NCBI GenBank assembly: GCA_030681475.1
Contig: JAUXWT010000108.1
Location: forward strand, 1-64,000
DNA: 64,000 nt
DNA from: Bacteroidales bacterium
Lineage (GTDB): Bacteria; Bacteroidota; Bacteroidia; Bacteroidales; FEN-979
Direction of reading: 5' to 3'
The notes under the pieces were generated by a model. The model saw nothing but the letters and a program-made list of their open reading frames with translations. It was not told the origin of the DNA and searched no databases. Shown piece after piece: positions 1 to 64,000 of this stretch. A program made the translations under genes and the position numbers. Numbering within the stretch: the first letter of the stretch is position 1; every line of letters starts with the position of its first letter.

Positions 1-159
1 CCGGATTTCCGGATAGGAAAGGGTGATGCGGTTGTCGCAATAGATCGGAGATTTTATTCCTGAAGCCCAGGTGAATAACTCTTTTGGACTGAGTTTCACT
101 GCTTTGATTTTTAGAAGTAGTTCTGCAGTCCTATATGCAATGTCTTTGTTATAGATCAT
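1..159 (-). CDS. pyrE: Orotate phosphoribosyltransferase, N-terminal part
   Basis: Reading leftward from an ATG at 159, the first 53 codons give [20 protein letters not shown] followed by a [14 protein letters not shown] segment. This is the characteristic N-terminus of PyrE, which joins orotate to PRPP in pyrimidine synthesis; the SPIYCDNR stretch belongs to the substrate-binding region of the family. The rest, including the PRPP loop, lies beyond the left edge. A TACCTTTG box at 184-191 on the same strand is a plausible promoter. The gene is divergent from the Nudix gene at 263. Confidence 0.85.
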
Positions 160-183
160 ATGGTAGATATGTTTTTCAGAACG

Positions 184-191
184 CAAAGGTA
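184..191 (-). promoter_or_regulatory. -7 promoter box of pyrE
   Basis: On the minus strand the sequence reads TACCTTTG, matching the Bacteroidota -7 consensus TAnnTTTG. It lies 24 bp upstream of the pyrE ATG. No clear -33 TTTG box is seen at the expected distance. Confidence 0.5.
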
Positions 192-262
192 ACAAAAAAT
201 GAAGTGGCATCGTGATCCCCGTTTTATGAAAAAAGTGTAATTTTAGCCGCTAATCTTTTATA

Positions 263-919
263 GTGAAAATATACCTGAAGGACCGAACCATTACCTTCAC
301 CGGTAACAAGCCTGAATGCCCGGCAATTACCGATTTAGTTGTAGAATTCAGATCAGCAGGAGAACTTCAATCTGCCTGGGAAGATTTTAAACGGTTCGAA
401 AAGTTTCTGAATTTCATCATCATCGATCCTGAATACAGTAAGCAAAAGAGCGCCGGATCTTTTAAATCTTTTGTAACCTTTTTTACCTTTCTTCAGGCTG
501 CCGGCGGGATTGTAAAGAATGAAAACGGAGAGTTCCTTTTTATACATCGTTTTGGTTTATGGGACCTGCCAAAAGGAAAAATAGATAAAAAAGATATTCC
601 GGGGAATGGATGTTCAATCAGTGATTCACAAACGGCACGTGCTGCAGCAATCCGTGAAGTAAAAGAAGAGACGGGAATACAAACGGTGGTCATTATGAGA
701 GAACTTCCGTCAACATGGCATATTTACACGACCGGTGAGCGGTGGTTTTTGAAGAAAACCCGGTGGTTTGACATGGAAGCCGATTCAGGCCAAACGTTAA
801 AACCACAGACCAGCGAAGGTATTTTTCTTGTAAAATGGACGCCACCAAATGCCATTCACTGCATTCTGTCTCACACTTATGCATCAATCAGGGAACTCCT
901 GGTGGAGGTGATTTTTTAA
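263..919 (+). CDS. Nudix hydrolase family protein
   Basis: A 218-residue cytosolic protein. The first ~75 residues form an N-terminal domain of unknown role. The Nudix fold follows: WDLPKGKIDK near residues 100-109, and the helix AAAIREVKEETGI near residues 129-141, which carries the REx2EE metal-binding residues. The glycine loop and helix are separated by a longer insert than in the standard GX5EX7REUXEEXGU motif, and the upstream Glu position is Gln. The family hydrolyses nucleoside diphosphates linked to another moiety; the substrate cannot be inferred here. The start is GTG at 263. The gene is divergent from pyrE and converges with the gene ending at 971. Confidence 0.75.
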   Translation: MKIYLKDRTITFTGNKPECPAITDLVVEFRSAGELQSAWEDFKRFEKFLNFIIIDPEYSKQKSAGSFKSFVTFFTFLQAAGGIVKNENGEFLFIHRFGLWDLPKGKIDKKDIPGNGCSISDSQTARAAAIREVKEETGIQTVVIMRELPSTWHIYTTGERWFLKKTRWFDMEADSGQTLKPQTSEGIFLVKWTPPNAIHCILSHTYASIRELLVEVIF

Positions 920-939
920 TTACCTCACCCCCTGCATCC

Positions 940-958
940 CCTCTCCGCCACGGAGAGG
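940..958. repeat. Short hairpin between convergent genes
   Basis: Perfect 8-bp arms CCTCTCCG / CGGAGAGG with a 3-nt loop lie between the convergent Nudix gene and the hypothetical gene ending at 971. No T-run follows, so it is only a possible weak bidirectional terminator or a dispersed palindrome. Confidence 0.4.
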
Positions 959-970
959 ATGTTCATTAAT

Positions 971-1657
971 TCATTCAACATCTGCCTGGAACCTGAATCC
1001 CAGACGTTTGCCGGTCCGTAACGACATGGCATCCAGCGTGGTTTGTATTTCTGCTACAGATACCTCCTTGATGTTCTCATAAGGAGGAGTTAACAGGTCG
1101 AAATTTATCGTATATAAAATCGATGAGTGAATAATCGTCTGAACAGCCTTCTGATCAAGGATATTTCCAGTAAAATTGTTATAAAGCAATCCGATCTCGC
1201 GCTTGCCTTCAGTAAAGTAGTGTTTTTCACGATTCACAAAAATCCGGCCAATGCAGTAACCGATATCTGTGGTCCTTTTATATTTGAATGAATCCGCCAG
1301 GAAGTTGAAAATATGTATGATCCCGCAGTAGGAACGGTTTTTATCTTCCCTGATGTAACTGCTTTTCATCACCAGATGATCGCGGGGTATTTCAAAAACA
1401 TTGGAGTGCATGAAGAAAATCAAAATATCGGAACCGAAGGTTAATTGAAATTCGAAGATACTTTTATCATTGTATTCAAATAAAACAGGAAATGGGGATT
1501 TTTTAAATTTTGCCTTGTTTCTTCTGACAAATTCTTCGGTTTCGTGTTTAAAGATGTTGAATACATCCAGGGTATTGTGATATACCTCTTGTTTCAGGTT
1601 GCTCTTTTCAACGATCGTATTGATGAGTGATTTGTATTCGGGGCTGGATGGTAACAT
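971..1657 (-). CDS. Conserved hypothetical protein, soluble
   Basis: A protein of about 228 residues without signal peptide or membrane segment and with mixed alpha/beta composition. I do not recognise the family. It contains aromatic and charged segments (FEFQLTFGSDILIFFMHSN, IGRIFVNREKHYFTEGKREI) typical of a compact cytosolic domain. The reading frame is open to a TTG at 1681, but a TATTTTTG promoter box covers 1679-1686, so the first usable start is the ATG at 1657 (MLPSSPEYKSL). It is convergent with the Nudix gene. No neighbour suggests a function. Confidence 0.6.
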   Translation of the reverse strand: MLPSSPEYKSLINTIVEKSNLKQEVYHNTLDVFNIFKHETEEFVRRNKAKFKKSPFPVLFEYNDKSIFEFQLTFGSDILIFFMHSNVFEIPRDHLVMKSSYIREDKNRSYCGIIHIFNFLADSFKYKRTTDIGYCIGRIFVNREKHYFTEGKREIGLLYNNFTGNILDQKAVQTIIHSSILYTINFDLLTPPYENIKEVSVAEIQTTLDAMSLRTGKRLGFRFQADVE

Positions 1658-1678
1658 AGAAGCGATTTTCAATAAATA

Positions 1679-1686
1679 CAAAAATA
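1679..1686 (-). promoter_or_regulatory. -7 promoter box
   Basis: TATTTTTG on the minus strand, about 20 bp upstream of the ATG at 1657. It overlaps the longest possible reading frame and therefore argues for the shorter start. Confidence 0.5.
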
Positions 1687-1712
1687 TTAATTTATTTTCA
1701 ATCCATTAATGT

Positions 1713-1754
1713 AAAAAAAGAGGGTGCCCATTTTTTGGACACCCTCTTTTTCCT
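1713..1754 (-). terminator. Rho-independent terminator, probably bidirectional
   Basis: The stem GAGGGTG / CACCCTC, extended with one mismatch to the loop, is flanked by A-rich sequence on the left and T-rich sequence on the right. It sits directly downstream of the small gene ending at 1770 and would terminate it; the reverse orientation also has a U-run. Confidence 0.8.
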
Positions 1755-1769
1755 TAATGCGATCAGATT

Positions 1770-2015
1770 CTAGCTAACTTTTGCTTCCTTTTTTCTCATT
1801 TTGTAAATAATAAATCCACCATACAGGGCTGCCAGCAACAGGGATATTTCCATATCCCCGGTGATTGGGGCAGCGCCACCCTGGTTGCCTGGTGCGCCAT
1901 GCTGACTGGGAGGCGGAGGGGGTTGAGGTTGTGAAAATCCGAAGTTAAAAGCAGCGGAACATAGCATGATTAAAACTAAAAGAAGGAAGCGGGATAGATT
2001 TTTTTTCATTTTCAT
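1770..2015 (-). CDS. Small Pro/Gly-rich protein with signal peptide and C-terminal membrane anchor
   Basis: An 81-residue protein. It has a hydrophobic signal (residues ~6-28), a proline run followed by a GAPGNQGGAAPITGD linker, a C-terminal hydrophobic segment (ISLLLAALYGGFIIYK) and a basic KMRKKE tail. The order signal, Pro/Gly linker, glycine-containing membrane helix and basic tail recalls sorting signals that are cleaved and anchored. Similar small proteins are common in T9SS-bearing Bacteroidota, but no function is known to me. It is monocistronic, with a strong terminator downstream and a TATATTTG box upstream at 2169-2176. Confidence 0.65.
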   Translation of the reverse strand: MKMKKNLSRFLLLVLIMLCSAAFNFGFSQPQPPPPPSQHGAPGNQGGAAPITGDMEISLLLAALYGGFIIYKMRKKEAKVS

Positions 2016-2168
2016 AACTGTTTGTTCCCTGGTGAATAATTATCTTTTTGCTGTATCTTTTGCAGACTTATCGAGGGTTACAAATAAACAAGCGTACCGT
2101 AATTTCAAGGTTGGTCAGGTAAAATTTTCTATTTACCCCGACTCAATTATTTTGCGACTAAGATAGCA

Positions 2169-2176
2169 CAAATATA
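2169..2176 (-). promoter_or_regulatory. -7 promoter box for the 81-residue gene
   Basis: TATATTTG on the minus strand fits TAnnTTTG. It would give a leader of roughly 150 nt before the ATG at 2015. No good -33 box is visible, so this is tentative. Confidence 0.35.
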
Positions 2177-2303
2177 AACATTTTCAACAGAGTTGCATTT
2201 TTTTTTTAATTTTTAAGTAAAATCTTGTAAAAAGTGGTTCATTACAATATTGTGGTCAATGAAAATTGGCACTGGGTGGTTAAGCAGCCTGATTTTCTTC
2301 AAC

Positions 2304-2501
2304 TCATTGACCATTATCGTCCGAGGCATCAACGTCCTTTGTTTTTACCGTGCTATCCTTACATACCACTTTGTAGAATATTGGAAATGCAATCACGGGC
2401 TTGCTGAGTATATCGTTAACCCTTTTCATATGCTCTGGAGTTACACCGTGAGCCTTGTTCCACTCCTGCTCGTCTTTCAGCATTTTCTGAATCCTGTTCA
2501 T
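2304..2501 (-). CDS. Small hypothetical protein
   Basis: A 65-codon frame starting MNRIQKMLKDEQEWNKAHGV and rich in Lys, Asp and Val, with no signal peptide or membrane helix. Its amino-acid composition looks more natural than the opposite-strand frame over the same bases. There is no recognised domain and no strong ribosome-binding site (few Bacteroidota genes have one). It lies in a gene-poor interval and could be a remnant. A TATATTTG box at 2695-2702 is the nearest upstream promoter-like site. Confidence 0.35.
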   Translation of the reverse strand: MNRIQKMLKDEQEWNKAHGVTPEHMKRVNDILSKPVIAFPIFYKVVCKDSTVKTKDVDASDDNGQ

Positions 2502-2805
2502 AGGTTTAGTTTTTTTTACAAATGATTATAAAAATAATATCCATGTCCAAATCTTGAACCACATTGCATCAGAAAAACAGGCGGAGATCGAAGGGGAGAA
2601 TGCTGTCGAACATTTTTGACCTTGCGATCCGCATCGTTTTACCACCGTTGTGTCCACTCGGTTGGTTCCCATTCAAGGAATCCTGATGCTGATGCAAATA
2701 TAAGGTAAATAATCCGAAAAGGAAACAGATAATTTGGAGACTACAGCTTTCATTCTGATGTCGCTAAACCCAGGCTCGATTAGGGCGAACCACTGTTATA
2801 GGTAG
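2502..2805. other. Intergenic stretch with one promoter-like box
   Basis: No convincing gene is seen in these 304 bases. The only recognisable element is a minus-strand TATATTTG at 2695-2702. Downstream of it on the minus strand lies a 21-codon ORF (MRIARSKMFDSILPFDLRLF plus one residue) of unknown significance. Confidence 0.3.
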
Positions 2806-3093
2806 TCATGGCTTCCCTTGCAACAGACTGTCTTTAGCCTGTACGATCACATTTGCCAGTTTGATCTTGTCTGCCACCTGACGGGCTGGAGTCTTTAACA
2901 ACATACCCCGCTTCCAATGGAAGTCGCAAAACCTGATGGTGTCAGGGATCATGCGTTTGCACCTGATCCCACCCAGTTCGTTACCATCAAACCATTTGCA
3001 CAGGTGCATCTTTGGTTTGTCTTGGACGTTCATGCTGGTGGTCATCATAAGCAGGGACACTAACATCGCCATTTTAGTCGGGTTGTTTAGCAT
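2806..3093 (-). CDS. Small Cys/His-containing hypothetical protein
   Basis: A 95-codon frame. Its middle part has HLCKWFDG, IRCKRM and FCDFHWKRG, giving three Cys and two His within about 30 residues, which could form a small zinc site. The first 20 residues are methionine- and leucine-rich (MAMLVSLLMMTTSM) and could be a weak signal or non-native sequence. I do not recognise the family, and no neighbour supports a role. A real but uncharacterised small gene or a remnant are both possible. Confidence 0.35.
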   Translation of the reverse strand: MLNNPTKMAMLVSLLMMTTSMNVQDKPKMHLCKWFDGNELGGIRCKRMIPDTIRFCDFHWKRGMLLKTPARQVADKIKLANVIVQAKDSLLQGKP

Positions 3094-3775
3094 GGGACTA
3101 ATTGTTAAAATGATAATGTTGATTTTTATCTATGTCTTCATGTCATCGATCCATTGCTGTAATCGGGTGATATGAAAGTCGTATTTTTATGTGCTTAATA
3201 ATTCCTTAAAAATAAACGAATTTTGAGGTGAAAATTGTATTTCCGCATAAATTTGGAGGAGAAATTGGGTAAAACGTATAGGGATTAAAATGTATTGCCT
3301 GCAAAAAATCACTAAAATATCGTTGGCAGCTCAAATAAATAGGGAAACAATGTCTTTAAAATCCAAATAAATGAAAAAACATAGTTAAATATTAGCTGAG
3401 ACAGAACAGTTGACGAGGTTGTTCTCGCCGCATCACATTTCGCATTTCAGATTCCGCATCTCTTAAAACTTTTCGGCGTCGTTTCTAAACACTGCCACAT
3501 GTCGGTAAAAACCACTGCCGGCTAATTTTCCATAACACTTTTTAATAAACCATCTGCCTGTGGCGATACGCTTGGGTCGATTTTCCGTATGTTTTACTTT
3601 GAAACAAGAAAAAGCATATCTGATGGCCAGGATGTTCGAATGCAACCATTGCGTGAGATTAGTCCAACCTAACCCGCGGATCAAGATTTTTCAGCGGTAT
3701 TGTACAAGGGGAAGATTATCATTCAGTAGTTTTCACGTATAAACCCATTTCAGATGCTTCTGTATCGGATTTCCG
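3094..3775. other. AT-rich gene-poor interval
   Basis: About 680 bases without a supported gene. The two overlapping opposite-strand frames at 3463-3684 (minus) and 3560-3742 (plus) have no recognisable motif, and neither has a promoter box. No repeats or RNA structures stood out. It may be decayed coding sequence. Confidence 0.4.
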
Positions 3776-4093
3776 TTAACGTCCTTTAAGTTTTGCCCTG
3801 ATAAATTCTTTAGGAATCACCCCAGTCTGTACGCCATCAAACATGTAGATTCGACAGGTGTAACTGAAATCTATTGGTGGTTCATCTGAATAAATGTCCT
3901 TACCATTCAGAAGAATTGACGGTGATCCCTGAAAATTCAATGTTTCCGCTGACTCAATACTGGGTACTTCTATCATCTTCAACTGGGTTTCCGAGATGCC
4001 CAGTTCTGCCATTACCTCACGCAAGTTTTGCAGTGTACCATCAGCATTAGGGCAACCGTCAAAGTATTGAAATTCGATTAAATGAGTGTTCAT
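3776..4093 (-). CDS. Thioredoxin-fold-like small protein
   Basis: A 105-residue cytosolic protein. It begins with a beta strand and a Cys-containing turn, FQYFDGCPNAD (residues ~8-18), continues through LQNLREVMAELGI, and has SPSILLNGKDIY (residues ~57-68) and SYTCRIYM near residue 80. A GCP turn, a cis-Pro-like SPS and a later TCR resemble small thioredoxin-like proteins associated with alkylmercury-lyase-type or DF-family selenoproteins; here the active position is Cys, not selenocysteine. It starts 13 bp after the stop of the ICMT-like gene, so the two are probably one operon. Confidence 0.55.
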   Translation of the reverse strand: MNTHLIEFQYFDGCPNADGTLQNLREVMAELGISETQLKMIEVPSIESAETLNFQGSPSILLNGKDIYSDEPPIDFSYTCRIYMFDGVQTGVIPKEFIRAKLKGR

Positions 4094-4106
4094 TCTTGTG
4101 ATTTGG

Positions 4107-4763
4107 TTATGCAGGCTTTAGAAACCGGACCCGTTTAAAAATCCATTTGATCGGGAACAACATGGAAACTTTCTTCTGGTACTCTCTGTATTCATTACCA
4201 AATTCTCGAACGAGCTTCTGTTCTTCCAGAAACGTCCCAATTATCAAGTAAATACTTAAGATGATGTTTACTATGAGAATTGAATAATCAAGGTTATTAG
4301 CCCACAGGATCAGGATCGATCCCGAATAAAATGGGTGCCTGAAGATACCTAATATTCCAGTTGAATCAATTTTTCCACTTGTGTTTATCAGGTTATGGTT
4401 CACACCCAGCTTAATCTGTTTTAGCCCCAGAAAGGTTTGCATATCGTAATGCCTTGATCCCGTGTACAGGATGAGGAGTCCCATAGCGAGTAAAAGGTAT
4501 CGAACTGGTAGAAAATACCCTGCCCAACAAAAAAATGGGGTCTGCTTTATTGAATAGGTATAGAATACAATGGGAATCAGGGTGACTATAGCAAATATAT
4601 TGTAAGATATTCTGTAGTATTTGTAATTGATCCCCAATCTTTGTTTGAAAAATGATGTCACCGAATTGGTTATCAGACCACTATGTAGCACACAGTAGTT
4701 TATCCAGCATAGGGCAAGAATCCAATATTTCATGATGAGGTTTCGAGTGACTAAGGTAAGCAT
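4107..4763 (-). CDS. Isoprenylcysteine methyltransferase/NnrU-like membrane protein
   Basis: A 218-residue integral membrane protein with about five hydrophobic helices. The C-terminal part carries the hallmark of ICMT/PEMT-type small-molecule methyltransferases: FRHPFYSGSILILWA (residues ~142-156) and, after the last helix, EEQKLVREFGNEYREYQKKV followed by a Pro. These residues bind S-adenosylmethionine in the family; related enzymes methylate thiols or lipids. The specific substrate is unknown. The start could also be the Met eleven residues in (MKYWILAL). It is followed at 13 bp by a thioredoxin-fold-like gene, which suggests a thiol-related function (inference). Confidence 0.7.
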   Translation of the reverse strand: MLTLVTRNLIMKYWILALCWINYCVLHSGLITNSVTSFFKQRLGINYKYYRISYNIFAIVTLIPIVFYTYSIKQTPFFCWAGYFLPVRYLLLAMGLLILYTGSRHYDMQTFLGLKQIKLGVNHNLINTSGKIDSTGILGIFRHPFYSGSILILWANNLDYSILIVNIILSIYLIIGTFLEEQKLVREFGNEYREYQKKVSMLFPIKWIFKRVRFLKPA

Positions 4764-4804
4764 TAGTAATATGGGAGCCTGAATGCCTCACACCATCTGA
4801 ATAT

Positions 4805-5083
4805 CTATCTTGGAGGTTTGGGTGGTGGCGGAGGTGCAGGTAACTGTATATTAACCGATGGTGGTCTTGGAGGGGTCGGAACTTGTATAACAACCGATGT
4901 CGGTCTTGGAGCGGTTGGTTGAATTACTACCGTTTTGTTTTTCTTATAATCGTGGCTGTGGTGAGGATGTTTATATTCTTTCTTTGCCTTATTGTGTTGC
5001 TTTTTACCATGATATGGTTTTTGTGCAAATAAGAAAGCGCCAGCGAATAATAATATAAAAGTGATTGTGAGTGACTTTTTCAT
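4805..5083 (-). CDS. Secreted His/Lys- and Pro-rich small protein
   Basis: A 92-residue protein with a clear signal peptide (residues 1-20, ending AFLFAQ), a His/Lys-rich stretch (residues ~23-50, HHSHDYKK and similar) and then three imperfect repeats of the form VVIQ-P-PPRP ending in a polyproline tail. The histidines could bind metal and the proline repeats could span the envelope; both are inferences. No family is recognised. It precedes the ICMT-like gene on the same strand. Confidence 0.6.
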   Translation of the reverse strand: MKKSLTITFILLFAGAFLFAQKPYHGKKQHNKAKKEYKHPHHSHDYKKNKTVVIQPTAPRPTSVVIQVPTPPRPPSVNIQLPAPPPPPKPPR

Positions 5084-5288
5084 GATCAGTTAGTTCTTGG
5101 CAAAGAGTTGCCTTTATTGATGTATTAAATTATTCATCAAAGGTGCAGCTCATTATTTATAAAACTGTTACACAACTTTGGGAATAAGTTACATTATTCA
5201 CACATTCGCCAAAATGCCGGGTATTTTGCGCTTATGATGTTTTTCAGGTTAATAACTTTCCGGTTACCCTTTAGTTATTCAACAATAA

Positions 5289-5323
5289 AAAAGGCTTGTA
5301 AATCAATAGATTACAAGCCTTTT
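5289..5323 (-). terminator. Terminator of tRNA-Glu
   Basis: Inverted repeat AAGGCTTGTAA / TTACAAGCCTT with an 8-12 nt loop and A/T-rich flanks, directly downstream of the minus-strand tRNA. Confidence 0.75.
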
Positions 5324-5326
5324 CTG

Positions 5327-5398
5327 TAGCCCGTAGGGGAATCGAACCCCTATTACCAGGATGAAAACCTGGCGTCCTAACCGTTAGACGAACGGGCC
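5327..5398 (-). tRNA. tRNA-Glu (anticodon TTC)
   Basis: The minus strand folds into a complete cloverleaf. The acceptor arm is GGCCCGT paired with ACGGGCT (terminal G-U). The anticodon stem CCAGG/CCTGG encloses the loop TTTTCAT, giving anticodon TTC. The T-arm contains GGTTCGATTCC. The 3' CCA is not encoded. A consensus promoter lies at 5419-5449 and a terminator at 5289-5323, so the unit is monocistronic. Confidence 0.95.
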
Positions 5399-5418
5399 AA
5401 ATACTTAATTTGGGAGTG

Positions 5419-5449
5419 CAAAAGTACAATATTACTTTTTTATGTGCAA
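5419..5449 (-). promoter_or_regulatory. Promoter of tRNA-Glu
   Basis: On the minus strand TTG (5447-5449) is followed after 20 bp by TACTTTTG (5419-5426), a good match to the -33/-7 pair of Bacteroidota housekeeping promoters. Confidence 0.6.
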
Positions 5450-5591
5450 GAAAAAATACAATGAACCATTAATATTGTTCTCAATGAAACGAATCAGGTT
5501 AGGGAAAGACCCTTACCCGGGCGAAATTTTTATCCGGGGAAAGACTGCATAAATATAATAGCATAGTTTACCTTTTCTCAAATATAATTTG

Positions 5592-5599
5592 TAATTTTG
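5592..5599 (+). promoter_or_regulatory. -7 promoter box of nifJ
   Basis: TAATTTTG fits TAnnTTTG, with a near-consensus TTTA about 21 bp upstream. It implies a leader of about 50 nt before the ATG at 5655. Confidence 0.55.
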
Positions 5600-5654
5600 C
5601 GACTTGTTAGCAAATTCACAATACTGAATTCAAGTATTTAAAAATCAATATAAT

Positions 5655-8600
5655 ATGACTAAATCTAAGAAATTCTTATCCTGCGATGGGAACCAGGCCG
5701 CATCCCATATGGCCTATATGTTCAGCGAGGTTGCTGCCATCTATCCCATCACACCCTCCTCTAACATGGCCGAAAATGTTGACGAATGGGCTGCCTATGG
5801 ACGAAAAAACCTTTTCGGCGAAGAGGTCAAGGTCATTGAAATGCAATCAGAAGCAGGCGCAGCCGGTACTTTACATGGTTCGTTGCAGGCAGGCGCCCTC
5901 ACTTCTACATTCACCGCATCACAGGGACTTTTACTCATGATCCCCAATATGTATAAACTTGCCGGGGAGCTTCTGCCGGCGGTATTCCATGTGAGCGCCC
6001 GTTCCATTGCAGCACATGCCCTCTCGATCTTTGGCGACCACAGTGACGTGTATGCCACGCGTCAGACAGGTTTCGCCATGCTGGCCTCAGGCTCCGTGCA
6101 GGAGGTGATGGATCTGGCGGGAATCGCACACCTTGCAGCCATTAAAACACGCATCCCCTTCCTTCATTTCTTCGATGGGTTCCGTACTTCTCACGAGATC
6201 CAGAAAATTGAGATGTTCGAGAACGATGATATGATCAAATTGCTTGACATGGAGGCACTGCAGGCGTTCCGCGACCGGGCGCTGAACCCCGAACACCCTG
6301 TTACGCGCGGCACCGCCCAGAACCCTGATATCTTTTTCCAGGCCAAAGAGGCCATCAACCGCTTTTATGAACCCGTTCCTGATGTGGTAGATGCCTATAT
6401 GCAGGAGATCACCAAAATGACAGGCCGCGAGTATCATCCGTTTATGTACTATGGTCATCCCGAAGCCGAAAATATCATCGTGGCGATGGGTTCAATAACC
6501 GATACCATCAAGGAGGTGATCGATTATAAGATGAAAACAGGCGAGAAGATCGGCCTGATCTCTGTTCACCTGTACCGCCCGTTCTCGGAAAAATATTTCT
6601 TTAAAGTACTTCCCGCAAGTGTGAAACGCATTTGCGTGCTCGACCGGACTAAGGAACCGGGAGCCAACGGCGATCCGTTGTACCTTGATATCCGTGATCT
6701 TTTTTACGACCGCGAGAACCGCCCGAAGATCATTGCCGGACGTTACGGGCTCAGTTCAAAGGATACGACTCCCGCGCAGATCGTCACCGTTTATGATAAC
6801 CTGAGCGCTAAAGAACCAAAAAATCACTTTACCCTGGGTATCATTGATGATGTCACATTCCATTCCCTCCCATTGATCCCGGAGATCGACATTGCCCCGA
6901 AGGGAACCTATTCGGCCAAGTTTTATGGCATCGGCTCTGACGGTACCGTCGGCGCCAATAAGAACTCCATTAAGATCATCGGCGACAGTACCGATAAATA
7001 TGCCCAGGCCTATTTTGCCTATGACTCGAAAAAATCGGGCGGGGTTACCGTGTCGCATCTGCGTTTCGGCGACAACCCGATACGCTCCCCGTACCTGGTG
7101 ATCACGCCTGATTTTGTAGCGTGCCATGTTCCCGCCTACCTGGATAAATATGATATGCTCAAGGGATTAAAAGACGGGGGAACTTTCCTCCTCAATTCAA
7201 TATGGGATACCGAAGAGACCAAGCGCCGCCTGCCTGATCACATGAAAAAATACATGGCTGATCATCAAATCGACTTCTACATTATTGATGCCACCAGGAT
7301 TGCCGAAGATATTGGTTTAGGAAACCGGACCAACACGATCATGCAGAGTGCATTTTTTAAGGTATCGAATGTGATCCCGTACAAAAAAACGGTTACCGAC
7401 ATGAAGAAAGCCATCTATAAAACATATGGCCGAAAAGGCGAAGAAATCGTCAAAATGAACAATGCTGCCATAGACCGGGGCGGTGAACTGACAAAAATAG
7501 AGATCCCGTCCGAATGGTCGAAGATCGTCATCAAACCTGCCGATACAGAATCAAAGGATATGTTTGTCCGGCAGATTTTTGATCCGGTCAGCGCCATGAA
7601 TGGAGATGATATCCCGGTCAGCGCCTTTGTGGGTCGCGAGGATGGTACTTTCCCCAATGGTACCACAGAGATGGAAAAACGCGGCATTGCTGTCAACGTA
7701 CCGGAATGGATCGCTGAAAATTGCATCCAGTGCAACCAGTGTGCTTATGTTTGTCCTCATGCCGCTATCCGGCCTTTCCTGCTGAACGAAACCGAAAAAC
7801 AGAATGCACCGGCCGGGATGGTTACGCTGAAGGCAGTGGGTAAAGAACTTTCCGGGATGGAATTCCGCATCCAGGTCTCCCCGCTCGATTGTACGGGTTG
7901 CGGGAACTGCGTTGATGTGTGTCCTTCCAAAACAAAATCGCTCGTTCTGGAGACGCTGGAGAGCCAAATGCCGGAAACAAAAAACTGGGATTACAACATC
8001 AGCAAGGTATCCTATAAAACTGACGTGATCGACCGATTCAAGACCTTTAAGAACAGTCAGTTTGCTCAACCCCTGTTTGAATTCTCGGGAGCTTGTTCCG
8101 GTTGCGGGGAAACGCCTTATATCAAGCTGCTCACTCAACTTTATGGCGACCGGATGATGATCTCCAACGCAACGGGATGTTCATCCATTTATGGTGGTAC
8201 TGCCCCGTTTACGCCATATCGTCCTAATGTTGACGGACATGGTCCGGCATGGGCCAACTCTTTATTTGAAGACAATGCCGAATACGGCTATGGCATGGCC
8301 GTGGCCATTACCCATCTCCGCAAACGCATGGCCGACAGGATGCGCAGCGCCATCAAGGCGAACATGATGAGTGTAGATACACTGAGTGCCATGCGGGCCT
8401 GGATTGACAGCATGTACAATGCCGAAGACTCCAAAACGACCTCACAGGTGTTGATTTCTCTGTTAATGAAGGAGAATGGCGAACTTTCAAAAGAATTGCT
8501 GAACCTGCGGCAATATCTGGTCAAGAAGTCAATCTGGATCATCGGCGGTGATGGATGGGCGTACGATATTGGTTATGGTGGCCTTGACCACGTCATCGCA

Positions 8601-9188
8601 TCCGGCGAAGACATCAATATCCTGGTTCTGGATACCGAAGTTTATTCCAATACCGGCGGACAATCATCAAAGGCGACCCCGATCGGCGCTGTTGCCAAAT
8701 TTGCAGCATCAGGGAAAAAGGTCCGCAAGAAAGATCTTGGCGCCATGGCCATGACCTATGGATATGTTTATGTTTCACAAGTAGCGTTGGGCGCAAACAA
8801 TGGCCAGCTCTTTCGCGCGGTGAAAGAAGCTGAAGCTTACAACGGCCCCTCTCTCATTATTGCCTATTCACCATGTATCAACCACGGGTTGAAACTCGGC
8901 ATGGGCAAGATGGCAGATGAGATGGATCGTGCGGTGGCGGCTGGTTACTGGCAGTTGTACCGTTATAACCCCCTCCATGGGAATGAAGGCAGGAATCCTT
9001 TTACCCTTGACTCTAAAGAGCCGGAGTGGAGTGGCTTCCAGGATTTTCTCGCCAGTGAAGTGCGGTATTCCTCGTTACAGAAGACGTTCCCTGAGGATGC
9101 CGAGGTGTTATTCAAGGCAGCCGAAGAGAATGCCAGGTGGAGGTATGATAATTACAAGCGTTTGGCTAATATGAGTTTCGAGAAATAG
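5655..9188 (+). CDS. nifJ: Pyruvate:ferredoxin (flavodoxin) oxidoreductase
   Basis: A single-chain 1177-residue PFOR, the normal length for the homodimeric enzyme. It oxidatively decarboxylates pyruvate to acetyl-CoA and CO2 and reduces ferredoxin. The N-terminal pyruvate/TPP domain shows YPITPSSNMAE (residues ~30-40). A ferredoxin domain carries CIQCNQCAYVCP (~689) and CTGCGNCVDVCP (~746), for two 4Fe-4S clusters. CSGCGE (~813) supplies ligands of the proximal cluster. The TPP-binding block GDGWAYDIGYGG, followed by VYSNTGGQSSK, lies near residues 965-1005. All cofactor residues are present. A dihydroorotate-dehydrogenase-like gene follows after 66 bp with its own promoter box. It indicates anaerobic central metabolism and can also supply reduced ferredoxin. 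Confidence 0.97.
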   Translation: MTKSKKFLSCDGNQAASHMAYMFSEVAAIYPITPSSNMAENVDEWAAYGRKNLFGEEVKVIEMQSEAGAAGTLHGSLQAGALTSTFTASQGLLLMIPNMYKLAGELLPAVFHVSARSIAAHALSIFGDHSDVYATRQTGFAMLASGSVQEVMDLAGIAHLAAIKTRIPFLHFFDGFRTSHEIQKIEMFENDDMIKLLDMEALQAFRDRALNPEHPVTRGTAQNPDIFFQAKEAINRFYEPVPDVVDAYMQEITKMTGREYHPFMYYGHPEAENIIVAMGSITDTIKEVIDYKMKTGEKIGLISVHLYRPFSEKYFFKVLPASVKRICVLDRTKEPGANGDPLYLDIRDLFYDRENRPKIIAGRYGLSSKDTTPAQIVTVYDNLSAKEPKNHFTLGIIDDVTFHSLPLIPEIDIAPKGTYSAKFYGIGSDGTVGANKNSIKIIGDSTDKYAQAYFAYDSKKSGGVTVSHLRFGDNPIRSPYLVITPDFVACHVPAYLDKYDMLKGLKDGGTFLLNSIWDTEETKRRLPDHMKKYMADHQIDFYIIDATRIAEDIGLGNRTNTIMQSAFFKVSNVIPYKKTVTDMKKAIYKTYGRKGEEIVKMNNAAIDRGGELTKIEIPSEWSKIVIKPADTESKDMFVRQIFDPVSAMNGDDIPVSAFVGREDGTFPNGTTEMEKRGIAVNVPEWIAENCIQCNQCAYVCPHAAIRPFLLNETEKQNAPAGMVTLKAVGKELSGMEFRIQVSPLDCTGCGNCVDVCPSKTKSLVLETLESQMPETKNWDYNISKVSYKTDVIDRFKTFKNSQFAQPLFEFSGACSGCGETPYIKLLTQLYGDRMMISNATGCSSIYGGTAPFTPYRPNVDGHGPAWANSLFEDNAEYGYGMAVAITHLRKRMADRMRSAIKANMMSVDTLSAMRAWIDSMYNAEDSKTTSQVLISLLMKENGELSKELLNLRQYLVKKSIWIIGGDGWAYDIGYGGLDHVIASGEDINILVLDTEVYSNTGGQSSKATPIGAVAKFAASGKKVRKKDLGAMAMTYGYVYVSQVALGANNGQLFRAVKEAEAYNGPSLIIAYSPCINHGLKLGMGKMADEMDRAVAAGYWQLYRYNPLHGNEGRNPFTLDSKEPEWSGFQDFLASEVRYSSLQKTFPEDAEVLFKAAEENARWRYDNYKRLANMSFEK

Positions 9189-9213
9189 AAACGGAAAATT
9201 TCATGGAAAAACC

Positions 9214-9221
9214 TATATTTG
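9214..9221 (+). promoter_or_regulatory. -7 promoter box of the DHOD-like gene
   Basis: TATATTTG, 33 bp upstream of the ATG at 9255 and after the nifJ stop; it suggests separate transcription in addition to possible readthrough. Confidence 0.5.
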
Positions 9222-9254
9222 TAGTACAATTTTGATATTCTAAAACATACTTTC

Positions 9255-10268
9255 ATGGCAAATTTAGCAACAAATTATATGGGTCTTCAGTTGAAGAACC
9301 CCGTCATTGTGGGTGCCAGCAACCTGGTTAAGGATGTGGACAATTGCAAGAAAATGGAGGATGCCGGCGCTGCAGCCATTGTTTATAAAACCCTTTTTGA
9401 GGAACAGATCGAACTGGAGCGATTGCAGTTGAGCGAGGAGTTGAATCAATACAATGACCGCCACGCTGAAATGATCAGTCTTTTCCCTGATATTGATCAT
9501 GCCGGCCCGCGGGAACATCTGAGCCATCTGAAAAAAGTGGTCGATTCGGTGAATATCCCTGTAATTGCCAGTTTGAACTGCACCTTTGATGAGACATGGG
9601 TAGAGTATGCGCGGCAGCTTGAAAACACTGGGATCAACGCCCTCGAACTCAATTTTTATTCCATACCCGGCGATTTTAAACGTGAAGGCAAATCAATCAG
9701 GAACGAACAACTTGATGTTGTGAGTGAGGTTAAAAAAAATGTGAAGATCCCGGTAAGCGTCAAACTGAGTCCGTTTTATACCAACACGCTGATGTTGGTC
9801 CAGAACATGTATTATGCCGGCGTGGATGGGTTTGTGTTGTTCAACCGCATGTTTCAGCCCGATATTGACACCGAAACCGAGGCTTACAGTTTTCCATATA
9901 ACCTGAGTCATGAAGATGATAACCGTCTTTCAATGCGGTACATCGGCTTGTTGTTCGGAGAAATCCGCGGATCTTTGTGCGCCAATACCGGAATCTTTAC
10001 CGGTAAAGATGTTGCCAAGATGATCCTGAGCGGCGCTGACTGTGTGCAGGTGGTGAGTGCTGTTTATAAAAGCGGGATCGGGCAGATCACAAAGATTATT
10101 GAAGAGCTTGACGGGTGGATGGAACAAAAGAAATACACTTCTATCGATGCCTTCCGGGGCAAACTTTCCAAGAAGAACCAGAAGGATCCATTCGCATACA
10201 GAAGGGCGCAGTATATCGATATCCTGATGAAAAGCGAAGAGATCTTTAAGAAATACCCGATGAGGTAA
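9255..10268 (+). CDS. Dihydroorotate dehydrogenase-like FMN protein
   Basis: A 337-residue TIM-barrel flavoprotein. The N-terminal LQLKNPVIVGASNL, the strand PVIASLNCTF, the Lys-containing VSVKLSPFYTN (~residues 173-183), GVDGFVLFNR and the phosphate-binding C-terminal block SGADCVQVVSAVYKSG match the class 1 DHOD/dihydropyrimidine dehydrogenase superfamily. Family members encoded next to nifJ are known in Bacteroidota, but they are usually annotated only as DHOD-like, and the substrate is not established. True pyrimidine synthesis also needs PyrD, so it should not be named pyrD on this evidence. Confidence 0.75.
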   Translation: MANLATNYMGLQLKNPVIVGASNLVKDVDNCKKMEDAGAAAIVYKTLFEEQIELERLQLSEELNQYNDRHAEMISLFPDIDHAGPREHLSHLKKVVDSVNIPVIASLNCTFDETWVEYARQLENTGINALELNFYSIPGDFKREGKSIRNEQLDVVSEVKKNVKIPVSVKLSPFYTNTLMLVQNMYYAGVDGFVLFNRMFQPDIDTETEAYSFPYNLSHEDDNRLSMRYIGLLFGEIRGSLCANTGIFTGKDVAKMILSGADCVQVVSAVYKSGIGQITKIIEELDGWMEQKKYTSIDAFRGKLSKKNQKDPFAYRRAQYIDILMKSEEIFKKYPMR

Positions 10269-10316
10269 AAGGGAATTACAAATTCAAAGTTACAACTGAC
10301 GAATAGTCCGGGTAAA

Positions 10317-12077
10317 TTAATTTATGTTGATGTCCATCAGCATTCGTGCCTGGACGCCTTTCATTTCACGAATTTCCTTGTAGTACTGATAGTACCGGTA
10401 ATCGGCTCCAAGAACCTCTTTTATTCTGGCTGACGGTTCGTTGCCGGTTATCTGATCGATCAACTCCTCAAACCACTCTTTTTGTTCGGGAAGCGAGATA
10501 ATCCGGTAATCCTTGATATTGGCAAGTCCGGCAGCAAGTTCCACGGCTTTTGACATTCCGCCGAATTCATCGATCAGTCCGATGGTTTTGGCATCACTGC
10601 CACTCCAGATGCGTCCCTGGCCGATGCTGTCGACCTGTTCCTTCTTAAGGTTGCGTCCTTCGGCCACTTTGCCTGTAAACACATCATAGATATTGTCCAC
10701 TTCCCGTTGGATCATCATCGTTTGGTAAGGTGACAAGGGTTTCATAACCGGAATATAGTCTCCATTCTTGTTGGTCATGGCCCAGTCGAAGGTGATCCCC
10801 AGTTTTTTATTGAATAGCCCCTCCATGTTCGGGATCACGCCAAAAACCCCGATAGATCCGGTAATTGTTGTGGGATCGGCAACGATTTTCGTTGCGGCAC
10901 ATGCAATATAGTATCCGCCACTTGCGGCAACATCGCCCAGGGATGCTACAACGGGTTTCACCTGCCGGGCAAGGTCAACTTCACGCCAGATCACATCGCT
11001 GGCCAGGGCGCTTCCACCCCCGGAGTTGATCCGAAAAACAATGGCCTTTACATTGTCATCTTCCCGGGCCTTTCTGATCGCTTTGGAAATACGTTCCGAA
11101 CCGATGCTTTCATCGTCACCCTCACCACCCGCGATTGACCCGCTTGCATAGATCACGGCAATTTTTTCTCTTCCCTTGACAGGCTTTTTTAAATCAGCAA
11201 CATTGGTGTATTTGTCGATCGAAACAAGCTGGATCTTTTTCTTTTCATCAACGTTCTGCTCCTTTTTTAATAATGCGATCAGTTCATCTTTATAAACCAA
11301 CTGATCGACAAATCTGTATTTCAGCGCGGCTTCGGCGGTTTGAATTATCAGGCTGTCGGCAAGGCGGTTTAGGTCATCTTTGTTGATTTTGCGGGTTTCC
11401 GAGATGCCTGTGAGCATTTTTTCCCAGATATCGCCGATAAGTTCGGTGATCTGTTTCCGGTTTTCAGGGCTCATCTTGTCAAGGAATAAAGGTTCAGTGG
11501 CTGCCTTGAATTTCCCATGACGGATGATCTGCATTTTAATATCCAGTTTTTCAAGCATTCCTTTGAGGAAAATCATTTCTAATGAAAGTCCCTTGAAATC
11601 AATATTCCCCTGGGGGTTTAAATAAATTTTATCTGCTGCGGTGGCAAGGTAGTATGATTTCTGGGTATAACTTTCGCTGTATGCCCATATGAATTTACCG
11701 GAGGTTTTGAAATCGATCAGTCCTTCACGGATTTCGTCGATGGTGGAGATACCGGCAGGAAGTTCGCTAAGGTCAAGGTATATCCCGGAAACGTTGTTAT
11801 CTGTTTTTGCCTTTGAAAGGTTATCAAGAATATCGTTGAGGCCCGTGGTTTTTTCGGGACCTGCAAATCCCATGACAAATTTCGTTTTTGAACTTCGGTC
11901 GGCGATCTCTTTATTTAGCTTCATGTGAAGAAGCGTGTTTTTTGCAATAACCGTTTCTTCACTGGAAGCAGTGGCGACAATGGCTGCGACAATACCAATA
12001 CCGATAAGGGTTACCAGTACCACAAGCAACAATGTTCCCAGCATGCTGGCAAACATGAATTTAAAGAATTGTTTCAT
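10317..12077 (-). CDS. sppA: Signal peptide peptidase SppA, 67 kDa type
   Basis: A 586-residue membrane-anchored serine protease that cleaves leftover signal peptides. One N-terminal membrane segment (residues ~8-33) anchors a tandem S49 domain. The catalytic lysine of the first half is in GKFKAATEP (~residue 188). The nucleophile of the second half is in NSGGGSALASD (~residue 352), followed by GDVAASGGYYIA and TGSIGVFG. Length and domain duplication match the E. coli-type enzyme rather than the short archaeal/Bacillus form. Transcribed alone from boxes at 12102-12117. Confidence 0.93.
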   Translation of the reverse strand: MKQFFKFMFASMLGTLLLVVLVTLIGIGIVAAIVATASSEETVIAKNTLLHMKLNKEIADRSSKTKFVMGFAGPEKTTGLNDILDNLSKAKTDNNVSGIYLDLSELPAGISTIDEIREGLIDFKTSGKFIWAYSESYTQKSYYLATAADKIYLNPQGNIDFKGLSLEMIFLKGMLEKLDIKMQIIRHGKFKAATEPLFLDKMSPENRKQITELIGDIWEKMLTGISETRKINKDDLNRLADSLIIQTAEAALKYRFVDQLVYKDELIALLKKEQNVDEKKKIQLVSIDKYTNVADLKKPVKGREKIAVIYASGSIAGGEGDDESIGSERISKAIRKAREDDNVKAIVFRINSGGGSALASDVIWREVDLARQVKPVVASLGDVAASGGYYIACAATKIVADPTTITGSIGVFGVIPNMEGLFNKKLGITFDWAMTNKNGDYIPVMKPLSPYQTMMIQREVDNIYDVFTGKVAEGRNLKKEQVDSIGQGRIWSGSDAKTIGLIDEFGGMSKAVELAAGLANIKDYRIISLPEQKEWFEELIDQITGNEPSARIKEVLGADYRYYQYYKEIREMKGVQARMLMDININ

Positions 12078-12101
12078 TATAGTTTCAATTTAGATATATC
12101 A

Positions 12102-12117
12102 CAAATGTACAAAAATA
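12102..12117 (-). promoter_or_regulatory. Two adjacent -7 boxes upstream of sppA
   Basis: On the minus strand TACATTTG (12102-12109) and TATTTTTG (12110-12117) follow one another directly; either can serve sppA, whose ATG is at 12077. Confidence 0.5.
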
Positions 12118-12262
12118 GACGCTTGAAATATTTCCCGGTTACAGTTCACGGCGCCAATCAGGCCAGGGTTACAGAATTTTGTGAACAATTATTCATATTT
12201 TATGCTTCAATACTGTCTGAATTCATGTAATATTGCCTTCAGTTTCATCCATAAACAGATGA

Positions 12263-12847
12263 ATGCAACATATTCATTTTCAAATGAAGGATATTTTTAT
12301 TTTATTGGGCAGCAACCGGGGTGACAGAGAAGTTTATCTTGCCGGGGCGCTTGAGATGCTTCATGCGCTGGTTGACGTTGTTCATAGAAAATCAGCCATT
12401 TACAAAACCGAGCCCTGGGGATTTGAAGATTCCACCCAATTTCTGAACCAGGTCGTGGAAATAGAAACGAACCTCACGCCCGAGGAACTATTAGAACAAC
12501 TATTAACCATTGAGGTGAAATTGGGCAGGATCAGGCCATTTGATGGTTGTGGTTGCGGGATTCCTGCACCAGTGATATCAGATAAAGGAGCAGGGAATTC
12601 GGGGCCACCTGCTTATGCCGGCAGAACCATTGATCTGGATATCCTTTTTTATGGTCAGCAACTGGTGTTCACCGATAAACTGATGATCCCGCATCCCCGG
12701 CTTCATGAGCGGAGGTTCACCCTTGTTCCGTTAAATGAAATTGCCCCCGATTTCGTGCATCCGCTGCTTAAAAAGACTATTTCAGTACTTTTGCACGAAT
12801 GCAGGGACCAGGATAAGGTACATGCAGCAACTATCTTTGATTCTTGA
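12263..12847 (+). CDS. folK: 2-amino-4-hydroxy-6-hydroxymethyldihydropteridine pyrophosphokinase
   Basis: Folate-pathway kinase that pyrophosphorylates the pterin alcohol. Recognisable HPPK motifs are LLGSNRGDRE at the N-terminus, YKTEPWGFEDSTQFLNQVVE, RTIDLDILFYG, and IPHPRLHERRFTLVPLNEI. A poorly conserved insert of about 25 residues (DGCGCGIPAPVISDKGAGNS and following) separates the loop after LGRIR from RTIDLDI, so the protein is longer than usual (194 residues). The start may be the ATG at 12284 (MKDIFILLGSN), which fits the family better than 12263. Its 3' end overlaps the deoxynucleoside kinase start by 26 bp, implying coupled translation. Confidence 0.9.
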   Translation: MQHIHFQMKDIFILLGSNRGDREVYLAGALEMLHALVDVVHRKSAIYKTEPWGFEDSTQFLNQVVEIETNLTPEELLEQLLTIEVKLGRIRPFDGCGCGIPAPVISDKGAGNSGPPAYAGRTIDLDILFYGQQLVFTDKLMIPHPRLHERRFTLVPLNEIAPDFVHPLLKKTISVLLHECRDQDKVHAATIFDS

Positions 12848-13502
12848 TCATCATCCCGTGTATAATTACGTTGTTATTGAGGGAAATATAGGGGCCGGAA
12901 AAACTTCGTTTGCCTCGCTGTTGGCTGAGGAGTGTAATGCCAGGCTCATTCTTGAGCAATTTGAGGAGAATTCGTTCCTGCCAAAATTTTACGAGGACCC
13001 GGCACGGTATGCCTTTCCACTGGAGTTGTCATTTCTGGCCGACCGTTATCAGCAGCTCAAAGCACAATTCAATGCTGCAGATATTTTCAAAACCTTTACA
13101 GTGGCTGATTACTTTATATTCAAGTCGTTGATTTTCGCCAGCAAGAATTTAGAGCAGTTAGAATTCGGATTGTACAGCAAGTTGTTCTCTATCGTGAGTT
13201 CAGTGGTTCCCAGGCCGGATATGATCGTTTACCTGTATCTTAACCTCGAGAACCTGAAAAGGAATATTGAGAAGCGGGGGAGACCTTATGAGCAGAATAT
13301 CCAGTTCGAATATCTTGAGAAAATCCAGACCGGTTACCTGGAATTCCTGCGCCAGCAAACGGATTTAAGGGTTGTTGTGGTTGATACCAACGGCCTGGAT
13401 TTCGTCGGCCGCAGATCCGATTATCTCTGGTTAAAGGAAATGACGATGAAGGAGTATCCGCTTGGTATGCATCATATCCAGAATCCGGTCAGCGGAGGTT
13501 AA
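12822..13502 (+). CDS. Deoxynucleoside kinase
   Basis: A 226-residue P-loop kinase phosphorylating deoxynucleosides for salvage. The Walker A motif is GNIGAGKTS; the dNK-type LID region appears as RGRPYEQNIQ, preceded by a DMIVYLYLNLENLKRNI strand-helix. The frame is open from 12735, but the ATG at 12822 (MQQLSLILDHHPVYNYVVIE) places the P-loop at the normal distance from the N-terminus, so I prefer that start. It overlaps the end of folK; this folK-dNK pairing is familiar in Bacteroidota. Base specificity cannot be read from the sequence. A hairpin follows at 13514-13543. Confidence 0.85.
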   Translation: MQQLSLILDHHPVYNYVVIEGNIGAGKTSFASLLAEECNARLILEQFEENSFLPKFYEDPARYAFPLELSFLADRYQQLKAQFNAADIFKTFTVADYFIFKSLIFASKNLEQLEFGLYSKLFSIVSSVVPRPDMIVYLYLNLENLKRNIEKRGRPYEQNIQFEYLEKIQTGYLEFLRQQTDLRVVVVDTNGLDFVGRRSDYLWLKEMTMKEYPLGMHHIQNPVSGG

Positions 13503-13507
13503 TACGA

Positions 13508-13545
13508 AAAAAAGAAGCCGTTCAGGTTTCCCGGAACGGCTTCAA
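13508..13545 (-). terminator. Terminator between convergent genes
   Basis: Perfect stem GAAGCCGTTC / GAACGGCTTC (13514-13523 with 13534-13543), with an A-run on the left that becomes a U-run for minus-strand transcripts. It therefore chiefly ends the gene at 13566-16154, with a weaker effect on the kinase operon. Confidence 0.75.
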
Positions 13546-13565
13546 TTCAAAATCAGCAAACAAAA

Positions 13566-16154
13566 CTATTTTACAATATTCTGAAATTCAGGAGTATTTG
13601 CAAAACTGTAGAATTCGCGATCGCCTTTGGCCTGAGCCTTAAGGTCGGCGTTACTGCAAGCTTTCATCAGATTCTCATACAGCCCCTTGCTGTTATTTGC
13701 CCGTGCTGAAGTTACAGCAAGCAGGTAAAATGTTTCAGGAGTTTCAGGTGCACATTTCAAGGTAGTTTCAGCGGCAGAATTATTACCGGATAACATCTGT
13801 GCCAATCCCAGGTTGTATGTGCATTTTGCGTTGGCAAGCATGCTCACGGCTTTGGGATAATCACCCTTTGTGATCATCATGATGCCTTGATTGTAGTTTG
13901 TGTTCTCGCCTAACTGGGCAGCTTTCTTAAATTGTGCGTCAGCTTTTTTCAGGTCATTCTGTTTGGCTGCAACCACGCCAATGTTATTTTCAATAATTCC
14001 ATTGTTAGGCTGTGCAGCTTGCGCTTTGGTAAGCAGTTCGTTTGCACGACCGAGATTGCCCTTTTCAATTTCTGCAACTGCGGCGTTGTTCAATGCTTTC
14101 CAATTATCGGGGTATTGTTTTACGGCATTTTCTAAAATAGTCACCCGTACATTGTCATCCTGGGTGAGTGTTGCTGCGTAGAGCAATTCTTCAACCTTCA
14201 GTTTCTCAGGGTTGGAGGAACCAAACTGGAGCAGTTCGGCATCAGTCTTACGCGGTTCGTATAGCGTGGCAGTAATCTCACAGCGACGCAAGCCGGGAAG
14301 CAGGTCTTTTTCAATTGCAGGATAGATCAGGATCATGTTACGGATCTCCTGTTCCTTCTTGTTGGCATCAACATTGGAATTGATCACGTTGAGAACCTTA
14401 TCCTTGTCTTTAAGATTGCTGTTCTGAACAGCCTTGAGGAAACCATTCCAGTCGGGGCCATGATGTTGCAGGGTCATGTTTACATCTTTACCTGCCGCCT
14501 CAATAGCAGCTTTGACAGCTTTCTTATCTTTATTGGTTTTATTGACCTCTTTCGCCCAGGATTTGAATTGTTCAACCATCCATTTGTTACCTGTTTTTGA
14601 ACGATTTTCCGAAAGATTCGCGTTGAAGGTCTCTTCACCTTCAGGAGAAGCATAACCATTCATGGCAATGTCCTTGATTTTCCATCCCTGCTGGATGAAA
14701 GCATTCACATCAGAAAGAGCAGTCTTGGCAGGATCGGTTTTGTTGATGCCGAATTTCAAGTCCAGATCAAATTTGTTCTTTTTAAAGTAGATGACACCTG
14801 TTTTAGATTGGAATACCTCTTTCTGGTATCCATGATCGGCGTTAAGCGCCAGTTCGTCGTGTTGAACACGTTTTGAAGTATAGATAACGCCAGGAGCCAG
14901 GTTGGTGGAAGGAAACTCCATATATTTTGCCTTGGCTTTGATCTCGTCTTTTTTCAACAGAACTTTATCCTTGGCTTCATAGACAATAGGTGCTACGGTT
15001 AACTGGGAGGTGTTCATCTCCGGTTTGTAAGGGAATTTGCATTTGTAGGTAAAGGAACCACCCTCTTTGTATTTGATCATAGTGCCTTCGCCGCTTAATT
15101 TCTCGCCATACAGTTGTGTTCCGCAAGGCAATTCATACTTCCCGCCTTCATATACAAGCACAGGCTGGAAATACATGGCTGCGGTGGGGCAGAAATACTT
15201 AGGAGGAACAGTTCCCTTTACGATAATTTCAATTGAATCACCTTTTTCAGCGAGAATAGCAGGTGTAGTTTCATACTTGATCAGTCCGTAATTCTTGGCC
15301 ATCTCCTTCAGGTTGCAGCCACTGTAAGCAAATTTATAGGTAACGCCTAAATTGACGCCGCTGTACATGTCGTTAATGACTTGTTTGGCGCCGCCGGCGG
15401 TCATGTCAAGTATATCGCCATCTCTCCATCTCCAGATAACTTCGGGATTGATCGACCAATGTTTGCTGAGGTTGAAATCAAATCCGATACCGGCGGCGGC
15501 TTTAAATTCAAGGTTCCATTCGCCTAAACCGCTGTTATTTCCATATCCAAGATTGTCAATGCCTTTATGGGAAGGGTAACCTGTGAACCCGACCTGGACA
15601 AGGTCGTTGTCGTTGTTATATTTAGCGCCCTGTGTGTGATCGGCGCCGATACCGGCGATCAGGTAAGATGAAAAGAATCTTTCGGGTTTGTAACCCATGA
15701 TCCAGTTGACCCAGTTGATCGTGCCTTCCACTCCTGCTTCAATGACCCAGGATTTGAAATTCTGGGAAATCACTTGTGGGGTACCATCTTTTGGGTAAAC
15801 AAGCTTATCGGTTACTGAGGCGGATAACGGTACCCAGCCACCTCTGAACCTCACTCCGATAACCCTTGAGAACTGCTTGGTGACGCTTCCGCCGGCGCCA
15901 AACATCCATTTGTCATTGAACAGGATGTTCTTTGACAAGTCACCATTGAACTGGTCCAATGCACCATACGCAGTAACGGCCCAATAACTGTGTGAAGGAG
16001 CTTTCTCACATTTTGAACTTTTACGCGTCTCGGTCTGAGATGCATCTTTTTTCGGTGACTCTTTCGATTGGGTCTGTGCCATCGTAACCATGGGCATGAT
16101 CATCATCAGACTGACGATTAATGCCTTCGATAGTGGTTGATAGATCTTTTTCAT
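13566..16154 (-). CDS. OmpA-family outer-membrane protein with TPR domain
   Basis: An 862-residue envelope protein. It has a signal peptide (residues 1-26, ending TMAQ). An 8-stranded-barrel-like domain (~50-290) contains alternating aromatic strands such as YWAVTAYGALDQFNGDLS. A middle beta-sandwich region follows (~300-450). An OmpA_C-like peptidoglycan-binding domain (~455-580) has VIYFKKNKFDLDL and NGYASPEGEETFNANLSENR, with a helical insertion. TPR repeats come last (~680-800, e.g. NWKALNNAAVAEIEKGNLGRA). It probably links the outer membrane to the cell wall and scaffolds partners. It is transcribed alone from the box at 16200-16207. Confidence 0.85.
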   Translation of the reverse strand: MKKIYQPLSKALIVSLMMIMPMVTMAQTQSKESPKKDASQTETRKSSKCEKAPSHSYWAVTAYGALDQFNGDLSKNILFNDKWMFGAGGSVTKQFSRVIGVRFRGGWVPLSASVTDKLVYPKDGTPQVISQNFKSWVIEAGVEGTINWVNWIMGYKPERFFSSYLIAGIGADHTQGAKYNNDNDLVQVGFTGYPSHKGIDNLGYGNNSGLGEWNLEFKAAAGIGFDFNLSKHWSINPEVIWRWRDGDILDMTAGGAKQVINDMYSGVNLGVTYKFAYSGCNLKEMAKNYGLIKYETTPAILAEKGDSIEIIVKGTVPPKYFCPTAAMYFQPVLVYEGGKYELPCGTQLYGEKLSGEGTMIKYKEGGSFTYKCKFPYKPEMNTSQLTVAPIVYEAKDKVLLKKDEIKAKAKYMEFPSTNLAPGVIYTSKRVQHDELALNADHGYQKEVFQSKTGVIYFKKNKFDLDLKFGINKTDPAKTALSDVNAFIQQGWKIKDIAMNGYASPEGEETFNANLSENRSKTGNKWMVEQFKSWAKEVNKTNKDKKAVKAAIEAAGKDVNMTLQHHGPDWNGFLKAVQNSNLKDKDKVLNVINSNVDANKKEQEIRNMILIYPAIEKDLLPGLRRCEITATLYEPRKTDAELLQFGSSNPEKLKVEELLYAATLTQDDNVRVTILENAVKQYPDNWKALNNAAVAEIEKGNLGRANELLTKAQAAQPNNGIIENNIGVVAAKQNDLKKADAQFKKAAQLGENTNYNQGIMMITKGDYPKAVSMLANAKCTYNLGLAQMLSGNNSAAETTLKCAPETPETFYLLAVTSARANNSKGLYENLMKACSNADLKAQAKGDREFYSFANTPEFQNIVK

Positions 16155-16199
16155 ACTGTAGAAATTTAATTATAGGTTGACTTTTGTTTACTGATTGAG

Positions 16200-16207
16200 C
16201 AAATATA
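16200..16207 (-). promoter_or_regulatory. -7 promoter box of the OmpA-family gene
   Basis: TATATTTG on the minus strand, 46 bp upstream of the ATG at 16154. Confidence 0.5.
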
Positions 16208-16397
16208 GTGTATAAAATACTGATTTTGAAAAATATTCAGGTTGAAAATGTATAATTTTTACCGTTTATTGATAATGTCTTGAAAATGAGCTTGTTATTA
16301 CCATTAGTTGATTTCAGGGTGTAAAATTAAAAAAAAATGAACGAAAACAGAAAAATATTTGGTTTTTTTTCTTGTACGGTCAAAAGTAATCAAGGTT
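16208..16397. other. AT-rich spacer
   Basis: Spacer between the OmpA-family promoter and the end of the SpoU gene. No gene, repeat or clear terminator was seen. Confidence 0.4.
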
Positions 16398-16940
16398 TCA
16401 TTTATTTTGAAAATTATTCAGCTTGCCAAACAAATCCCATATTACAATCCCGACAGCAACCGAAACATTAATGGAATGTTTTGTACCATATTGTGGTATC
16501 TCAATACATTCCTGCACATAAGGAAGCGCCTCGTCATCAATGCCATTTACCTCATTTCCAAAGATGACCGCGAATTTCTTACCTTCCGGCAGATGAAAAT
16601 TCTCCAGACTGGTACTCCCTTCCGTTTGTTCCACGGCCAGAATCGTGTAACCCGATGAGCGCAGCGCTAAAACTGCTGCAAGGGTGGTTGGAACATAAAC
16701 CCAGTTGACCGAATCTGTCGCGCCCAAAGCTGTTTTATGAATTTCCCTGTGAGGCGGTGTTGCGGTGATACCGCACAGATACACCGACTCGAGACGGAAG
16801 GCGTCTGCCGTCCGGAAAACGCTGCCGATGTTATTCTGACTGCGGATATTATCCAGAATGACAACAACCGGCAGCTTTTCCGCGGCTTTAAATTCTTCGA
16901 TCGTTAGCCTTTTCAATTCCGGCATGGTTAGTTTTCTCAT
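16398..16940 (-). CDS. SpoU/TrmH-family RNA 2'-O-methyltransferase
   Basis: About 180 residues with the three SPOUT motifs: motif 1 LDNIRSQNNIGSVFRTADAF, motif 2 FAVIFGNEVNGI, and motif 3 IPQYGTKHSINVSVAVGIVI. These form the knotted SAM-binding site and dimer interface. Members 2'-O-methylate tRNA or rRNA; which RNA cannot be told. The frame is open to 16967, but that start lies inside the -7 box TATCTTTG (16965-16972), so the ATG at 16940 (MRKLTMPELK) is preferred. Divergent from mutS with a shared promoter region. Confidence 0.88.
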   Translation of the reverse strand: MRKLTMPELKRLTIEEFKAAEKLPVVVILDNIRSQNNIGSVFRTADAFRLESVYLCGITATPPHREIHKTALGATDSVNWVYVPTTLAAVLALRSSGYTILAVEQTEGSTSLENFHLPEGKKFAVIFGNEVNGIDDEALPYVQECIEIPQYGTKHSINVSVAVGIVIWDLFGKLNNFQNK

Positions 16941-16956
16941 GTTCCCCTGAATTTCA

Positions 16957-16972
16957 TATTTTTGCAAAGATA
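16957..16972. promoter_or_regulatory. Back-to-back divergent promoter for SpoU gene and mutS
   Basis: The 16-bp block TATTTTTGCAAAGATA contains a plus-strand -7 box (TATTTTTG, 16957-16964) immediately abutting a minus-strand -7 box (TATCTTTG, 16965-16972). The two start points would lie on either side of the block, so both polymerases compete for the same DNA. Confidence 0.6.
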
Positions 16973-17010
16973 GTTCTATAGCTATTTATCAACAAACGAA
17001 CGTACCTGTC

Positions 17011-19698
17011 ATGTCAAAGCCGAAAGTTTCTGCTGAAACCCCTTTGATGAAGCAATACAATGGCATCAAGGCGAAGTATCCGGATGCGTTGTTGCTTTTC
17101 AGGGTGGGTGATTTTTACGAAACTTTCGGCGAAGATGCCATCCGGGCATCAAATATCCTGGGAATTGTACTTACAAGACTTGCCAATGGATCAGGCACCT
17201 ACATGGAACTGGCCGGTTTTCCGCACCATTCACTCGATCTGTACCTTCCGAAACTTGTTAAAGCCGGCTTGCGCGTTGCCATTTGCGATCAGCTTGAGGA
17301 TCCGAGACTGACAAAAACGATTGTCAAACGTGGTGTAACAGAGCTTGTTACCCCCGGCGTGTCGTATCATGATAAAATATTGGACCAGAAAGAGAATAAT
17401 TTTCTGGCCGGCATACACCTTGCCCCAAAGATTTCCGGGATCTCCTTTCTGGATATTTCAACCGGTGAGTTTTACATCTCCCAGGGGAATTTTGAATACA
17501 TTGATAAGCTGATCCAGAGTTTCCGTCCGAGCGAAGTGATCATCCAGAAGAGTAAAAGGCAGGAGTTCACCGAGCTGTTTGGCAGTAAATTTTACATCTC
17601 AACTTTTGACGACTGGGTTTTTACCTCAGATTTTTCGAACGATCTTTTACTTAAGCACTTCGGGACTGTTTCACTGAAAGGATTCGGCGTGGAGAACCTT
17701 GACATGGGCGTGATCGCTGCAGGGGCATCTTTGCATTATCTTGCCGAAACACAGCACGATAAGGTGCAACATATCTGCAAGCTGAGCCGGATCGAGGAGG
17801 ATAATTATTTATGGCTCGATCGCTTCACCATCCGGAACCTGGAGCTATTGAATTCTGTGAATGAAAATGCGAAGACGCTCCTGGATGTTCTCGATCAGAC
17901 GGTCTCCCCAATGGGTTCGCGGCAATTGAGGCGTTGGATCATCCTTCCGCTGAAGAACCGCCAACCCATTGAAGAGCGGCTTGACGCCGTCGAGTATTTT
18001 ACAAAAAATACGCAGGCATCCGATCAGTTCCGTCATCATTTTCAACAGATCGGCGATCTGGAGCGGTTGATCTCCAAGGTAGCTGTGGCAAGGGTGAATC
18101 CCCGCGAGATGATCTACCTGAAACGGGCGCTTGATTCCATTGAAGAGGTTAAAACCTTGTGCGAAACATCAGGCAATGAGGGGTTGAGGAAAATTGGCGA
18201 CCAGCTCAATATCTGCAACCTTGTACGCGAACGCATCGGCCGTGAGATAAATCCCGATCCTCCGGCGCTTGCAATTAAAGGAAACATCATCCGCGAAGGC
18301 CTTGATGCCGAGCTTGATGAACTCCGCGGACTGGCCTACTCAGGAAAAGATTTTTTATTGCAGATCCAGCAGCGCGAGATCGAACGAACCGGAATCTCCT
18401 CGTTAAAGATCGGCTTTACCAATGTTTTCGGCTATTATCTCGAGGTGACCCATGTGCATAAGGAGAAGGTGCCGCCGGAGTGGCAGCGAAAGCAAACGCT
18501 GGTGAATGCTGAACGGTACATCACGGAGGAGTTGAAAATATATGAAGAGAAGATCCTTCATGCCGAAGAGAAGATACTGGAGATCGAGTTAAAATTGTAC
18601 AACGATCTGATATTGTTCCTGGCTGATTACATCCAGCCTGTGCAGCTTAATGCCTCGCTGGTTGCACGCCTGGATGTTCTGGTCTCTTTTGCTGTTTGCG
18701 CCGTAAAGTACCGGTACGTACGGCCGGAGTTGAACGATACATTTATCCTCGATATAAAAAATGGCCGCCATCCTGTCATTGAGCGACAAATGAAACCCGG
18801 AGAAGATTACATTGCCAACGATGTTTACCTTGATGACCGTTCGCAGCAGATCATCATACTCACCGGGCCGAACATGTCGGGAAAATCGGCGCTGCTGCGA
18901 CAGACCGCACTCATCGTCCTGATGGCGCAGATGGGGGGCTTCGTTCCGGCCGACCGTGCCGTTATCGGTCTGGTTGACAAGGTGTTTACCCGGGTTGGCG
19001 CCTCCGATAACATCTCTTCCGGCGAATCCACCTTTATGGTCGAAATGAATGAGACGGCCAGCATTCTCAACAACATCTCCAACCGCAGCCTGATCCTGCT
19101 GGATGAGATCGGACGCGGCACCAGCACCTACGACGGGATAAGCATTGCCTGGGCCATCGCCGAATTTTTGCACCAGCATCCGCTGTTTAAGCCCAAAGTG
19201 CTGTTCGCCACCCATTATCATGAGTTGAATGAGATGGCGGGGTTGATGCCGCGGATCAAGAATTATCATGTAGCGGTAAAGGAAATTCAGAACAAGGTGA
19301 TTTTTCTGAGAAAAATATTGCCTGGGGGCAGCGAGCACAGTTTCGGGATCCATGTGGCCAAAATGGCGGGAATACCGCAATCAGTTCTTGAAAAGGCCGG
19401 CGAGATGTTGCGCCAGTTGGAAGATAGTCATGCAGCCGAAGGACTTGGACAGCACAGCCGGCCTCACGGTTCAGATCAACGGAACAAAAAAGGAAGACCC
19501 GGAGATCATTCCGTCCGTCGGACAACATCTGGGATCCCGGATCCCGGAGCCGGATACCAGTTGAGTTTTATCCAGCTTGACGATCCGCTGTTGCAGCAGA
19601 TCAAGGAAGACATTCTGAACACAGAAATAAATACGCTGACACCGGTAGAGGCGTTGATGAAATTGAACGAAATCAAAAAATTGCTTGAAAAAAAGTAG
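17011..19698 (+). CDS. mutS: DNA mismatch repair protein MutS
   Basis: An 895-residue mismatch sensor. The N-terminal domain has the mismatch-binding Phe-x-Glu in [11 protein letters not shown] (residues ~33-43). The connector, lever and clamp domains follow. The ABC-type ATPase has Walker [14 protein letters not shown] (~619), a signature around [14 protein letters not shown], Walker [13 protein letters not shown] and the H-loop ATHYHEL. A variable linker (~residues 807-852) before the C-terminal [12 protein letters not shown] helix contains a degenerate heptamer repeat (GGATCCC twice, then GGAGCC and GGATACC, 19532-19558). Divergent from the SpoU gene. Confidence 0.97.
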
Positions 19699-19717
19699 GA
19701 GGAATTGAAAATTTTAC

Positions 19718-19725
19718 TAAATTTG
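19718..19725 (+). promoter_or_regulatory. -7 promoter box of tRNA-Gly
   Basis: TAAATTTG, 19 bp before the first tRNA base. Confidence 0.5.
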
Positions 19726-19743
19726 CAACCTCAAAATTACCAT

Positions 19744-19816
<73 letters not shown>

Positions 19817-19829
19817 CAAAAAAAAAATG

Positions 19830-19956
19830 AACTGTAGAGGCGCAAAAAAATTACAACAGATGCGCGATAAATTTAACAATAGAGGCGCAATAAATTTAAC
19901 AGTAGAGGCGCAATAAATTTAACAGTAGAGGCGCATTACGATGCGCCTCTACTGTT
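19830..19956. repeat. Tandem repeat ending in a perfect palindrome between two tRNA genes
   Basis: Units of about 23 bp with the core AACAGTAGAGGCGCA plus ATAAATTT occur at 19830, 19855 (shortened), 19875 and 19898. The fifth (19921-19936) forms a perfect 16-bp inverted repeat with 19941-19956 around a 4-nt loop. The units differ by small substitutions. There are no unique spacers, so it is not a CRISPR. It may be a REP-like palindromic family that has amplified its left half. Confidence 0.85.
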
Positions 19957-19992
19957 CACACCCACACTCACACCCAAACCCACACTCCCCTC

Positions 19993-20076
19993 GCCCTGGT
20001 GGTGGAACTGGTAGACACGCAGGACTTAAAATCCTGTGGCTTCGCGGCCGTGCGGGTTCAAGTCCCGCCCGGGGTA
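19993..20076 (+). tRNA. tRNA-Leu (anticodon TAA)
   Basis: 84-nt class II tRNA. The acceptor is GCCCTGG paired with CCGGGGT (two G-U pairs); the anticodon stem CAGGA/TCCTG encloses CTTAAAA (anticodon TAA); a long variable arm contains GGCTTCGCGGCC; the T-arm is GCGGGTTCAAGTCCCGC. No CCA is encoded. Confidence 0.95.
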
Positions 20077-20080
20077 CTTC

Positions 20081-20120
20081 GAAAAGTCCAACTAATTGAT
20101 TATCAGTGGTTGGACTTTTC
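20081..20120 (+). terminator. Terminator after tRNA-Leu
   Basis: Perfect 12-bp stem GAAAAGTCCAAC / GTTGGACTTTTC with a 16-nt loop, starting 5 bases after the tRNA. The T-rich 3' arm supports intrinsic termination. Confidence 0.7.
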
Positions 20121-20132
20121 GTTTATACGATT

Positions 20133-20152
20133 TCGCATAACCCTCGCATAAC
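20133..20152. repeat. Paired 9-bp direct repeat downstream of tRNA-Leu
   Basis: TCGCATAAC occurs twice, 2 bp apart, 57 bp after the tRNA end. Short direct repeats beside a tRNA 3' end can be integrase-binding sites or an integration scar; nothing else proves that here. Confidence 0.3.
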
Positions 20153-20188
20153 TCGTCTGAAATTCAACATGATATATTATAATGTAAC

Positions 20189-20344
20189 TCAATAAATGAA
20201 TGTAACCATTTTAATAATTTTCTTTTTCATGCTTTCACCTACTGTATATTTATATTCTCTGCTAAAATCTTTTGTAAACTGAAATATTTCCGGCAAAAGG
20301 TCGTAGCAAGCCTTGTAAACAGGTAAATCATAATGTAGTCCAAC
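20189..20344 (-). pseudogene. Fragment of an Avd-like four-helix-bundle protein
   Basis: The minus strand reads GLHYDLPVYKACYDLLPEIF followed by QFTKDFSREYKYTVGESMKK and KIIKMVTFIY, then a stop. This matches the first half of the small four-helix-bundle proteins related to Avd (accessory variability determinant of diversity-generating retroelements) and to 23S intervening-sequence proteins, which are about 120 residues. The C-terminal half, normally opening with an Arg-Ala-Asn motif, is missing. No start codon is obvious at the N-terminal edge, which abuts the 5'-truncated T9SS gene. No reverse transcriptase or template repeat is present, so it is read as a remnant. Confidence 0.55.
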
Positions 20345-20369
20345 CAGCAATCCTGTTTTCAGTTTCAAA

Positions 20370-22496
20370 ATGGGTTGTCCCACAACCGGAGATCCCTGCC
20401 TGGATATCCTTACGGTACCAGGTTGCGGAACATCTTTCAACATATCTCCCACGACCGGTACCGGCCTGCTGGATCCGGACTGCTCCGGAGCCAATGAACA
20501 GGGGACAGAGCAGATATTCAGCTTTACACCCGATAATACCGGCCTGCATGCCATTGGCATAACATCCAACAACAATGGCGATGCTCTTTCACTCAGCTAC
20601 AAGGCGGCCTCCGGAGGGTGTAACAGTACCGGCTGGAATTGCATTAATAACGGTTTTACAGGAACCCCTGAATATTTTATAACGCTCACTGGTGGAACAG
20701 AATACTACTTCCTTTTTGACCGTCTGTATAACAATACGACAAACACGGAAACCTTTACTGCGAAATTTATCTGTCCTGGCGCAAATGATCCATGCACTGG
20801 TATCAAATCCCTCACTTGTGGTATAACTGAGACCGACACGATTACAAGTAATCTTGGCTTTTTAAATGCAAGTTGCTCAGGTAGTGATGAGGAAGGCGAA
20901 GAACAGATATACTCTTTCACAACAGCTGTATCAGATACATATACCATTGATTTCCAGTCGAACAACAATGCAGATGGCTTGGCAATATTGTATAGGGAAG
21001 CGGGCAGCGGCTGTAACAACACAGGATGGATCTGCCTCTCAAATAGCTTTACCGGTACAGGTAATCTGAATGTTTCCCTGACTGCAGGCATGTCATACTA
21101 CTTTATGTTCGACCGGGAATTCACGAACCAGGCAAATGAGGAGATTTATTCATTTATTTTTATTTGTCCGGGTCCTGTCGTATTTAATGTTACCGGCGGG
21201 GGTGGCTTTTGTCCCGGCGGACCAGGCTTGACTATCGGCCTGGATGGTTCGGAAACCGGTGTTGACTACCAGTTAATAAAAGATGGTGCAGATTTTGGCG
21301 CCAGCATCCCGGGAACAGGCAGTCCCCTGGCATGGGATAACATGCTGGAAGGGATCTATACCGTTAAAGCAATTACCACTTCCGGAACTACAAATATGAA
21401 CGGGAGCGCTGTCATATCATTATATGCTCTTCCTGTTCCGACCATTACCGGACTTGAAACCGTTTGCAGAACCAGTTCATCAGGTATTGCATATGCTACT
21501 GAACCCGGTATGTCAAATTATTTATGGACAGTCTCTGCAGGCGGAACTATCACTGCCGGAAATGGCACAGCTGAAATAACAGTCAACTGGGCAGGGTCAG
21601 GAACTCAAACGGTTTATGTGTCTTATAATAGTACCCAGGGTTGTCCTGCTGCAGAACCCACTGTTTTGATCGTGACTGTTTATTCAACGCCAGATGCACC
21701 TGGCCCGATAACCGGTCTTTCTGATGTTTGTATCAGTGCAACCGGAGTGATATATTCCGTGCCGCCAATGCAGTTTGTTACCTCTTATAACTGGACAGTT
21801 CCTTTGGGCGCTTCAATCACTTCAGGCACTGGAACAAACGAGATAACGGTTGACTTCCCAAATACCCCTTCAACCGGTAACTTCTCGGTGATTGCAGAAA
21901 ATCCATGCTCTACCGGGCCCCCTTTAATAAATTACCCGGTAAATATTAATCCTCAGTTGGAGGGCCAATTATACCTGAATAACATAACCATTGAGAATAA
22001 CCAGGTTGAATGTCAGTCGGCGCAAAACATTACGGTAGGCGGAGCCGGCACACCCTTCCTGGTTTTATCCGGGGGGCAGGCCACTTTGATAGCCAGTGAG
22101 AATATTATGATGCTTCAGGGAACAATGGTAAAATCAGGAGGGTATCTTCATGGATTTATTACAACGCAATGCATCCCATGCAGTTCAATGAAACTTGCCG
22201 GTGAGAATCCCAGGGGTAATGGGGCGGGGCAGGCGGCAAATCCTGAAAAAGAACTTTCCCGGATATTCCCCAACCCAAACAGTGGAAAATTCACCCTTAC
22301 TCAACAGGGAGAAATGACATACCTGATTGTTAAAGTCGAAATTTAAACCACACATGGAAAGAAAATACATTCAAAAGTATTACAGGGGGAACAGAAACAT
22401 GAATTTGATATTTCTGATAATCCGGCATCAACCTTCATCGTAAAAGTGATTGCCGGAGAATATGTCGAAATGAAAAAAGTCGTACTAACCAGGTAA
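20370..22496 (+). pseudogene. Decayed T9SS-exported cell-surface protein
   Basis: The open frame runs 658 codons to a TAA at 22344-22346. The same frame continues after it for another 49 codons to 22496 and completes a type A T9SS sorting domain (THGKKIHSKV, then STFIVKVIAGEYVEMKKVVL, TR). The TAA replaces what is normally a Tyr codon. The N-terminus lacks any signal peptide and an in-frame stop lies 13 codons upstream, so the 5' end is also lost. Content: two ~115-residue repeats (GEEQIYSFT and EGTEQIFSF-type, with paired cysteines), Ig/PKD-like domains (GITGLETVC, ITGLSDVC), a pre-sorting module with SGGQATLIASENI and GTMVKSGGYLHGFI, then FPNPNSGKF. If expressed it could be neither exported nor anchored correctly. 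Confidence 0.75.
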
Positions 22497-22703
22497 TACA
22501 ATTTCTGTATAAAATTTACTTCCGGTAAAATGAAATTAACTTGGTAGTTATTAACCCAACAACCGAAATGACATAACAGAAGACCATATGACGGTATTTT
22601 TAGCAGACTGAAACGATCTTCCTTTGATAGGATTTGAATATGATTTTCAAAATATTGCTAATAAAGATTGCCCTGGTCAAGGAATTCTTTTATTGAAAAA
22701 CGT

Positions 22704-22754
22704 CATCGAAAAAGCCGGGTCCATTTACCTGGAATCCCGGCTTTTCGATGTTTT
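22704..22754. terminator. Bidirectional terminator
   Basis: A long stem, CATCGAAAA-GCCGGG with CCCGGCTTTTCGATG (one bulged A), loop of about 16 nt, followed by TTTT. It lies between the decayed T9SS gene (plus) and the end of the T9SS beta-helix gene (minus). Confidence 0.75.
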
Positions 22755-22821
22755 AAGGTATCCTGCCTAACACCTTTGGCGAAGAACCTGCCAATTGAAA
22801 GACAGTGTGCAGGGGGTGGTC

Positions 22822-25800
22822 TTACCTTGTCTTGATCAGTTTAATGATTTCGGTATAATCACCGGCAATCACCTTCACAAAGTAAAGACCAGCTGAAAGT
22901 GAGGAGGTTACAAATCCATCTTTCTTTTCACCGTTCATTTGCGAGGAGAGTAACTTTTTACCACGCATGTCATATACTTCGACCATTACGTTTGCGTATT
23001 GCCGGCTGCTTTTTTGCACGATGATGAAATTACCATTGGTAGGGTTCGGGTAAAGCGTGAAACGGGCATGCTCCATATTTGACAAAGACTCTTCTTTGGC
23101 TGAAGTAATTTCCGTTTTCTTTGTGGGAGGAGGACACCACGGACCTCCAGGCGAGATGTATCCGTGCATTTTTCCGCCCTCAAACACCCTGGTTCCGGCG
23201 TAGTAGATAATGTTTGTGCCGGCAATAAAAGTGGCCTCACCGCCACTCTGGATGGTAAAGGTTTCTGGTGAGACTGCAACATAAATGGTTTCCTGGGCGT
23301 TATAACAATTGATCACGGATGGAAGTACCTCACCCGAAACATTAGTATTGACAGGAACATCAGCCAGGGTCTCAAACGAATAAACCGCGGTGTAGGCGCT
23401 GAAACTACCCCCGCCGCAGTTCGAACGAACATATACATCATAGGTTGTGCTTGCCGAGAGACCGGTTATTGGATTTACTGTGCTGGAAGTTGTCGGGGTT
23501 CCTGAACTGGTCGGAGCAGGCAAGGGGGATATGCCATAAACATACTCCCACGCAGTTTCAGTGCCGGCGGCTGTCCAGCTCAAATTGGCACCACCGGAGG
23601 TAATCGAACCTACGGTTACACCGGAAGGCGGAAGACACGGGGGAATAGATGTAAATTCATCTGCACCAATATCAGGCGGAGAGAGGCGAGTGTTACCGTC
23701 AAAATCAGTTGTGATTCCGACAATTGTTATACCACCTGATTCGATCGGGGTAGGTGTTGTTGTTAAAATGTGCAAATCCGGCGTTGCTGCGTTTGTCGGA
23801 TCAATGTAAGGCGGAGATATCGAGACCGAATTGGCATCAAATGCCGGGTTCGCCGTTTTCCATTCTAACAATGTTATTTGATCTGCTGCAGTAGATCGTC
23901 CGATAGTTCCTCCATTCCCATCCGCAAAAAGATCATTAAAGTCTGATGTTAAACCAGCCGATGTTGCAACTGCGTCATAAATCGCATAATGGCGACCGGT
24001 ATTGTCAGCAGGTGTACCTGTACTCGCCCGGTTATTCCAGAAAATATTATTCCTGACGTCAATCGTTGAGCCATATCGTCTGATAAAGCAAGCAGAATTC
24101 TGAGTTTCCCCTCCCTGTGTGCCACCGACAAACACACTATTAAACCAGATGTTGTGAATGGATACCGCAGTTGAGTACTCACAGATCCCCCAGACAATCG
24201 GGTTGATACCTGTAGAAATATCCGTTCCTAAGCGGATCATATTATTGACAACGTTCCATGATCCATCATAAAGATAAACTCCCTGTACAGCGGCTGTTAA
24301 ACTCGATGAAGCAATCGTAAGATTATAGATAAAATTACGGTCAATTATCCCAAAAGCGGTTGAGCCACCCCTGACCAGAATACCGTTGATATACACTGCC
24401 TGGGTTGCCGCTGTATTTGATAAATCGCGTATAGTATTGTCTGTTATTGAATGGTTGGCAAGAGTTGAAGCACATACGATACCCTGCATTGCTGCCGGGT
24501 TGCTCGACGAAACGGCAGTACTCGTGGATGTTATGTTTCGAATTGTATTACCTGAAATTGTGTGACCACCAACAGCACTCGAGGCTTCAATTCCGGTGAA
24601 AAAAGAGACTGACCCGGTACTTGTATGCTGAAGATTGGCAATGAGATTATTTGTGGCAATCAAAGGAGTTCCGGAATTGGTACTGCTGATTCCCACTAAA
24701 TAAGTATTTGCATTGCTTGTAATACTATTTGCAGTTGTTGCACTACCAATCGTATTGTTGTCTACCGTTATACCTGTGCCGGCAGTACCCTCGATTCGAA
24801 TGCCAAAGAATCTGTTCGCACCCGTTCCCGCGATGGTAATACCGCCGATGGAGTTGTTCGAAAAATTAAATATACCCGGAGTACCTGTCCCTGAAAGAAT
24901 GCCGTAAAAATAACCAGCTGCGGAACCCGTGAATGTTATACTTCCGGTCGCATCCTGCCGGCCGATGGTATTGCCGGTTATATTCCCGACATTTACTGAT
25001 CCGGTGACAGCAGAAATTGCCGAGTTTATAGTTGAAGTGGAAGTTGTGGAGATCGAAATATTCCGAATGGTGTTGCCCTGAACGCTGGAAGCAGTGGTGG
25101 TACCAACAGACAGGCGGATGCCAATGAAGGTGTGAGTGGTTGCGCCGTTCTGGACCCAGGGGGTACCTCCGGCATTCGGTGCCATTCCGCCGATGTAATT
25201 GTTTGTCACCCTAAAATTGTTGCCAGTTGTGTTGGCAAGGCTTATCCCGATAAACCCGGTTGCTGTTGTCGTGTGGGTCCTGGTCACTGTCTGGTAAAGA
25301 CTGTTTCCCTTTATCAACCAGTCAGAACTTCCGCTGGAAGCAAAAACACCGATCGCAACTGTTGAGGCAGTGTTTATATAAAAGTTAAAAATGTTGTTGT
25401 CGGAGATCGTGATACCGCTGTTGAATCGCTCAGGTGTTGTGGTTGTTCCCGAGGAGTATATGCAGTTTGTCGGTGTTGTTGTTCCGGCGCTGATATTGCA
25501 ATGATCGATCGTGTTGTCATCATTGCCGGTTGTACCCGTGGTGGTGCTGAAGAACACGACACCGCTTGATGCTGATGTAACCACACCAAGTAGGTTACAA
25601 TACGTGATTGTATTATTTGTAGCGTCATTGATGAACCGGACAGTTGCACCACTGGTGCTTGCGTTCGAAATCGTGAGTTCTTTTGCACCCCCTGTTCCGC
25701 CGGGCTGCCCGTTAATTGTAACAAATTTCCCTGCATTCAGGTATATAATCGCAGTGGTATTGGAACCGGAAATAGTAAGTCCTGTGGCGTCTGACGCCGG

Positions 25801-27012
25801 CTGGATAGATAATGTATTGGAAGAAGATAATCCGGGAATTGAACCAATTGTAATAGGATATGCTTCGGTGGCGCTTGTATATGTTGATTGTAATTCCAAT
25901 ATTGTTGCCCCGGCCAAGCCGTTAGCGTTCAATGCGGCTATTGCAGCAGTAATATTTGAATAATCGCCTGTTGGACCAACACTCTTTGTGCCACTGACAG
26001 ATGGGATTGAAGTCCAGTTGAAACCATTTAGCGAAGCGCTGAAAACACCTTCGCCAAGTGCATAGACTTTCCAGTAGTAAAGCGTGCCGGGAGCCAATCC
26101 TGTTGCATCGAATGTTACAACATTCATGGCAGCGTTACCCGCCAGCGAATAGGTGATATTATCTGTTGATCGGAAGACCGCGTAGCCGGCTTCATCCGGG
26201 GAGTCGATCCAGTTCAGTGTCATGCTTGAGAGGGTAATGCTTGTAAAACTCATTGGACTACCTGGCGGTGACGGAGGTGTTGAAGGAGGTGTGAAAGTAT
26301 ACACTGTCCGGCTCCCTTGAGATGTAGATGCTAAATTAGCAATAAGAACACTTGCAGCAAATGAATTTGCTGCTGGTGATGCTGTTGCAGCATAGGTAGG
26401 TGTTGCTGCGACAGTTACAGAACCTCCTGTAGTAGCAGTATTTGATGAAGAGATGAAAATAGATCTTGTTTGTGCGGAGGAAGCGGAGTTGTAAATCTCG
26501 CCATAAATATATTCAATCTTTCCGGATCCCTCATACAGCAGTGCTTGCATATTCCCGGCTCCGGTAATATTGACATAATTTACATAAAATTGGTTCCACT
26601 CTACCACTAAGATTCTGTTTGGGGCAGTTCCAATTACTTTAAATGACATGCCATTATTTACTTCATTGTCTCCACTCATGGGAGCAAGTATCGGCACTGA
26701 AGCAGAATAGGCTGAAATGCCCCCTGCCTGAATAACAGTAGTGCCCAGTCTGATCTGACCATTTGAATTTGCGCTGAATTGCGAATAGGCAACACCCATG
26801 AAATTAAAGGTGAAGCCAATGTTATTTACAGTTGAGGCCACATCATCCTGGTTACCGGTCAGCAGAACAGTAGCACCGGATGAAATGTCTTCCAAAGAGC
26901 CAGTGAAGGCATAATTAAATGTGTAATTCGCCGTGCTCGGTTGTGCAACCGTTGTCGAACTAATAAGTGCAAATAGTCCAACAGCCAATAAGATCCTGTA
27001 AGGTTTTTCCAT
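22822..27012 (-). CDS. Large T9SS surface protein: Fn3 domains, right-handed beta-helix, type A sorting domain
   Basis: A 1396-residue secreted protein. It has a signal peptide (residues 1-23, ending TTVAQ); an N-terminal lectin-like beta-sandwich (~25-245, FNFMGVAYSQFSANSNGQI); a fibronectin-III domain (~255-335, SITLSSMTLNWIDSPDEAGY); a long region of parallel beta-helix repeats rich in NxIxN/GNTI motifs (~345-1130); a second Fn3 (~1150-1225); a pre-sorting module (VSGEVLPSVINCYNAQETIY, SGGEATFIAGTNI, GGKMHGYI); and a T9SS type A domain beginning FTLYPNPTNGNF and ending EIIKLIKTR. The beta-helix suggests polysaccharide binding or lyase-like activity, but no catalytic residues were recognised. 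Shares its last two modules with the neighbouring decayed gene. Confidence 0.88.
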   Translation of the reverse strand: MEKPYRILLAVGLFALISSTTVAQPSTANYTFNYAFTGSLEDISSGATVLLTGNQDDVASTVNNIGFTFNFMGVAYSQFSANSNGQIRLGTTVIQAGGISAYSASVPILAPMSGDNEVNNGMSFKVIGTAPNRILVVEWNQFYVNYVNITGAGNMQALLYEGSGKIEYIYGEIYNSASSAQTRSIFISSSNTATTGGSVTVAATPTYAATASPAANSFAASVLIANLASTSQGSRTVYTFTPPSTPPSPPGSPMSFTSITLSSMTLNWIDSPDEAGYAVFRSTDNITYSLAGNAAMNVVTFDATGLAPGTLYYWKVYALGEGVFSASLNGFNWTSIPSVSGTKSVGPTGDYSNITAAIAALNANGLAGATILELQSTYTSATEAYPITIGSIPGLSSSNTLSIQPASDATGLTISGSNTTAIIYLNAGKFVTINGQPGGTGGAKELTISNASTSGATVRFINDATNNTITYCNLLGVVTSASSGVVFFSTTTGTTGNDDNTIDHCNISAGTTTPTNCIYSSGTTTTPERFNSGITISDNNIFNFYINTASTVAIGVFASSGSSDWLIKGNSLYQTVTRTHTTTATGFIGISLANTTGNNFRVTNNYIGGMAPNAGGTPWVQNGATTHTFIGIRLSVGTTTASSVQGNTIRNISISTTSTSTINSAISAVTGSVNVGNITGNTIGRQDATGSITFTGSAAGYFYGILSGTGTPGIFNFSNNSIGGITIAGTGANRFFGIRIEGTAGTGITVDNNTIGSATTANSITSNANTYLVGISSTNSGTPLIATNNLIANLQHTSTGSVSFFTGIEASSAVGGHTISGNTIRNITSTSTAVSSSNPAAMQGIVCASTLANHSITDNTIRDLSNTAATQAVYINGILVRGGSTAFGIIDRNFIYNLTIASSSLTAAVQGVYLYDGSWNVVNNMIRLGTDISTGINPIVWGICEYSTAVSIHNIWFNSVFVGGTQGGETQNSACFIRRYGSTIDVRNNIFWNNRASTGTPADNTGRHYAIYDAVATSAGLTSDFNDLFADGNGGTIGRSTAADQITLLEWKTANPAFDANSVSISPPYIDPTNAATPDLHILTTTPTPIESGGITIVGITTDFDGNTRLSPPDIGADEFTSIPPCLPPSGVTVGSITSGGANLSWTAAGTETAWEYVYGISPLPAPTSSGTPTTSSTVNPITGLSASTTYDVYVRSNCGGGSFSAYTAVYSFETLADVPVNTNVSGEVLPSVINCYNAQETIYVAVSPETFTIQSGGEATFIAGTNIIYYAGTRVFEGGKMHGYISPGGPWCPPPTKKTEITSAKEESLSNMEHARFTLYPNPTNGNFIIVQKSSRQYANVMVEVYDMRGKKLLSSQMNGEKKDGFVTSSLSAGLYFVKVIAGDYTEIIKLIKTR

Positions 27013-27229
27013 CGTTTTATAATTTTGGTTGTTTTTGTCACAAAAAACGATATTCCTACACTAAGAACCAATATATATTTTTTCAATTTGTAATATTCCA
27101 AGATGATTATTTGTAAATGATTTTTACATATATCCTATGTTGTATATTTTCATTACATTTTGAATATCAGAATTATACGTCAAAAAAATATGAATAACAA
27201 TAAAAAAAGATTAATTATTCTAATCTAAT

Positions 27230-27243
27230 TTGTAAATTTACAA
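27230..27243. promoter_or_regulatory. 14-bp palindrome in a divergent intergenic region
   Basis: TTGTAAATTTACAA is perfectly symmetric and lies 44 bp upstream of the ATG at 27288, in the gap between the T9SS gene and the AT-rich gene. It could be an operator for a dimeric regulator; AT-rich context makes chance possible. Confidence 0.3.
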
Positions 27244-27287
27244 GGTAAGTTAGATAAACACGTATAAAGTAGAGCTTAAGGATAATT

Positions 27288-28835
27288 ATGGCTGATAAAT
27301 TATTTACACTTATCAAGTCACTTTCAAAACAAGAAAAGAGATACTTTAAACGATCTGCTGAAGCAAATCGTCATTCAAGTAATTATATCAGATTATTTGA
27401 TGCCATTAACAAACAAAAGTCATATAACGAGGCTGATATAAAGGCAGTATTCAGAACTGAGAAATTTATAAAACAGCTTCACGTAACTAAAAATTATTTA
27501 TACACGCTTATTCTTAAATGTCTCCACGTTTATCATGCAGAGTTATCTGCAGATTCACGAATAAAGGAGCTGCTGCATTATGTGGAAATTTTATATAAGA
27601 AAGGGCTTTATGATCAATGCAGGAGGGTTCTGTACCAAACAAGAAAAATTGCTAAAGAAAATGATTCGCATCTGACGTTGATTGAAATAATAGAATGGCA
27701 TTGCAAGATAGCCTTCAACATTACAAAAGTAAAGGAGTTGGAGAAGTATGTGTGTGATGAATACTTTGAAGAAACGGAAATCATTAAAGTTATTAAAAAT
27801 AAAAGTGATTTCAGAAAATTGTTTTATGAAATATTGATACTGAATAATAAAGGAACTCCTATCAGGACTGACGAAGAGTTAAATATGTATGAGAAAGTCA
27901 TTAGTAACCCATTATTAAGAAATGACAGACTTGCTACTTCCTACTATTCACTGATTATGTTTTGTTATATCCAGGCATATTATTTACTGAATAAGGGAGA
28001 TGTTGAGGGAAGCAGCGTATACAATTTCCGGATTGTGGAACTGATGGAAGCGAATCCGAAACAAATTAAAGAAACCCCTGTTAATTATGTTGCTGCATTA
28101 AATAATTTAATTTATGCCGGAATTCATCTGAAAGAGTACGATGCAAGTTTGAATGCCCTTAATAAAATGCGCGACATAACAGTAAAATATAAAATTTCCA
28201 AAGATCTATCATACGACCTCACCAAGAAAATTTTTATCCGGTCCAGTTTTCTTGAACTTGAATTGTATAAAGAGTCGGGTGAATTTAAAAAGGCTAATAA
28301 CCTGATTTCTGAAATTCAGGAAAGAGTTGAATTACTTCAGGTAAATGATATATCGAGGTATACATTGTTTTTGTATTACGATATATCGTTTATATATTTT
28401 GCAACAAATAATTATTCCAAAGCATTACAATGGATAAATAAAATCATTAATATTTCAGGGATCAAAGAACCTGTCGATATTTTTTGTTTTGCCAGAATCC
28501 TTAATCTTTTAATTCACTATGAACTAGGAAATAATCAGACAGTGAATTATATTTATAAATCTGACCTTCACTTCTTTAAAAAGAGAAAAAAATTATATAA
28601 GGTAGAAATTCTGATCTTTGATTTTATAAAACACACAATTTTAAAAGAAGCCTCAGGTAAGAGCTTAAAAAAAGATTTCGAACTATTGAAAAATGAATTG
28701 ATCAAAAATACTGTTGCTCCAAAAGACAAGAAGGCGCTTCAATATTTTGATTACATTTTATGGGTTGACAGTAAAATTAAAAATTTAAGTTTCGCGGATA
28801 TCATTTCGCAAAACAAAGACGTTAATACAATCTGA
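27288..28835 (+). CDS. Alpha-helical repeat protein of unknown function
   Basis: A 515-residue, Lys/Ile/Asn/Tyr-rich protein visibly more AT-rich than its neighbours. The N-terminus MADKLFTLIKSLSKQEKRYF begins a helical domain (~1-110), followed by regularly spaced helix pairs that resemble TPR-like solenoid repeats (YVAALNNLIYAGIHLKEYDA, FIYFATNNYSKALQWINKI). There is no signal peptide, membrane helix or catalytic motif. I recognise the type as a conserved Bacteroidota protein without known function. It is flanked by the T9SS surface protein (divergent) and the end of the cofactor operon (convergent). The composition could mean transfer or low expression. Confidence 0.6.
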   Translation: MADKLFTLIKSLSKQEKRYFKRSAEANRHSSNYIRLFDAINKQKSYNEADIKAVFRTEKFIKQLHVTKNYLYTLILKCLHVYHAELSADSRIKELLHYVEILYKKGLYDQCRRVLYQTRKIAKENDSHLTLIEIIEWHCKIAFNITKVKELEKYVCDEYFEETEIIKVIKNKSDFRKLFYEILILNNKGTPIRTDEELNMYEKVISNPLLRNDRLATSYYSLIMFCYIQAYYLLNKGDVEGSSVYNFRIVELMEANPKQIKETPVNYVAALNNLIYAGIHLKEYDASLNALNKMRDITVKYKISKDLSYDLTKKIFIRSSFLELELYKESGEFKKANNLISEIQERVELLQVNDISRYTLFLYYDISFIYFATNNYSKALQWINKIINISGIKEPVDIFCFARILNLLIHYELGNNQTVNYIYKSDLHFFKKRKKLYKVEILIFDFIKHTILKEASGKSLKKDFELLKNELIKNTVAPKDKKALQYFDYILWVDSKIKNLSFADIISQNKDVNTI

Positions 28836-28848
28836 AGCAATTGTTTTC

Positions 28849-29781
28849 TCAATGGCTGTCCAACCCATGCAACATATAGATCATATGCATCAGCGACTTT
28901 GAAATCTCAGCCATGTATTCATTCACCGCTCTTACACTGCCGGGAAGGGTGAATACCAGCGATTTATCCATTACGCCCGCGACAGAGCGGCTCAGCAAGG
29001 CAGCGGGTTTATCAGCGCCGTATTTCATCCGGATCATCTCCATGATGCCAGGAATCTCTTTATCCAGCATGGGTTTTACGACATCAGGGGTGAAATCGCG
29101 CAGCCCGATCCCTGTTCCGCCGGTGGTGATCACCAGGTCAAAAAGTTCGTCTTTGGCTTTATGAAGCAATTCCTCCAGCAGATGAGGATTATCGGGGATA
29201 AGGTAAGTGCAAAATGCAAAGTGCAAATGGCAAACTTCAAAATGGGTTGCCAGTAGTTCGGTGATTCTCGGGCCTGATTTGTCTTCATATTCGCCTGCAC
29301 TGGCACGGTCGCTGAGGGTAATGATCATCGCACGGTAAATTTTCGGATGATATTCCGGTTCCATGCCGGCATTAAGGGTGCCGGGACTCACTACGCGGCA
29401 AAAGATGCCCTCCTTCGGCATGACGCAGTTCCCCACCTCCTTGAAAATGGCACAACTACTCCCATGGCACTCTTTGCCTATCTGGGTGACTTCGAGTTCG
29501 ATATCACCACAGGTAAAGCGATCCAGCGGATGTGCCGACCACAGATCCATTCCCGTTGTGGTGAGATTCTCTGCAAACTCACCGGGCATGACCTTTCTGT
29601 TTGCTTCTGCTTCAAACTTTGCAATACTTTCCGTTCCAAGCAGGCTCACCTGTCTGTTCCAGTGCCCGGCATGCGCATCGTCCTTCACACCGTAATGCGT
29701 CAGTTCGATCTGATCAACGGGCTTCTTAACCGTGCCTTTCCGTTCTGAAATATTGACAGAAGTTATTTTAATCCTTTGCAT
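28849..29781 (-). CDS. MOSC domain-MogA/MoaB fusion protein
   Basis: A 310-residue two-domain protein. Residues ~1-145 form a MOSC domain (YGVKDDAHAGHWNRQVSLL; GEFAENLTTTGMDL; the conserved Cys in GKECHGSSCAIF), a fold that binds molybdenum cofactor or transfers its sulfur. Residues ~150-310 form a MogA/MoaB domain (MIITLSDRASAGEYEDKSGP; VITTGGTGIGLRDFTPD), which adenylylates molybdopterin before metal insertion. The loop at residues ~181-193 is encoded by five heptamer repeats (29205-29239). It is the last gene of the cofactor operon. The fusion couples late cofactor steps in one chain (inference). Confidence 0.9.
   Translation of the reverse strand: MQRIKITSVNISERKGTVKKPVDQIELTHYGVKDDAHAGHWNRQVSLLGTESIAKFEAEANRKVMPGEFAENLTTTGMDLWSAHPLDRFTCGDIELEVTQIGKECHGSSCAIFKEVGNCVMPKEGIFCRVVSPGTLNAGMEPEYHPKIYRAMIITLSDRASAGEYEDKSGPRITELLATHFEVCHLHFAFCTYLIPDNPHLLEELLHKAKDELFDLVITTGGTGIGLRDFTPDVVKPMLDKEIPGIMEMIRMKYGADKPAALLSRSVAGVMDKSLVFTLPGSVRAVNEYMAEISKSLMHMIYMLHGLDSH
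29205..29246. repeat. Degenerate heptamer repeat inside the mogA domain
   Basis: Successive units AAGTGCA, AAATGCA, AAGTGCA, AATGGCA, AACTTCA follow with an exact 7-bp period and read in frame as the loop HFEVCHLHFAFC. Same unit family as the intergenic repeat at 29812-29846. Confidence 0.8.
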
Positions 29782-29811
29782 GTTCTATATCATTACTGAT
29801 GCCGGCTTTTA

Positions 29812-29846
29812 TTTTGCATTTTGACTTTGCCCTTTTCCCTTTGCAT
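29812..29846. repeat. Heptamer repeat between moaC and mosc-mogA
   Basis: Units TTTTGCA, TTTTGAC, TTTGCCC, TTTTCCC, TTTGCAT in a 7-bp register fill half of the 70-bp gap between two operon genes. Confidence 0.75.
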
Positions 29847-29851
29847 TTCTT

Positions 29852-30319
29852 TCACACATCTTTCTTTGTTTTTTCGGTCAGCCTGATCTCCCCGATCAAC
29901 ATCGTTTTATCCACAGCCTTGCACATATCGTAAATGGTGAGCAGTGCGACTGCGACGGCGGTAAGCGCTTCCATTTCAATGCCTGTTTTACCCGTGCACC
30001 GGGTCAGGCTCTCCACTTTTACCCCATTTTCATCCAATGTTGCCTTTACGTCAAGTTTGGAGATCTGCAACGGATGGCAAAGCGGGATCAGTTCGCTGGT
30101 TCGTTTCCCCCCCTGGATCCCCGCAATTTCTGCGATCGTGAGCACATCGCCTTTCATCATCCGGTTTTCCCTGATCAGTTCCAGGGTTTCCCGCTTCAGG
30201 GTTATGTGACCTGATGCCCCCGCTGTCCGTAACTGATCCGGTTTTCCGCTGACATCCACCATTTTCGCCTTTCCTGCATTGTCAACATGCGACAAGGCCT
30301 GTTTTTTTATTTTCACCAT
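29852..30319 (-). CDS. moaC: Cyclic pyranopterin monophosphate synthase
   Basis: A 155-residue MoaC, converting the MoaA product 3',8-cyclo-GTP to cyclic pyranopterin monophosphate. Family motifs are KAKMVDVSGK near residue 18, GKRTSELIPLCHPLQI (residues ~71-86, with the catalytic region) and GKTGIEMEALTAVAVALLTI followed by YDMCKAVDK (~109-137). The ATG-GTG start at 30319-30314 lies in the first unit of an octamer repeat array (30311-30358), so the repeat itself supplies the initiation codon. Lies between moaA and the MOSC-MogA fusion. Confidence 0.95.
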   Translation of the reverse strand: MVKIKKQALSHVDNAGKAKMVDVSGKPDQLRTAGASGHITLKRETLELIRENRMMKGDVLTIAEIAGIQGGKRTSELIPLCHPLQISKLDVKATLDENGVKVESLTRCTGKTGIEMEALTAVAVALLTIYDMCKAVDKTMLIGEIRLTEKTKKDV

Positions 30320-30358
30320 TTCAAATTTCGCTATTTCGCCATTTCGCTACCTCGCTAC
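30311..30358. repeat. Octamer repeat array between moaA and moaC
   Basis: Six 8-bp units in register: TTTCACCA, TTTCAAAT, TTCGCTAT, TTCGCCAT, TTCGCTAC, CTCGCTAC. It fills the whole intercistronic gap and overlaps the first codons of moaC. Confidence 0.85.
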
Positions 30359-30362
30359 CTTT

Positions 30363-31163
30363 TTAACCCCCAATATTATGAAACTCCCCCGTAACATTCA
30401 CACCTCCCCGCTCCGGCTTCCGTCCGACGGCCATTTCAAGCGCTGTACGGATGCCCAGTTCACGGGCGCTGAACTGGATGTCGTCAAACAGACAGGGGCG
30501 GATCATGCCACTGGCCGTGAGTCTAAGCCGGTTACAATTTTTACAGTCGCCGCCATGCCCGTTTTCAACGATCGTAAAGCGCCCATCTGACAGGCTCATT
30601 TCATGGATGAACCTGGCTTCGAGGCCGTTTTCCCTGCAGTATTCCCTCACCGCCGTTGCATCAGGTTCATCGGAGGAGTTTCTTACCACACAGTTAATTT
30701 TTACAGGGGTCAACCCCGCTTTTTTAGCTGCTTCTATCCCTTTAAATACCTTGCGGATGTCGCCGCCACGTGTAATGGTTCTGAATTTTTCGGGATCAAG
30801 GGTGTCAAGACTGATGTTTATCCGGTGAAGACCGGCCTTTGCCAGGCCTGCGGCAAATTCAGGCAACAAAATTCCATTGGTGGTCAGGCCGAAATCCCTG
30901 ATTCCCTGTATGGCCGTTATTTTCTCAATCAACGAAAGGATTCCTTTGCGAACCAGAGGCTCACCGCCTGTTATCCTCACTTTGGCGACGCCCAGACTGA
31001 CTGCCTCCCTGATCACCTCCACGATCTCTTCGAAACTCAGTATATCTTTATGTTCCAGCAATCTGATCCCTTCGGCCGGCATGCAATAGGTGCACCGGAG
31101 GTTGCAGCGGTCGGTGACCGAGACCCGAAGGTAGTTGATCTGCCGTTTATAGTGGTCGTACAT
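30363..31163 (-). CDS. moaA: GTP 3',8-cyclase, compact form
   Basis: Radical SAM enzyme that starts pyranopterin synthesis. The first cluster motif is CNLRCTYC (residues ~20-27), with ITGGEPLVR as the SAM-binding block. The C-terminal cluster motif is CKNCNRLRLTASGMIRPCLF (~211-230), and the protein ends with the Gly-Gly tail (NIGG) needed by MoaA. At 266 residues it is about 60 shorter than typical MoaA; the segment between the radical SAM core (RFIHEMSLSDGRF) and the second cluster is reduced. All ligands are present, so it is read as a compact functional variant and not a truncation. It overlaps the 3' end of moeA by 17 bp. Confidence 0.9.
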   Translation of the reverse strand: MYDHYKRQINYLRVSVTDRCNLRCTYCMPAEGIRLLEHKDILSFEEIVEVIREAVSLGVAKVRITGGEPLVRKGILSLIEKITAIQGIRDFGLTTNGILLPEFAAGLAKAGLHRINISLDTLDPEKFRTITRGGDIRKVFKGIEAAKKAGLTPVKINCVVRNSSDEPDATAVREYCRENGLEARFIHEMSLSDGRFTIVENGHGGDCKNCNRLRLTASGMIRPCLFDDIQFSARELGIRTALEMAVGRKPERGGVNVTGEFHNIGG

Positions 31164-32361
31164 CTACGTTTTCTCCTTTGTTTATATTTGAAGTTCCGAT
31201 CTCCAAGATCATAATTCCAAGGGCAACCGTGAATGCATTGATATGGGCAGACCCATGATATTCGACCGGAAAAACTGCACCATCCTTTATTACCACAGGA
31301 ATCAACGATTTCCGATCAGATTTCCGCCGGGTGAAATCAATTCCCATTGGCAGTTTGAACTCAACTGGTGTAGTATCACAACCCATCATTCGCCGCAGAA
31401 ACGGTTTGACCAGCATTTCAAAAAGGACGAATGACGATACAGGATTTCCGGGCAGCCCAAAAATAAATTTGTTATTCCGGCGCCCAAAAACAGTTGGTTT
31501 TCCGGGCCTGATGGCTATTTTTTCAAACAGGATCTCAAAGCCGGCTTCCCTCATAACTGCAGGTACAAAATCAAAATCACCCATAGATACGCCACCGGTG
31601 AGCAGCGCCACATCATTTTCTTCAAGTGCAAGTTCGATAATCTTGCGCATTTCAGGGCCTTCATCTGCGACAATTCCATAATAGGTTGGGAGAGCTGGAA
31701 CAGTTTTAAGTTGAGCCACCAATTGCATAGCGTTTGAGTTTCTGATTTTTGCCAATCCGGGTTTAACACTTGGTTCCACGAGTTCATCCCCGGTGGAGAT
31801 GACACCTATCCCGGGAAGTTGAGCAACCATGGGGTTTACGGCGCCTACAGTGGCCAGGACCGCAACCATGGCCGGGGAGATCAGAACGCCTTTCTGTAAT
31901 ACCAGGTCGCCTGATTTTATATCCTCACCCTGGTAACAAATGTTCTTTCCTGTAATTTCCCGGGTAATCCTGACTATGTTATCCCCGGCCAATTCGGTAT
32001 CTTCAATCATGATTACGCAGTCGGCGCCCGGAGGTACCATAGCGCCGGTCATAATTTTGGAACACTGACCGGGCATAATCGTTTTTTGCGGAACTGTTCC
32101 GGCCGGGATGGTTTCGATTATTTGTTGGGGCACAATATATAGTTGGGGCACAAAATGTTGGGGCACAAAATTTTGTGCCCCAACGAATGTGCGGCAAGCA
32201 TAACCATCCACCGCCGATTTGTCGAACGGCGGCATATCCGTGTCGGAAAAAATGTTTTCGGCAAGGACTCTCCACAATGAATCGGGCAGCGCCACTCGTT
32301 CATTCCCAATCGTATTTGTTTGAGAAAGTACGGTATTCAAAGCATCTTCAAATAAAACCAT
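31147..32361 (-). CDS. moeA: Molybdopterin molybdenumtransferase
   Basis: A 404-residue MoeA, which inserts the metal oxyanion (Mo or W) into adenylylated pyranopterin. Recognised blocks: PPFDKSAVDGYACR (residues ~39-52), IPAGTVPQ, SKIMTGAMVPPGADCVIMIE, GVISTGDELVEP, the GGVSMGDFDFVPA metal-site loop (~253-265) and GLPGNPVSSFVLFEM. Residues ~59-79 (FVPQHFVPQLYIVPQQ region) are an insertion encoded by three copies of a GTTGGGGCACAA element, the last forming a perfect palindrome, at 32124-32184. This loop is absent from usual MoeA proteins. Confidence 0.94.
   Translation of the reverse strand: MVLFEDALNTVLSQTNTIGNERVALPDSLWRVLAENIFSDTDMPPFDKSAVDGYACRTFVGAQNFVPQHFVPQLYIVPQQIIETIPAGTVPQKTIMPGQCSKIMTGAMVPPGADCVIMIEDTELAGDNIVRITREITGKNICYQGEDIKSGDLVLQKGVLISPAMVAVLATVGAVNPMVAQLPGIGVISTGDELVEPSVKPGLAKIRNSNAMQLVAQLKTVPALPTYYGIVADEGPEMRKIIELALEENDVALLTGGVSMGDFDFVPAVMREAGFEILFEKIAIRPGKPTVFGRRNNKFIFGLPGNPVSSFVLFEMLVKPFLRRMMGCDTTPVEFKLPMGIDFTRRKSDRKSLIPVVIKDGAVFPVEYHGSAHINAFTVALGIMILEIGTSNINKGENVDVRPL
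32124..32184. repeat. In-frame palindromic repeat inside moeA
   Basis: GTTGGGGCACAA begins at 32124, 32142 and 32157; the last copy is the left arm of a perfect 28-bp palindrome (32157-32184). Total length of about 60 bp preserves the moeA frame and adds about 20 residues. Confidence 0.9.
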
Positions 32362-32417
32362 TTCGATTTACGATTATAGATTTACGATTTACGAATATAG
32401 GTCAATTTAGCGTCCGC

Positions 32418-32457
32418 CATTTCACCATTTCGCTATTTCGCTATTTCGCTATTTATT
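32418..32457. repeat. Octamer repeat array between wtpC and moeA
   Basis: Units CATTTCAC, CATTTCGC, TATTTCGC, TATTTCGC, TATTTATT in an 8-bp register. The wtpC stop TAG (32449-32451 on the minus strand) lies within the array. Confidence 0.85.
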
Positions 32458-33501
32458 TATATATCTCACCGCCGTCGCTTTAAAATGGACCCAGCATGTA
32501 TTTCCGGCCTTCAGCCCGAGTTTTTCAACCGATTCCCGCGTAATAAGCGCATGTATTTCAATACCGGCATCAATGGTCACCTCGACACCGCCTGCATTTG
32601 GGTGGATCTCCACGACGGTTCCCCTGAAATTATTTGTCGCGCTTGTTTCAACCGGTTTTACCGATAACAAGACATCCTCGCCCCTGATAAGGATAAAGCC
32701 ATCACCCCCGGGGGCATCTGTTACAACACGAATAGGGATATTATTGCCGGTATAGGCAACAACGGTTTGATCAGTGGTCACTAATTTTACAGGAAAGAAA
32801 TTTTTCATTCCGATGAAATGGGCCACAAATTCTGATTTCGGATGGTTGAACACGGCAGAAGGTGTTCCTGATTGAATTATTTCGCCTTTGTCGATCACAG
32901 CGATTCTTGTGGCCAGGGAAAGCGCCTCCTCATAATCGTGGGTAACATGAAGGATTGTCTGCCCTTTGCGGTGAATTTCCCTCAGCAGCCGGCGGAGGTC
33001 ACCCTTAAGCCTGGTGTCGAGCGAAGAGAGGGGTTCATCCAGCAGCAAACATGCAGGCTGTTGAATCAGGGTACGCCCAAGTGCGACACGTTGCAGTTCA
33101 CCTCCCGATAAGGTTCCGGGTTTACGGTTTAACAGTCCGGGTATTTCCAATTCATCCGCGATGGTTTTCACTATTTCATGTTTTTCTTCCCTGCTCATTT
33201 TTTTGCCATGAAGGGAATATGCGATGTTTTCTCCGACAGTAAGATGCGGAAAAACAGCATGATCCTGAAAAACCAATCCAATGGGCCGGTTCTGGATTTT
33301 TTCATAAGTAACATCTTTGTCTTCAATCAGAATTTTACCTGAATCGGGTGCGACCAACCCTGCAATGGTCTCGAGCACCATTGATTTACCTGCTCCGGAT
33401 TCGCCCAGCAGGATAAAATAGTCACCTTGCTCCACCGAAAAAGAGACCTCCTTCAGCGAGAAATCATCAAACCGTTTCGAAATATTCCTCAGTTCCAACA
33501 T
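32449..33501 (-). CDS. wtpC: Tungstate/molybdate ABC transporter ATP-binding protein
   Basis: A 350-residue ATPase. Walker A is GESGAGKSM (residues ~33-41), the Q-loop is VFQDHAVFPHL, the signature is TLSGGELQRVALGR (~129), Walker B is CLLLDEPLSSLD and the H-loop is HVTHDYEEA. The C-terminal ~110 residues carry a TOBE/molbindin-like domain (NNFRGTVVEIHPNAGGVEVT). It energises oxyanion uptake with WtpA and WtpB encoded upstream. Its stop codon is within an octamer repeat. Confidence 0.9.
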   Translation of the reverse strand: MLELRNISKRFDDFSLKEVSFSVEQGDYFILLGESGAGKSMVLETIAGLVAPDSGKILIEDKDVTYEKIQNRPIGLVFQDHAVFPHLTVGENIAYSLHGKKMSREEKHEIVKTIADELEIPGLLNRKPGTLSGGELQRVALGRTLIQQPACLLLDEPLSSLDTRLKGDLRRLLREIHRKGQTILHVTHDYEEALSLATRIAVIDKGEIIQSGTPSAVFNHPKSEFVAHFIGMKNFFPVKLVTTDQTVVAYTGNNIPIRVVTDAPGGDGFILIRGEDVLLSVKPVETSATNNFRGTVVEIHPNAGGVEVTIDAGIEIHALITRESVEKLGLKAGNTCWVHFKATAVRYINK

Positions 33502-33508
33502 ACTCCTA

Positions 33509-33548
33509 ATTTCGCTATTTCGCTATTTCACTATTTCGCTATTTTTTT
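33509..33548. repeat. Octamer repeat array at the wtpB-wtpC junction
   Basis: Units ATTTCGCT, ATTTCGCT, ATTTCACT, ATTTCGCT, ATTTTTTT. On the minus strand it encodes the wtpB tail NSEIVK and its TAG stop, then the gap before wtpC. Confidence 0.85.
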
Positions 33549-34305
33549 CTTTCGCCAGCCATCTCAACACAATAAACAATGTCAGCGAGATCAGGATGAA
33601 AACTACTGACACCGGACGTGCATATTTCAACCCAAATGACCCGAACCGTTCATAAATAAGCACCGGAGCAATCATCGGGTGGTAGGCCACAACGATCACG
33701 GCGCCGAATTCACTCATCCCGCGAGCAAACATCAGGATGAGACCCGATATGATATTCCTCCACGCCAGGGGAAGGGAGATCGTAAAAAAGACCCGGAAAG
33801 GTGATGCTCCCAGCGTAAGGGCCGCCTTTTCGAGGCGCAAAGGTACCCCGGCAAAACCATCTCTGGCGGCATTGATGAGGAAAGGGATGCTTACAAAAGC
33901 CATGGCTATGGCAATCCCGGCCGGATGTCCAACGAAATTGAGCCCAACGGCCGAACCCATCTTTCCAAGTACCGATTCGCGCGAAACAAATCCAAGCAGG
34001 GCAATCCCGGCTGCCGAATGAGGAATCACCACCGGCAGATCAATGATCCCGGTAACCAGTTTTTTCATCGGGAACTGCTTACGGGCCAGCAGGTATGCCA
34101 GGGGGATGGCAGCAATGGAAAAAACAAGTGTCCCTGCCAAGGAGGTATATATAGTGAGCCAGATACTGTCCTGCACCTCCGTCTCACGGGCGGTCTCAAA
34201 CAGTTGCGTGGGGGTGGTATCCAGGAACATCCCGGCCAGCGGCGCTACTATTAACAGCAACACCAGCGAACCCAGGAAAATAAATGTCAGTTGTAACCTA
34301 TTCAC
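33523..34305 (-). CDS. wtpB: Tungstate/molybdate ABC transporter permease
   Basis: About 260 residues with six hydrophobic helices and the ABC-permease EAA loop (EKAALTLGASPFRVFFTISL, ~residues 167-186). The helix IIDLPVVIPHSAAGIALLGF is typical of ModB/WtpB. The frame is open to an ATG at 34389, but the extra N-terminal 28 residues (Pro/Arg-rich) overlap a better-looking 39-codon ORF. I therefore choose the GTG at 34305 (VNRLQLTFIFLGSL), which starts just before the first membrane helix. The last six residues and stop are supplied by the octamer repeat. Confidence 0.85.
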   Translation of the reverse strand: MNRLQLTFIFLGSLVLLLIVAPLAGMFLDTTPTQLFETARETEVQDSIWLTIYTSLAGTLVFSIAAIPLAYLLARKQFPMKKLVTGIIDLPVVIPHSAAGIALLGFVSRESVLGKMGSAVGLNFVGHPAGIAIAMAFVSIPFLINAARDGFAGVPLRLEKAALTLGASPFRVFFTISLPLAWRNIISGLILMFARGMSEFGAVIVVAYHPMIAPVLIYERFGSFGLKYARPVSVVFILISLTLFIVLRWLAKEKNSEIVK

Positions 34306-34417
34306 GTTTTGAGGTTCCTTGTAATTCAACCCTGATCCCCGAAAGCGCCTTGACGGCCCGGTCCGATTTGTCGGGAATGGCCATGACATCGGAATCGCTT
34401 TTTGTTGGTTTTTTCAT
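34298..34417 (-). CDS. Possible 39-residue protein in the wtp operon
   Basis: ATG at 34417 opens a short frame, MKKPTKSDSDVMAIPDKSDR followed by AVKALSGIRVELQGTSKRE, ending in TAG overlapping the GTG start of wtpB (GTGAATAG). The composition is charged and natural, unlike the overlapping frame that would extend WtpB. It could be a tiny translation-coupling or regulatory peptide. No family is recognised. Confidence 0.4.
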   Translation of the reverse strand: MKKPTKSDSDVMAIPDKSDRAVKALSGIRVELQGTSKRE

Positions 34418-34497
34418 CTGTTTATCTCAACCCTGACAAAATGAAATATTTACAAACAGGGTACATATTATTATCGTTGTTAATCTATTCATGTATT

Positions 34498-35448
34498 TCA
34501 TCTTGTGGTGAATTGTTTCAATTCGGCCGGAAGCTTGTCATAATTGGGATTTTGCTGCGGAATCACCGATGGCTGTCCGTTTTTTTCAAGAATTTTAATT
34601 CCCTGTTCTTTCGACAGCATGAATTGAATATAGGCAAGCGCTGCCGTTTTATTTGGCGCATTTGTAATCATGGCGACCCCGTAGATCATGGGTTCGCCCT
34701 TCATCAGCGCTTTTTGTCCCGGCTCCTTGCCATTGATGGGGACTACGGCTGTTTTGTAGAGGTCAGCGTATTCTGTCTCTTTCAGGTTAATCTCTGCGGG
34801 GAGAATAAGGTATTTGAGATTATGCTGGATGGCAACCGATTTGTAGAGAAAAATGAAATCGACCGATTGCGTTTCCAAAAGCGCGATCAGGTCAACCTCT
34901 TTCGGGCGCATGTAGTTCTGATCTTTCGCCGTCAGGAGATTTGTAAGGCCGGGTTTATTATAGTGTTTTTCAGCCAGTTGCATGGTCATCACCGACCGGT
35001 AGCCGCATGGATCGGAATTGGGATCGGCCCGGCCGTAAGCGACATCCTTTTTCAGCAGGAGATCGTACCAGTTTTTCTCATTAATCTGGCCGGCATATCT
35101 CGATTTTTCCGTATAAACAATACACATTTCATTGGAAACAAATTTGATATTCCAGGATGAATACTTTGGGATCAGCATGTTGTCAATAACTTTGTAATCT
35201 GCCGAGGCCATGATATCACACGGTTTATTCAGGTCGGTGATCTTACGGGCACATTCAACACTGCCGGCCGATTCCATCATGATGTTGACGCCGGGATAGA
35301 TCTCTTTAAATGCCGCAGAAATCTCCTTCATCGGTACGGAAAGGCTTCCGGCATGAAAAATGATCAGGTCGCCCGAAAGTGGTTGTTGAGCAATTCCCGG
35401 ATAAAAAGCGAGGAAACAAAGCCACAGGAATGTGAATGTAAATTTCAT
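34498..35448 (-). CDS. wtpA: Tungstate/molybdate-binding protein
   Basis: A 316-residue secreted binding protein with signal peptide (residues 1-20, ending GIAQ). The core FHAGSLSVPM, MESAGSVECARKITDL, CDIMASADYKVID and YGRADPNSDPCGYRSVM are strongly diagnostic of the WtpA group, which binds tungstate and molybdate with octahedral coordination using acidic residues. The C-terminal half contains GEPMIYGVAMITNAPN. It lies downstream of a ModE-like regulator and upstream of permease and ATPase genes. Preference for tungstate is inferred from family and from the downstream AOR-type enzyme. Confidence 0.92.
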   Translation of the reverse strand: MKFTFTFLWLCFLAFYPGIAQQPLSGDLIIFHAGSLSVPMKEISAAFKEIYPGVNIMMESAGSVECARKITDLNKPCDIMASADYKVIDNMLIPKYSSWNIKFVSNEMCIVYTEKSRYAGQINEKNWYDLLLKKDVAYGRADPNSDPCGYRSVMTMQLAEKHYNKPGLTNLLTAKDQNYMRPKEVDLIALLETQSVDFIFLYKSVAIQHNLKYLILPAEINLKETEYADLYKTAVVPINGKEPGQKALMKGEPMIYGVAMITNAPNKTAALAYIQFMLSKEQGIKILEKNGQPSVIPQQNPNYDKLPAELKQFTTR

Positions 35449-35469
35449 ACTGATTACGATATCAGGTTG

Positions 35470-35847
35470 TTACTTTTTTAATTCCTGGATGAACCTTTCA
35501 AAACCAAGCTGAATCTGATCGTCAACGGTGTTGTGGAAGGCGTCAAATGCCTTGACCAGGCGTTTACCCTCCTCAGTCAATACTGTATGTCCGCCATCGG
35601 TTCCGCCGCGTGTTTTATCAAGCAGCGGAAATCCGAAAAACTGTTCGATTTTCTTCAAGTTTCCCCATGTGCGGCGATAGGTATAACCCAGTTCGTCGCA
35701 TGCTGCCTTCATCGATCCCTTCTCTTCGATCAGTTTCAGCATCTGCCATTTGCCATCACCCATGATGCCTGTCTCCTGATCATCAGACATCCAGATTTTA
35801 TAATGGAGGCGGATATCTGATAATTTATTGCTGAATTTTGTTTCCAT
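35470..35847 (-). CDS. ModE-type winged-helix regulator, DNA-binding domain only
   Basis: A 125-residue protein corresponding to the N-terminal LysR-like winged helix of ModE: GIMGDGKWQMLKLIEEKGSM, KAACDELGYTYRRTWGNLKK and LLDKTRGGTDGGHTVLTEEG. The C-terminal molbindin domains that sense oxyanion in E. coli ModE are absent, so ligand sensing, if any, must be indirect (the WtpC TOBE domain is one candidate; inference). It heads the wtp-cofactor operon, with a -7 box at 35864-35871. Confidence 0.85.
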   Translation of the reverse strand: METKFSNKLSDIRLHYKIWMSDDQETGIMGDGKWQMLKLIEEKGSMKAACDELGYTYRRTWGNLKKIEQFFGFPLLDKTRGGTDGGHTVLTEEGKRLVKAFDAFHNTVDDQIQLGFERFIQELKK

Positions 35848-35863
35848 GAAGATGAAATTTGCA

Positions 35864-35871
35864 CAAAAATA
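35864..35871 (-). promoter_or_regulatory. -7 promoter box of the tungstate/cofactor operon
   Basis: TATTTTTG on the minus strand, 17 bp before the ATG of the ModE-like gene. No clear -33 box or confident ModE operator was found. Confidence 0.45.
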
Positions 35872-35975
35872 TAAATTTTACCGATATGCACCGAACGACC
35901 TATCCAAAAAAAAACCAAAATCAACTATTATGAATATCCACGAAATCTAATTTAGAATCATTAAAAATAAATGAT

Positions 35976-35983
35976 TACCTTTG
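35976..35983 (+). promoter_or_regulatory. Candidate -7 box upstream of pruA
   Basis: TACCTTTG lies 263 bp before the pruA ATG; if used, the leader would include the hairpin-forming repeats at 36003-36095. Confidence 0.35.
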
Positions 35984-36002
35984 CAGATGATCATTAAATT
36001 TT

Positions 36003-36095
36003 ACTCTGTGAACCTCTGTGCCTACTCTGTGAACCTCTGTGTAACAATAATTTATAACACAGAGAACCACAGAGAAAAAACGGAGGGCCACAGAG
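36003..36095. repeat. Direct and inverted repeats upstream of pruA
   Basis: ACTCTGTGAACCTCTGTG occurs at 36003-36020 and 36024-36041 (21-bp period). A nearly complementary arm CACAGAGAACCACAGAG follows at 36058-36074, with a partial copy GCCACAGAG near 36087-36095. RNA from this region would form a long imperfect hairpin. The remainder of the 35848-36245 gap holds no gene. Confidence 0.75.
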
Positions 36096-36245
36096 CTCAT
36101 ATAAAACAAACTTATTAAGTTTACTTGGCTGGGTATCTCCAAATCAATTCCTTTGGTATAGTTGGGATCCATCGAAAAACTTTGATTCAGATGAAAAATT
36201 GACCATGTCGGTAAACATAAAATTCAGACACAAAACAATTAAGCT

Positions 36246-37886
36246 ATGAATAATGCCCTATTTAGCCTTGAGCGTCCGCAGAATGAGCCTAACATGAGTT
36301 ATGCCCCGGGATGCAGGGAGAGGAAAGTATTGAATGTCGAACTTGACCGTTTAAGTTCTGAAGTACAGGATATTCCGTTGATTATCGGCGGCAAGGAGGT
36401 ACGCACCGGGAAAACGGGAAAAGTAACGATGCCCCATGACCACCAGCATGTTCTTGCCAACTATCACATGGCTGGAGAGAAAGAGGTCAGGATGGCGATT
36501 GATGCCGCGCTGAAGGCGCACCAGGAGTGGGAATCATTTCCCTGGGTTGACCGGGTTTCGATCACCCTGAAGGCCGCGGAACTGATCTCCAAAAAACACC
36601 GTTCGCTGATCAATGCAGCCACCATGCTTGGACAGGGAAAAAGCGCCTATCAGGCCGAGATCGATGCAGCCTGTGAAACCATCGATTACCTGAATTTCAA
36701 TGCCTACTTCATCACGGAGATATACAAAGAGCAGCCCCATTCGCAGCCCGGGATCATCAACCGCATCGAATACCGTCCGCTTGAAGGGTTCGTATTTACG
36801 GTGACCCCATTTAACTTCACTGCCATTGCCTCGAACCTGAATATGGCGCCCGCGCTGATGGGGAACACCTCCGTTTGGAAACCGGCCACCACTTCGCTGC
36901 TGTCAAATTATTTCCTGATGAAAATATTCCAGGAAGCCGGTTTACCGGACGGAGTCATCAATTTTCTGCCCGGATCGGGCAGCCTGATCGGTAAAACGGC
37001 ACTCAGCCACCGCGATATGACGGGGATCCACTTCACCGGTTCCAATAATACTTTTAACAGTCTTTGGCAAATGGCTGCGCAGAATATTACAAACTATCGT
37101 TCCTATCCCCGGATCGTAGGTGAAACGGGAGGTAAAGACTTCATCTTCGTTCATCCTTCTTCCGACCCGCAAGAGGTTTCGGTCGCCCTCATCCGTGGCG
37201 CTTTCGAATACCAGGGTCAGAAATGTTCGGCAGCTTCGCGATCATACATTCCCGAATCGATGTGGCCTGATGTAAAATCCCGCCTCGGAGATATGATCGG
37301 AATGATCACCGTAGGGGATGTGCGTGAATTCGGACATTTCATGAATGCGGTGATTGATGAGGCTTCGTTCGACAACATCATGGGTTATATTGATTATGCA
37401 AAGAAATCGAATGATGCAGAGGTGATCTTTGGTGGGACCGGAGATAAATCAAAGGGATATTTCGTCCAGCCAACATTCATCAAAACCACCAATCCTCATT
37501 TCAAAACCATGGAAGAGGAGATCTTTGGCCCGGTGATGACGATCTATGTTTACAAAGACAAGGATTTCGAAGAGACCCTCCGGATATGTGATCAGACTTC
37601 ACCATACGGGCTCACCGGTTCTGTGTTTTCAAAGGATCGCGAAGCCATCAATAAGGCCTGCCGGATTTTGCGGTATGCTGCCGGGAACTTCTACTTTAAT
37701 GATAAACCATCCGGGGCAGTGGTCGGGCAACAACCATTTGGAGGCGCCCGCGGGTCGGGAACAAACGATAAATCAGGAAGTCACCTGAACCTGTTGCGCT
37801 GGACCAACCCGCGTACCATCAAAGAGACCCTGATCCCGTCAACGGAGTTTACCTATCCGTATATGAAAGTGGATAAATGCCATTGA
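36246..37886 (+). CDS. pruA: L-glutamate gamma-semialdehyde (P5C) dehydrogenase
   Basis: A 546-residue NAD-dependent aldehyde dehydrogenase of the stand-alone P5CDH group, converting glutamate semialdehyde to glutamate in proline degradation. The N-terminal region PLIIGGKEVRTGKTGKV, the substrate-binding YRPLEGFVFTVTPFNFTAIA, the Glu-containing VGETGGKDF and the catalytic Cys in YQGQKCSAASRSY (~residue 326) are present, along with EEEIFGPVMTIYVY and FGGARGSGTND. No proline dehydrogenase is nearby. It converges with the AOR-family gene, with a two-unit octamer repeat in the 21-bp gap. Confidence 0.93.
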   Translation: MNNALFSLERPQNEPNMSYAPGCRERKVLNVELDRLSSEVQDIPLIIGGKEVRTGKTGKVTMPHDHQHVLANYHMAGEKEVRMAIDAALKAHQEWESFPWVDRVSITLKAAELISKKHRSLINAATMLGQGKSAYQAEIDAACETIDYLNFNAYFITEIYKEQPHSQPGIINRIEYRPLEGFVFTVTPFNFTAIASNLNMAPALMGNTSVWKPATTSLLSNYFLMKIFQEAGLPDGVINFLPGSGSLIGKTALSHRDMTGIHFTGSNNTFNSLWQMAAQNITNYRSYPRIVGETGGKDFIFVHPSSDPQEVSVALIRGAFEYQGQKCSAASRSYIPESMWPDVKSRLGDMIGMITVGDVREFGHFMNAVIDEASFDNIMGYIDYAKKSNDAEVIFGGTGDKSKGYFVQPTFIKTTNPHFKTMEEEIFGPVMTIYVYKDKDFEETLRICDQTSPYGLTGSVFSKDREAINKACRILRYAAGNFYFNDKPSGAVVGQQPFGGARGSGTNDKSGSHLNLLRWTNPRTIKETLIPSTEFTYPYMKVDKCH

Positions 37887-37887
37887 G

Positions 37888-37903
37888 AATTCGCTATTTC
37901 GCT
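37888..37903. repeat. Two-unit octamer repeat between convergent pruA and AOR gene
   Basis: AATTCGCT, ATTTCGCT; same family as the arrays in the wtp/moa operon. Confidence 0.6.
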
Positions 37904-37907
37904 ATTT

Positions 37908-40067
37908 TTACTGCAGCGGAGTGACGACCTCCAGCAGTTCCGGCAGATCCATCCCGAGTTTCTTCAGATGTTCTATCTTAGGGACTCCGTTTTTGGTCCA
38001 GCCACGGCGTTCGTAAACAGCATCAAGCAACTGTTCATACCTGTTTTCACGGTATTTGCGCAGCGCTATCATCTTTTCTTCCGTAGTTTTTCCTGAAGGG
38101 TCAAAACCGACTTGTTCGAGCAGTTGCTTGTCGTAACGGTCGGCACGTGACTCGTATTCTTCCTTTGTCACCGGTCCGCAGGCGCGGTATGGCTGGGCGT
38201 CATGTTTGCGGAGGCCATAGCCCCTGCGGATGTTGAAGATCCGCTGGAAGTTGTAGACCCTTTCCGACATTGAAATAATGTCATGTTTGTCGATAATCGA
38301 ACCGGTCACAGCATTGAAAATGGTCACATAATTGTCAACGTGTTCGGGAACTTTTGCCGGTTCGTCAGATTGCGCATTATTTTCAGGTTCCACATCATTC
38401 CATGGCAGCTTGCAAAATCCTGCCAGTCCGAACCAGGTCCTGAACATCGGGAAATAATGAAGCGCTTCCGCTTTCTTCTCGAAGGTTGGGATCTGGTTGT
38501 TGACCATATCCATGAAGATCAGCCACGCTTCATCGTGCTGTGGCCCTTTATTGGTCATGGCATAACCGCCCTGCTGGGCCAGGGATTCTTTGGAAACATA
38601 CTGCGAATACTCCAACCCTTTGTTTTCCATGCCGATATCCTGCATGAATTGCGGATCGCCCCATCCCTTTTCAGCGAACAACGCTTTCATTTTGCGAACG
38701 CCCTGTCCGGCAATCAACCCAAACCCTTCGCCTTTTGAAACCATGTGAAGCAATTCCATGGATGCATCGGCATTCCCGAAATTCATTTTCAGGCCACCGG
38801 TTCTCTCCGTGTTAAGGATTCCGTTTTCATAACATTCCATGACAAATCCAAGGATAGTTCCCCAGGAGATGGTGCAGATGCCATAGGTGTCGCAGTAGAA
38901 GTTGGCTTCAATGGTAAAGTCGGGGTTAAATATTCCGGCGATGGATCCCAGGGATGATGTAGTTTCATATTCGGGTCCGTCAACGATCACACGGGTTCCG
39001 GCGTATGGGCCTGAGCGAAGGAGATAATTATCGACTCCCTTTGAGCAGGCCATGTTACAGCCCACCCAGCAGCCATCGGGCAGGTTCTGGGTGAAGTATG
39101 ACATCCATACATCGCCTGTAATCTTATCTGCATCTTTATGGCTCCCAAATTTAAAATTGTTGACCGGCAGTAAATCGTAGTCATTCATAATGTTTGTAAG
39201 GTGGGCGGTACCCTTCTTACGCATTTCACATTGAGAATCGTCGAGTTCGCGCATCTCCTTGTTAAAGGTTCGTCCACGTTCCTGGATCGCTTCGAGGTTG
39301 ACCACATTGTTCCGGTTTCCGCCAATGTTTTTGACATGGGCTACAAGCGCCTTGATTTTTTTATCGCGCAATACAGTTCCGATACCACCCCGTCCGGCCT
39401 GTTTCAGTCGGACTTTTTTCCGTTTGATGTCATAAAAACTGAAGTTAAGCATCCCGATGAGCGAATGTTCTGCTGCCGTACCGGCTGAGACGACAGATAC
39501 ATTGTATTTGTCTTTTTCATTTCCGGGAATTGCCATCATGTCGTGCAGTTCTTCGGCCAGTATATGACTATCGGAGGGAAGGTCGCCGGCTTCGTAAATT
39601 TCGATCACTTCACGCTCCTCTTCGAATACGATGAGGATCTCCTGATCTGATTTTCCCTGTAGTTCCAGAGCGTCAAATCCACAGAATTTCAGGAACGGGC
39701 CAAAAAAACCACCCACGTTGGAGTCGATCACGATGTCTGTCTGTGGACTGATCGCGCAGCAAATGGCTTTTCCACTGCCCGAATACTGGGTAATGCCGCA
39801 ACAGGGGCCTCCGGAGATAACGATCTCATTTTCAGGATCATTCCACTTGGTTTCCGGTTTGGTCGCATCCCACAGGAGCCGCAGATCAAATCCCTTTCCC
39901 CCGATGAATTTTTCCTTCATCTGTGGCGAAACGGGTTTTTCTGCAATTACACGGTCGCCAACGTTTATATAGACCGTTCGGTTATTATAACCTTTGTCAA
40001 TCGGGGCCCAGGTGTACTTGAATTGCTTAAGTAATTTGTGTGTTTTCTTGAAATCGTCGAATGTCAT
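37908..40067 (-). CDS. Tungsten-containing aldehyde:ferredoxin oxidoreductase family protein
   Basis: A 719-residue AOR-family enzyme carrying W (or Mo) bis-pyranopterin and a 4Fe-4S cluster, typically oxidising aldehydes with ferredoxin. Visible features: N-terminal pyranopterin-binding GGKGFDLRLLWD and NEIVISGGPCCG; GGRGIGTVLRDKKIKALVAH-like block (here AGRGGIGTVLRDKKIKALVA, ~residues 227-246); cluster ligands in GCWVGCNMACSKG (~residue 329) and GLAGFCKLPW (~552). The ligand spacing is CX3CX3C; Pyrococcus AOR has CX2CX3C. The subfamily (aldehyde, formaldehyde or BamB-like) is therefore open. The W-transport and cofactor operon lies 2 kb away on the same strand. Confidence 0.85.
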   Translation of the reverse strand: MTFDDFKKTHKLLKQFKYTWAPIDKGYNNRTVYINVGDRVIAEKPVSPQMKEKFIGGKGFDLRLLWDATKPETKWNDPENEIVISGGPCCGITQYSGSGKAICCAISPQTDIVIDSNVGGFFGPFLKFCGFDALELQGKSDQEILIVFEEEREVIEIYEAGDLPSDSHILAEELHDMMAIPGNEKDKYNVSVVSAGTAAEHSLIGMLNFSFYDIKRKKVRLKQAGRGGIGTVLRDKKIKALVAHVKNIGGNRNNVVNLEAIQERGRTFNKEMRELDDSQCEMRKKGTAHLTNIMNDYDLLPVNNFKFGSHKDADKITGDVWMSYFTQNLPDGCWVGCNMACSKGVDNYLLRSGPYAGTRVIVDGPEYETTSSLGSIAGIFNPDFTIEANFYCDTYGICTISWGTILGFVMECYENGILNTERTGGLKMNFGNADASMELLHMVSKGEGFGLIAGQGVRKMKALFAEKGWGDPQFMQDIGMENKGLEYSQYVSKESLAQQGGYAMTNKGPQHDEAWLIFMDMVNNQIPTFEKKAEALHYFPMFRTWFGLAGFCKLPWNDVEPENNAQSDEPAKVPEHVDNYVTIFNAVTGSIIDKHDIISMSERVYNFQRIFNIRRGYGLRKHDAQPYRACGPVTKEEYESRADRYDKQLLEQVGFDPSGKTTEEKMIALRKYRENRYEQLLDAVYERRGWTKNGVPKIEHLKKLGMDLPELLEVVTPLQ

Positions 40068-40100
40068 ACCGGTATCTGTTTTGTGAATATTTTAACGATA

Positions 40101-40108
40101 CAAAAATA
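40101..40108 (-). promoter_or_regulatory. -7 promoter box of the AOR gene
   Basis: TATTTTTG on the minus strand, 34 bp upstream of the ATG at 40067. Confidence 0.5.
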
Positions 40109-40157
40109 GAAAAAAAACGAGTGGTAATTACCCGAAAATCAAAAAGTTCGATATGTT

Positions 40158-40871
40158 TTATTCTGCATAACGGCGTCTTTCACGATGATGTCTGTGCCGG
40201 CGCCGTTTTTTTTCTTCCGGAGAACTCTTTGAAAGATAAATGATTGCAGGAATTCCTGCGCAAAGCAAAGCCAGAGCGCCTGCAAGCATGACCGCATCCT
40301 GCGGGTTCAGGCGGGTAAATAACTGAATCTTTTTCACCATAAAGGCGAATAACCATAAGAGAATAAGAAACAAGTGGAAAAAGTAAAGCATTTTAAGAAT
40401 GATCACATATGATTTTTTGATGAACCATTTTTGGGTCATGCGCATATGAATAGCCCTGATCAACCGGTAATAGATCCACACGATAAAGGTAAGGATCGCA
40501 CCTTCGGCAAGGCCACTTAAAAATATCAATCGGGTTGAAGTCATTTCCGGGGAAAGGATGTTTAAAAACCAGGTATCTGCCCATTTCCAGATATTTAAGA
40601 TGGTCATGGCGAATATGCAAACTCCTGAAAAGACAATTCCGGGTTTGAATTTCCAGATTTTTGAAATTGTCAGTATGATGAGGCCCAGGGCTCCAACAGC
40701 CGGCGATAATAAGCCTGAGTGCAGGAGTTTCGCCACCAGCAAAAAAAGAATGGCGCCAGAAAAATAGTAAACCGGTTCCAGGTAATTTGTTCTGGTGGAC
40801 CGATCAGAAGATTTTCTTCGGGAATGATTGCGTGAGCGATGAACATGAGGCGTTCTGGAGGTGTCGGTCAT
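40158..40871 (-). CDS. Multi-pass membrane protein with basic termini
   Basis: A 237-residue protein with a very basic cytosolic N-terminus (HRSRNHSRRKSSDRSTR), about six hydrophobic helices (first at ~32-50, last at ~195-215) and a basic tail (EEKKRRRHRHHRERRRY). No catalytic motif or family is recognised. It follows the coiled-coil gene by 28 bp on the same strand and is probably co-transcribed with it. Both termini would face the cytosol, perhaps binding nucleic acid or acidic lipids (speculative). Confidence 0.6.
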   Translation of the reverse strand: MTDTSRTPHVHRSRNHSRRKSSDRSTRTNYLEPVYYFSGAILFLLVAKLLHSGLLSPAVGALGLIILTISKIWKFKPGIVFSGVCIFAMTILNIWKWADTWFLNILSPEMTSTRLIFLSGLAEGAILTFIVWIYYRLIRAIHMRMTQKWFIKKSYVIILKMLYFFHLFLILLWLFAFMVKKIQLFTRLNPQDAVMLAGALALLCAGIPAIIYLSKSSPEEKKRRRHRHHRERRRYAE

Positions 40872-40899
40872 GAGGTAGCAGGATTAGTTTGAGTATTTA

Positions 40900-41892
40900 T
40901 CATTCAGGTTCATCCAGTCTGTTTTGTAAATCGTTCCTTTCAAGTTGAAGTTTGGCGATCGAATGGATATTGTGTTCAATATTACGCCGCACGGCTGATA
41001 TACGGGCTTCAAGTCCGGTAAGGGCATCATTTTCCTTACCGGCAGAAACAATGATATCCAATTGATCCTCGAGTTCTGCAAGGTCTGCCCGATCTTTTTC
41101 AACCGCAGTCTGAAGTTCAAAAATATCAGCATCAAAACGGGAAAGGGTAAACCGCATCTTGACTTCCCAGTTCTTTTTTTTATGCCAGAAAAAGTCATCC
41201 AACCGCTTCCCAAGGATATCAAATGCCGTTTGAAGACGGGAATAGAGCTCCTCGCGTTGTTCGTGGACCATTTTTATGCCCTTGAACTCAGATTGTATCT
41301 TTTTCAGAAACTCCCTGGTTTCCTTGTATTCATGTGTCTCTTCGGCTTGCAGCAGGCCTTTTTCAACAAGCGACTTCAACCGGATATAATTATGTTGGGC
41401 CTCCTGATTAAAAGCTTTCCGATCTTCATCCCTCCGTAATTTAACCATCCCGAAGGCATCCTGGAGCCGGGCATATAATTCATCCCGGTGTTCGCGAAGC
41501 AGTTTTGAGCTTTTGAGACGGTTTTGAATGCCGAGCAGCGACTCCCATGCTGACCTTAGATCTTCTGAATTGGTTGCCAGATCTATAACAGATTCAACGT
41601 CCGGTTTTAACTCTTCATAATTGGAAAGCGCTTCGTATTCATAATTGAAGCGTTCATCTTCAATTTTTTTGTTAACCACTGTAAATGCTACCTGCAACCT
41701 GTTATAAAGCTCTTCACGGTCTTCGCTGCGAAGCTTCAATCCCTTGAAATGGCTCTGCACCTCGATCAGGAATCCTTTGGCCTCATGCAGATTATCAGTC
41801 TGACCGGCCTTTGTCAGGCCGGCTTCAAGAACTGACTTCAGATTTTCATAATTCTGAAGCGCATCAACATCTGACCACTGTACCGGTTCCAT
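40900..41892 (-). CDS. Coiled-coil protein with three ~75-residue internal repeats
   Basis: A 330-residue soluble helical protein. Three repeats (~residues 8-80, 85-157, 165-238) share the pattern NY-LK-VE-GL-A, a FL-IQ-FKG-K helix and a REELY-RLQ-AF helix (e.g. FKGLKLRSEDREELYNRLQ; REELYSRLQTAFDILGKRLD). The layout resembles DUF349-type helical repeats of bacterial nucleoid or stress proteins, but I cannot confirm that. The C-terminal ~90 residues (RADLAELEDQLDIIVSAGKE onward) are a long coiled coil. A TAATTTTG box ends only 4 bases before the ATG, suggesting a leaderless transcript. Confidence 0.65.
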   Translation of the reverse strand: MEPVQWSDVDALQNYENLKSVLEAGLTKAGQTDNLHEAKGFLIEVQSHFKGLKLRSEDREELYNRLQVAFTVVNKKIEDERFNYEYEALSNYEELKPDVESVIDLATNSEDLRSAWESLLGIQNRLKSSKLLREHRDELYARLQDAFGMVKLRRDEDRKAFNQEAQHNYIRLKSLVEKGLLQAEETHEYKETREFLKKIQSEFKGIKMVHEQREELYSRLQTAFDILGKRLDDFFWHKKKNWEVKMRFTLSRFDADIFELQTAVEKDRADLAELEDQLDIIVSAGKENDALTGLEARISAVRRNIEHNIHSIAKLQLERNDLQNRLDEPE

Positions 41893-41896
41893 TCTG

Positions 41897-41904
41897 CAAA
41901 ATTA
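41897..41904 (-). promoter_or_regulatory. -7 box immediately before a start codon
   Basis: On the minus strand TAATTTTG is followed by CAGA and then the ATG at 41892. Transcription would start at or within a few bases of the start codon. Confidence 0.5.
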
Positions 41905-41909
41905 CAAAA

Positions 41910-42995
41910 TCACGGGTTAAAAATCTCTCTGATCGAATTGCTGATGGCAATCTGTTGCGCCACACTTTCAGCCAGTTTCAGGAATGCTTCAGAAACAGTT
42001 GACTGACCATCTGCCGATACTGGAATCCCTGCATCACCTGAGACGGCAATGGCGGGTACGATAGGGATCTGTCCAAGCAGGGGTATGCTCAATTCTTCGG
42101 CAAACTTTTTACATCCCCCCTCGCCAAAAATATGATACTTCTTGTCTGGTGATTCCTCCGGCGTGAAATAGGACATATTTTCGACCAGTCCAAGGATCGG
42201 GATGTTGATCTTGTCATTGCGGAACATATCGGCTGCTTTACGAACATCGGCAATGGCTACCTGTTGCGGCGTACTGACGATGATGGCTCCCGTGAGCGGA
42301 AAATCCTGGATCAGCGTAAGCGGAATATCGCCGGTACCGGGTGGAAGGTCGATCACCATGTAGTCGAGGGCGCCCCATTCGGCATCGGTAAAAAGCTGAC
42401 GAAGCGCCATTGATGCCATTGGTCCGCGCCAGATGAGCGCTTTAGATTGGTCGACGAAAAAACCGATCGACAGCACCTTGATCCCGAATTTCTCGAACGG
42501 ATATACGTAGGTTTTTCCATCTTTATCGAATCCTTTCGGGCGTTCCTGAATCATGCCAAACATCATTGGAATGGAAGGGCCGTATATGTCGGCATCGATC
42601 AGTCCGACCTTTGAACCTGATTTGGCCAGTGAAATGGCCAGGTTAACGGCGACCGTGGATTTACCGACTCCGCCTTTGCCTGAGCCTACCGCGATGATGT
42701 TCTTTACCTCCTTCAGCATGGCGTCTGTCTCCTTGCGCCTGGATGTGACCCGTGATGTCATGTTAATTTCAACAACGACATCTGAACCGATATATTGGTG
42801 AATGGCATCAACACAAGCTTGTCTGATCTCTTTTTTCAAGGGACAGGCCGGGGTGGTCAGCACGACGTCAAAGAATATTTTATTGCCATCGACAGCGATA
42901 TTCTCAATCATCTTCAGGGTAACCAGATCCTTTTTCAGATCCGGATCGTCCACATGACTGAGGGCTGCAATTACCTGGGAATTATCTATAGTCAT
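41910..42995 (-). CDS. mrp: Mrp/NBP35-type iron-sulfur carrier ATPase
   Basis: A 361-residue P-loop protein that transfers Fe-S clusters. The N-terminal MIP18-like domain (~1-85) contains VVLTTPACPLKKEI. The ATPase domain has the deviant Walker A GSGKGGVGKSTVAVNLA (~103-119), LIDADIYGPSIPMMFG, and IDLPPGTGDIPLTL. The CXXC cluster-binding pair found in many homologues after the NMSYF motif is replaced by NMSYFTPEESPDKKY, as is usual in Bacteroidota members. It follows the ATL gene by 31 bp. Confidence 0.92.
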   Translation of the reverse strand: MTIDNSQVIAALSHVDDPDLKKDLVTLKMIENIAVDGNKIFFDVVLTTPACPLKKEIRQACVDAIHQYIGSDVVVEINMTSRVTSRRKETDAMLKEVKNIIAVGSGKGGVGKSTVAVNLAISLAKSGSKVGLIDADIYGPSIPMMFGMIQERPKGFDKDGKTYVYPFEKFGIKVLSIGFFVDQSKALIWRGPMASMALRQLFTDAEWGALDYMVIDLPPGTGDIPLTLIQDFPLTGAIIVSTPQQVAIADVRKAADMFRNDKINIPILGLVENMSYFTPEESPDKKYHIFGEGGCKKFAEELSIPLLGQIPIVPAIAVSGDAGIPVSADGQSTVSEAFLKLAESVAQQIAISNSIREIFNP

Positions 42996-43026
42996 TTTAT
43001 TTTTAAATTAGTTCATGATAAATTAG

Positions 43027-43374
43027 TTATAGTTCATTAGCCGGATCCCAAAACACCGTTTCAAACTGCACGACCTGATCATCTGCCACAGCAATACCTT
43101 CGTTTTCAAGCAGTTGTTGCATGATGGCCGGGTGGCCGAAATGATGTTTGCCGGTGAGGAGGCCGTTTCTGTTTACGACACGATGTGCAGGAATGTCGCT
43201 TGTTTGGGTATGGGCGGCGTTCATCGCCCAACCCACCATGCGGGCTGATCCCCGGGAGCCCAGGTATTCTGCGATCGCTCCATATGATGTAACCCGGCCA
43301 GGCGGGATCAGCCTGACGAGTGCAAACACATTTTCAAAAAAAGAGCCGGAGCCTTGCCTGTCAATTCCTGTCAT
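43027..43374 (-). CDS. Alkyltransferase-like (ATL) DNA-binding protein
   Basis: A 115-residue homologue of the C-terminal domain of O6-alkylguanine-DNA alkyltransferase. PPGRVTSYGAIAEYLG and RMVGWAMNAAH form the helix-turn-helix and Arg finger. The active site, usually PCHRV, reads IPAHRVVN, so the alkyl-accepting Cys is Ala. Such ATL proteins bind O6-alkylguanine and flag it for nucleotide excision repair. Its ATG overlaps the MerR stop (TAATG), indicating translational coupling. Confidence 0.9.
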   Translation of the reverse strand: MTGIDRQGSGSFFENVFALVRLIPPGRVTSYGAIAEYLGSRGSARMVGWAMNAAHTQTSDIPAHRVVNRNGLLTGKHHFGHPAIMQQLLENEGIAVADDQVVQFETVFWDPANEL

Positions 43375-43709
43375 TACATCTGCTCCTTAATTTCGAGCAG
43401 AAATCCTTTGATCCTGTTGAGTGAATCAATGGCCGCTACTTTGTCCACTACATCTTCCTTGTTCATCCTGAGCTTGTCTTTGGCGCCCTGTAATGTAAAA
43501 CCCCGTTCTTTCACCAGGTGATATATGATGCGCAGGTTATCGAGATCCATTTGTGTGAACAACCTGTTACCTTTTTTATTTTTCTTTGGTTTCAGGATAT
43601 CAAATTCCTTCTCCCAATATCGGATCAGCGAGGCATTCACCTCAAATAATTCAGCCACCTCGCCGATGGAATAATAGACCTTTTCAATTTTTTTATTTAC
43701 GGGAGGCAT
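43374..43709 (-). CDS. MerR-family transcriptional regulator
   Basis: A 111-residue protein with the MerR winged helix: YYSIGEVAELFEVNASLIRY followed by WEKEFDIL, then GNRLFTQMDLDNLRIIYHLV (~45-64), and a short coiled dimerisation helix. There is no effector domain. Very similar short MerR proteins are common in Bacteroidota next to M23 peptidases. It starts 11 bp after the M23 gene and shares one base with the ATL start, so it is within an operon M23-MerR-ATL-mrp. The target is unknown. Confidence 0.88.
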   Translation of the reverse strand: MPPVNKKIEKVYYSIGEVAELFEVNASLIRYWEKEFDILKPKKNKKGNRLFTQMDLDNLRIIYHLVKERGFTLQGAKDKLRMNKEDVVDKVAAIDSLNRIKGFLLEIKEQM

Positions 43710-43720
43710 CGGAATGTTGA

Positions 43721-44695
43721 CTAATCCATGGTTTGTGAGGGGCGTGCCGATAACTCCAGCATCATCTGGAACTGCTCAGGCGTAATGTCATTGAAAAAGA
43801 AATAGATCGGATTTACCGGCAAACCATTTTTCCTGACTTCATAGTGCAAATGGGGAGAGGTTGATTTCCCTGTGTTTCCGACATAACCAATGATCTGTCC
43901 GCGTCGGATCTTCTGGCCGGGTTTCACAAATATCCTGGAAAGATGGGCATACACGGTTTGATAGCTGTAACCATGATCGATCCTGATCTCATTGCCATAT
44001 CCCCCGGTCATGTCGCGGCCGGCAATGGTCACCCGGCCATTCCCCGTTGCATAGACCTCAGTACCCACAGAGGCGGAAAAATCTATGCCTTCATGAAATT
44101 TGTGCACTTTGTAGAATGGGTCCATCCTTGTGCCAAAATAGGAACCTATCCTTTTCATGTCCTTGTTGTTGACCGGCTGTATGGCCGGAATTGAGACCAG
44201 CATATTCTCTTTATTCTTGGCCATTTTAAAAACTTCATCGAACGATTTTGACTGAACGTAAAGTTTACCCAGAATCCGGTCCATATTTTTTTCTGCCTCA
44301 ATGATGAGATCAGAATTGGAGTAGCCTTTCAGCGCTTCATAGCGGTCAATGCCTCCAATGCCTGCCGACCGGATGGCGTTTGGGATTGGCTCGGCTTCAA
44401 AGATAACCCTGTAAATGTTGTCATCCCGATCCTGAAGGTCGGCCAGAATGTTCGTCACTTTATCAAGCTGGTCATTTAAAATCTCGTAATGCAGCTTCAT
44501 CTGCTCGATCTCCCGTTTCTGTGCTTTCTCTTTGGGAGAATCCAGAAAATTGTACGCTGCGATCAGCACAACTGCTGCAATAACAACGCCGGTTGACAAA
44601 TGCGATAGAAAATATAACAATCGCTTCCGCATGGTGATATGAACGCGGTCGAAGGTTAAAGACTTTTTATTGAATTTGTATTTTACCTTGCTCAT
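43721..44695 (-). CDS. Membrane-anchored M23 family peptidoglycan endopeptidase
   Basis: A 324-residue protein. It has one N-terminal membrane helix (~residues 32-50), a periplasmic coiled coil (~55-90, EIEQMKLHYEILNDQLDKVT) and a C-terminal LytM domain (~180-300) with zinc ligands in KFHEGIDFSA and SPHLHYEVRKNG. All M23 catalytic residues are visible, so it is probably active on cross-linked peptidoglycan. It is divergent from alaS and heads the operon with MerR, ATL and mrp. Confidence 0.93.
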   Translation of the reverse strand: MSKVKYKFNKKSLTFDRVHITMRKRLLYFLSHLSTGVVIAAVVLIAAYNFLDSPKEKAQKREIEQMKLHYEILNDQLDKVTNILADLQDRDDNIYRVIFEAEPIPNAIRSAGIGGIDRYEALKGYSNSDLIIEAEKNMDRILGKLYVQSKSFDEVFKMAKNKENMLVSIPAIQPVNNKDMKRIGSYFGTRMDPFYKVHKFHEGIDFSASVGTEVYATGNGRVTIAGRDMTGGYGNEIRIDHGYSYQTVYAHLSRIFVKPGQKIRRGQIIGYVGNTGKSTSPHLHYEVRKNGLPVNPIYFFFNDITPEQFQMMLELSARPSQTMD

Positions 44696-44741
44696 CGACA
44701 GGTAAATAAAGAATTATTCAAAACAGGTAAGGTAACAGCTA

Positions 44742-44749
44742 CAAAATTA
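44742..44749 (-). promoter_or_regulatory. -7 promoter box of the M23 operon
   Basis: TAATTTTG on the minus strand, 47 bp upstream of the M23 ATG. Confidence 0.5.
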
Positions 44750-44759
44750 AGTAAATAAT

Positions 44760-44767
44760 TAACTTTG
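44760..44767 (+). promoter_or_regulatory. -7 promoter box of alaS
   Basis: TAACTTTG on the plus strand, 63 bp before the alaS ATG and only 10 bp from the divergent M23 box. Confidence 0.55.
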
Positions 44768-44830
44768 CAACCGTTTTTGAAGTTTAAAAAGTGTTAAAGA
44801 TTGTTAATGAGTTGTTAATATTTTAGTTAG

Positions 44831-47476
44831 ATGCACAATAAAGAAATACGTCAGGCTTTTCTCGATTTTTTTAAATCGAAACAACATACCATTGTTCCAT
44901 CTGCACCCATGGTGATAAAGAACGATCCGACACTGATGTTTACCAATGCGGGCATGAATCAGTTCAAGGATATTTTCCTCGGCAATAAGGAAGGTTCCTT
45001 CACCCGGGTGGCCGATACGCAGAAGTGCTTGCGGGTTTCGGGGAAACACAATGATCTTGAAGAAGTTGGACATGATACATATCACCATACCATGTTCGAG
45101 ATGCTTGGCAACTGGTCTTTTGGTGATTATTTTAAAAAAGAGGCCATTGACTGGGGATGGGAACTGCTCACCGATGTGCTGAAGATCGACAAAGAGTGCC
45201 TTTATGTCACTGTTTTTGAAGGGGATGAGCAGGATGGGCTGGCCAGGGATCATGAGGCCTTTGAATTCTGGAAGCGGCATTTGCCTGAAGATCGGATCCT
45301 GACAGGCTCGAAAAAGGACAACTTCTGGGAGATGGGCGATACCGGGCCTTGCGGACCATGTTCTGAAATACATGCAGACATCCGCGATAAGGAAGAAAAA
45401 TCAAAAATCCCCGGTAAGGATCTAGTGAATAAAGGCGACCCTCACGTTATTGAAATCTGGAACCTGGTATTCATTCAGTACAACCGGTTGTCGGGGGGGC
45501 AACTCGTGGAGCTTCCTGCAAAACACGTCGACACCGGGATGGGATTTGAACGGCTCTGCATGGTTTTGCAGGGAAAGAGATCAAATTACGACACCGACAT
45601 TTTCCAGCCGATCATCCAGGTCATTGCTCAAAATTCGGGTACTCAGTACGGTACTGATCCTGTATGCGACATTGCCATGCGTGTTATTGCCGACCATTTG
45701 CGGGCCATCGCTTTTGCCATTGCCGACGGGCAACTGCCATCGAATGTCAAGGCAGGATATGTGATCCGCCGGATCCTGCGCCGGGCAGTTCGTTATGGGT
45801 ATGCTTTCCTGGGCTTCAGGGAACCATTCATCCATGTATTAATTCCTGCGCTGATTGTGCATATGGGAGAGTTCTTTCCCGAACTTGTTGCACAAAAAGG
45901 TCTGATAACCAATGTGATAAGAGAAGAGGAGTCGGCATTTTTGCGTACATTGGCCACCGGGATACAAAAGTTTAACAACTATGTTGACTCACCTCAACGC
46001 CTCTCCGGGCAGGGTGTGAAAAAAACGGGCATGGTTGACGGAGCATTTGCTTTTGAACTTTTCGACACCTTTGGTTTTCCGATTGATTTGACAGAGCTCA
46101 TGGCCAGGGAGATTGGATGGAGTGTTGATATGGACGGATTTTTAAAAGGCCTTGACGCCCAGAAAGCCCGCTCGCGTCAGGATGCCGTGGTGGAAACCTC
46201 CGACTGGATAACCGTGACCGAACATGCCGGAATGCCTGAATTCGTGGGCTATGACCACCAAAAGACTGACGCAGAGATTATCAGGTACAGAAAAGTGGCA
46301 ACCAAGGGGGAAGAACTTTTCAACATCGTATTGACCCGTACACCGTTTTATGCCGAATCGGGCGGCCAGGTTGGTGATTCAGGATGGTTAATTTCGGGGA
46401 ATGAAAAAATTATCATCACTGATACCCTGAAGGACAACGAACTCATTATCCATGTGGCTAAAACGCTGCCAGCAGCAATTGCTCAACCGGTTGTTGCTGT
46501 TGTTGACACGGCAAGGCGTAAATGCATCGAAAATAATCATTCCGCCACCCATCTAATGCATGCCGCACTTCGCAGTGTACTTGGCCCTCACGTGGAACAA
46601 AAAGGATCGTTGGTAGAAGAGAACCGGCTCAGGTTCGACTTTACCCACTTTGCCAGGATGAGCAGGGAAGAGATTTTAAAAGTTGAAGGTTTGGTTAATG
46701 CAAAGATCCGTGAAAACATCGAATTGAAGGAATTGCGGTCGATCCCGGTTGAACAGGCCAAAGCGATGGGGGCCGTGGCCCTTTTCGGCGAGAAATACGG
46801 CGACTTGGTTCGCGTTATTACTTTTGATCCTGATTATTCAGTTGAATTGTGCGGAGGTACCCATGTTTCAGCAACAGGCCGGATAGGCCAGTTTAAAATA
46901 ATTTCTGAAGGCGCCATTGCTGCAGGCATTCGCCGTATCGAGGCAGTTACCGGTGAAAGCGCAGAAGATTATTGGAATTCACGGGATTTGCTGTTAAGCG
47001 GAATCAGTGACCTGCTGAAAAGCCCGACCGATATCCTGAAAGGAGTTAACAACTTACTCATTGAAAATCATGAACTTAAAAAGCAGGTTGCCGGGTTTGG
47101 AAAACAGAAACTTCAGCAATTGAAAGAGGATTTTTCATTACAGGTACAGCATTACAACGGGATTAATTTTCTGGCTGTCCAGGTTGAATTGGATGCAGAT
47201 ACGATGAAAAACCTTGCTTACGAACTTACTTCAGAAATCCCCGAGCTTTTCCTTGTCCTGGCCTCAGAATCAGAAGGGAAGGCCATGCTGACTGTGATGA
47301 TTTCTGAAAACCTGGTCAGGGAGCGCAAACTGCATGCCGGGAATATAATCCATGAACTTGCAAAAGAGATCCGGGGCGGCGGCGGAGGACAGGCCAACAT
47401 TGCCACAGCCGGGGGTAAGAATCCGGCGGGGATTCCGGCTGCGTTGGAGAAAGCCAAAAGTATTATAACCTCTTAA
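44831..47476 (+). CDS. alaS: Alanyl-tRNA synthetase
   Basis: An 881-residue enzyme charging tRNA-Ala. The class II catalytic core contains FTNAGMNQFKDIFLG and RVADTQKCLRVSGKHNDLEE with GHDTYHHTMFEMLGNWSFGD. The editing domain has the zinc-binding HSATHLMHAALR (~571) and CGGTHVSATG (~674). The C-terminal oligomerisation region ends in GGGGGQANIATAGGKNP. All hallmark motifs are intact. The gene faces the M23 operon and is followed after 54 bp by ricT. Confidence 0.98.
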   Translation: MHNKEIRQAFLDFFKSKQHTIVPSAPMVIKNDPTLMFTNAGMNQFKDIFLGNKEGSFTRVADTQKCLRVSGKHNDLEEVGHDTYHHTMFEMLGNWSFGDYFKKEAIDWGWELLTDVLKIDKECLYVTVFEGDEQDGLARDHEAFEFWKRHLPEDRILTGSKKDNFWEMGDTGPCGPCSEIHADIRDKEEKSKIPGKDLVNKGDPHVIEIWNLVFIQYNRLSGGQLVELPAKHVDTGMGFERLCMVLQGKRSNYDTDIFQPIIQVIAQNSGTQYGTDPVCDIAMRVIADHLRAIAFAIADGQLPSNVKAGYVIRRILRRAVRYGYAFLGFREPFIHVLIPALIVHMGEFFPELVAQKGLITNVIREEESAFLRTLATGIQKFNNYVDSPQRLSGQGVKKTGMVDGAFAFELFDTFGFPIDLTELMAREIGWSVDMDGFLKGLDAQKARSRQDAVVETSDWITVTEHAGMPEFVGYDHQKTDAEIIRYRKVATKGEELFNIVLTRTPFYAESGGQVGDSGWLISGNEKIIITDTLKDNELIIHVAKTLPAAIAQPVVAVVDTARRKCIENNHSATHLMHAALRSVLGPHVEQKGSLVEENRLRFDFTHFARMSREEILKVEGLVNAKIRENIELKELRSIPVEQAKAMGAVALFGEKYGDLVRVITFDPDYSVELCGGTHVSATGRIGQFKIISEGAIAAGIRRIEAVTGESAEDYWNSRDLLLSGISDLLKSPTDILKGVNNLLIENHELKKQVAGFGKQKLQQLKEDFSLQVQHYNGINFLAVQVELDADTMKNLAYELTSEIPELFLVLASESEGKAMLTVMISENLVRERKLHAGNIIHELAKEIRGGGGGQANIATAGGKNPAGIPAALEKAKSIITS

Positions 47477-47504
47477 CCTTCCCTGGTTGTTAATTCGAAT
47501 TTTG

Positions 47505-47512
47505 TACCTTTG
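47505..47512 (+). promoter_or_regulatory. -7 promoter box of ricT
   Basis: TACCTTTG, with TTG 15 bp upstream; predicted leader of roughly 15 nt to the ATG at 47531. Confidence 0.5.
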
Positions 47513-47530
47513 TGAGGATTTAAATCAGAT

Positions 47531-48721
47531 ATGGAGAACTTAGACAGCCTACCGGTTGAACCCCAGGAACCCCAGCCAAAGGATATAATTGTTGATGATG
47601 CTGATGTTTTTGAATTCAGGCAGGCCAAATTGCCAGACAACCCATTTTTAAGCCGCGGCTGCTGCCAGCCTCCGAAAATATATAACAAAAACGAAAGCGT
47701 ATTCCAGCACCGTTGCAGTAAATTTGATTCCTACGATTGGTTGAAGAAGATCCCTGTTTCCCAGGGCATGATACCTGCAAATGTCATTGAAGTACGGTTT
47801 AAGAACAACCGCAAAGATTATTTCCGCACTCCCCCTGATTTGGAGGTGATCGTCGGAGATATTGTCGCCGTGGAGGCTTCGCCTGGTCATGATATTGGTA
47901 TTGTGAGCATGGTAGGGGAGATGGTTCGGTTTCAGTTGCACAGGAAGCAATTATCTGCTGATAGCAACGATATAAAAAAAGTTTACCGGAAAGCCAGGCA
48001 AACCGACATTGAAAAATGGATCGGCTCAGTTGAAATGGAGGTGTCAACCATGTACCGGGCGCGTGAAATTGCCGACAGTCTAGCCTTATTGATGAAGATC
48101 AATGATGTTGAGATTCAGGGGGACAATACAAAAGCGATTTTTTACTACACCGCCGAAGACCGTGTCGATTTCAGGGAGTTGATTAAACTTATGGCTGAAG
48201 AATTCAAATTGCGCATCGAGATGCGGCAGATCGGGGCCAGGCAGGAGGCCAGCCGCCTGGGTGGTATCGGTTCCTGTGGCAGGGAACTGTGTTGTGCAAC
48301 CTGGATGAGTGATTTCAAATCGGTGACTACCAACGCTGCCAGGGTACAACAACTTTCATTGAACCCGCAGAAACTGGCCGGTCAGTGCGGTAAACTCAAA
48401 TGTTGCCTGAATTACGAATACGATACCTACGTTGATGCCTTGAAGGGATTCCCTAACACTGAGATACGGTTAAAACTAAAACGGGGTGAGGCTTTTCATC
48501 AAAAAACCGATATATTCCAAAAAACACTTTGGTATTCCTATGTCGATGATCCGGGAAACTTTATGGCGCTCCCTATTGAAATGGTCCGGTTTATTATAGA
48601 AGAAAATAAGAAGGGGAATTTGCCGGAAAAGCTTGAAGATTTTACAAACAAAGTTGAGAAGAAAAACACATTTGAAAGTGGTGTTGTTCTGGATGACCTT
48701 ACCCGATTTGACAATTTATAA
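47531..48721 (+). CDS. ricT: PSP1-domain protein, RicT/YaaT-like
   Basis: A 396-residue protein with a PSP1 C-terminal domain. Conserved cysteine clusters: RGCCQPP (~residue 42), IGSCGRELCCATWMSDF (~240) and GQCGKLKCCLNYEYDTY (~280). In Bacillus the RicT-RicA-RicF complex uses such cysteines for Fe-S binding and influences RNase Y action. The ~60 N-terminal residues are acidic and specific to Bacteroidota; the C-terminal tail is Lys/Glu-rich. Followed by gldH and pbp1A in the order familiar in this phylum. Confidence 0.88.
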   Translation: MENLDSLPVEPQEPQPKDIIVDDADVFEFRQAKLPDNPFLSRGCCQPPKIYNKNESVFQHRCSKFDSYDWLKKIPVSQGMIPANVIEVRFKNNRKDYFRTPPDLEVIVGDIVAVEASPGHDIGIVSMVGEMVRFQLHRKQLSADSNDIKKVYRKARQTDIEKWIGSVEMEVSTMYRAREIADSLALLMKINDVEIQGDNTKAIFYYTAEDRVDFRELIKLMAEEFKLRIEMRQIGARQEASRLGGIGSCGRELCCATWMSDFKSVTTNAARVQQLSLNPQKLAGQCGKLKCCLNYEYDTYVDALKGFPNTEIRLKLKRGEAFHQKTDIFQKTLWYSYVDDPGNFMALPIEMVRFIIEENKKGNLPEKLEDFTNKVEKKNTFESGVVLDDLTRFDNL

Positions 48722-48745
48722 AAGTTTTGTTTCATCCTTCGAGTC

Positions 48746-49222
48746 ATGACCCTGAAAACGGAAACAAAAAATCTTTTCCTGCTTTTTCTCCTGGTCATGG
48801 TGATGATTTCCTGTGATCAAAATCGCGTAATTGATGAGAATATTGCCCTTGAAAAGGCCACCTGGAATGTGAACAATAAATTGCAGTTCGATGTGGCAAT
48901 TTCTGATCTGTTACTTCGTTATAACGTTTATCTGAATGTGAGGAATGGTCCGGAATATCCTTTCAGCAATTTATTCTTGTTTATGAATACGATTTTTCCC
49001 AATGGGCATATTTCCTGCGACACCATCGAGCTGACCCTTGCCGATTATGATGGAAGATGGCTGGGATCAGGGATGGGGAGCGTGAAATTCAGCCGGTTCT
49101 TGTTGCAGAAAGATGTCCGGTTCAAGCAAACAGGGAAGTACCGGTTTATATTGGAACAAGCCATGCGTGTAAATGAATTGAATGGAATCCATGATATCGG
49201 TTTACGTATTGAAAAGCAATAG
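48746..49222 (+). CDS. gldH: Gliding motility lipoprotein GldH
   Basis: A 158-residue lipoprotein: hydrophobic signal (residues 8-22) ending in the lipobox MISC (Cys 23). The mature part has the GldH pattern: YNVYLNVRNGPEYPFSNLFL, LADYDGRWLGSGMGS, FKQTGKYRFILEQAMR and HDIGLRIEK. GldH is required for gliding in Flavobacterium, yet it also occurs in non-gliding T9SS-bearing Bacteroidota. It lies 24 bp after ricT and 35 bp before pbp1A. Confidence 0.9.
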   Translation: MTLKTETKNLFLLFLLVMVMISCDQNRVIDENIALEKATWNVNNKLQFDVAISDLLLRYNVYLNVRNGPEYPFSNLFLFMNTIFPNGHISCDTIELTLADYDGRWLGSGMGSVKFSRFLLQKDVRFKQTGKYRFILEQAMRVNELNGIHDIGLRIEKQ

Positions 49223-49257
49223 CACATTCGATTGCATAATTCCTGAACTTTAATTAA

Positions 49258-51534
49258 ATGCCTCATTCTTCTGCCAGCAAACCTCAAATTAAAAAATACC
49301 TGAAAAGGTTGTGGTTATCATATCTTGTGGTAGTCGTTCTGATTGCACTTTTTTTCATCTCCGTAACCTTTGGGTTGTTTGGCCCTATGCCAACATTTGA
49401 AGAACTTGAAAACCCGAAAAGCAACCTTGCCACCGAGGTGATCTCTTCAGATGGAAAACTGTTGGGGAAATACTATATCGAAAACCGCTCCAATACACAT
49501 TTCCAGGAATTGTCGCCAAACGTGATCAATGCCTTGATCGCCACTGAAGATGCCCGTTTTGAAGATCATTCAGGTATCGATGCCATTGCCATCATCAGGG
49601 TAATGTGGGGCGTGATTTCAGGTTCTTCAAAGGGAGGCGGATCAACCATTACCCAGCAACTTGCAAAGAACCTGTTCCCCCGTAAACAAAAACGGTCATT
49701 TATCGAGACGGCTCTTACGAAATTCAAGGAGTGGATCACCGCCGTGAAACTGGAGCGAAACTACTCCAAAGATGAAATTCTTGCCATGTATCTTAACACG
49801 GTTGACTTTGGTAGCCAGTCGTATGGTATTAAATCTGCTGCCAAAACCTATTTCAATAAGGAACCTGCGCAGTTAAACATTGAGGAAGCTGCCGTACTGG
49901 TCGGGATCCTGAAAGCCCCTACCTGGTTCAGTCCCGTGCGTAATCCTTCCCGTGCAATTGAACGGCGCAATACGGTGATGCACCAGATGCTGAAATATAA
50001 CTATATCAGTTCTGCTGAATTTGATTCCATAAAATTGTTGCCGGTGGATATGGCCAATTACCGGCTCCAGGATCATACCACCGGTATTGCAACTTATTTC
50101 CGCGAATATCTGCGTATCGTTTTGGCGGAATGGTGCCTTCAAAATCCCAAGGAAGACGGCACACCCTACAATCTCTATCGCGATGGTCTGAAAATATACA
50201 CAACCATTAATTACCGGATGCAGGAGCATGCTGAAGCTGCCATGGCTGAATATCTGGGAAAAGAGCTTCAGCCTGCCTTTTTCAACCATTGGAAAGGGGT
50301 TCCTAATGCTCCGTTTGTCTTTGAAGGGAGCATGGCTAAAAAAGAGACCGATAACCTCCTGCTATCTGCCATGCGACGTACTGATCGCTATTATCACTAT
50401 AAAACTAAAGGGCTCAGCGATACCCAGATCGTTGAGGAGTTCAAGGTTCCGACTAAGATGAAAGTATTCTCGTACCGGGGAGAGATTGATACGGTGATGA
50501 CACCGATGGATTCCATCCGTTATTATAAATTTTACCTGCAATCGGGTATGATGTCCATGGATCCGCTTTCCGGCCAGGTCAGGGCGTATGTTGGTGGAAT
50601 CAACTACCGATTCTTTCAGTACGACCATGTGAAACTCAGTAAACGGCAAGTTGGATCTACCTTTAAACCCTTTCTTTATACCCTCGCGATGCAGGAGGGT
50701 GAATCGCCATGTGCCCTGTATCCCAATGTTCAACCGGTCATTGACCTGGGCAACGGCGATGTGTGGGCGCCGGAAAATTCCAGCGATGAACGGCTCGGTC
50801 AACTGGTCACACTCAAGTGGGCTTTGGCCAATTCCAACAACTGGGTCTCCGGACAACTTATCCGCAAGTACTCCCCCAAGGCAGTTGTTGCCATGGCGCA
50901 TAAAATGGGTGTGACGAGCGATATTCCGGCTGTATATTCCATCGCCCTTGGTTCGTGCGATATCAGCCTGTATGAAATGGTTGGCGCCATGAGTGTTTTT
51001 GCCAATAAAGGTGTTTACATTGAACCTTCATTCATTACGCGTATTGAAGATAAAAATGGCAACGTACTTCAAACATTCAATATAAAATCGCAGGAGGTCA
51101 TCAGTGAGCAGACTGCTTATCTGATGATCCAGTTGATGAAGGGTGTGGTTGACGGCGGAACCGGCGTACGGTTGCGTTACAAATATGGTCTTGACAGCCC
51201 GATCGCCGGAAAAACTGGTACGACCCAAAACCAAAGCGACGGCTGGTTCATGGGGATTACCCCCGATCTGGTCACCGGAGTATGGGTGGGTTGCGAAGAT
51301 CGCGCAGCCCATTTCAGGAGCATTACACTTGGGCAGGGCGCCAATATGGCCTTGCCGATCTGGGCGCTTTATATGCGGCGTGTCTATAACGACATGACCC
51401 TTAATTACAGCAAACGCGACTTCGACCCGCCTGCCAAACCACTTGATGTTGACCTTGATTGTGGTGACGAGAACACGCCCGTTCCGATCAAGAGTTTAAA
51501 GAAAAAGAGGTTAATCAACACCGATGAATTCTGA
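49258..51534 (+). CDS. Class A penicillin-binding protein 1A
   Basis: A 758-residue bifunctional peptidoglycan synthase. One N-terminal membrane helix (~18-42). The transglycosylase domain has the catalytic Glu in ATEDARFEDHSGID (~98-111) and GGGSTITQQLAKNLF. The transpeptidase domain has SxxK in VGSTFKPFLYT (~465), SNN in ANSNNWVS (~523) and KTGTT (~651). The C-terminal tail is Lys-rich. It overlaps the mutS2 start by 11 bp, so translation is probably coupled. Confidence 0.95.
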   Translation: MPHSSASKPQIKKYLKRLWLSYLVVVVLIALFFISVTFGLFGPMPTFEELENPKSNLATEVISSDGKLLGKYYIENRSNTHFQELSPNVINALIATEDARFEDHSGIDAIAIIRVMWGVISGSSKGGGSTITQQLAKNLFPRKQKRSFIETALTKFKEWITAVKLERNYSKDEILAMYLNTVDFGSQSYGIKSAAKTYFNKEPAQLNIEEAAVLVGILKAPTWFSPVRNPSRAIERRNTVMHQMLKYNYISSAEFDSIKLLPVDMANYRLQDHTTGIATYFREYLRIVLAEWCLQNPKEDGTPYNLYRDGLKIYTTINYRMQEHAEAAMAEYLGKELQPAFFNHWKGVPNAPFVFEGSMAKKETDNLLLSAMRRTDRYYHYKTKGLSDTQIVEEFKVPTKMKVFSYRGEIDTVMTPMDSIRYYKFYLQSGMMSMDPLSGQVRAYVGGINYRFFQYDHVKLSKRQVGSTFKPFLYTLAMQEGESPCALYPNVQPVIDLGNGDVWAPENSSDERLGQLVTLKWALANSNNWVSGQLIRKYSPKAVVAMAHKMGVTSDIPAVYSIALGSCDISLYEMVGAMSVFANKGVYIEPSFITRIEDKNGNVLQTFNIKSQEVISEQTAYLMIQLMKGVVDGGTGVRLRYKYGLDSPIAGKTGTTQNQSDGWFMGITPDLVTGVWVGCEDRAAHFRSITLGQGANMALPIWALYMRRVYNDMTLNYSKRDFDPPAKPLDVDLDCGDENTPVPIKSLKKKRLINTDEF

Positions 51535-53902
51535 TTTCACATCCGGTTTTGAGCAAAAGCTCGGATTTGATGTTATCCGTCAAATCCTCAGCGATTATTG
51601 TCTCTCCACCCTCGGACGCGGATGGGTAGGGAAGACTTCATTCTCAACCGACGCGGATGAAATTCACACAGCGTTGCTGCAAACATCAGAAATGAAGTCA
51701 ATTCTGCAGTTTGAAGAGAAATTCCCGGCACAGGATTATTACGACCTTATTCCGGAATTGCTGCGAATTCGCATTCCCGGCACTTATATGGAGACAGAGC
51801 AAATCTCAGAACTTAAGCTTTCAATCTCCACAATTTATGAATTACTGTCATTTCTCGGGGAAAGAGCAGAGCGTTTCCCGGCATTATTCGCCCTGGCCGG
51901 TAATTCGGGGGATCCGCCAACAGGATATTCACCACTGGATTCAATTCCGTTGCTCAACTCGGTGATCTTGAATGTTGAACGTATCCTCGATGACAAATCG
52001 GAAATCAGGGATTCCGCTTCTCAGGAACTGGGCAGGATCAGGAAAGAAAAATACAGACTTCTGGCTACCGTTGAAAGTAAAATTATTCAGAGTTTTAAAC
52101 TGGCGCGACAGAATGGCTGGACGCCTGATGAAGCAGAGGTGACCATTCGCAACGGACGGCTGGTCATTCCCGTGATCAATACTTTCAAACGAAAAATTCG
52201 TGGTTTCGTACACGATGAATCCGCAACCGGACACACCGTTTATGTAGAGCCTGCCGAGATTTTTGAGACAAACAATGAGATCAGGGAACTCGATTATGCC
52301 GAACGCCGGGAAATCGTGCGTATTCTGATCGAGTTTGCCGGTACTGTGAGGCCGGACATTGATTCCCTGATCCAGGTTTATCATTTTCTCGGAAAGATGG
52401 ATTTTGTGCGGGCCAAAGCCCGGTTTGCCCTTTCGATCAACGGGCTGAACCCCATCCATCATCCTGAACCAGGAGACCTGAGCCCGGGCAAGGCCGGCGG
52501 AGCTGGCAACAGGCGACAGAACTCCTTTGCATGGCGCCAGGCGATCCACCCTTTACTGTTCCTTTCGCATCAGAAACAAAAAAAAGAGGTCGTACCGCTT
52601 GATATTGCACTGGATCATGACCATCGCATTTTAATCATTTCGGGTCCGAATGCCGGAGGTAAATCGGTTTGTCTGAAAACAGTCGGACTTGTACAATATA
52701 TGTTTCAGTGCGGATTATTGCCGCCGGTAAGCGAGGATTCCGAATTTTGTATCTTTCATCAAATATTTATTGACATCGGCGATGAGCAATCTATTGACAA
52801 TGATCTCAGTACATATTCCTCGAAACTGATAAACCTGAAATATTTTATTGAAAACATTGATGATTTTTCATTGTTCCTGATTGATGAGATGGGCGCCGGA
52901 ACTGACCCGTCGCTTGGAGGCGCTATTGCAGAAGCCACCCTCGAGGCGTTGAATGAGAAATCGGCCATGGGGGTTGTAACGACTCATTATTCCAACCTCA
53001 AGCTTCTGGCTTCCCGCGAAGTTGGCATCGTGAATGGCGCGATGCTTTACGACATTAAAAAGTTAAAGCCGTTGTTTAAATTGAAAATCGGAAAACCAGG
53101 CAGTTCATTTGCACTTGAAATAGCCCATGAAATAGGATTTCCGGATGATGTAATAGAAATGGCCAAGTTGAAAACAGGTAAGAGTCAGCTTGATTTCGAC
53201 CGTGAATTGCAAAATCTGGAGGTCGAGAAGCAAGAAATAAGTCAAAAGAGTACTGAATTAAAGGTCGCTGATGATTTTCTTGCAGAGTTGATCGATAAAT
53301 ATGAAAGATTATCTGCCGATCTTGAGTTAAAAAAGAGAGACATTATTGAGAAAGCCCGGGCAGAGGCGAGGCAATTGTTGGATAATTCGAATAAAATTAT
53401 CGAAAAAACAATTAAAGAGATCCGCGAAGCCCAAGCTGAAAAATCGCGTACCAAAGAGATCCGCGCAGACCTTTCTGTTATTAAGCAACAGTTGTTGCAG
53501 GATGGAGAAGTTGAAGGGCAAAGTGTAAAAAGCAAAATGCAAGATGCAAAATATGAGGATACTCCTCCGCTGGTGATTAAACCGGGTTTGATTGGCAGCG
53601 AAGCCAGGCCGCACCGGTTTCAATCGTACTTCGATGATCTCAACACGAAAGTCACAAACTTTTCCCTGAGCCTCGATTTGCGTGGCAACCGTGTGGATGA
53701 GGCGCTTTCGCTATTGCAACGATATATTGATGATGCTGTATTATGTTCAATCCCCGAGGTGCAAATATTGCACGGAAAAGGGAATGGCGTATTAAGGCAG
53801 GTAACCAGAGATTATCTGCGTTCGCAAAAGGAGGTAAAATCGGCCCGTGACGCCCCCCTGGAGGCTGGTGGGGCCGGGATCACCATTGTAAAATTCGGCT
53901 GA
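51524..53902 (+). CDS. mutS2: Endonuclease MutS2
   Basis: A 792-residue MutS2 with clamp, ATPase and C-terminal Smr nuclease domains but no mismatch-recognition domain. Motifs: Walker A SGPNAGGKSVCLKTVG (~371-386), Walker B FSLFLIDEMGAGTDPSLGGA, TTHYSNLKLLA, and Smr LDLRGNRVDEALSLL plus HGKGNGVLR (~720-765). It acts on branched DNA or stalled ribosomes in other species. Three stretches are lineage-specific inserts: a Gly/Ala-rich loop near residues 318-332, a Lys/Met stretch encoded by heptamer repeats at 53517-53551, and APLEAGGAG near the C-terminus. Confidence 0.94.
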   Translation: MNSDFTSGFEQKLGFDVIRQILSDYCLSTLGRGWVGKTSFSTDADEIHTALLQTSEMKSILQFEEKFPAQDYYDLIPELLRIRIPGTYMETEQISELKLSISTIYELLSFLGERAERFPALFALAGNSGDPPTGYSPLDSIPLLNSVILNVERILDDKSEIRDSASQELGRIRKEKYRLLATVESKIIQSFKLARQNGWTPDEAEVTIRNGRLVIPVINTFKRKIRGFVHDESATGHTVYVEPAEIFETNNEIRELDYAERREIVRILIEFAGTVRPDIDSLIQVYHFLGKMDFVRAKARFALSINGLNPIHHPEPGDLSPGKAGGAGNRRQNSFAWRQAIHPLLFLSHQKQKKEVVPLDIALDHDHRILIISGPNAGGKSVCLKTVGLVQYMFQCGLLPPVSEDSEFCIFHQIFIDIGDEQSIDNDLSTYSSKLINLKYFIENIDDFSLFLIDEMGAGTDPSLGGAIAEATLEALNEKSAMGVVTTHYSNLKLLASREVGIVNGAMLYDIKKLKPLFKLKIGKPGSSFALEIAHEIGFPDDVIEMAKLKTGKSQLDFDRELQNLEVEKQEISQKSTELKVADDFLAELIDKYERLSADLELKKRDIIEKARAEARQLLDNSNKIIEKTIKEIREAQAEKSRTKEIRADLSVIKQQLLQDGEVEGQSVKSKMQDAKYEDTPPLVIKPGLIGSEARPHRFQSYFDDLNTKVTNFSLSLDLRGNRVDEALSLLQRYIDDAVLCSIPEVQILHGKGNGVLRQVTRDYLRSQKEVKSARDAPLEAGGAGITIVKFG
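53517..53551. repeat. Degenerate heptamer repeat inside mutS2
   Basis: Units GGCAAAG, TGTAAAA, AGCAAAA, TGCAAGA, TGCAAAA with a 7-bp period, translated as part of a loop (QSVKSKMQDAKYED) between the coiled coil and the Smr domain. Confidence 0.7.
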
Positions 53903-53935
53903 GTCAAAATAAGATTTATCCATTTTATTCAACAC

Positions 53936-53966
53936 TTTGCGATTTTGCCAAATAATCGTATCTTTG
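53936..53966 (+). promoter_or_regulatory. Consensus promoter of rpsT
   Basis: TTTG (53936-53939), 19 bp, then TATCTTTG (53959-53966): the best -33/-7 pair in the window, 29 bp before the rpsT ATG. Confidence 0.75.
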
Positions 53967-53994
53967 CACCCCAATTTGAAAACAAATAACAATC

Positions 53995-54264
53995 ATGGCG
54001 AATCACAAAAGCGCAGAAAAACGCATCCGTAGCACAAAAACCAAACGTACACAAAATCGTTACCAGGGCCGCACCGTACGTAATGCAGTTAAGAAGTTAC
54101 GTGAAACCGAAGAACAGGAAACAATTGTAAAGGACCTTCCCAAGGTCGTTTCACAGATTGATAAGCTGGCTAAGAAAAATGTGATCCATAAAAACAAGGC
54201 CGCCAACCTGAAAAGTAAATTAATGCGCAAGGCCAATGCTGCAAGCGCCACGGCAGCGAAATAA
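53995..54264 (+). CDS. rpsT: 30S ribosomal protein S20
   Basis: An 89-residue, very basic protein that binds 16S rRNA. It begins [20 protein letters not shown] and contains RNAVKKLRE and the C-terminal [20 protein letters not shown]. Length and sequence are typical. It has its own consensus promoter and converges with glsB (5-bp gap). Confidence 0.97.
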
Positions 54265-54269
54265 ATTCA

Positions 54270-55238
54270 TTACCATTTTCTCTTCCATCTGAGCCCTTTA
54301 AGCGATGAAAGCCTTTGAATATAGGTTTTCAGATGTCGCTCTTTTTTCCGGGGATAGATATCATCAATATTGATCAATATCCCGGTCTCCTCCACATTTC
54401 CAAAACCATAATTGATTGCTGTCCCAAAGGTTCGCATGGTCGGCGACAGGTTCATGTACGCGTTGACAAGCGGGGGAACATGTTCTCCGTGTTGGCGAAC
54501 AGCCTGGATCAGTATCCTGTAGTTTTCTTCGAATGTGCGGGCCGGGAACAATTCCGCGATAACCTGATCCGGGGTATCAGAAATCACCGATTCAACAGGC
54601 AGCATTAACGTTTCTGTATCCGGAAAATACTTGCGGAGGAAGTAAAGAACGATATCCCTGGCCTTCTTGTTATAAGCAGGGTACATCGTCATCTTACCAA
54701 AAAAATATTTCACATCAGGGTTTTCGATGATCATGGCGCCAAGCCCGTCCCACAGATTATCCAATGCATACATCCCCTTGCGGAAGTTGACGAGTGGCTG
54801 ATAGTTCGGCTGAACAAATGAACGTCCCAATTCAATGCTTAAAGGCAGATAATCCCGGATGAATTTGTTGGAAAATTTAAAAAGTTCCGCAGTTGCACTT
54901 TGAGGGCAACCATTTTGAGCACAATTTATATCACGCCCATGAATAAACCGGTAACCGCCTGTTATTTCACTTTCCAGGGGATCCCATACGATAAGCTGAT
55001 GAAATGGCACTTCCATGGTATCGAACTCGTCAATGTCCAGGCTTTTTCCGGTGCCTCCACCGGCATCACGGAAGGTGATTTCACGCAAACGCCCTAATTC
55101 ACGCATGAGATACGGCGATTCATGAGCCGTAAAAACATATATTTTATTATGTCCATTGTTGGTGTTACGTAAAAACGTGCTGTCAATCAACTCAGATTCA
55201 AGCAGAGTTTTATCAACTGGTGCAATGATGGCTTCCAT
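54270..55238 (-). CDS. glsB: GNAT-like N-acyltransferase, probable GlsB
   Basis: About 322 residues of the hemolysin/ornithine-acyltransferase-like (Acetyltransf_5) family. In Bacteroides, GlsB transfers an acyl chain to glycine, the first step of glycine lipid synthesis. Recognisable blocks: RELGRLREITFRDAGGGTGK (~47-66), SEITGGYRFIHG, LELGRSFVQPNYQP-like segment (here IELGRSFVQPNYQP) and FFGKMTMYPAY. The frame is open to 55421, but that part overlaps the divergent glsA gene; the ATG at 55238 (MEAIIAPVDKTLLES) follows a -7 box at 55267-55274 and fits the family. Confidence 0.82.
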   Translation of the reverse strand: MEAIIAPVDKTLLESELIDSTFLRNTNNGHNKIYVFTAHESPYLMRELGRLREITFRDAGGGTGKSLDIDEFDTMEVPFHQLIVWDPLESEITGGYRFIHGRDINCAQNGCPQSATAELFKFSNKFIRDYLPLSIELGRSFVQPNYQPLVNFRKGMYALDNLWDGLGAMIIENPDVKYFFGKMTMYPAYNKKARDIVLYFLRKYFPDTETLMLPVESVISDTPDQVIAELFPARTFEENYRILIQAVRQHGEHVPPLVNAYMNLSPTMRTFGTAINYGFGNVEETGILINIDDIYPRKKERHLKTYIQRLSSLKGLRWKRKW

Positions 55239-55266
55239 ATCATTGGTAAATGGATGAATAGTTCTA

Positions 55267-55274
55267 CAAAGATA
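55267..55274 (-). promoter_or_regulatory. -7 promoter box of glsB
   Basis: TATCTTTG on the minus strand, 28 bp upstream of the ATG at 55238; divergent from the glsA box 32 bp away. Confidence 0.6.
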
Positions 55275-55305
55275 TATTAAGTAAGTTTTCAGCAAGCATT
55301 TTTTG

Positions 55306-55313
55306 TATTTTTG
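55306..55313 (+). promoter_or_regulatory. -7 box immediately before the glsA start
   Basis: TATTTTTG followed by TCTC and the ATG at 55318. The spacing predicts transcription starting at or near the ATG. Confidence 0.5.
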
Positions 55314-55317
55314 TCTC

Positions 55318-56193
55318 ATGTCTCCAAATGAAATTGCTGAAATTCCTAAGCGAGTGATCGATGTTGAAGCGCTTTTTGCTTCGAAAAATCCCAGGTTACT
55401 GCGGTTTATTCCCGGTTTCATACTTTCTTACCTGAAGCGGATCACACATCAGGAGACGGTAAACGCATACATATGGAAGTACCGGGATCTGCACGGCTTA
55501 CCTTTTGTTGAGGCCATGCTCAAAGAATTTGGCGTAATGGTTGAAATATTGGATAAACGGACGATTCAATCTCCCTCAACCACCCTGGTTCCAACTTCCG
55601 GCAGGTATATTGTCGCGGCTAACCACCCGTTAGGCGGAATTGACGGGATGGCCCTCTTGCAGGAACTTGGGAAATTCAGGGAGGATATCGTCTTTCCGGT
55701 GAATGATCTGCTGATGAATGTCCCCGGATTACGGCCACTTTTCATCCCAATCAACAAGCATGGACGCAATACGGAAAATGCAAAGTTGATCAATGATACT
55801 TTTGCTTCGGACAAGACCGTACTCTATTTCCCCGCAGGACTTGTTTCACGCAAACAACGCATCAATGGGACATACCAGGTCAGGGATCTGGAGTGGAAAA
55901 ACACATTCATAAAAAAGGCAAAGAAATACCATAGGGATATCATTCCTGTTTTTATCGATGGCCGGAATTCTGAACGGTTTTATAATCTGGCCATGTGGCG
56001 TAAACGATTGGGAATCGGTGCGAATATTGAAATGCTTTATCTCGTTGACGAAATGGTCAAGCAGGTTAACAAGACCATCAGGCTGTTGGTAGGGGATCCG
56101 ATATCATACACCACCTTTGATAATTCCTTGACCGATAGTCAGTGGGCAACCTGGATGCAGGAAAAAGTTTATAACCTGGAAAAAATCAAATGA
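55318..56193 (+). CDS. glsA: PlsC-like O-acyltransferase, probable GlsA
   Basis: A 291-residue lysophospholipid-acyltransferase-like protein. The catalytic block reads AANHPLGGIDGMALL (~residues 99-113); here His and Asp are separated by five residues, where classical PlsC has four (HX4D). Later PINKHGRN and LYFPAGLVSRKQ correspond to the substrate-binding motifs. Paired divergently with glsB, it is the likely second acyltransferase of glycine lipid synthesis. The TTG at 55303 lies inside the -7 box, so the ATG at 55318 (MSPNEIAEIP) is chosen. Its stop overlaps the engB start (ATGA). Confidence 0.8.
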   Translation: MSPNEIAEIPKRVIDVEALFASKNPRLLRFIPGFILSYLKRITHQETVNAYIWKYRDLHGLPFVEAMLKEFGVMVEILDKRTIQSPSTTLVPTSGRYIVAANHPLGGIDGMALLQELGKFREDIVFPVNDLLMNVPGLRPLFIPINKHGRNTENAKLINDTFASDKTVLYFPAGLVSRKQRINGTYQVRDLEWKNTFIKKAKKYHRDIIPVFIDGRNSERFYNLAMWRKRLGIGANIEMLYLVDEMVKQVNKTIRLLVGDPISYTTFDNSLTDSQWATWMQEKVYNLEKIK

Positions 56194-56837
56194 TCATGAA
56201 AATCAACAAAATCGAGTTTTTATGCAGCAGCCCTTCCTTAAAGCTTTGCCCCCGTGAGGATATTCCCGAATTTGCATTTATTGGCCGTTCCAATGTGGGG
56301 AAATCGTCGCTTATCAACATGCTTGCCGATCAAAAAAGTCTTGCCAAAGTATCGGGAACGCCGGGAAAAACACGTTTGTTAAACCACTTTAAAGTCTTAT
56401 CCTCCTTGTCGGGATCATCACAAACCGCATCTGTTTCCTGGTTTCTGGTCGATCTTCCCGGATATGGCTTTGCAAAACTATCCAAAACCCAGCGTGAGAA
56501 ATTTGAAGGCCTGATTCAATCATATCTGCAGAAGAGGGAAAACCTGGCGCTGACCTTTCTGTTGATCGACTCCCGACTGGAACCCCAAAGAATTGACATT
56601 GAATTTATGAACTGGTTGGGTGACAACGAGGTTGGTTTTGTCATCCTTTATACCAAAACTGACAAACTTTCAAAAACCCAGTTGACCAATAATCTGGTTG
56701 CTTACCAGAAAGCGCTTTCAGCCTATTGGGATGAACTTCCGTTAATCATTTCCACCTCTGCCGAAACAAAGGCGGGACGGGATGAAGTTCTTGGGACCAT
56801 TGAAGCGGCGCTTCGGCAGATCGGAGAAAGCAATTGA
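56190..56837 (+). CDS. engB: Ribosome-biogenesis GTPase EngB/YihA
   Basis: A 215-residue TrmE-Era-type GTPase needed for large-subunit assembly. G1 GRSNVGKSSLINML (~30-43), G2 GTPGKTRLLNHF, G3 VDLPGYGFA (~89), G4 YTKTDKLS (~153) and G5 STSAETKAG are all present. A short Ser-rich insert (SSLSGSSQTAS) precedes G3. The ATG overlaps the glsA stop by four bases, so the two are co-translated. Confidence 0.95.
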   Translation: MIMKINKIEFLCSSPSLKLCPREDIPEFAFIGRSNVGKSSLINMLADQKSLAKVSGTPGKTRLLNHFKVLSSLSGSSQTASVSWFLVDLPGYGFAKLSKTQREKFEGLIQSYLQKRENLALTFLLIDSRLEPQRIDIEFMNWLGDNEVGFVILYTKTDKLSKTQLTNNLVAYQKALSAYWDELPLIISTSAETKAGRDEVLGTIEAALRQIGESN

Positions 56838-56841
56838 TCGG

Positions 56842-57243
56842 TCAGTCATTTTCAATGATGCCCAACTTTCTATTTTGTGCCCGTATGACCCGGTAATCGA
56901 GGGTAACATGTTGTACAAATCTTCGGTAATATTGTTCCCTGCCCTCACGGATAAAAAGACAAACGCCATTCACTGCTCTGAATCGCGTTAAAACATCAAC
57001 CCGGTTAAGCATGGTTACGTCACAACATGGTTCAGGAACAACCGTGGAAATAACCGGGAGAATTTGCTCGAGGGCATGCCAGGTTGCTGTGCCGGAACCA
57101 ATGAAGACAGACAATTCAAGATGTTCATTTAATTTCGCCTGCCCATCATCACCCAGACCTGTAAGTAAGGCAAACAGGATGAACGGACACCTCTCCCGAA
57201 GATTATCGGAGATCAGTTTTACATCAACTTTTTTTGATTTCAT
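56842..57243 (-). CDS. Degenerate MNT-type nucleotidyltransferase-fold protein
   Basis: A 133-residue protein whose C-terminal half matches minimal nucleotidyltransferases: VDVLTRFRAVNGVCLFIREG (~86-105), then QYYRRFVQHVTLDYRVIR. In active members the N-terminal block is GSx-RG with a DxD; here it reads LFALLTGLGDDGQAKLNEHL followed by ELSVFI, lacking the GS and both aspartates, so catalysis is unlikely. MNT proteins are usually antitoxins paired with a HEPN gene, but none is adjacent. It converges with engB. Confidence 0.6.
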   Translation of the reverse strand: MKSKKVDVKLISDNLRERCPFILFALLTGLGDDGQAKLNEHLELSVFIGSGTATWHALEQILPVISTVVPEPCCDVTMLNRVDVLTRFRAVNGVCLFIREGREQYYRRFVQHVTLDYRVIRAQNRKLGIIEND

Positions 57244-57381
57244 ATTCTGCCCTTTATCCTATCGACAGGAGAAACAGGCAAAAGGTTGCGTCAGATAAAA
57301 AATAAATATGAAAACCGGATGGGTGACCTTCGTGTTGAGAGGCGTTTTCTGATCTGTGGAACGTGATGGGAGGGATATTGA

Positions 57382-57699
57382 TTATTTCAATTCAATGAGC
57401 AAATAGCGCTTGGGAACAACCTCACCCTGCTTGACGTAGACTTTTTTAACGGTACCGTTCCGCGAGGCAAGCAGTTGGTTGTCCATTTTCATCGCCTGAA
57501 GCACGAGAAGTTTATCACCTTTTTTTACTTTGTTGCCGTCTTTCACAAATACCTTGAGAATGGTGCCCGGGATAAAAGCAAAAACCTTGCGGGAATCGGG
57601 AGGCGTGTAATTTGTCCTGCCTGCAAATTTCTTTGTAAGGGTTGTCCTATATGTGATTTCCTCAAATTTGAAATCAACGAATTCTAAATTTTCGTCCAT
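57382..57699 (-). CDS. Biotin carboxyl carrier protein
   Basis: A 105-residue small biotinyl domain protein. The lipoyl/biotinyl fold begins at FAFIPGTILKVFV and carries the biotin site LQAMKMDNQLL, with Lys 71 as the attachment residue. The N-terminal 35 residues are a linker. It lies 81 bp downstream of the carboxyltransferase gene, the gap being filled with octamer repeats. Together they resemble a sodium-pumping decarboxylase or acyl-CoA carboxylase; no biotin carboxylase or membrane beta subunit is in the window. Confidence 0.9.
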   Translation of the reverse strand: MDENLEFVDFKFEEITYRTTLTKKFAGRTNYTPPDSRKVFAFIPGTILKVFVKDGNKVKKGDKLLVLQAMKMDNQLLASRNGTVKKVYVKQGEVVPKRYLLIELK

Positions 57700-57712
57700 A
57701 AAGTCAAAAATT

Positions 57713-57779
57713 ATTTCACCATTTCACCATTTCGCTATTCCGTTATTTCCATTTTCGCTGCCTCGCTACCTCGCTACTT
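57713..57779. repeat. Octamer repeat array between carboxyltransferase and BCCP genes
   Basis: About eight units related to ATTTCGCT (ATTTCACC, ATTTCACC, ATTTCGCT, ATTCCGTT, a 15-bp irregular stretch, GCCTCGCT, ACCTCGCT) cover nearly the whole gap. Confidence 0.8.
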
Positions 57780-57780
57780 T

Positions 57781-59328
57781 CTAAAATGGTGGTACCCCAT
57801 GTTTTTTCTTCGGCGGTATCTCCAATTTAGCCTGAGCAAGAGTGAGGGAATGGGTCAGGTAGTTACGTGTTTCGTTTGGTTCGATCACGGCATCCACATA
57901 TCCATATGCCGCGGCCACATATGGGTTGGCAAATTTCTGCCGGTACTCTTCAATGAGGCGTTTGCGTGTCTCCACCGGATTGTCGCTCGCTTTGATTTCA
58001 CTGCGGAAGATTATATTGGCAGCGCCTTCCGGACCCATTACGGCAATTTCTGCCGTTGGCCAGGCAAAAACAAAGTCGGCGCGAAGGTGATTCGAACACA
58101 TGGCGATATACCCTCCGCCATATGCTTTGCGAAGGATGACCGTAATTTTGGGAACAGTAGCTTCGCTGTATGCGTATAGAATTTTGGCCCCGTGACGGAT
58201 TACCCCGGCATGTTCCTGGTCAACACCGGGCAAATAACCCGGTAAGTCAACCAGGGTAACCAGCGGAACATTAAAGGCATCGCAATAGCGGATAAAGCGT
58301 GCTGCCTTGTCGCTGGAATCGCAATCAAGCACGCCGGCAAGAACCAGCGGCTGATTGGCAACGAAACCAACGGTCTGGCCATCGAGACGGCCAAACCCAA
58401 CCACGATGTTGGCAGCCCACAATTCATGTACTTCAAAAAAATCGCTGTCATCGGCGATAGCGCGGATTACATCACGCACATCATATGGTTGCATCGGGTT
58501 TGTCGGAAAGATACTGTCCAACTTGTACTGCCGTGACTTGGGCGCCTTTTTAGGGAAAATCTCCGCTTTTTTATCATTGTTCCATGGTATGTAACTTACC
58601 AGTCGCTTGATCTGGTCGAAACATTCGATTTCACTTTCGGCAAAAAAATGAGCATTTCCGGTGATCTCGGCATGTACGCGGGCGCCTCCAAGATCTTCCA
58701 TCGAAATTTCTTCACCCAGAACGGTCTTGATCACCTCAGGGCCCGTAATAAACATCTTGGATATCTTATCAACGACAAAAACAAAGTCGGTGAGGGCAGG
58801 ACTATACACCGCTCCACCGGCGCAAGGGCCAAGTATTACTGAAATCTGCGGAATAACACCCGAAGCCTGTGTGTTGCGGTAAAAGATTTCGCCATAACCG
58901 GCCAGCGAATTCACACCTTCCTGAATACGGGCGCCGCCACTGTCGTTGATCCCGATTAATGGAACCTTCATCTTCATGGCATGGTCCATGATCTTTGTAA
59001 TCTTTTTAGCATGCATCAACCCCAGGGAACCTCCGGCAACAGTGAAATCCTGAGCGAAAATACATACAGGCCAGGCGCTTATTGAACCCGTTCCCGTGAT
59101 GACACCATCGCCCGGCAAATATTTTTTATCCATGTCGAAATCCTGTCCGGCATGCTTAACAAAAAGATCATATTCATGGAAAGAATTTGGATCAAGCAGC
59201 GCCAGGATTCTTTCCCGGGCAGTCATTTTACCGGAGGCTTTCTGCTTTTCAAGGGCCTGCTCGCCGCCGCCTTTAAAGGCTTCCTGCATCCGCTTCTTTA
59301 ATTCCGTGGTTTTTGCTCTTAAGCTCAT
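57781..59328 (-). CDS. Carboxyltransferase (propionyl-CoA carboxylase beta / methylmalonyl-CoA decarboxylase alpha)
   Basis: A 515-residue crotonase-fold carboxyltransferase with duplicated domains. N-half: KMTARERILALLDPNSF, INDSGGARIQEGVNSLAGYG and GPCAGGAVYSPALTDFV (acyl-CoA oxyanion hole). C-half: LVDLPGYLPGVDQEHAGVIR and AYGGGYIAMCSN (biotin side). It uses carboxybiotin on the neighbouring BCCP. In anaerobic Bacteroidota this enzyme decarboxylates methylmalonyl-CoA to propionyl-CoA, consistent with fermentation to propionate, though the reverse carboxylation cannot be excluded. A strong promoter is at 59356-59387. Confidence 0.93.
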   Translation of the reverse strand: MSLRAKTTELKKRMQEAFKGGGEQALEKQKASGKMTARERILALLDPNSFHEYDLFVKHAGQDFDMDKKYLPGDGVITGTGSISAWPVCIFAQDFTVAGGSLGLMHAKKITKIMDHAMKMKVPLIGINDSGGARIQEGVNSLAGYGEIFYRNTQASGVIPQISVILGPCAGGAVYSPALTDFVFVVDKISKMFITGPEVIKTVLGEEISMEDLGGARVHAEITGNAHFFAESEIECFDQIKRLVSYIPWNNDKKAEIFPKKAPKSRQYKLDSIFPTNPMQPYDVRDVIRAIADDSDFFEVHELWAANIVVGFGRLDGQTVGFVANQPLVLAGVLDCDSSDKAARFIRYCDAFNVPLVTLVDLPGYLPGVDQEHAGVIRHGAKILYAYSEATVPKITVILRKAYGGGYIAMCSNHLRADFVFAWPTAEIAVMGPEGAANIIFRSEIKASDNPVETRKRLIEEYRQKFANPYVAAAYGYVDAVIEPNETRNYLTHSLTLAQAKLEIPPKKKHGVPPF

Positions 59329-59355
59329 TTTAAGGTTGTTAACTTACAAAGGGTG

Positions 59356-59387
59356 CAAAGATAACGCTAAACAATTTAAATAGCAAA
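59356..59387 (-). promoter_or_regulatory. Consensus promoter of the carboxyltransferase operon
   Basis: On the minus strand TTTG (59384-59387), 20 bp, TATCTTTG (59356-59363); 27 bp from the box to the ATG at 59328. Confidence 0.7.
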
Positions 59388-59422
59388 ACGCGACCCAGGT
59401 TTAAAATGCTATTTTGCCACCC

Positions 59423-59462
59423 GTCCCCTCGTCCCCTCGTCCACTTGTCCTCTTGTCCCCCT
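59423..59462. repeat. GC-rich octamer tandem repeat in a divergent promoter region
   Basis: Five exact 8-bp steps: GTCCCCTC, GTCCCCTC, GTCCACTT, GTCCTCTT, GTCCCCCT. It occupies the space between the divergent promoters at 59356-59387 and 59465-59493. Confidence 0.9.
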
Positions 59463-59464
59463 GC

Positions 59465-59493
59465 TTGTATAAATGATAATATGAGTATCTTTG
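59465..59493 (+). promoter_or_regulatory. Promoter of the upxY-led polysaccharide locus
   Basis: TTG (59465-59467), 18 bp, TATCTTTG (59486-59493); 16 bp to the upxY ATG. Confidence 0.65.
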
Positions 59494-59509
59494 CTACTCA
59501 AAGTATTTT

Positions 59510-60046
59510 ATGTCAGACCTGATCCACATTTCACCGGTTCAACTTCAAACGCCGCTCTGGTATGCTGTTTATACCCGTTCGAGATCCGAAAAAAAGGTGA
59601 TGGAAAATTTAACTGCAAAGGGAATTGAAGCCTATGTACCGCTGCGAAAAGTGATGCGCCAGTGGAGTGACCGGAAACGAATGGTGGAAGAACCGATCAT
59701 CAGGTCATATTGTTTTGTAAAGGTTTCAAATATAGAATACTACGAAGTATTGAACACGCCAGGAGCCGTCAGATATATCTGGTTTTCCGGTAAACCCGCC
59801 GTCATACCCGACCGGCAGATCGAAACATTAAAGGCCATCACAGGATCGGATGTGGAGGTTGAATGCTTACCGGATACCTTTCAACCCGGGATCCGGGTAA
59901 GGGTGAACGCAGGTCCGTTGATCGGGCTGTCGGGCGAATTGGTCAATATTTCAAATAAGAAGAAGGTGATCATCAGGATCGATCATCTTAACCAGGTGAT
60001 CACACTCTCGATTTCGCCGATGCTGATAGAAATAGTGAAATGGTGA
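59510..60046 (+). CDS. UpxY/NusG-family transcription antiterminator
   Basis: A 178-residue specialised NusG paralogue. The NGN domain (~15-110) starts WYAVYTRSRSEKKVMENLTA and includes GIEAYVPLRKVMRQWSDRKR and RSYCFVKVS. The KOW domain (~125-175) has GIRVRVNAGPLIGLSGELV. In Bacteroides, UpxY proteins prevent premature termination of the capsule operon they head. Sugar-nucleotide genes follow directly, which supports the same job here. The last residues EIVKW and the stop are encoded by an octamer repeat. Confidence 0.88.
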   Translation: MSDLIHISPVQLQTPLWYAVYTRSRSEKKVMENLTAKGIEAYVPLRKVMRQWSDRKRMVEEPIIRSYCFVKVSNIEYYEVLNTPGAVRYIWFSGKPAVIPDRQIETLKAITGSDVEVECLPDTFQPGIRVRVNAGPLIGLSGELVNISNKKKVIIRIDHLNQVITLSISPMLIEIVKW

Positions 60047-60060
60047 AATAGCGAAATAGA
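60029..60060. repeat. Octamer repeat at the upxY stop codon
   Basis: GAAATAGT, GAAATGGT, GAAATAGC, GAAATAGA: four 8-bp units that are the reverse complement of the ATTTCGCT family and contain the upxY TGA. Confidence 0.85.
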
Positions 60061-60062
60061 AG

Positions 60063-60097
60063 TTTTGCATTTTGATTTTGTAATTTGCATTTTGATT
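60063..60097. repeat. Heptamer repeat following the octamer array
   Basis: TTTTGCA, TTTTGAT, TTTGTAA, TTTGCAT, TTTGATT: 7-bp units of the same family as 29812-29846, directly adjoining the octamer array. Confidence 0.7.
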
Positions 60098-60132
60098 TTT
60101 CATATGGTTCCTGTGACCGAAAGGGCGAAGCC

Positions 60133-60660
60133 ATGCTTGATACCTTAATCACCAATAAAACACGAGTAAAACTATTGCTCCGGTTCTTTTTAAACCCGGA
60201 TGGTTCGTCATACCTGCGCGGATTGGAAGAAGAATTCGGGGAGTCGACCAATGCGATCAGGATTGAGCTCAACCGGTTCGAAGCAGCAGGGTTGCTTATC
60301 AGTTGGGAAGACAAAAACAAGAAAATGTTCACAGCCAACCAGCAACATCCGCTATTTACCGATATCCGCAGCATATTGAGAAAACATACCGGAATTGACA
60401 CCATTATCACCAAAGTGATCAATAACCTTGGCAACATTGAATCAGCTTACGTGAAAAACATAACAGCCAAAAGCCTGGATACTTCATCACTGGAACTGTT
60501 CATTTTTGGTGATCCGATTGATCAGAAATATCTGTTATCCCTGACAAATAAAGCGACCACACTCATCAAACGGGAAATTATTTGCATTACGCTTCCCAAA
60601 CAGGATGAAAAGATATTTCTCCGCGATTACCGGAATGCAATGCTGGTATGGAAAAAATAG
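60133..60660 (+). CDS. Winged-helix regulator linked to a nucleotidyltransferase-like fold
   Basis: About 175 residues from the ATG at 60133 (MLDTLITNKTRVKLLLRFFL). The N-terminal winged helix (~1-75) contains SSYLRGLEEEFGESTNAIRI followed by ELNRFEAAGLL. The C-terminal part (~85-175) has LELFIFGDPIDQKYLLSLTN, which resembles a nucleotidyltransferase fold without catalytic aspartates. Proteins of this layout commonly sit next to UpxY at the head of polysaccharide loci in Bacteroidota, and a regulatory role is likely. It is not the UpxZ type. The upstream frame to 60085 covers the heptamer repeat edge and is not used. Confidence 0.7.
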   Translation: MLDTLITNKTRVKLLLRFFLNPDGSSYLRGLEEEFGESTNAIRIELNRFEAAGLLISWEDKNKKMFTANQQHPLFTDIRSILRKHTGIDTIITKVINNLGNIESAYVKNITAKSLDTSSLELFIFGDPIDQKYLLSLTNKATTLIKREIICITLPKQDEKIFLRDYRNAMLVWKK

Positions 60661-60707
60661 AAAAGAGATAATCCATTATATCGTACTTAATAAATCATCC
60701 CTGTTTT

Positions 60708-62003
60708 ATGGCTATTTACGAAAAACTGTTAAAAAAAGAGGCATCAATCTCCGTCATTGGACTTGGATATGTTGGATTGCCAATCGCGCTTGAATTTGCA
60801 CGGAAATTAAAGGTTGTTGGCTTTGACATCAAACCCGACAGGGTTGAAATGATGAAAAACCACATTGATCCAAGTGGTGAATTACCGGCAGAAGCATTCC
60901 AAAATACAGATATCCTGATCACTGCTGATCCGGATGATCTCAGATCCTGTTCCTTTCACATTGTGGCTGTGCCCACACCGGTTGACAAGCACAACCTACC
61001 TGATCTCCAACCATTGCTCGCGGCCACAAAAACGGTGGCACAAGCGCTGAAAAAAGGCGATTACGTTGTGTATGAATCAACCGTTTATCCCGGCGCCACC
61101 GAGGAAGATTGCGTTCCTATCCTTGAAAAGTTATCAGGATTGAAATTTTCAGAAGACTTCAAGGTGGGATTCTCCCCCGAACGGATTAACCCGGGCGACC
61201 AGGAACATACGCTTACTTCGGTGGTTAAAATTGTTTCCGGTTGCGATGATGAATCCCTCGAACAAATTGCAAAAATCTATGAACTCATCGTGAAGCCTGG
61301 CGTTCACCGGGCTCCCACCATCCGGGTGGCTGAGGCTGCCAAGATCATTGAAAATGCCCAGCGCGATATCAACATTGCCTTTATGAATGAGCTTTCGATC
61401 ATTTTCGGGCGAATGAACATCAATACCTATGATGTGCTTGAAGCTGCCGGTACAAAGTGGAACTTTCTGAAATTTTATCCGGGACTGGTCGGCGGCCATT
61501 GCATCGGTGTAGATCCCTATTACCTTACTTACAAAGCCGCGGAGTACCGTTACCATACTAAGGTTATCAATGCCGGACGTTATGTGAATGACAGCATGGG
61601 CTTTTACGTGGCCAAACAGTGTGTAAAACAGCTCATCAGGGTCGGAAAAAATGTTCTGAATTCAAAAGTCCTGGTAATGGGAGCCACTTTTAAAGAGAAT
61701 GTGAGAGATATTCGCAACTCGCGCGTTGCTGACCTGGTAATCGAACTGAAACAATACGGCATCCTTGTCGATATCTCTGATCCCTATGCCAGCCATGAGG
61801 AACTGATGCACGAATATGGGTTTGGGTTGACGACAATACCCGACGGCAATTATGATGCCATTATTGTTGCCGTAAATCATAAACCATATGCAGACCTCAC
61901 CGAGGAATATTTTAAATCCCTATCCGCTGCAAAAGGAATTTTAATTGATGTCAAAGGGATATTCAGGAATAAAATTCATGAATTGAAGTATTGGAGCCTG
62001 TAG
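60708..62003 (+). CDS. UDP-N-acetylhexosamine 6-dehydrogenase (WbpO/TviB type)
   Basis: A 431-residue UDP-sugar dehydrogenase. The Rossmann fold has SVIGLGYVGLPIALEFA (~14-30); ESTVYPGATEEDCVPILE and FKVGFSPERINPGD line the active site; the catalytic Cys is in GGHCIGVDPYYLTYKAAEYR (~264); the C-terminal domain has MGATFKENVRDIRNSR. Sequence features favour oxidation of UDP-GlcNAc or UDP-GalNAc to the uronic acid for capsule or O-antigen, as in WbpO/TviB. Part of the upxY-led operon. Confidence 0.88.
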   Translation: MAIYEKLLKKEASISVIGLGYVGLPIALEFARKLKVVGFDIKPDRVEMMKNHIDPSGELPAEAFQNTDILITADPDDLRSCSFHIVAVPTPVDKHNLPDLQPLLAATKTVAQALKKGDYVVYESTVYPGATEEDCVPILEKLSGLKFSEDFKVGFSPERINPGDQEHTLTSVVKIVSGCDDESLEQIAKIYELIVKPGVHRAPTIRVAEAAKIIENAQRDINIAFMNELSIIFGRMNINTYDVLEAAGTKWNFLKFYPGLVGGHCIGVDPYYLTYKAAEYRYHTKVINAGRYVNDSMGFYVAKQCVKQLIRVGKNVLNSKVLVMGATFKENVRDIRNSRVADLVIELKQYGILVDISDPYASHEELMHEYGFGLTTIPDGNYDAIIVAVNHKPYADLTEEYFKSLSAAKGILIDVKGIFRNKIHELKYWSL

Positions 62004-62006
62004 AAC

Positions 62007-62041
62007 GTGACAGGTGACAGGTGACGCGTGACGAGTGATAT
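62007..62041. repeat. Heptamer repeat GTGACAG family
   Basis: GTGACAG, GTGACAG, GTGACGC, GTGACGA, GTGATAT with an exact 7-bp period just after the dehydrogenase stop. Confidence 0.88.
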
Positions 62042-62052
62042 TTTCGCAATGC

Positions 62053-62080
62053 CAGTCGGCAGTCGGCAGTCGGCAGTCAC
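62053..62080. repeat. Heptamer repeat CAGTCGG family
   Basis: CAGTCGG three times then CAGTCAC, exact 7-bp period, in the same gap before gmd. Confidence 0.9.
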
Positions 62081-62122
62081 GTGCCACGAAGATAAATTTT
62101 ATTAACCTTTTACCACTTCCCA

Positions 62123-63244
62123 ATGAATTCACCAAAAAGAGCCCTGATAACCGGGATTACCGGACAGGATGGCGCATATTTAGCCGAATTTCTTCTGAAA
62201 AAAGGATATATCGTTCATGGTTTGAAGCGAAGATCATCGCTGTTTAACACCGACAGGATCGATCATTTGTATCAGGATCCACACACGCAGAATCAACGGC
62301 TTTTTTTACATTACGGCGATCTAACCGATTCCATGAATATTACCCGTGTAATTCAGGAAACACAACCGGACGAGATCTATAACCTGGCTGCCATGAGCCA
62401 TGTCATGGTAAGTTTCGACACGCCTGAATATACTGCCAATGCTGACGGCACCGGTACCCTGAGAATTCTTGAAGCGATCAGACTTTTGGGGTTGACCGAT
62501 CAGACAAGGATCTATCAGGCATCTTCATCGGAATTGTTTGGCAAAGTACAAGAGATCCCGCAAACTGAAAAGACACCGTTTTACCCAAGGAGTCCATATG
62601 GTGTCGCAAAGCTATATGCCTATTGGATCACCGTAAATTACCGCGAAGCCTATAATCTGTTTGCCTGCAACGGTATTCTTTTTAACCATGAGTCCCCGGT
62701 ACGCGGCGAAACATTTGTAACCCGGAAGATAACGCGAGCGGTGGCAAAGATCGCGCTGGGGCTGCAGGATAAACTTTACATGGGTAATTTATCCTCGCAA
62801 CGCGATTGGGGACATGCCAAGGATTACATCAAAGCCATGTGGCTGATCTTACAACATGATAAACCCGACGATTATGTGATCGCCACCGGTATTACTACGC
62901 CGGTAAGGGAGTTCATCCGAAAAGCATTTCAGGAACTTGGACTTTCCATTGAATTTACCGGTCAGGGTCCCGATGAGAAAGGAATTATCGCTGATTGTAC
63001 CAGAGATGAATTTAAAAACCTGATCGGAAAAGAGGTGGTGACCATCGATCCGAGATATTTCAGGCCGACAGAAGTGGATCTGCTGGTAGGGGATGCCACA
63101 AAAGCAAGGACGGTATTAAACTGGATCCCCGAATATGATCTGGATGCCCTGATCAAAGAGATGGTCGCCTCTGATTTCAGGTTGATGCAACAAGAGCGGT
63201 TTCTGAAAGAAAACGGATTCAATACACGTAACTATTTCGAGTAG
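62123..63244 (+). CDS. gmd: GDP-mannose 4,6-dehydratase
   Basis: A 373-residue extended SDR enzyme that makes GDP-4-keto-6-deoxymannose. NADP-binding [15 protein letters not shown] (~8-22) and [17 protein letters not shown]; catalytic [11 protein letters not shown] and YGVAKLYAY (YxxxK); [17 protein letters not shown] and [15 protein letters not shown] are diagnostic of Gmd. It is followed by fcl with a one-base overlap (TAGTG), so both steps of GDP-fucose synthesis are coupled. Confidence 0.96.
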
Positions 63245-64000
63245 TGGATAAAAATTCGAAAATATATATCGCAGGCCACAAAGGGATGGTAGGATCAGCC
63301 ATCAGCCGAGGATTACATGAAAAAGGCTATACCAAAATCATCGGTCGCACCATTGAAGAACTCGACCTGACAAATCAGCAGGCCGTTGCAGACTTCTTTG
63401 AGAATGAGAAACCGGATTATGTCGTACTTGCTGCAGCAAAGGTTGGCGGCATTATGGCCAACGACACCTACCGGGCGCAGTTCATTTACGAGAACCTGAT
63501 GATCGAGGCGAACGTTATTCACCAGGCTTATCTGCATGGGGTAAAGAAATTACTCTTCCTTGGCAGCTCCTGCATCTACCCTAAGAATGCACCACAGCCT
63601 TTGAAGGAGGAGTATCTGCTTACCGGCGCGCTGGAACAGACCAACGAACCCTATGCCATCGCCAAGATCGCAGGCATCAAAATGTGCGAGAGTTACTATC
63701 GCCAGTATGGATGCAATTTCATTTCGGTCATGCCGACCAACCTCTACGGTCCGAACGACAATTACAACCTCGAAACATCACATGTTCTGCCGGCAATCAT
63801 CCGGAAGATGCATTTATCCCGTTGCTTCGAAACAGCCAATTGGGACGGAATCAGCAAAGATCTTGCGAAGCGCCCCATCACAGGGATCAACGAAAATTCT
63901 TCAAAGGAAGAAATCCTGAACACCATGAAAAAATTCGGTATCCAGATTGAAACCAATGATAATTCTGCAGACCCCGTCACCCGTCACGCGTCACGCGTCA
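63244..64000 (+). CDS. fcl: GDP-L-fucose synthase, 5' part
   Basis: From a GTG at 63244 the frame is open to the window end (252 codons). [18 protein letters not shown] is the NADP site; [20 protein letters not shown] and [20 protein letters not shown] carry the catalytic Ser/Cys and Yxxx[21 protein letters not shown] follows. From about residue 200 comes the insertion seen in Bacteroidota homologues ([20 protein letters not shown]). The last visible codons are a heptamer repeat. The enzyme epimerises and reduces the Gmd product to GDP-fucose. The C-terminus is outside the window. Confidence 0.92.
63974..64000. repeat. Heptamer repeat inside fcl
   Basis: CCGTCAC, CCGTCAC, GCGTCAC, GCGTCA (cut by the window end). 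The unit is the reverse complement of the GTGACGC unit at 62007-62041 and is translated in frame within the variable loop of Fcl. Confidence 0.85.

Follow-up and report, generated by a model that had tools for sequence, protein, structure and literature searches.

Palindromic array within the moeA reading frame

How does a gene for a core cofactor enzyme come to carry a perfect 28-bp palindrome, along with further copies of one of its halves, inside its open reading frame? The question is raised by moeA in a 64,000-nucleotide stretch of a draft Bacteroidales genome (contig JAUXWT010000108.1 of assembly GCA_030681475.1), which is called the window below. This genome is designated G000, related genomes carry other G numbers, and C numbers denote contigs. 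The reading that we prefer, with a probability of about 0.85, is that the insert arose by RAYT-type insertion of a REP into a tolerated protein loop, followed by tandem growth in whole codons (RAYTs are REP-associated tyrosine transposases). The features concerned are as follows.

28849-35448, minus strand: likely transcription unit of wtpA, wtpB-like and wtpC-like transporter genes, moeA, moaA, moaC and a MOSC/mogA-type gene
31147-32361, minus strand: moeA (molybdopterin molybdotransferase-like), an ORF of 404 aa with the insert near its 5' end
32124-32184, minus strand: in-frame double-foot REP array of two half-units and one full palindrome, encoding VGAQNFVPQHFVPQLYIVPQQ
32157-32184, no strand assigned: full palindrome GTTGGGGCACAAAATTTTGTGCCCCAAC, a perfect 28-bp double-foot REP in phase 0 on the coding strand
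32142-32156, plus strand: half-unit of the array, 15-nt step
32124-32141, plus strand: half-unit of the array, 18-nt step

The sequence GTTGGGGCACAA is found in the window at 32124-32135, 32142-32153 and 32157-32168 on the plus strand and at 32173-32184 on the minus strand, such that the half-units are spaced by 18 and 15 nt. When read along the coding strand, the GTTGGGGCACAAAATTTTGTGCCCCAAC palindrome comes first and is followed by two further copies of its 3' half that extend to position 32124. A first-pass annotation of this DNA had described three tandem copies of GTTGGGGCACAA, the last of which forms the perfect palindrome, and had stated that the insertion leaves the moeA frame undisturbed. 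We confirm its coordinates, and the 404-aa ORF indeed runs through the array as VGAQNFVPQHFVPQLYIVPQQ. The same annotation counted about 20 added residues, which is right for the repeat (it spans about 20 codons) but not for the net gain, which is about 14 because the loop has 30 residues rather than the 16 of nearly all relatives outside the genus.

Each arm of the palindrome is 14 nt long, whereas the longest arm in 60 Markov-1 simulated windows is 11 nt. A scan for GTNG palindromes with 12-nt arms and no more than two mismatches recovers only two sites in the 64-kb window, namely the moeA array and positions 19925-19952. On the coding strand the array is predicted to form a hairpin of -31 kcal/mol over 86 nt (z -6.33; 0 of 200 shuffles equally stable), and thus the strong mRNA hairpin anticipated within the coding region is borne out. 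The palindrome begins with a GTTG foot and ends with CAAC, so that the foot is also present as its reverse complement (a double foot). GTTG therefore stands at both ends of a perfect 28-bp hairpin, where GTAG-type REPs are defined by a GT[AG]G foot on a perfect or nearly perfect hairpin of 20-40 bp. We conclude that the insert is a genuine in-frame REP-type palindrome with a double foot (GTNG...CNAC), in line with the REP-like nature first proposed, and that it belongs to an already described kind of element. Assignment to the CGTC-type REPs or to the Rickettsia RPE was rejected on the basis of the GTTG and CAAC ends, and a CRISPR was rejected since the units are contiguous, step by 15 or 18 nt and lie within a gene.

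The host protein and its gene cluster

The encoded protein matches PF03453, PF00994 and PF03454 above their gathering scores and the TIGR00177 domain above its cut-off, while NCBIfam models for full-length MoeA-type proteins score below their curated cut-offs. The suggested location in a domain III/I loop is not supported. The insert falls within the MoeA_N match of Pfam (residues 4-173), which is described as 'domain I and II', and starts a few residues past the conserved SAVDGYACR motif. An AlphaFold2 model built with 40 sequences has a mean pLDDT of 89.7 and a fold that matches the gephyrin E and Escherichia coli MoeA structures. Its sole segment with a pLDDT below 50 (residues 61-73) is inside the insert and is flanked by strands at residues 53-56 and 79-85. 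The insert loop is predicted by this model to be disordered.

Gene order and spacing suggest that the wtp, moe, moa and MOSC/mogA-type genes form an operon. Profile scores within this cluster are above the cut-off for wtpA and moaC and below it for wtpB, wtpC and moaA. The MoaA protein (30363-31163) comprises only 266 aa, reaches 279.2 bits against the curated cut-off of 284.05 for the MoaA model, and has only a partial Pfam match to its C-terminal domain. Short tandem repeats with units of 8 or 16 bp, such as (ATTTCGCT)n, are located at 30325-30355, 32415-32454, 33509-33544, 57713-57733 and 60029-60059, and gaps between genes of the cofactor cluster are among these places. Similar runs of TTTCACCATTTC adjoin REPs in G014 (L042 and L043).

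Loop length and relic copies among relatives

There are 80 moeA loci retrieved from named genomes, of which 79 were parsed (L126 was left out). Ten of these were assigned to the genus and have loops of 18-35 residues, and the other 69 were counted as non-genus. The non-genus loop has 16 residues in 68 of 69 loci (67 by script and L142 by eye, the script having mis-cut the latter to give 54), and L156 has 18. Because this loop is so uniform, the insert is not an old conserved feature of the protein; the protein-level conservation in distant homologues that had been named as refuting evidence is not seen. A second, overlapping set consists of the moeA genes of 30 of the 43 genomes with a moeA match. 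All 19 genus members in it have loops of 17-43 residues, with at least 19 residues in 16 of them. In the 11 members of the family outside the genus, the loop has 16 residues in seven cases and 18 in four. By sequence comparison, then, the loop is nearly fixed outside the genus and expanded in most of the genus.

An intact palindrome of the moeA type is present in only two of the 30 genes, those of G000 and G014. The absence of an intact palindrome from the other 28 agrees with the empty site that was to be looked for in relatives, but that site is not placeable to the base because loop length varies. The G014 palindrome occupies the same loop in the same reading phase, and its flanks differ. 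The remaining 28 loops were tested for relics by letter shuffling at p <0.01, and four of them, all from genus members, fall under this threshold. The G008 loop holds a decayed REP copy with an ungapped run of 18 identical positions out of 23 (0 of 2000 shuffles score as high). Weaker relics are found in G007, G012 and G017, with letter-shuffle p values of 0.006-0.008 and codon-shuffle p values of 0.006-0.014. These relics suggest older rounds of insertion. No relic is detected at p <0.01 in the other 13 genus loops tested, which comprise that of G018, the closest relative, and 12 more. The many expanded genus loops that have no REP trace weigh against REPs as the sole cause of expansion.

The main alternative is that a single insertion occurred in the genus before its species split, and that selection or gene conversion preserved it in G000 and G014 while it decayed in the other members. 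The shared loop and shared phase of the two intact copies would fit such a history, as would the decayed copy in the same loop of G008 and the weaker relics. However, G000 and G014 are separate in the moeA tree, which places G000 with G018 (89/82) and G014 with G011 plus G004 (91/89), albeit with several weak forks, and none of G018, G011 and G004 retains an intact palindrome or a significant relic. In addition, both palindromes are perfect even though the two MoeA proteins are only 69% identical. Because G000 and G014 are not sisters in the tree and the flanks differ, we favour two insertions into one permissive loop, and we regard a single ancestral insertion as possible but unlikely.

Copies elsewhere in G000, in G014 and in other genomes

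A search of its own genome for further copies of the palindrome had been proposed as a check, and none were found. All four exact GTTGGGGCACAA 12-mer matches in G000 are within moeA, and the 28-mer with no more than three mismatches is found only at this locus in the 111 contigs of the draft (98.67% complete). Among 100 genomes, including G000, this search detects the element only in G000 and G014. The exact 28-mer has no match in a wider contig collection, from which the records of the window itself or its near relatives may be absent. In a 395-genome sample of the phylum that does not include G014, a search with the GTAG form at no more than two mismatches recovers only G000 and G198, the latter with two variants that are both located between genes.

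The copies are instead found in G014, a member of the same genus. This genome has at least nine, with eight at no more than three mismatches and one more on C103, which is adjoined by a still more diverged copy. Three of these are read in frame within genes, namely moeA, elbB and an mnmL/ytqA-like radical-SAM gene, and the other six are intergenic, including one on C476 that supplies the stop codon of the preceding gene. Among the eight closer copies, GTAG is found at both ends in one, at one end in five and at neither end in two, and the 3' foot is CTAC or CAAC in seven of eight and TTAC in the other. In elbB (NF008747 above cut-off), 18-nt half-units end in the palindrome, and the empty site is clean in all 17 other genomes aligned (the alignment excludes G003, which has a partial match only, and a second partial copy in G001). 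The radical-SAM gene of G014 scores 124 bits with TIGR01212 (MnmL/YtqA) against a cut-off of 180, and its ORF is cut by the contig end.

The gene for this radical-SAM protein was found in 18 of 19 genomes, and its loop is variable within the genus. In G018 (L210 on C12) it carries about ten 24-nt GTCGGGGCGGGTTC units that resemble a REP half; the frame closes right past this array and the gene looks broken. The G008 loop includes a 15-nt stretch with 14 positions identical to a related REP, GTAGGGGTTCAAAATTTTGAACCCCTAC (0 of 2000 shuffles). Arrays such as these may be mis-assembled, since the related genomes are draft assemblies and many are MAGs.

Three base pairs, all of them compensated, distinguish the GTAGGGGTTCAAAATTTTGAACCCCTAC REP from the moeA palindrome. 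The GTAGGGGTTCAAAATTTTGAACCCCTAC REP is found once in G000, in frame in a RAYT gene on C33, and three times in G014, where it is in frame in recO, just upstream of a likely start codon, and intergenic. In recO (L301, G014:C349:10160-10187; TIGR00613 above cut-off) the REP is accompanied by an extra half-unit with a 21-nt step. The general statement that REP-like elements are normally excluded from genes is therefore too strong here, given three in-frame copies out of nine in G014 and the related REP in recO, and intragenic REPs have in any case been published (Di Nocera et al. 2013, PMC3733652).

These distributions bear on the remaining alternatives. One is that the hairpin is a selected RNA or DNA device that tunes expression of the cofactor operon, for instance through translation pausing, mRNA stability or a binding site. 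The stability of the mRNA hairpin, its location near the start of moeA with moaA and moaC downstream, and its identical position in G014 would suit this function. However, the palindrome is intact in so few of the moeA genes compared, and the same element is found in elbB, the radical-SAM gene and six intergenic places of G014, that we consider this explanation very unlikely. Another is that replication slippage alone built the palindrome from moeA sequence, without a mobile element, as the existence of half-unit arrays and the lack of a second copy in G000 might indicate. The same 28-mer is, however, located with one to three mismatches at seven places in G014 outside moeA, in addition to C103, and the variant that differs at three base pairs is present in the G000 RAYT and G014 recO. 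Slippage alone does not yield the same GTNG palindrome at unrelated loci. Dispersed copies thus disfavour this proposal strongly, and we reject it as highly improbable. Least probable of all is an assembly or binning artefact, since the frame is open through the array, a second species carries an insert of this kind in the corresponding loop, and the locus is situated 32 kb into a contig of 169 kb, even if repeats are error-prone in a draft of 111 contigs.

RAYT genes and their REPs

In favour of RAYT-type insertion, G000 encodes several RAYT-like genes, which answers the proposed check for a TnpA-REP transposase. The C33 RAYT has HUH and Tyr motifs along with its in-frame GTAGGGGTTCAAAATTTTGAACCCCTAC. 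A RAYT-like ORF on C29 (L249, G000:C29:43930-44457) contains three in-frame GTAGAGACAAGGCAATGCCTTGTCTCTAC-type REPs with a 54-nt step, only one of which has both feet, and copies of this type are also found between genes on C65 and C5. The HUH motif of the C29 ORF is at residue 25, compared with residues ~80-100 in most relatives read, and thus the ORF looks N-terminally truncated. Model NF047646 matches the C33 and C29 ORFs with E-values of 4.8e-12 and 1.2e-12 at 46-48 bits, below its cut-off of 80; Pfam Y1_Tnp matches the C29 ORF above cut-off and does not match the C33 ORF. The C44 RAYT, which is the best PF01797 match of G000, was set aside as a different type, with a 170-aa ORF that lacks a REP translation.

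A search with the C29 protein gave matches in 33 of 61 genomes, G000 included. From 50 fetched loci, a subset of these matches, 36 distinct RAYT ORFs were read (at least 90 aa with an HUH motif), two of which, both from G014, have a REP segment in common and are possibly parts of a single gene. A GTNG palindrome is present in 25 of the 36, in 23 cases with no more than one mismatch, and the same scan detects none in the other 11. The REP is downstream of the HUH motif in 22 of the 25. When applied to 66 moeA, elbB and radical-SAM ORFs, the GTNG scan recovers the four known inserts and two weak matches with two mismatches each. None of the 36 RAYT ORFs carries exactly the moeA REP.

Array steps and reading phase

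Tandem growth can be compared with a second array in the window.

19830-19956, plus strand: second double-foot REP array, with GTAGAGGCGCA half-units at 22/23-nt steps and then GTAGAGGCGCATTACGATGCGCCTCTAC at 19925-19952; intergenic, between tRNA-Gly and tRNA-Leu

At no more than three mismatches, GTAGAGGCGCATTACGATGCGCCTCTAC is found in G000 only at this position, and once in G013 with three mismatches. The intergenic steps are 22, 23, 23 and 23 nt, whereas all in-gene steps are multiples of three: 15 and 18 nt in moeA, 18 in elbB, 21 in recO, 24 in the G018 radical-SAM gene and 54 in the C29 RAYT. However, a 15-nt step is also seen for a half-unit between genes in G198, and the two REPs of an intergenic pair on C17 of G014 are 39 nt apart. 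The contrast between in-gene and intergenic arrays comes from few cases and is thin.

Reading phase is nearly constant. Of the 25 RAYT ORFs that bear a REP, 24 use phase 0, which reads V-E-T or V-G-A. The same phase is used in all five other in-gene cases, namely the two moeA genes, elbB, the radical-SAM gene and recO (the last by translation). These counts are not independent, since the RAYTs have a common ancestry and so, perhaps, do the two moeA inserts. In its GTAG form the moeA palindrome is closed by a stop codon in one phase and open in two, and in its GTTG form it is open in all three. A broader possibility is that double-foot REPs in this Bacteroidales lineage are a recurrent generator of protein loops, adapted in effect to translation, that enters the same loops across species and leaves relics. 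The near-constant phase, growth by codon multiples, the loops shared in moeA and the mnmL/ytqA-like gene, and the decayed relics are points for it. We consider this generalization doubtful, in view of the G198 half-unit that steps by 15 nt between genes and of the expanded loops that have no trace of a REP.

Proposed origin and implications

We favour RAYT-type insertion because of the perfect GTNG...CNAC palindrome with its strong hairpin, the dispersed copies in G014, the empty site in elbB, the RAYTs of G000 that themselves have in-frame REPs, the contrast in loop length and the low pLDDT of the loop. A single-stranded REP copy, perhaps mobilized by a RAYT/TnpAREP (HUH-Y1) protein, would have entered a permissive MoeA loop just downstream of SAVDGYACR. 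Half-units would then have multiplied in tandem, for which slipped-strand or hairpin-assisted replication is the simplest route, and presumably only those steps that added whole codons (18 and 15 nt) survived selection. The product would be a flexible VGAQNFVPQ-type loop that MoeA tolerates, and the effect of the insert on the enzyme is probably close to neutral. The mobilizing enzyme is putative, given the single locus found for this REP in G000 and the absence of exactly this REP from the RAYT ORFs read.

With this insert, the known in-frame mobile palindromes of working genes gain an example from the Bacteroidota that lies in a core cofactor gene. The genus offers REP-free, decayed and intact states of one loop, and thus the path from selfish DNA to loop sequence can be traced. 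It also advises caution with proteins from draft genomes, in which a loop insertion that shows a VGA...P or VET...SL motif may be a translated REP and not a conserved domain.

Comparison with known systems

No published REP in moeA was found in a literature search from which subscription papers were largely missing and which did not extend to supplements, and a search for translated REP motifs returned no paper. Quentin et al. (2018, PMC6006769) tie double-foot REPs to the RAYTs of TnpAREP subclass 2.4 in Bacteroidetes and Cyanobacteria. In this subclass the genes contain REPs in frame, as a rule between HuH and Y, and some of the REPs are footed at both ends. The moeA REP resembles them in its two footed stem ends, its Bacteroidetes host and its in-frame location in a peripheral loop, and G000 resembles the hosts in having RAYT-like ORFs with NHIH/NHVH and Tyr motifs. 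It differs in that the host gene is moeA rather than a transposase, that a single locus was found in its own genome, and that its foot is GTTG where theirs are GT[AG]G.

In Di Nocera et al. (PMC3733652), more than half of the intragenic GTAG REPs are dimers or groups that code for 20-30 residues, and intragenic REPs are considered possibly neutral in linkers or loops. The moeA REP is like these GTAG and CGTC REPs in being grouped, loop-coding and located in an ordinary gene. DNA-repair genes are often hit in that survey, and G014 recO is a further case of this class. The survey also reports two Xanthomonas species in which different REPs are located close to one and the same position of recB. 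It lists GTAG repeats from Proteobacteria, Cyanobacteria, Chloroflexi and PVC, and the repeats it lists from Bacteroidetes are all of the CGTC type, whereas here the host of a GTNG REP is a member of the Bacteroidota, and moeA is not among the targets that the accessible text names. The Rickettsia RPE, also described in that paper, are likewise palindromic repeats that are read in frame in genes whose proteins are probably functional. Unlike the moeA REP, they have a CGTC foot (RPE-4 and RPE-6) or are longer (RPE-1), are found in a different phylum and are not known to be associated with transposase genes. What is added to this earlier work is a loop of a core enzyme that is shared between species, a series of REP-free, relic and intact states, and a near-constant reading phase.
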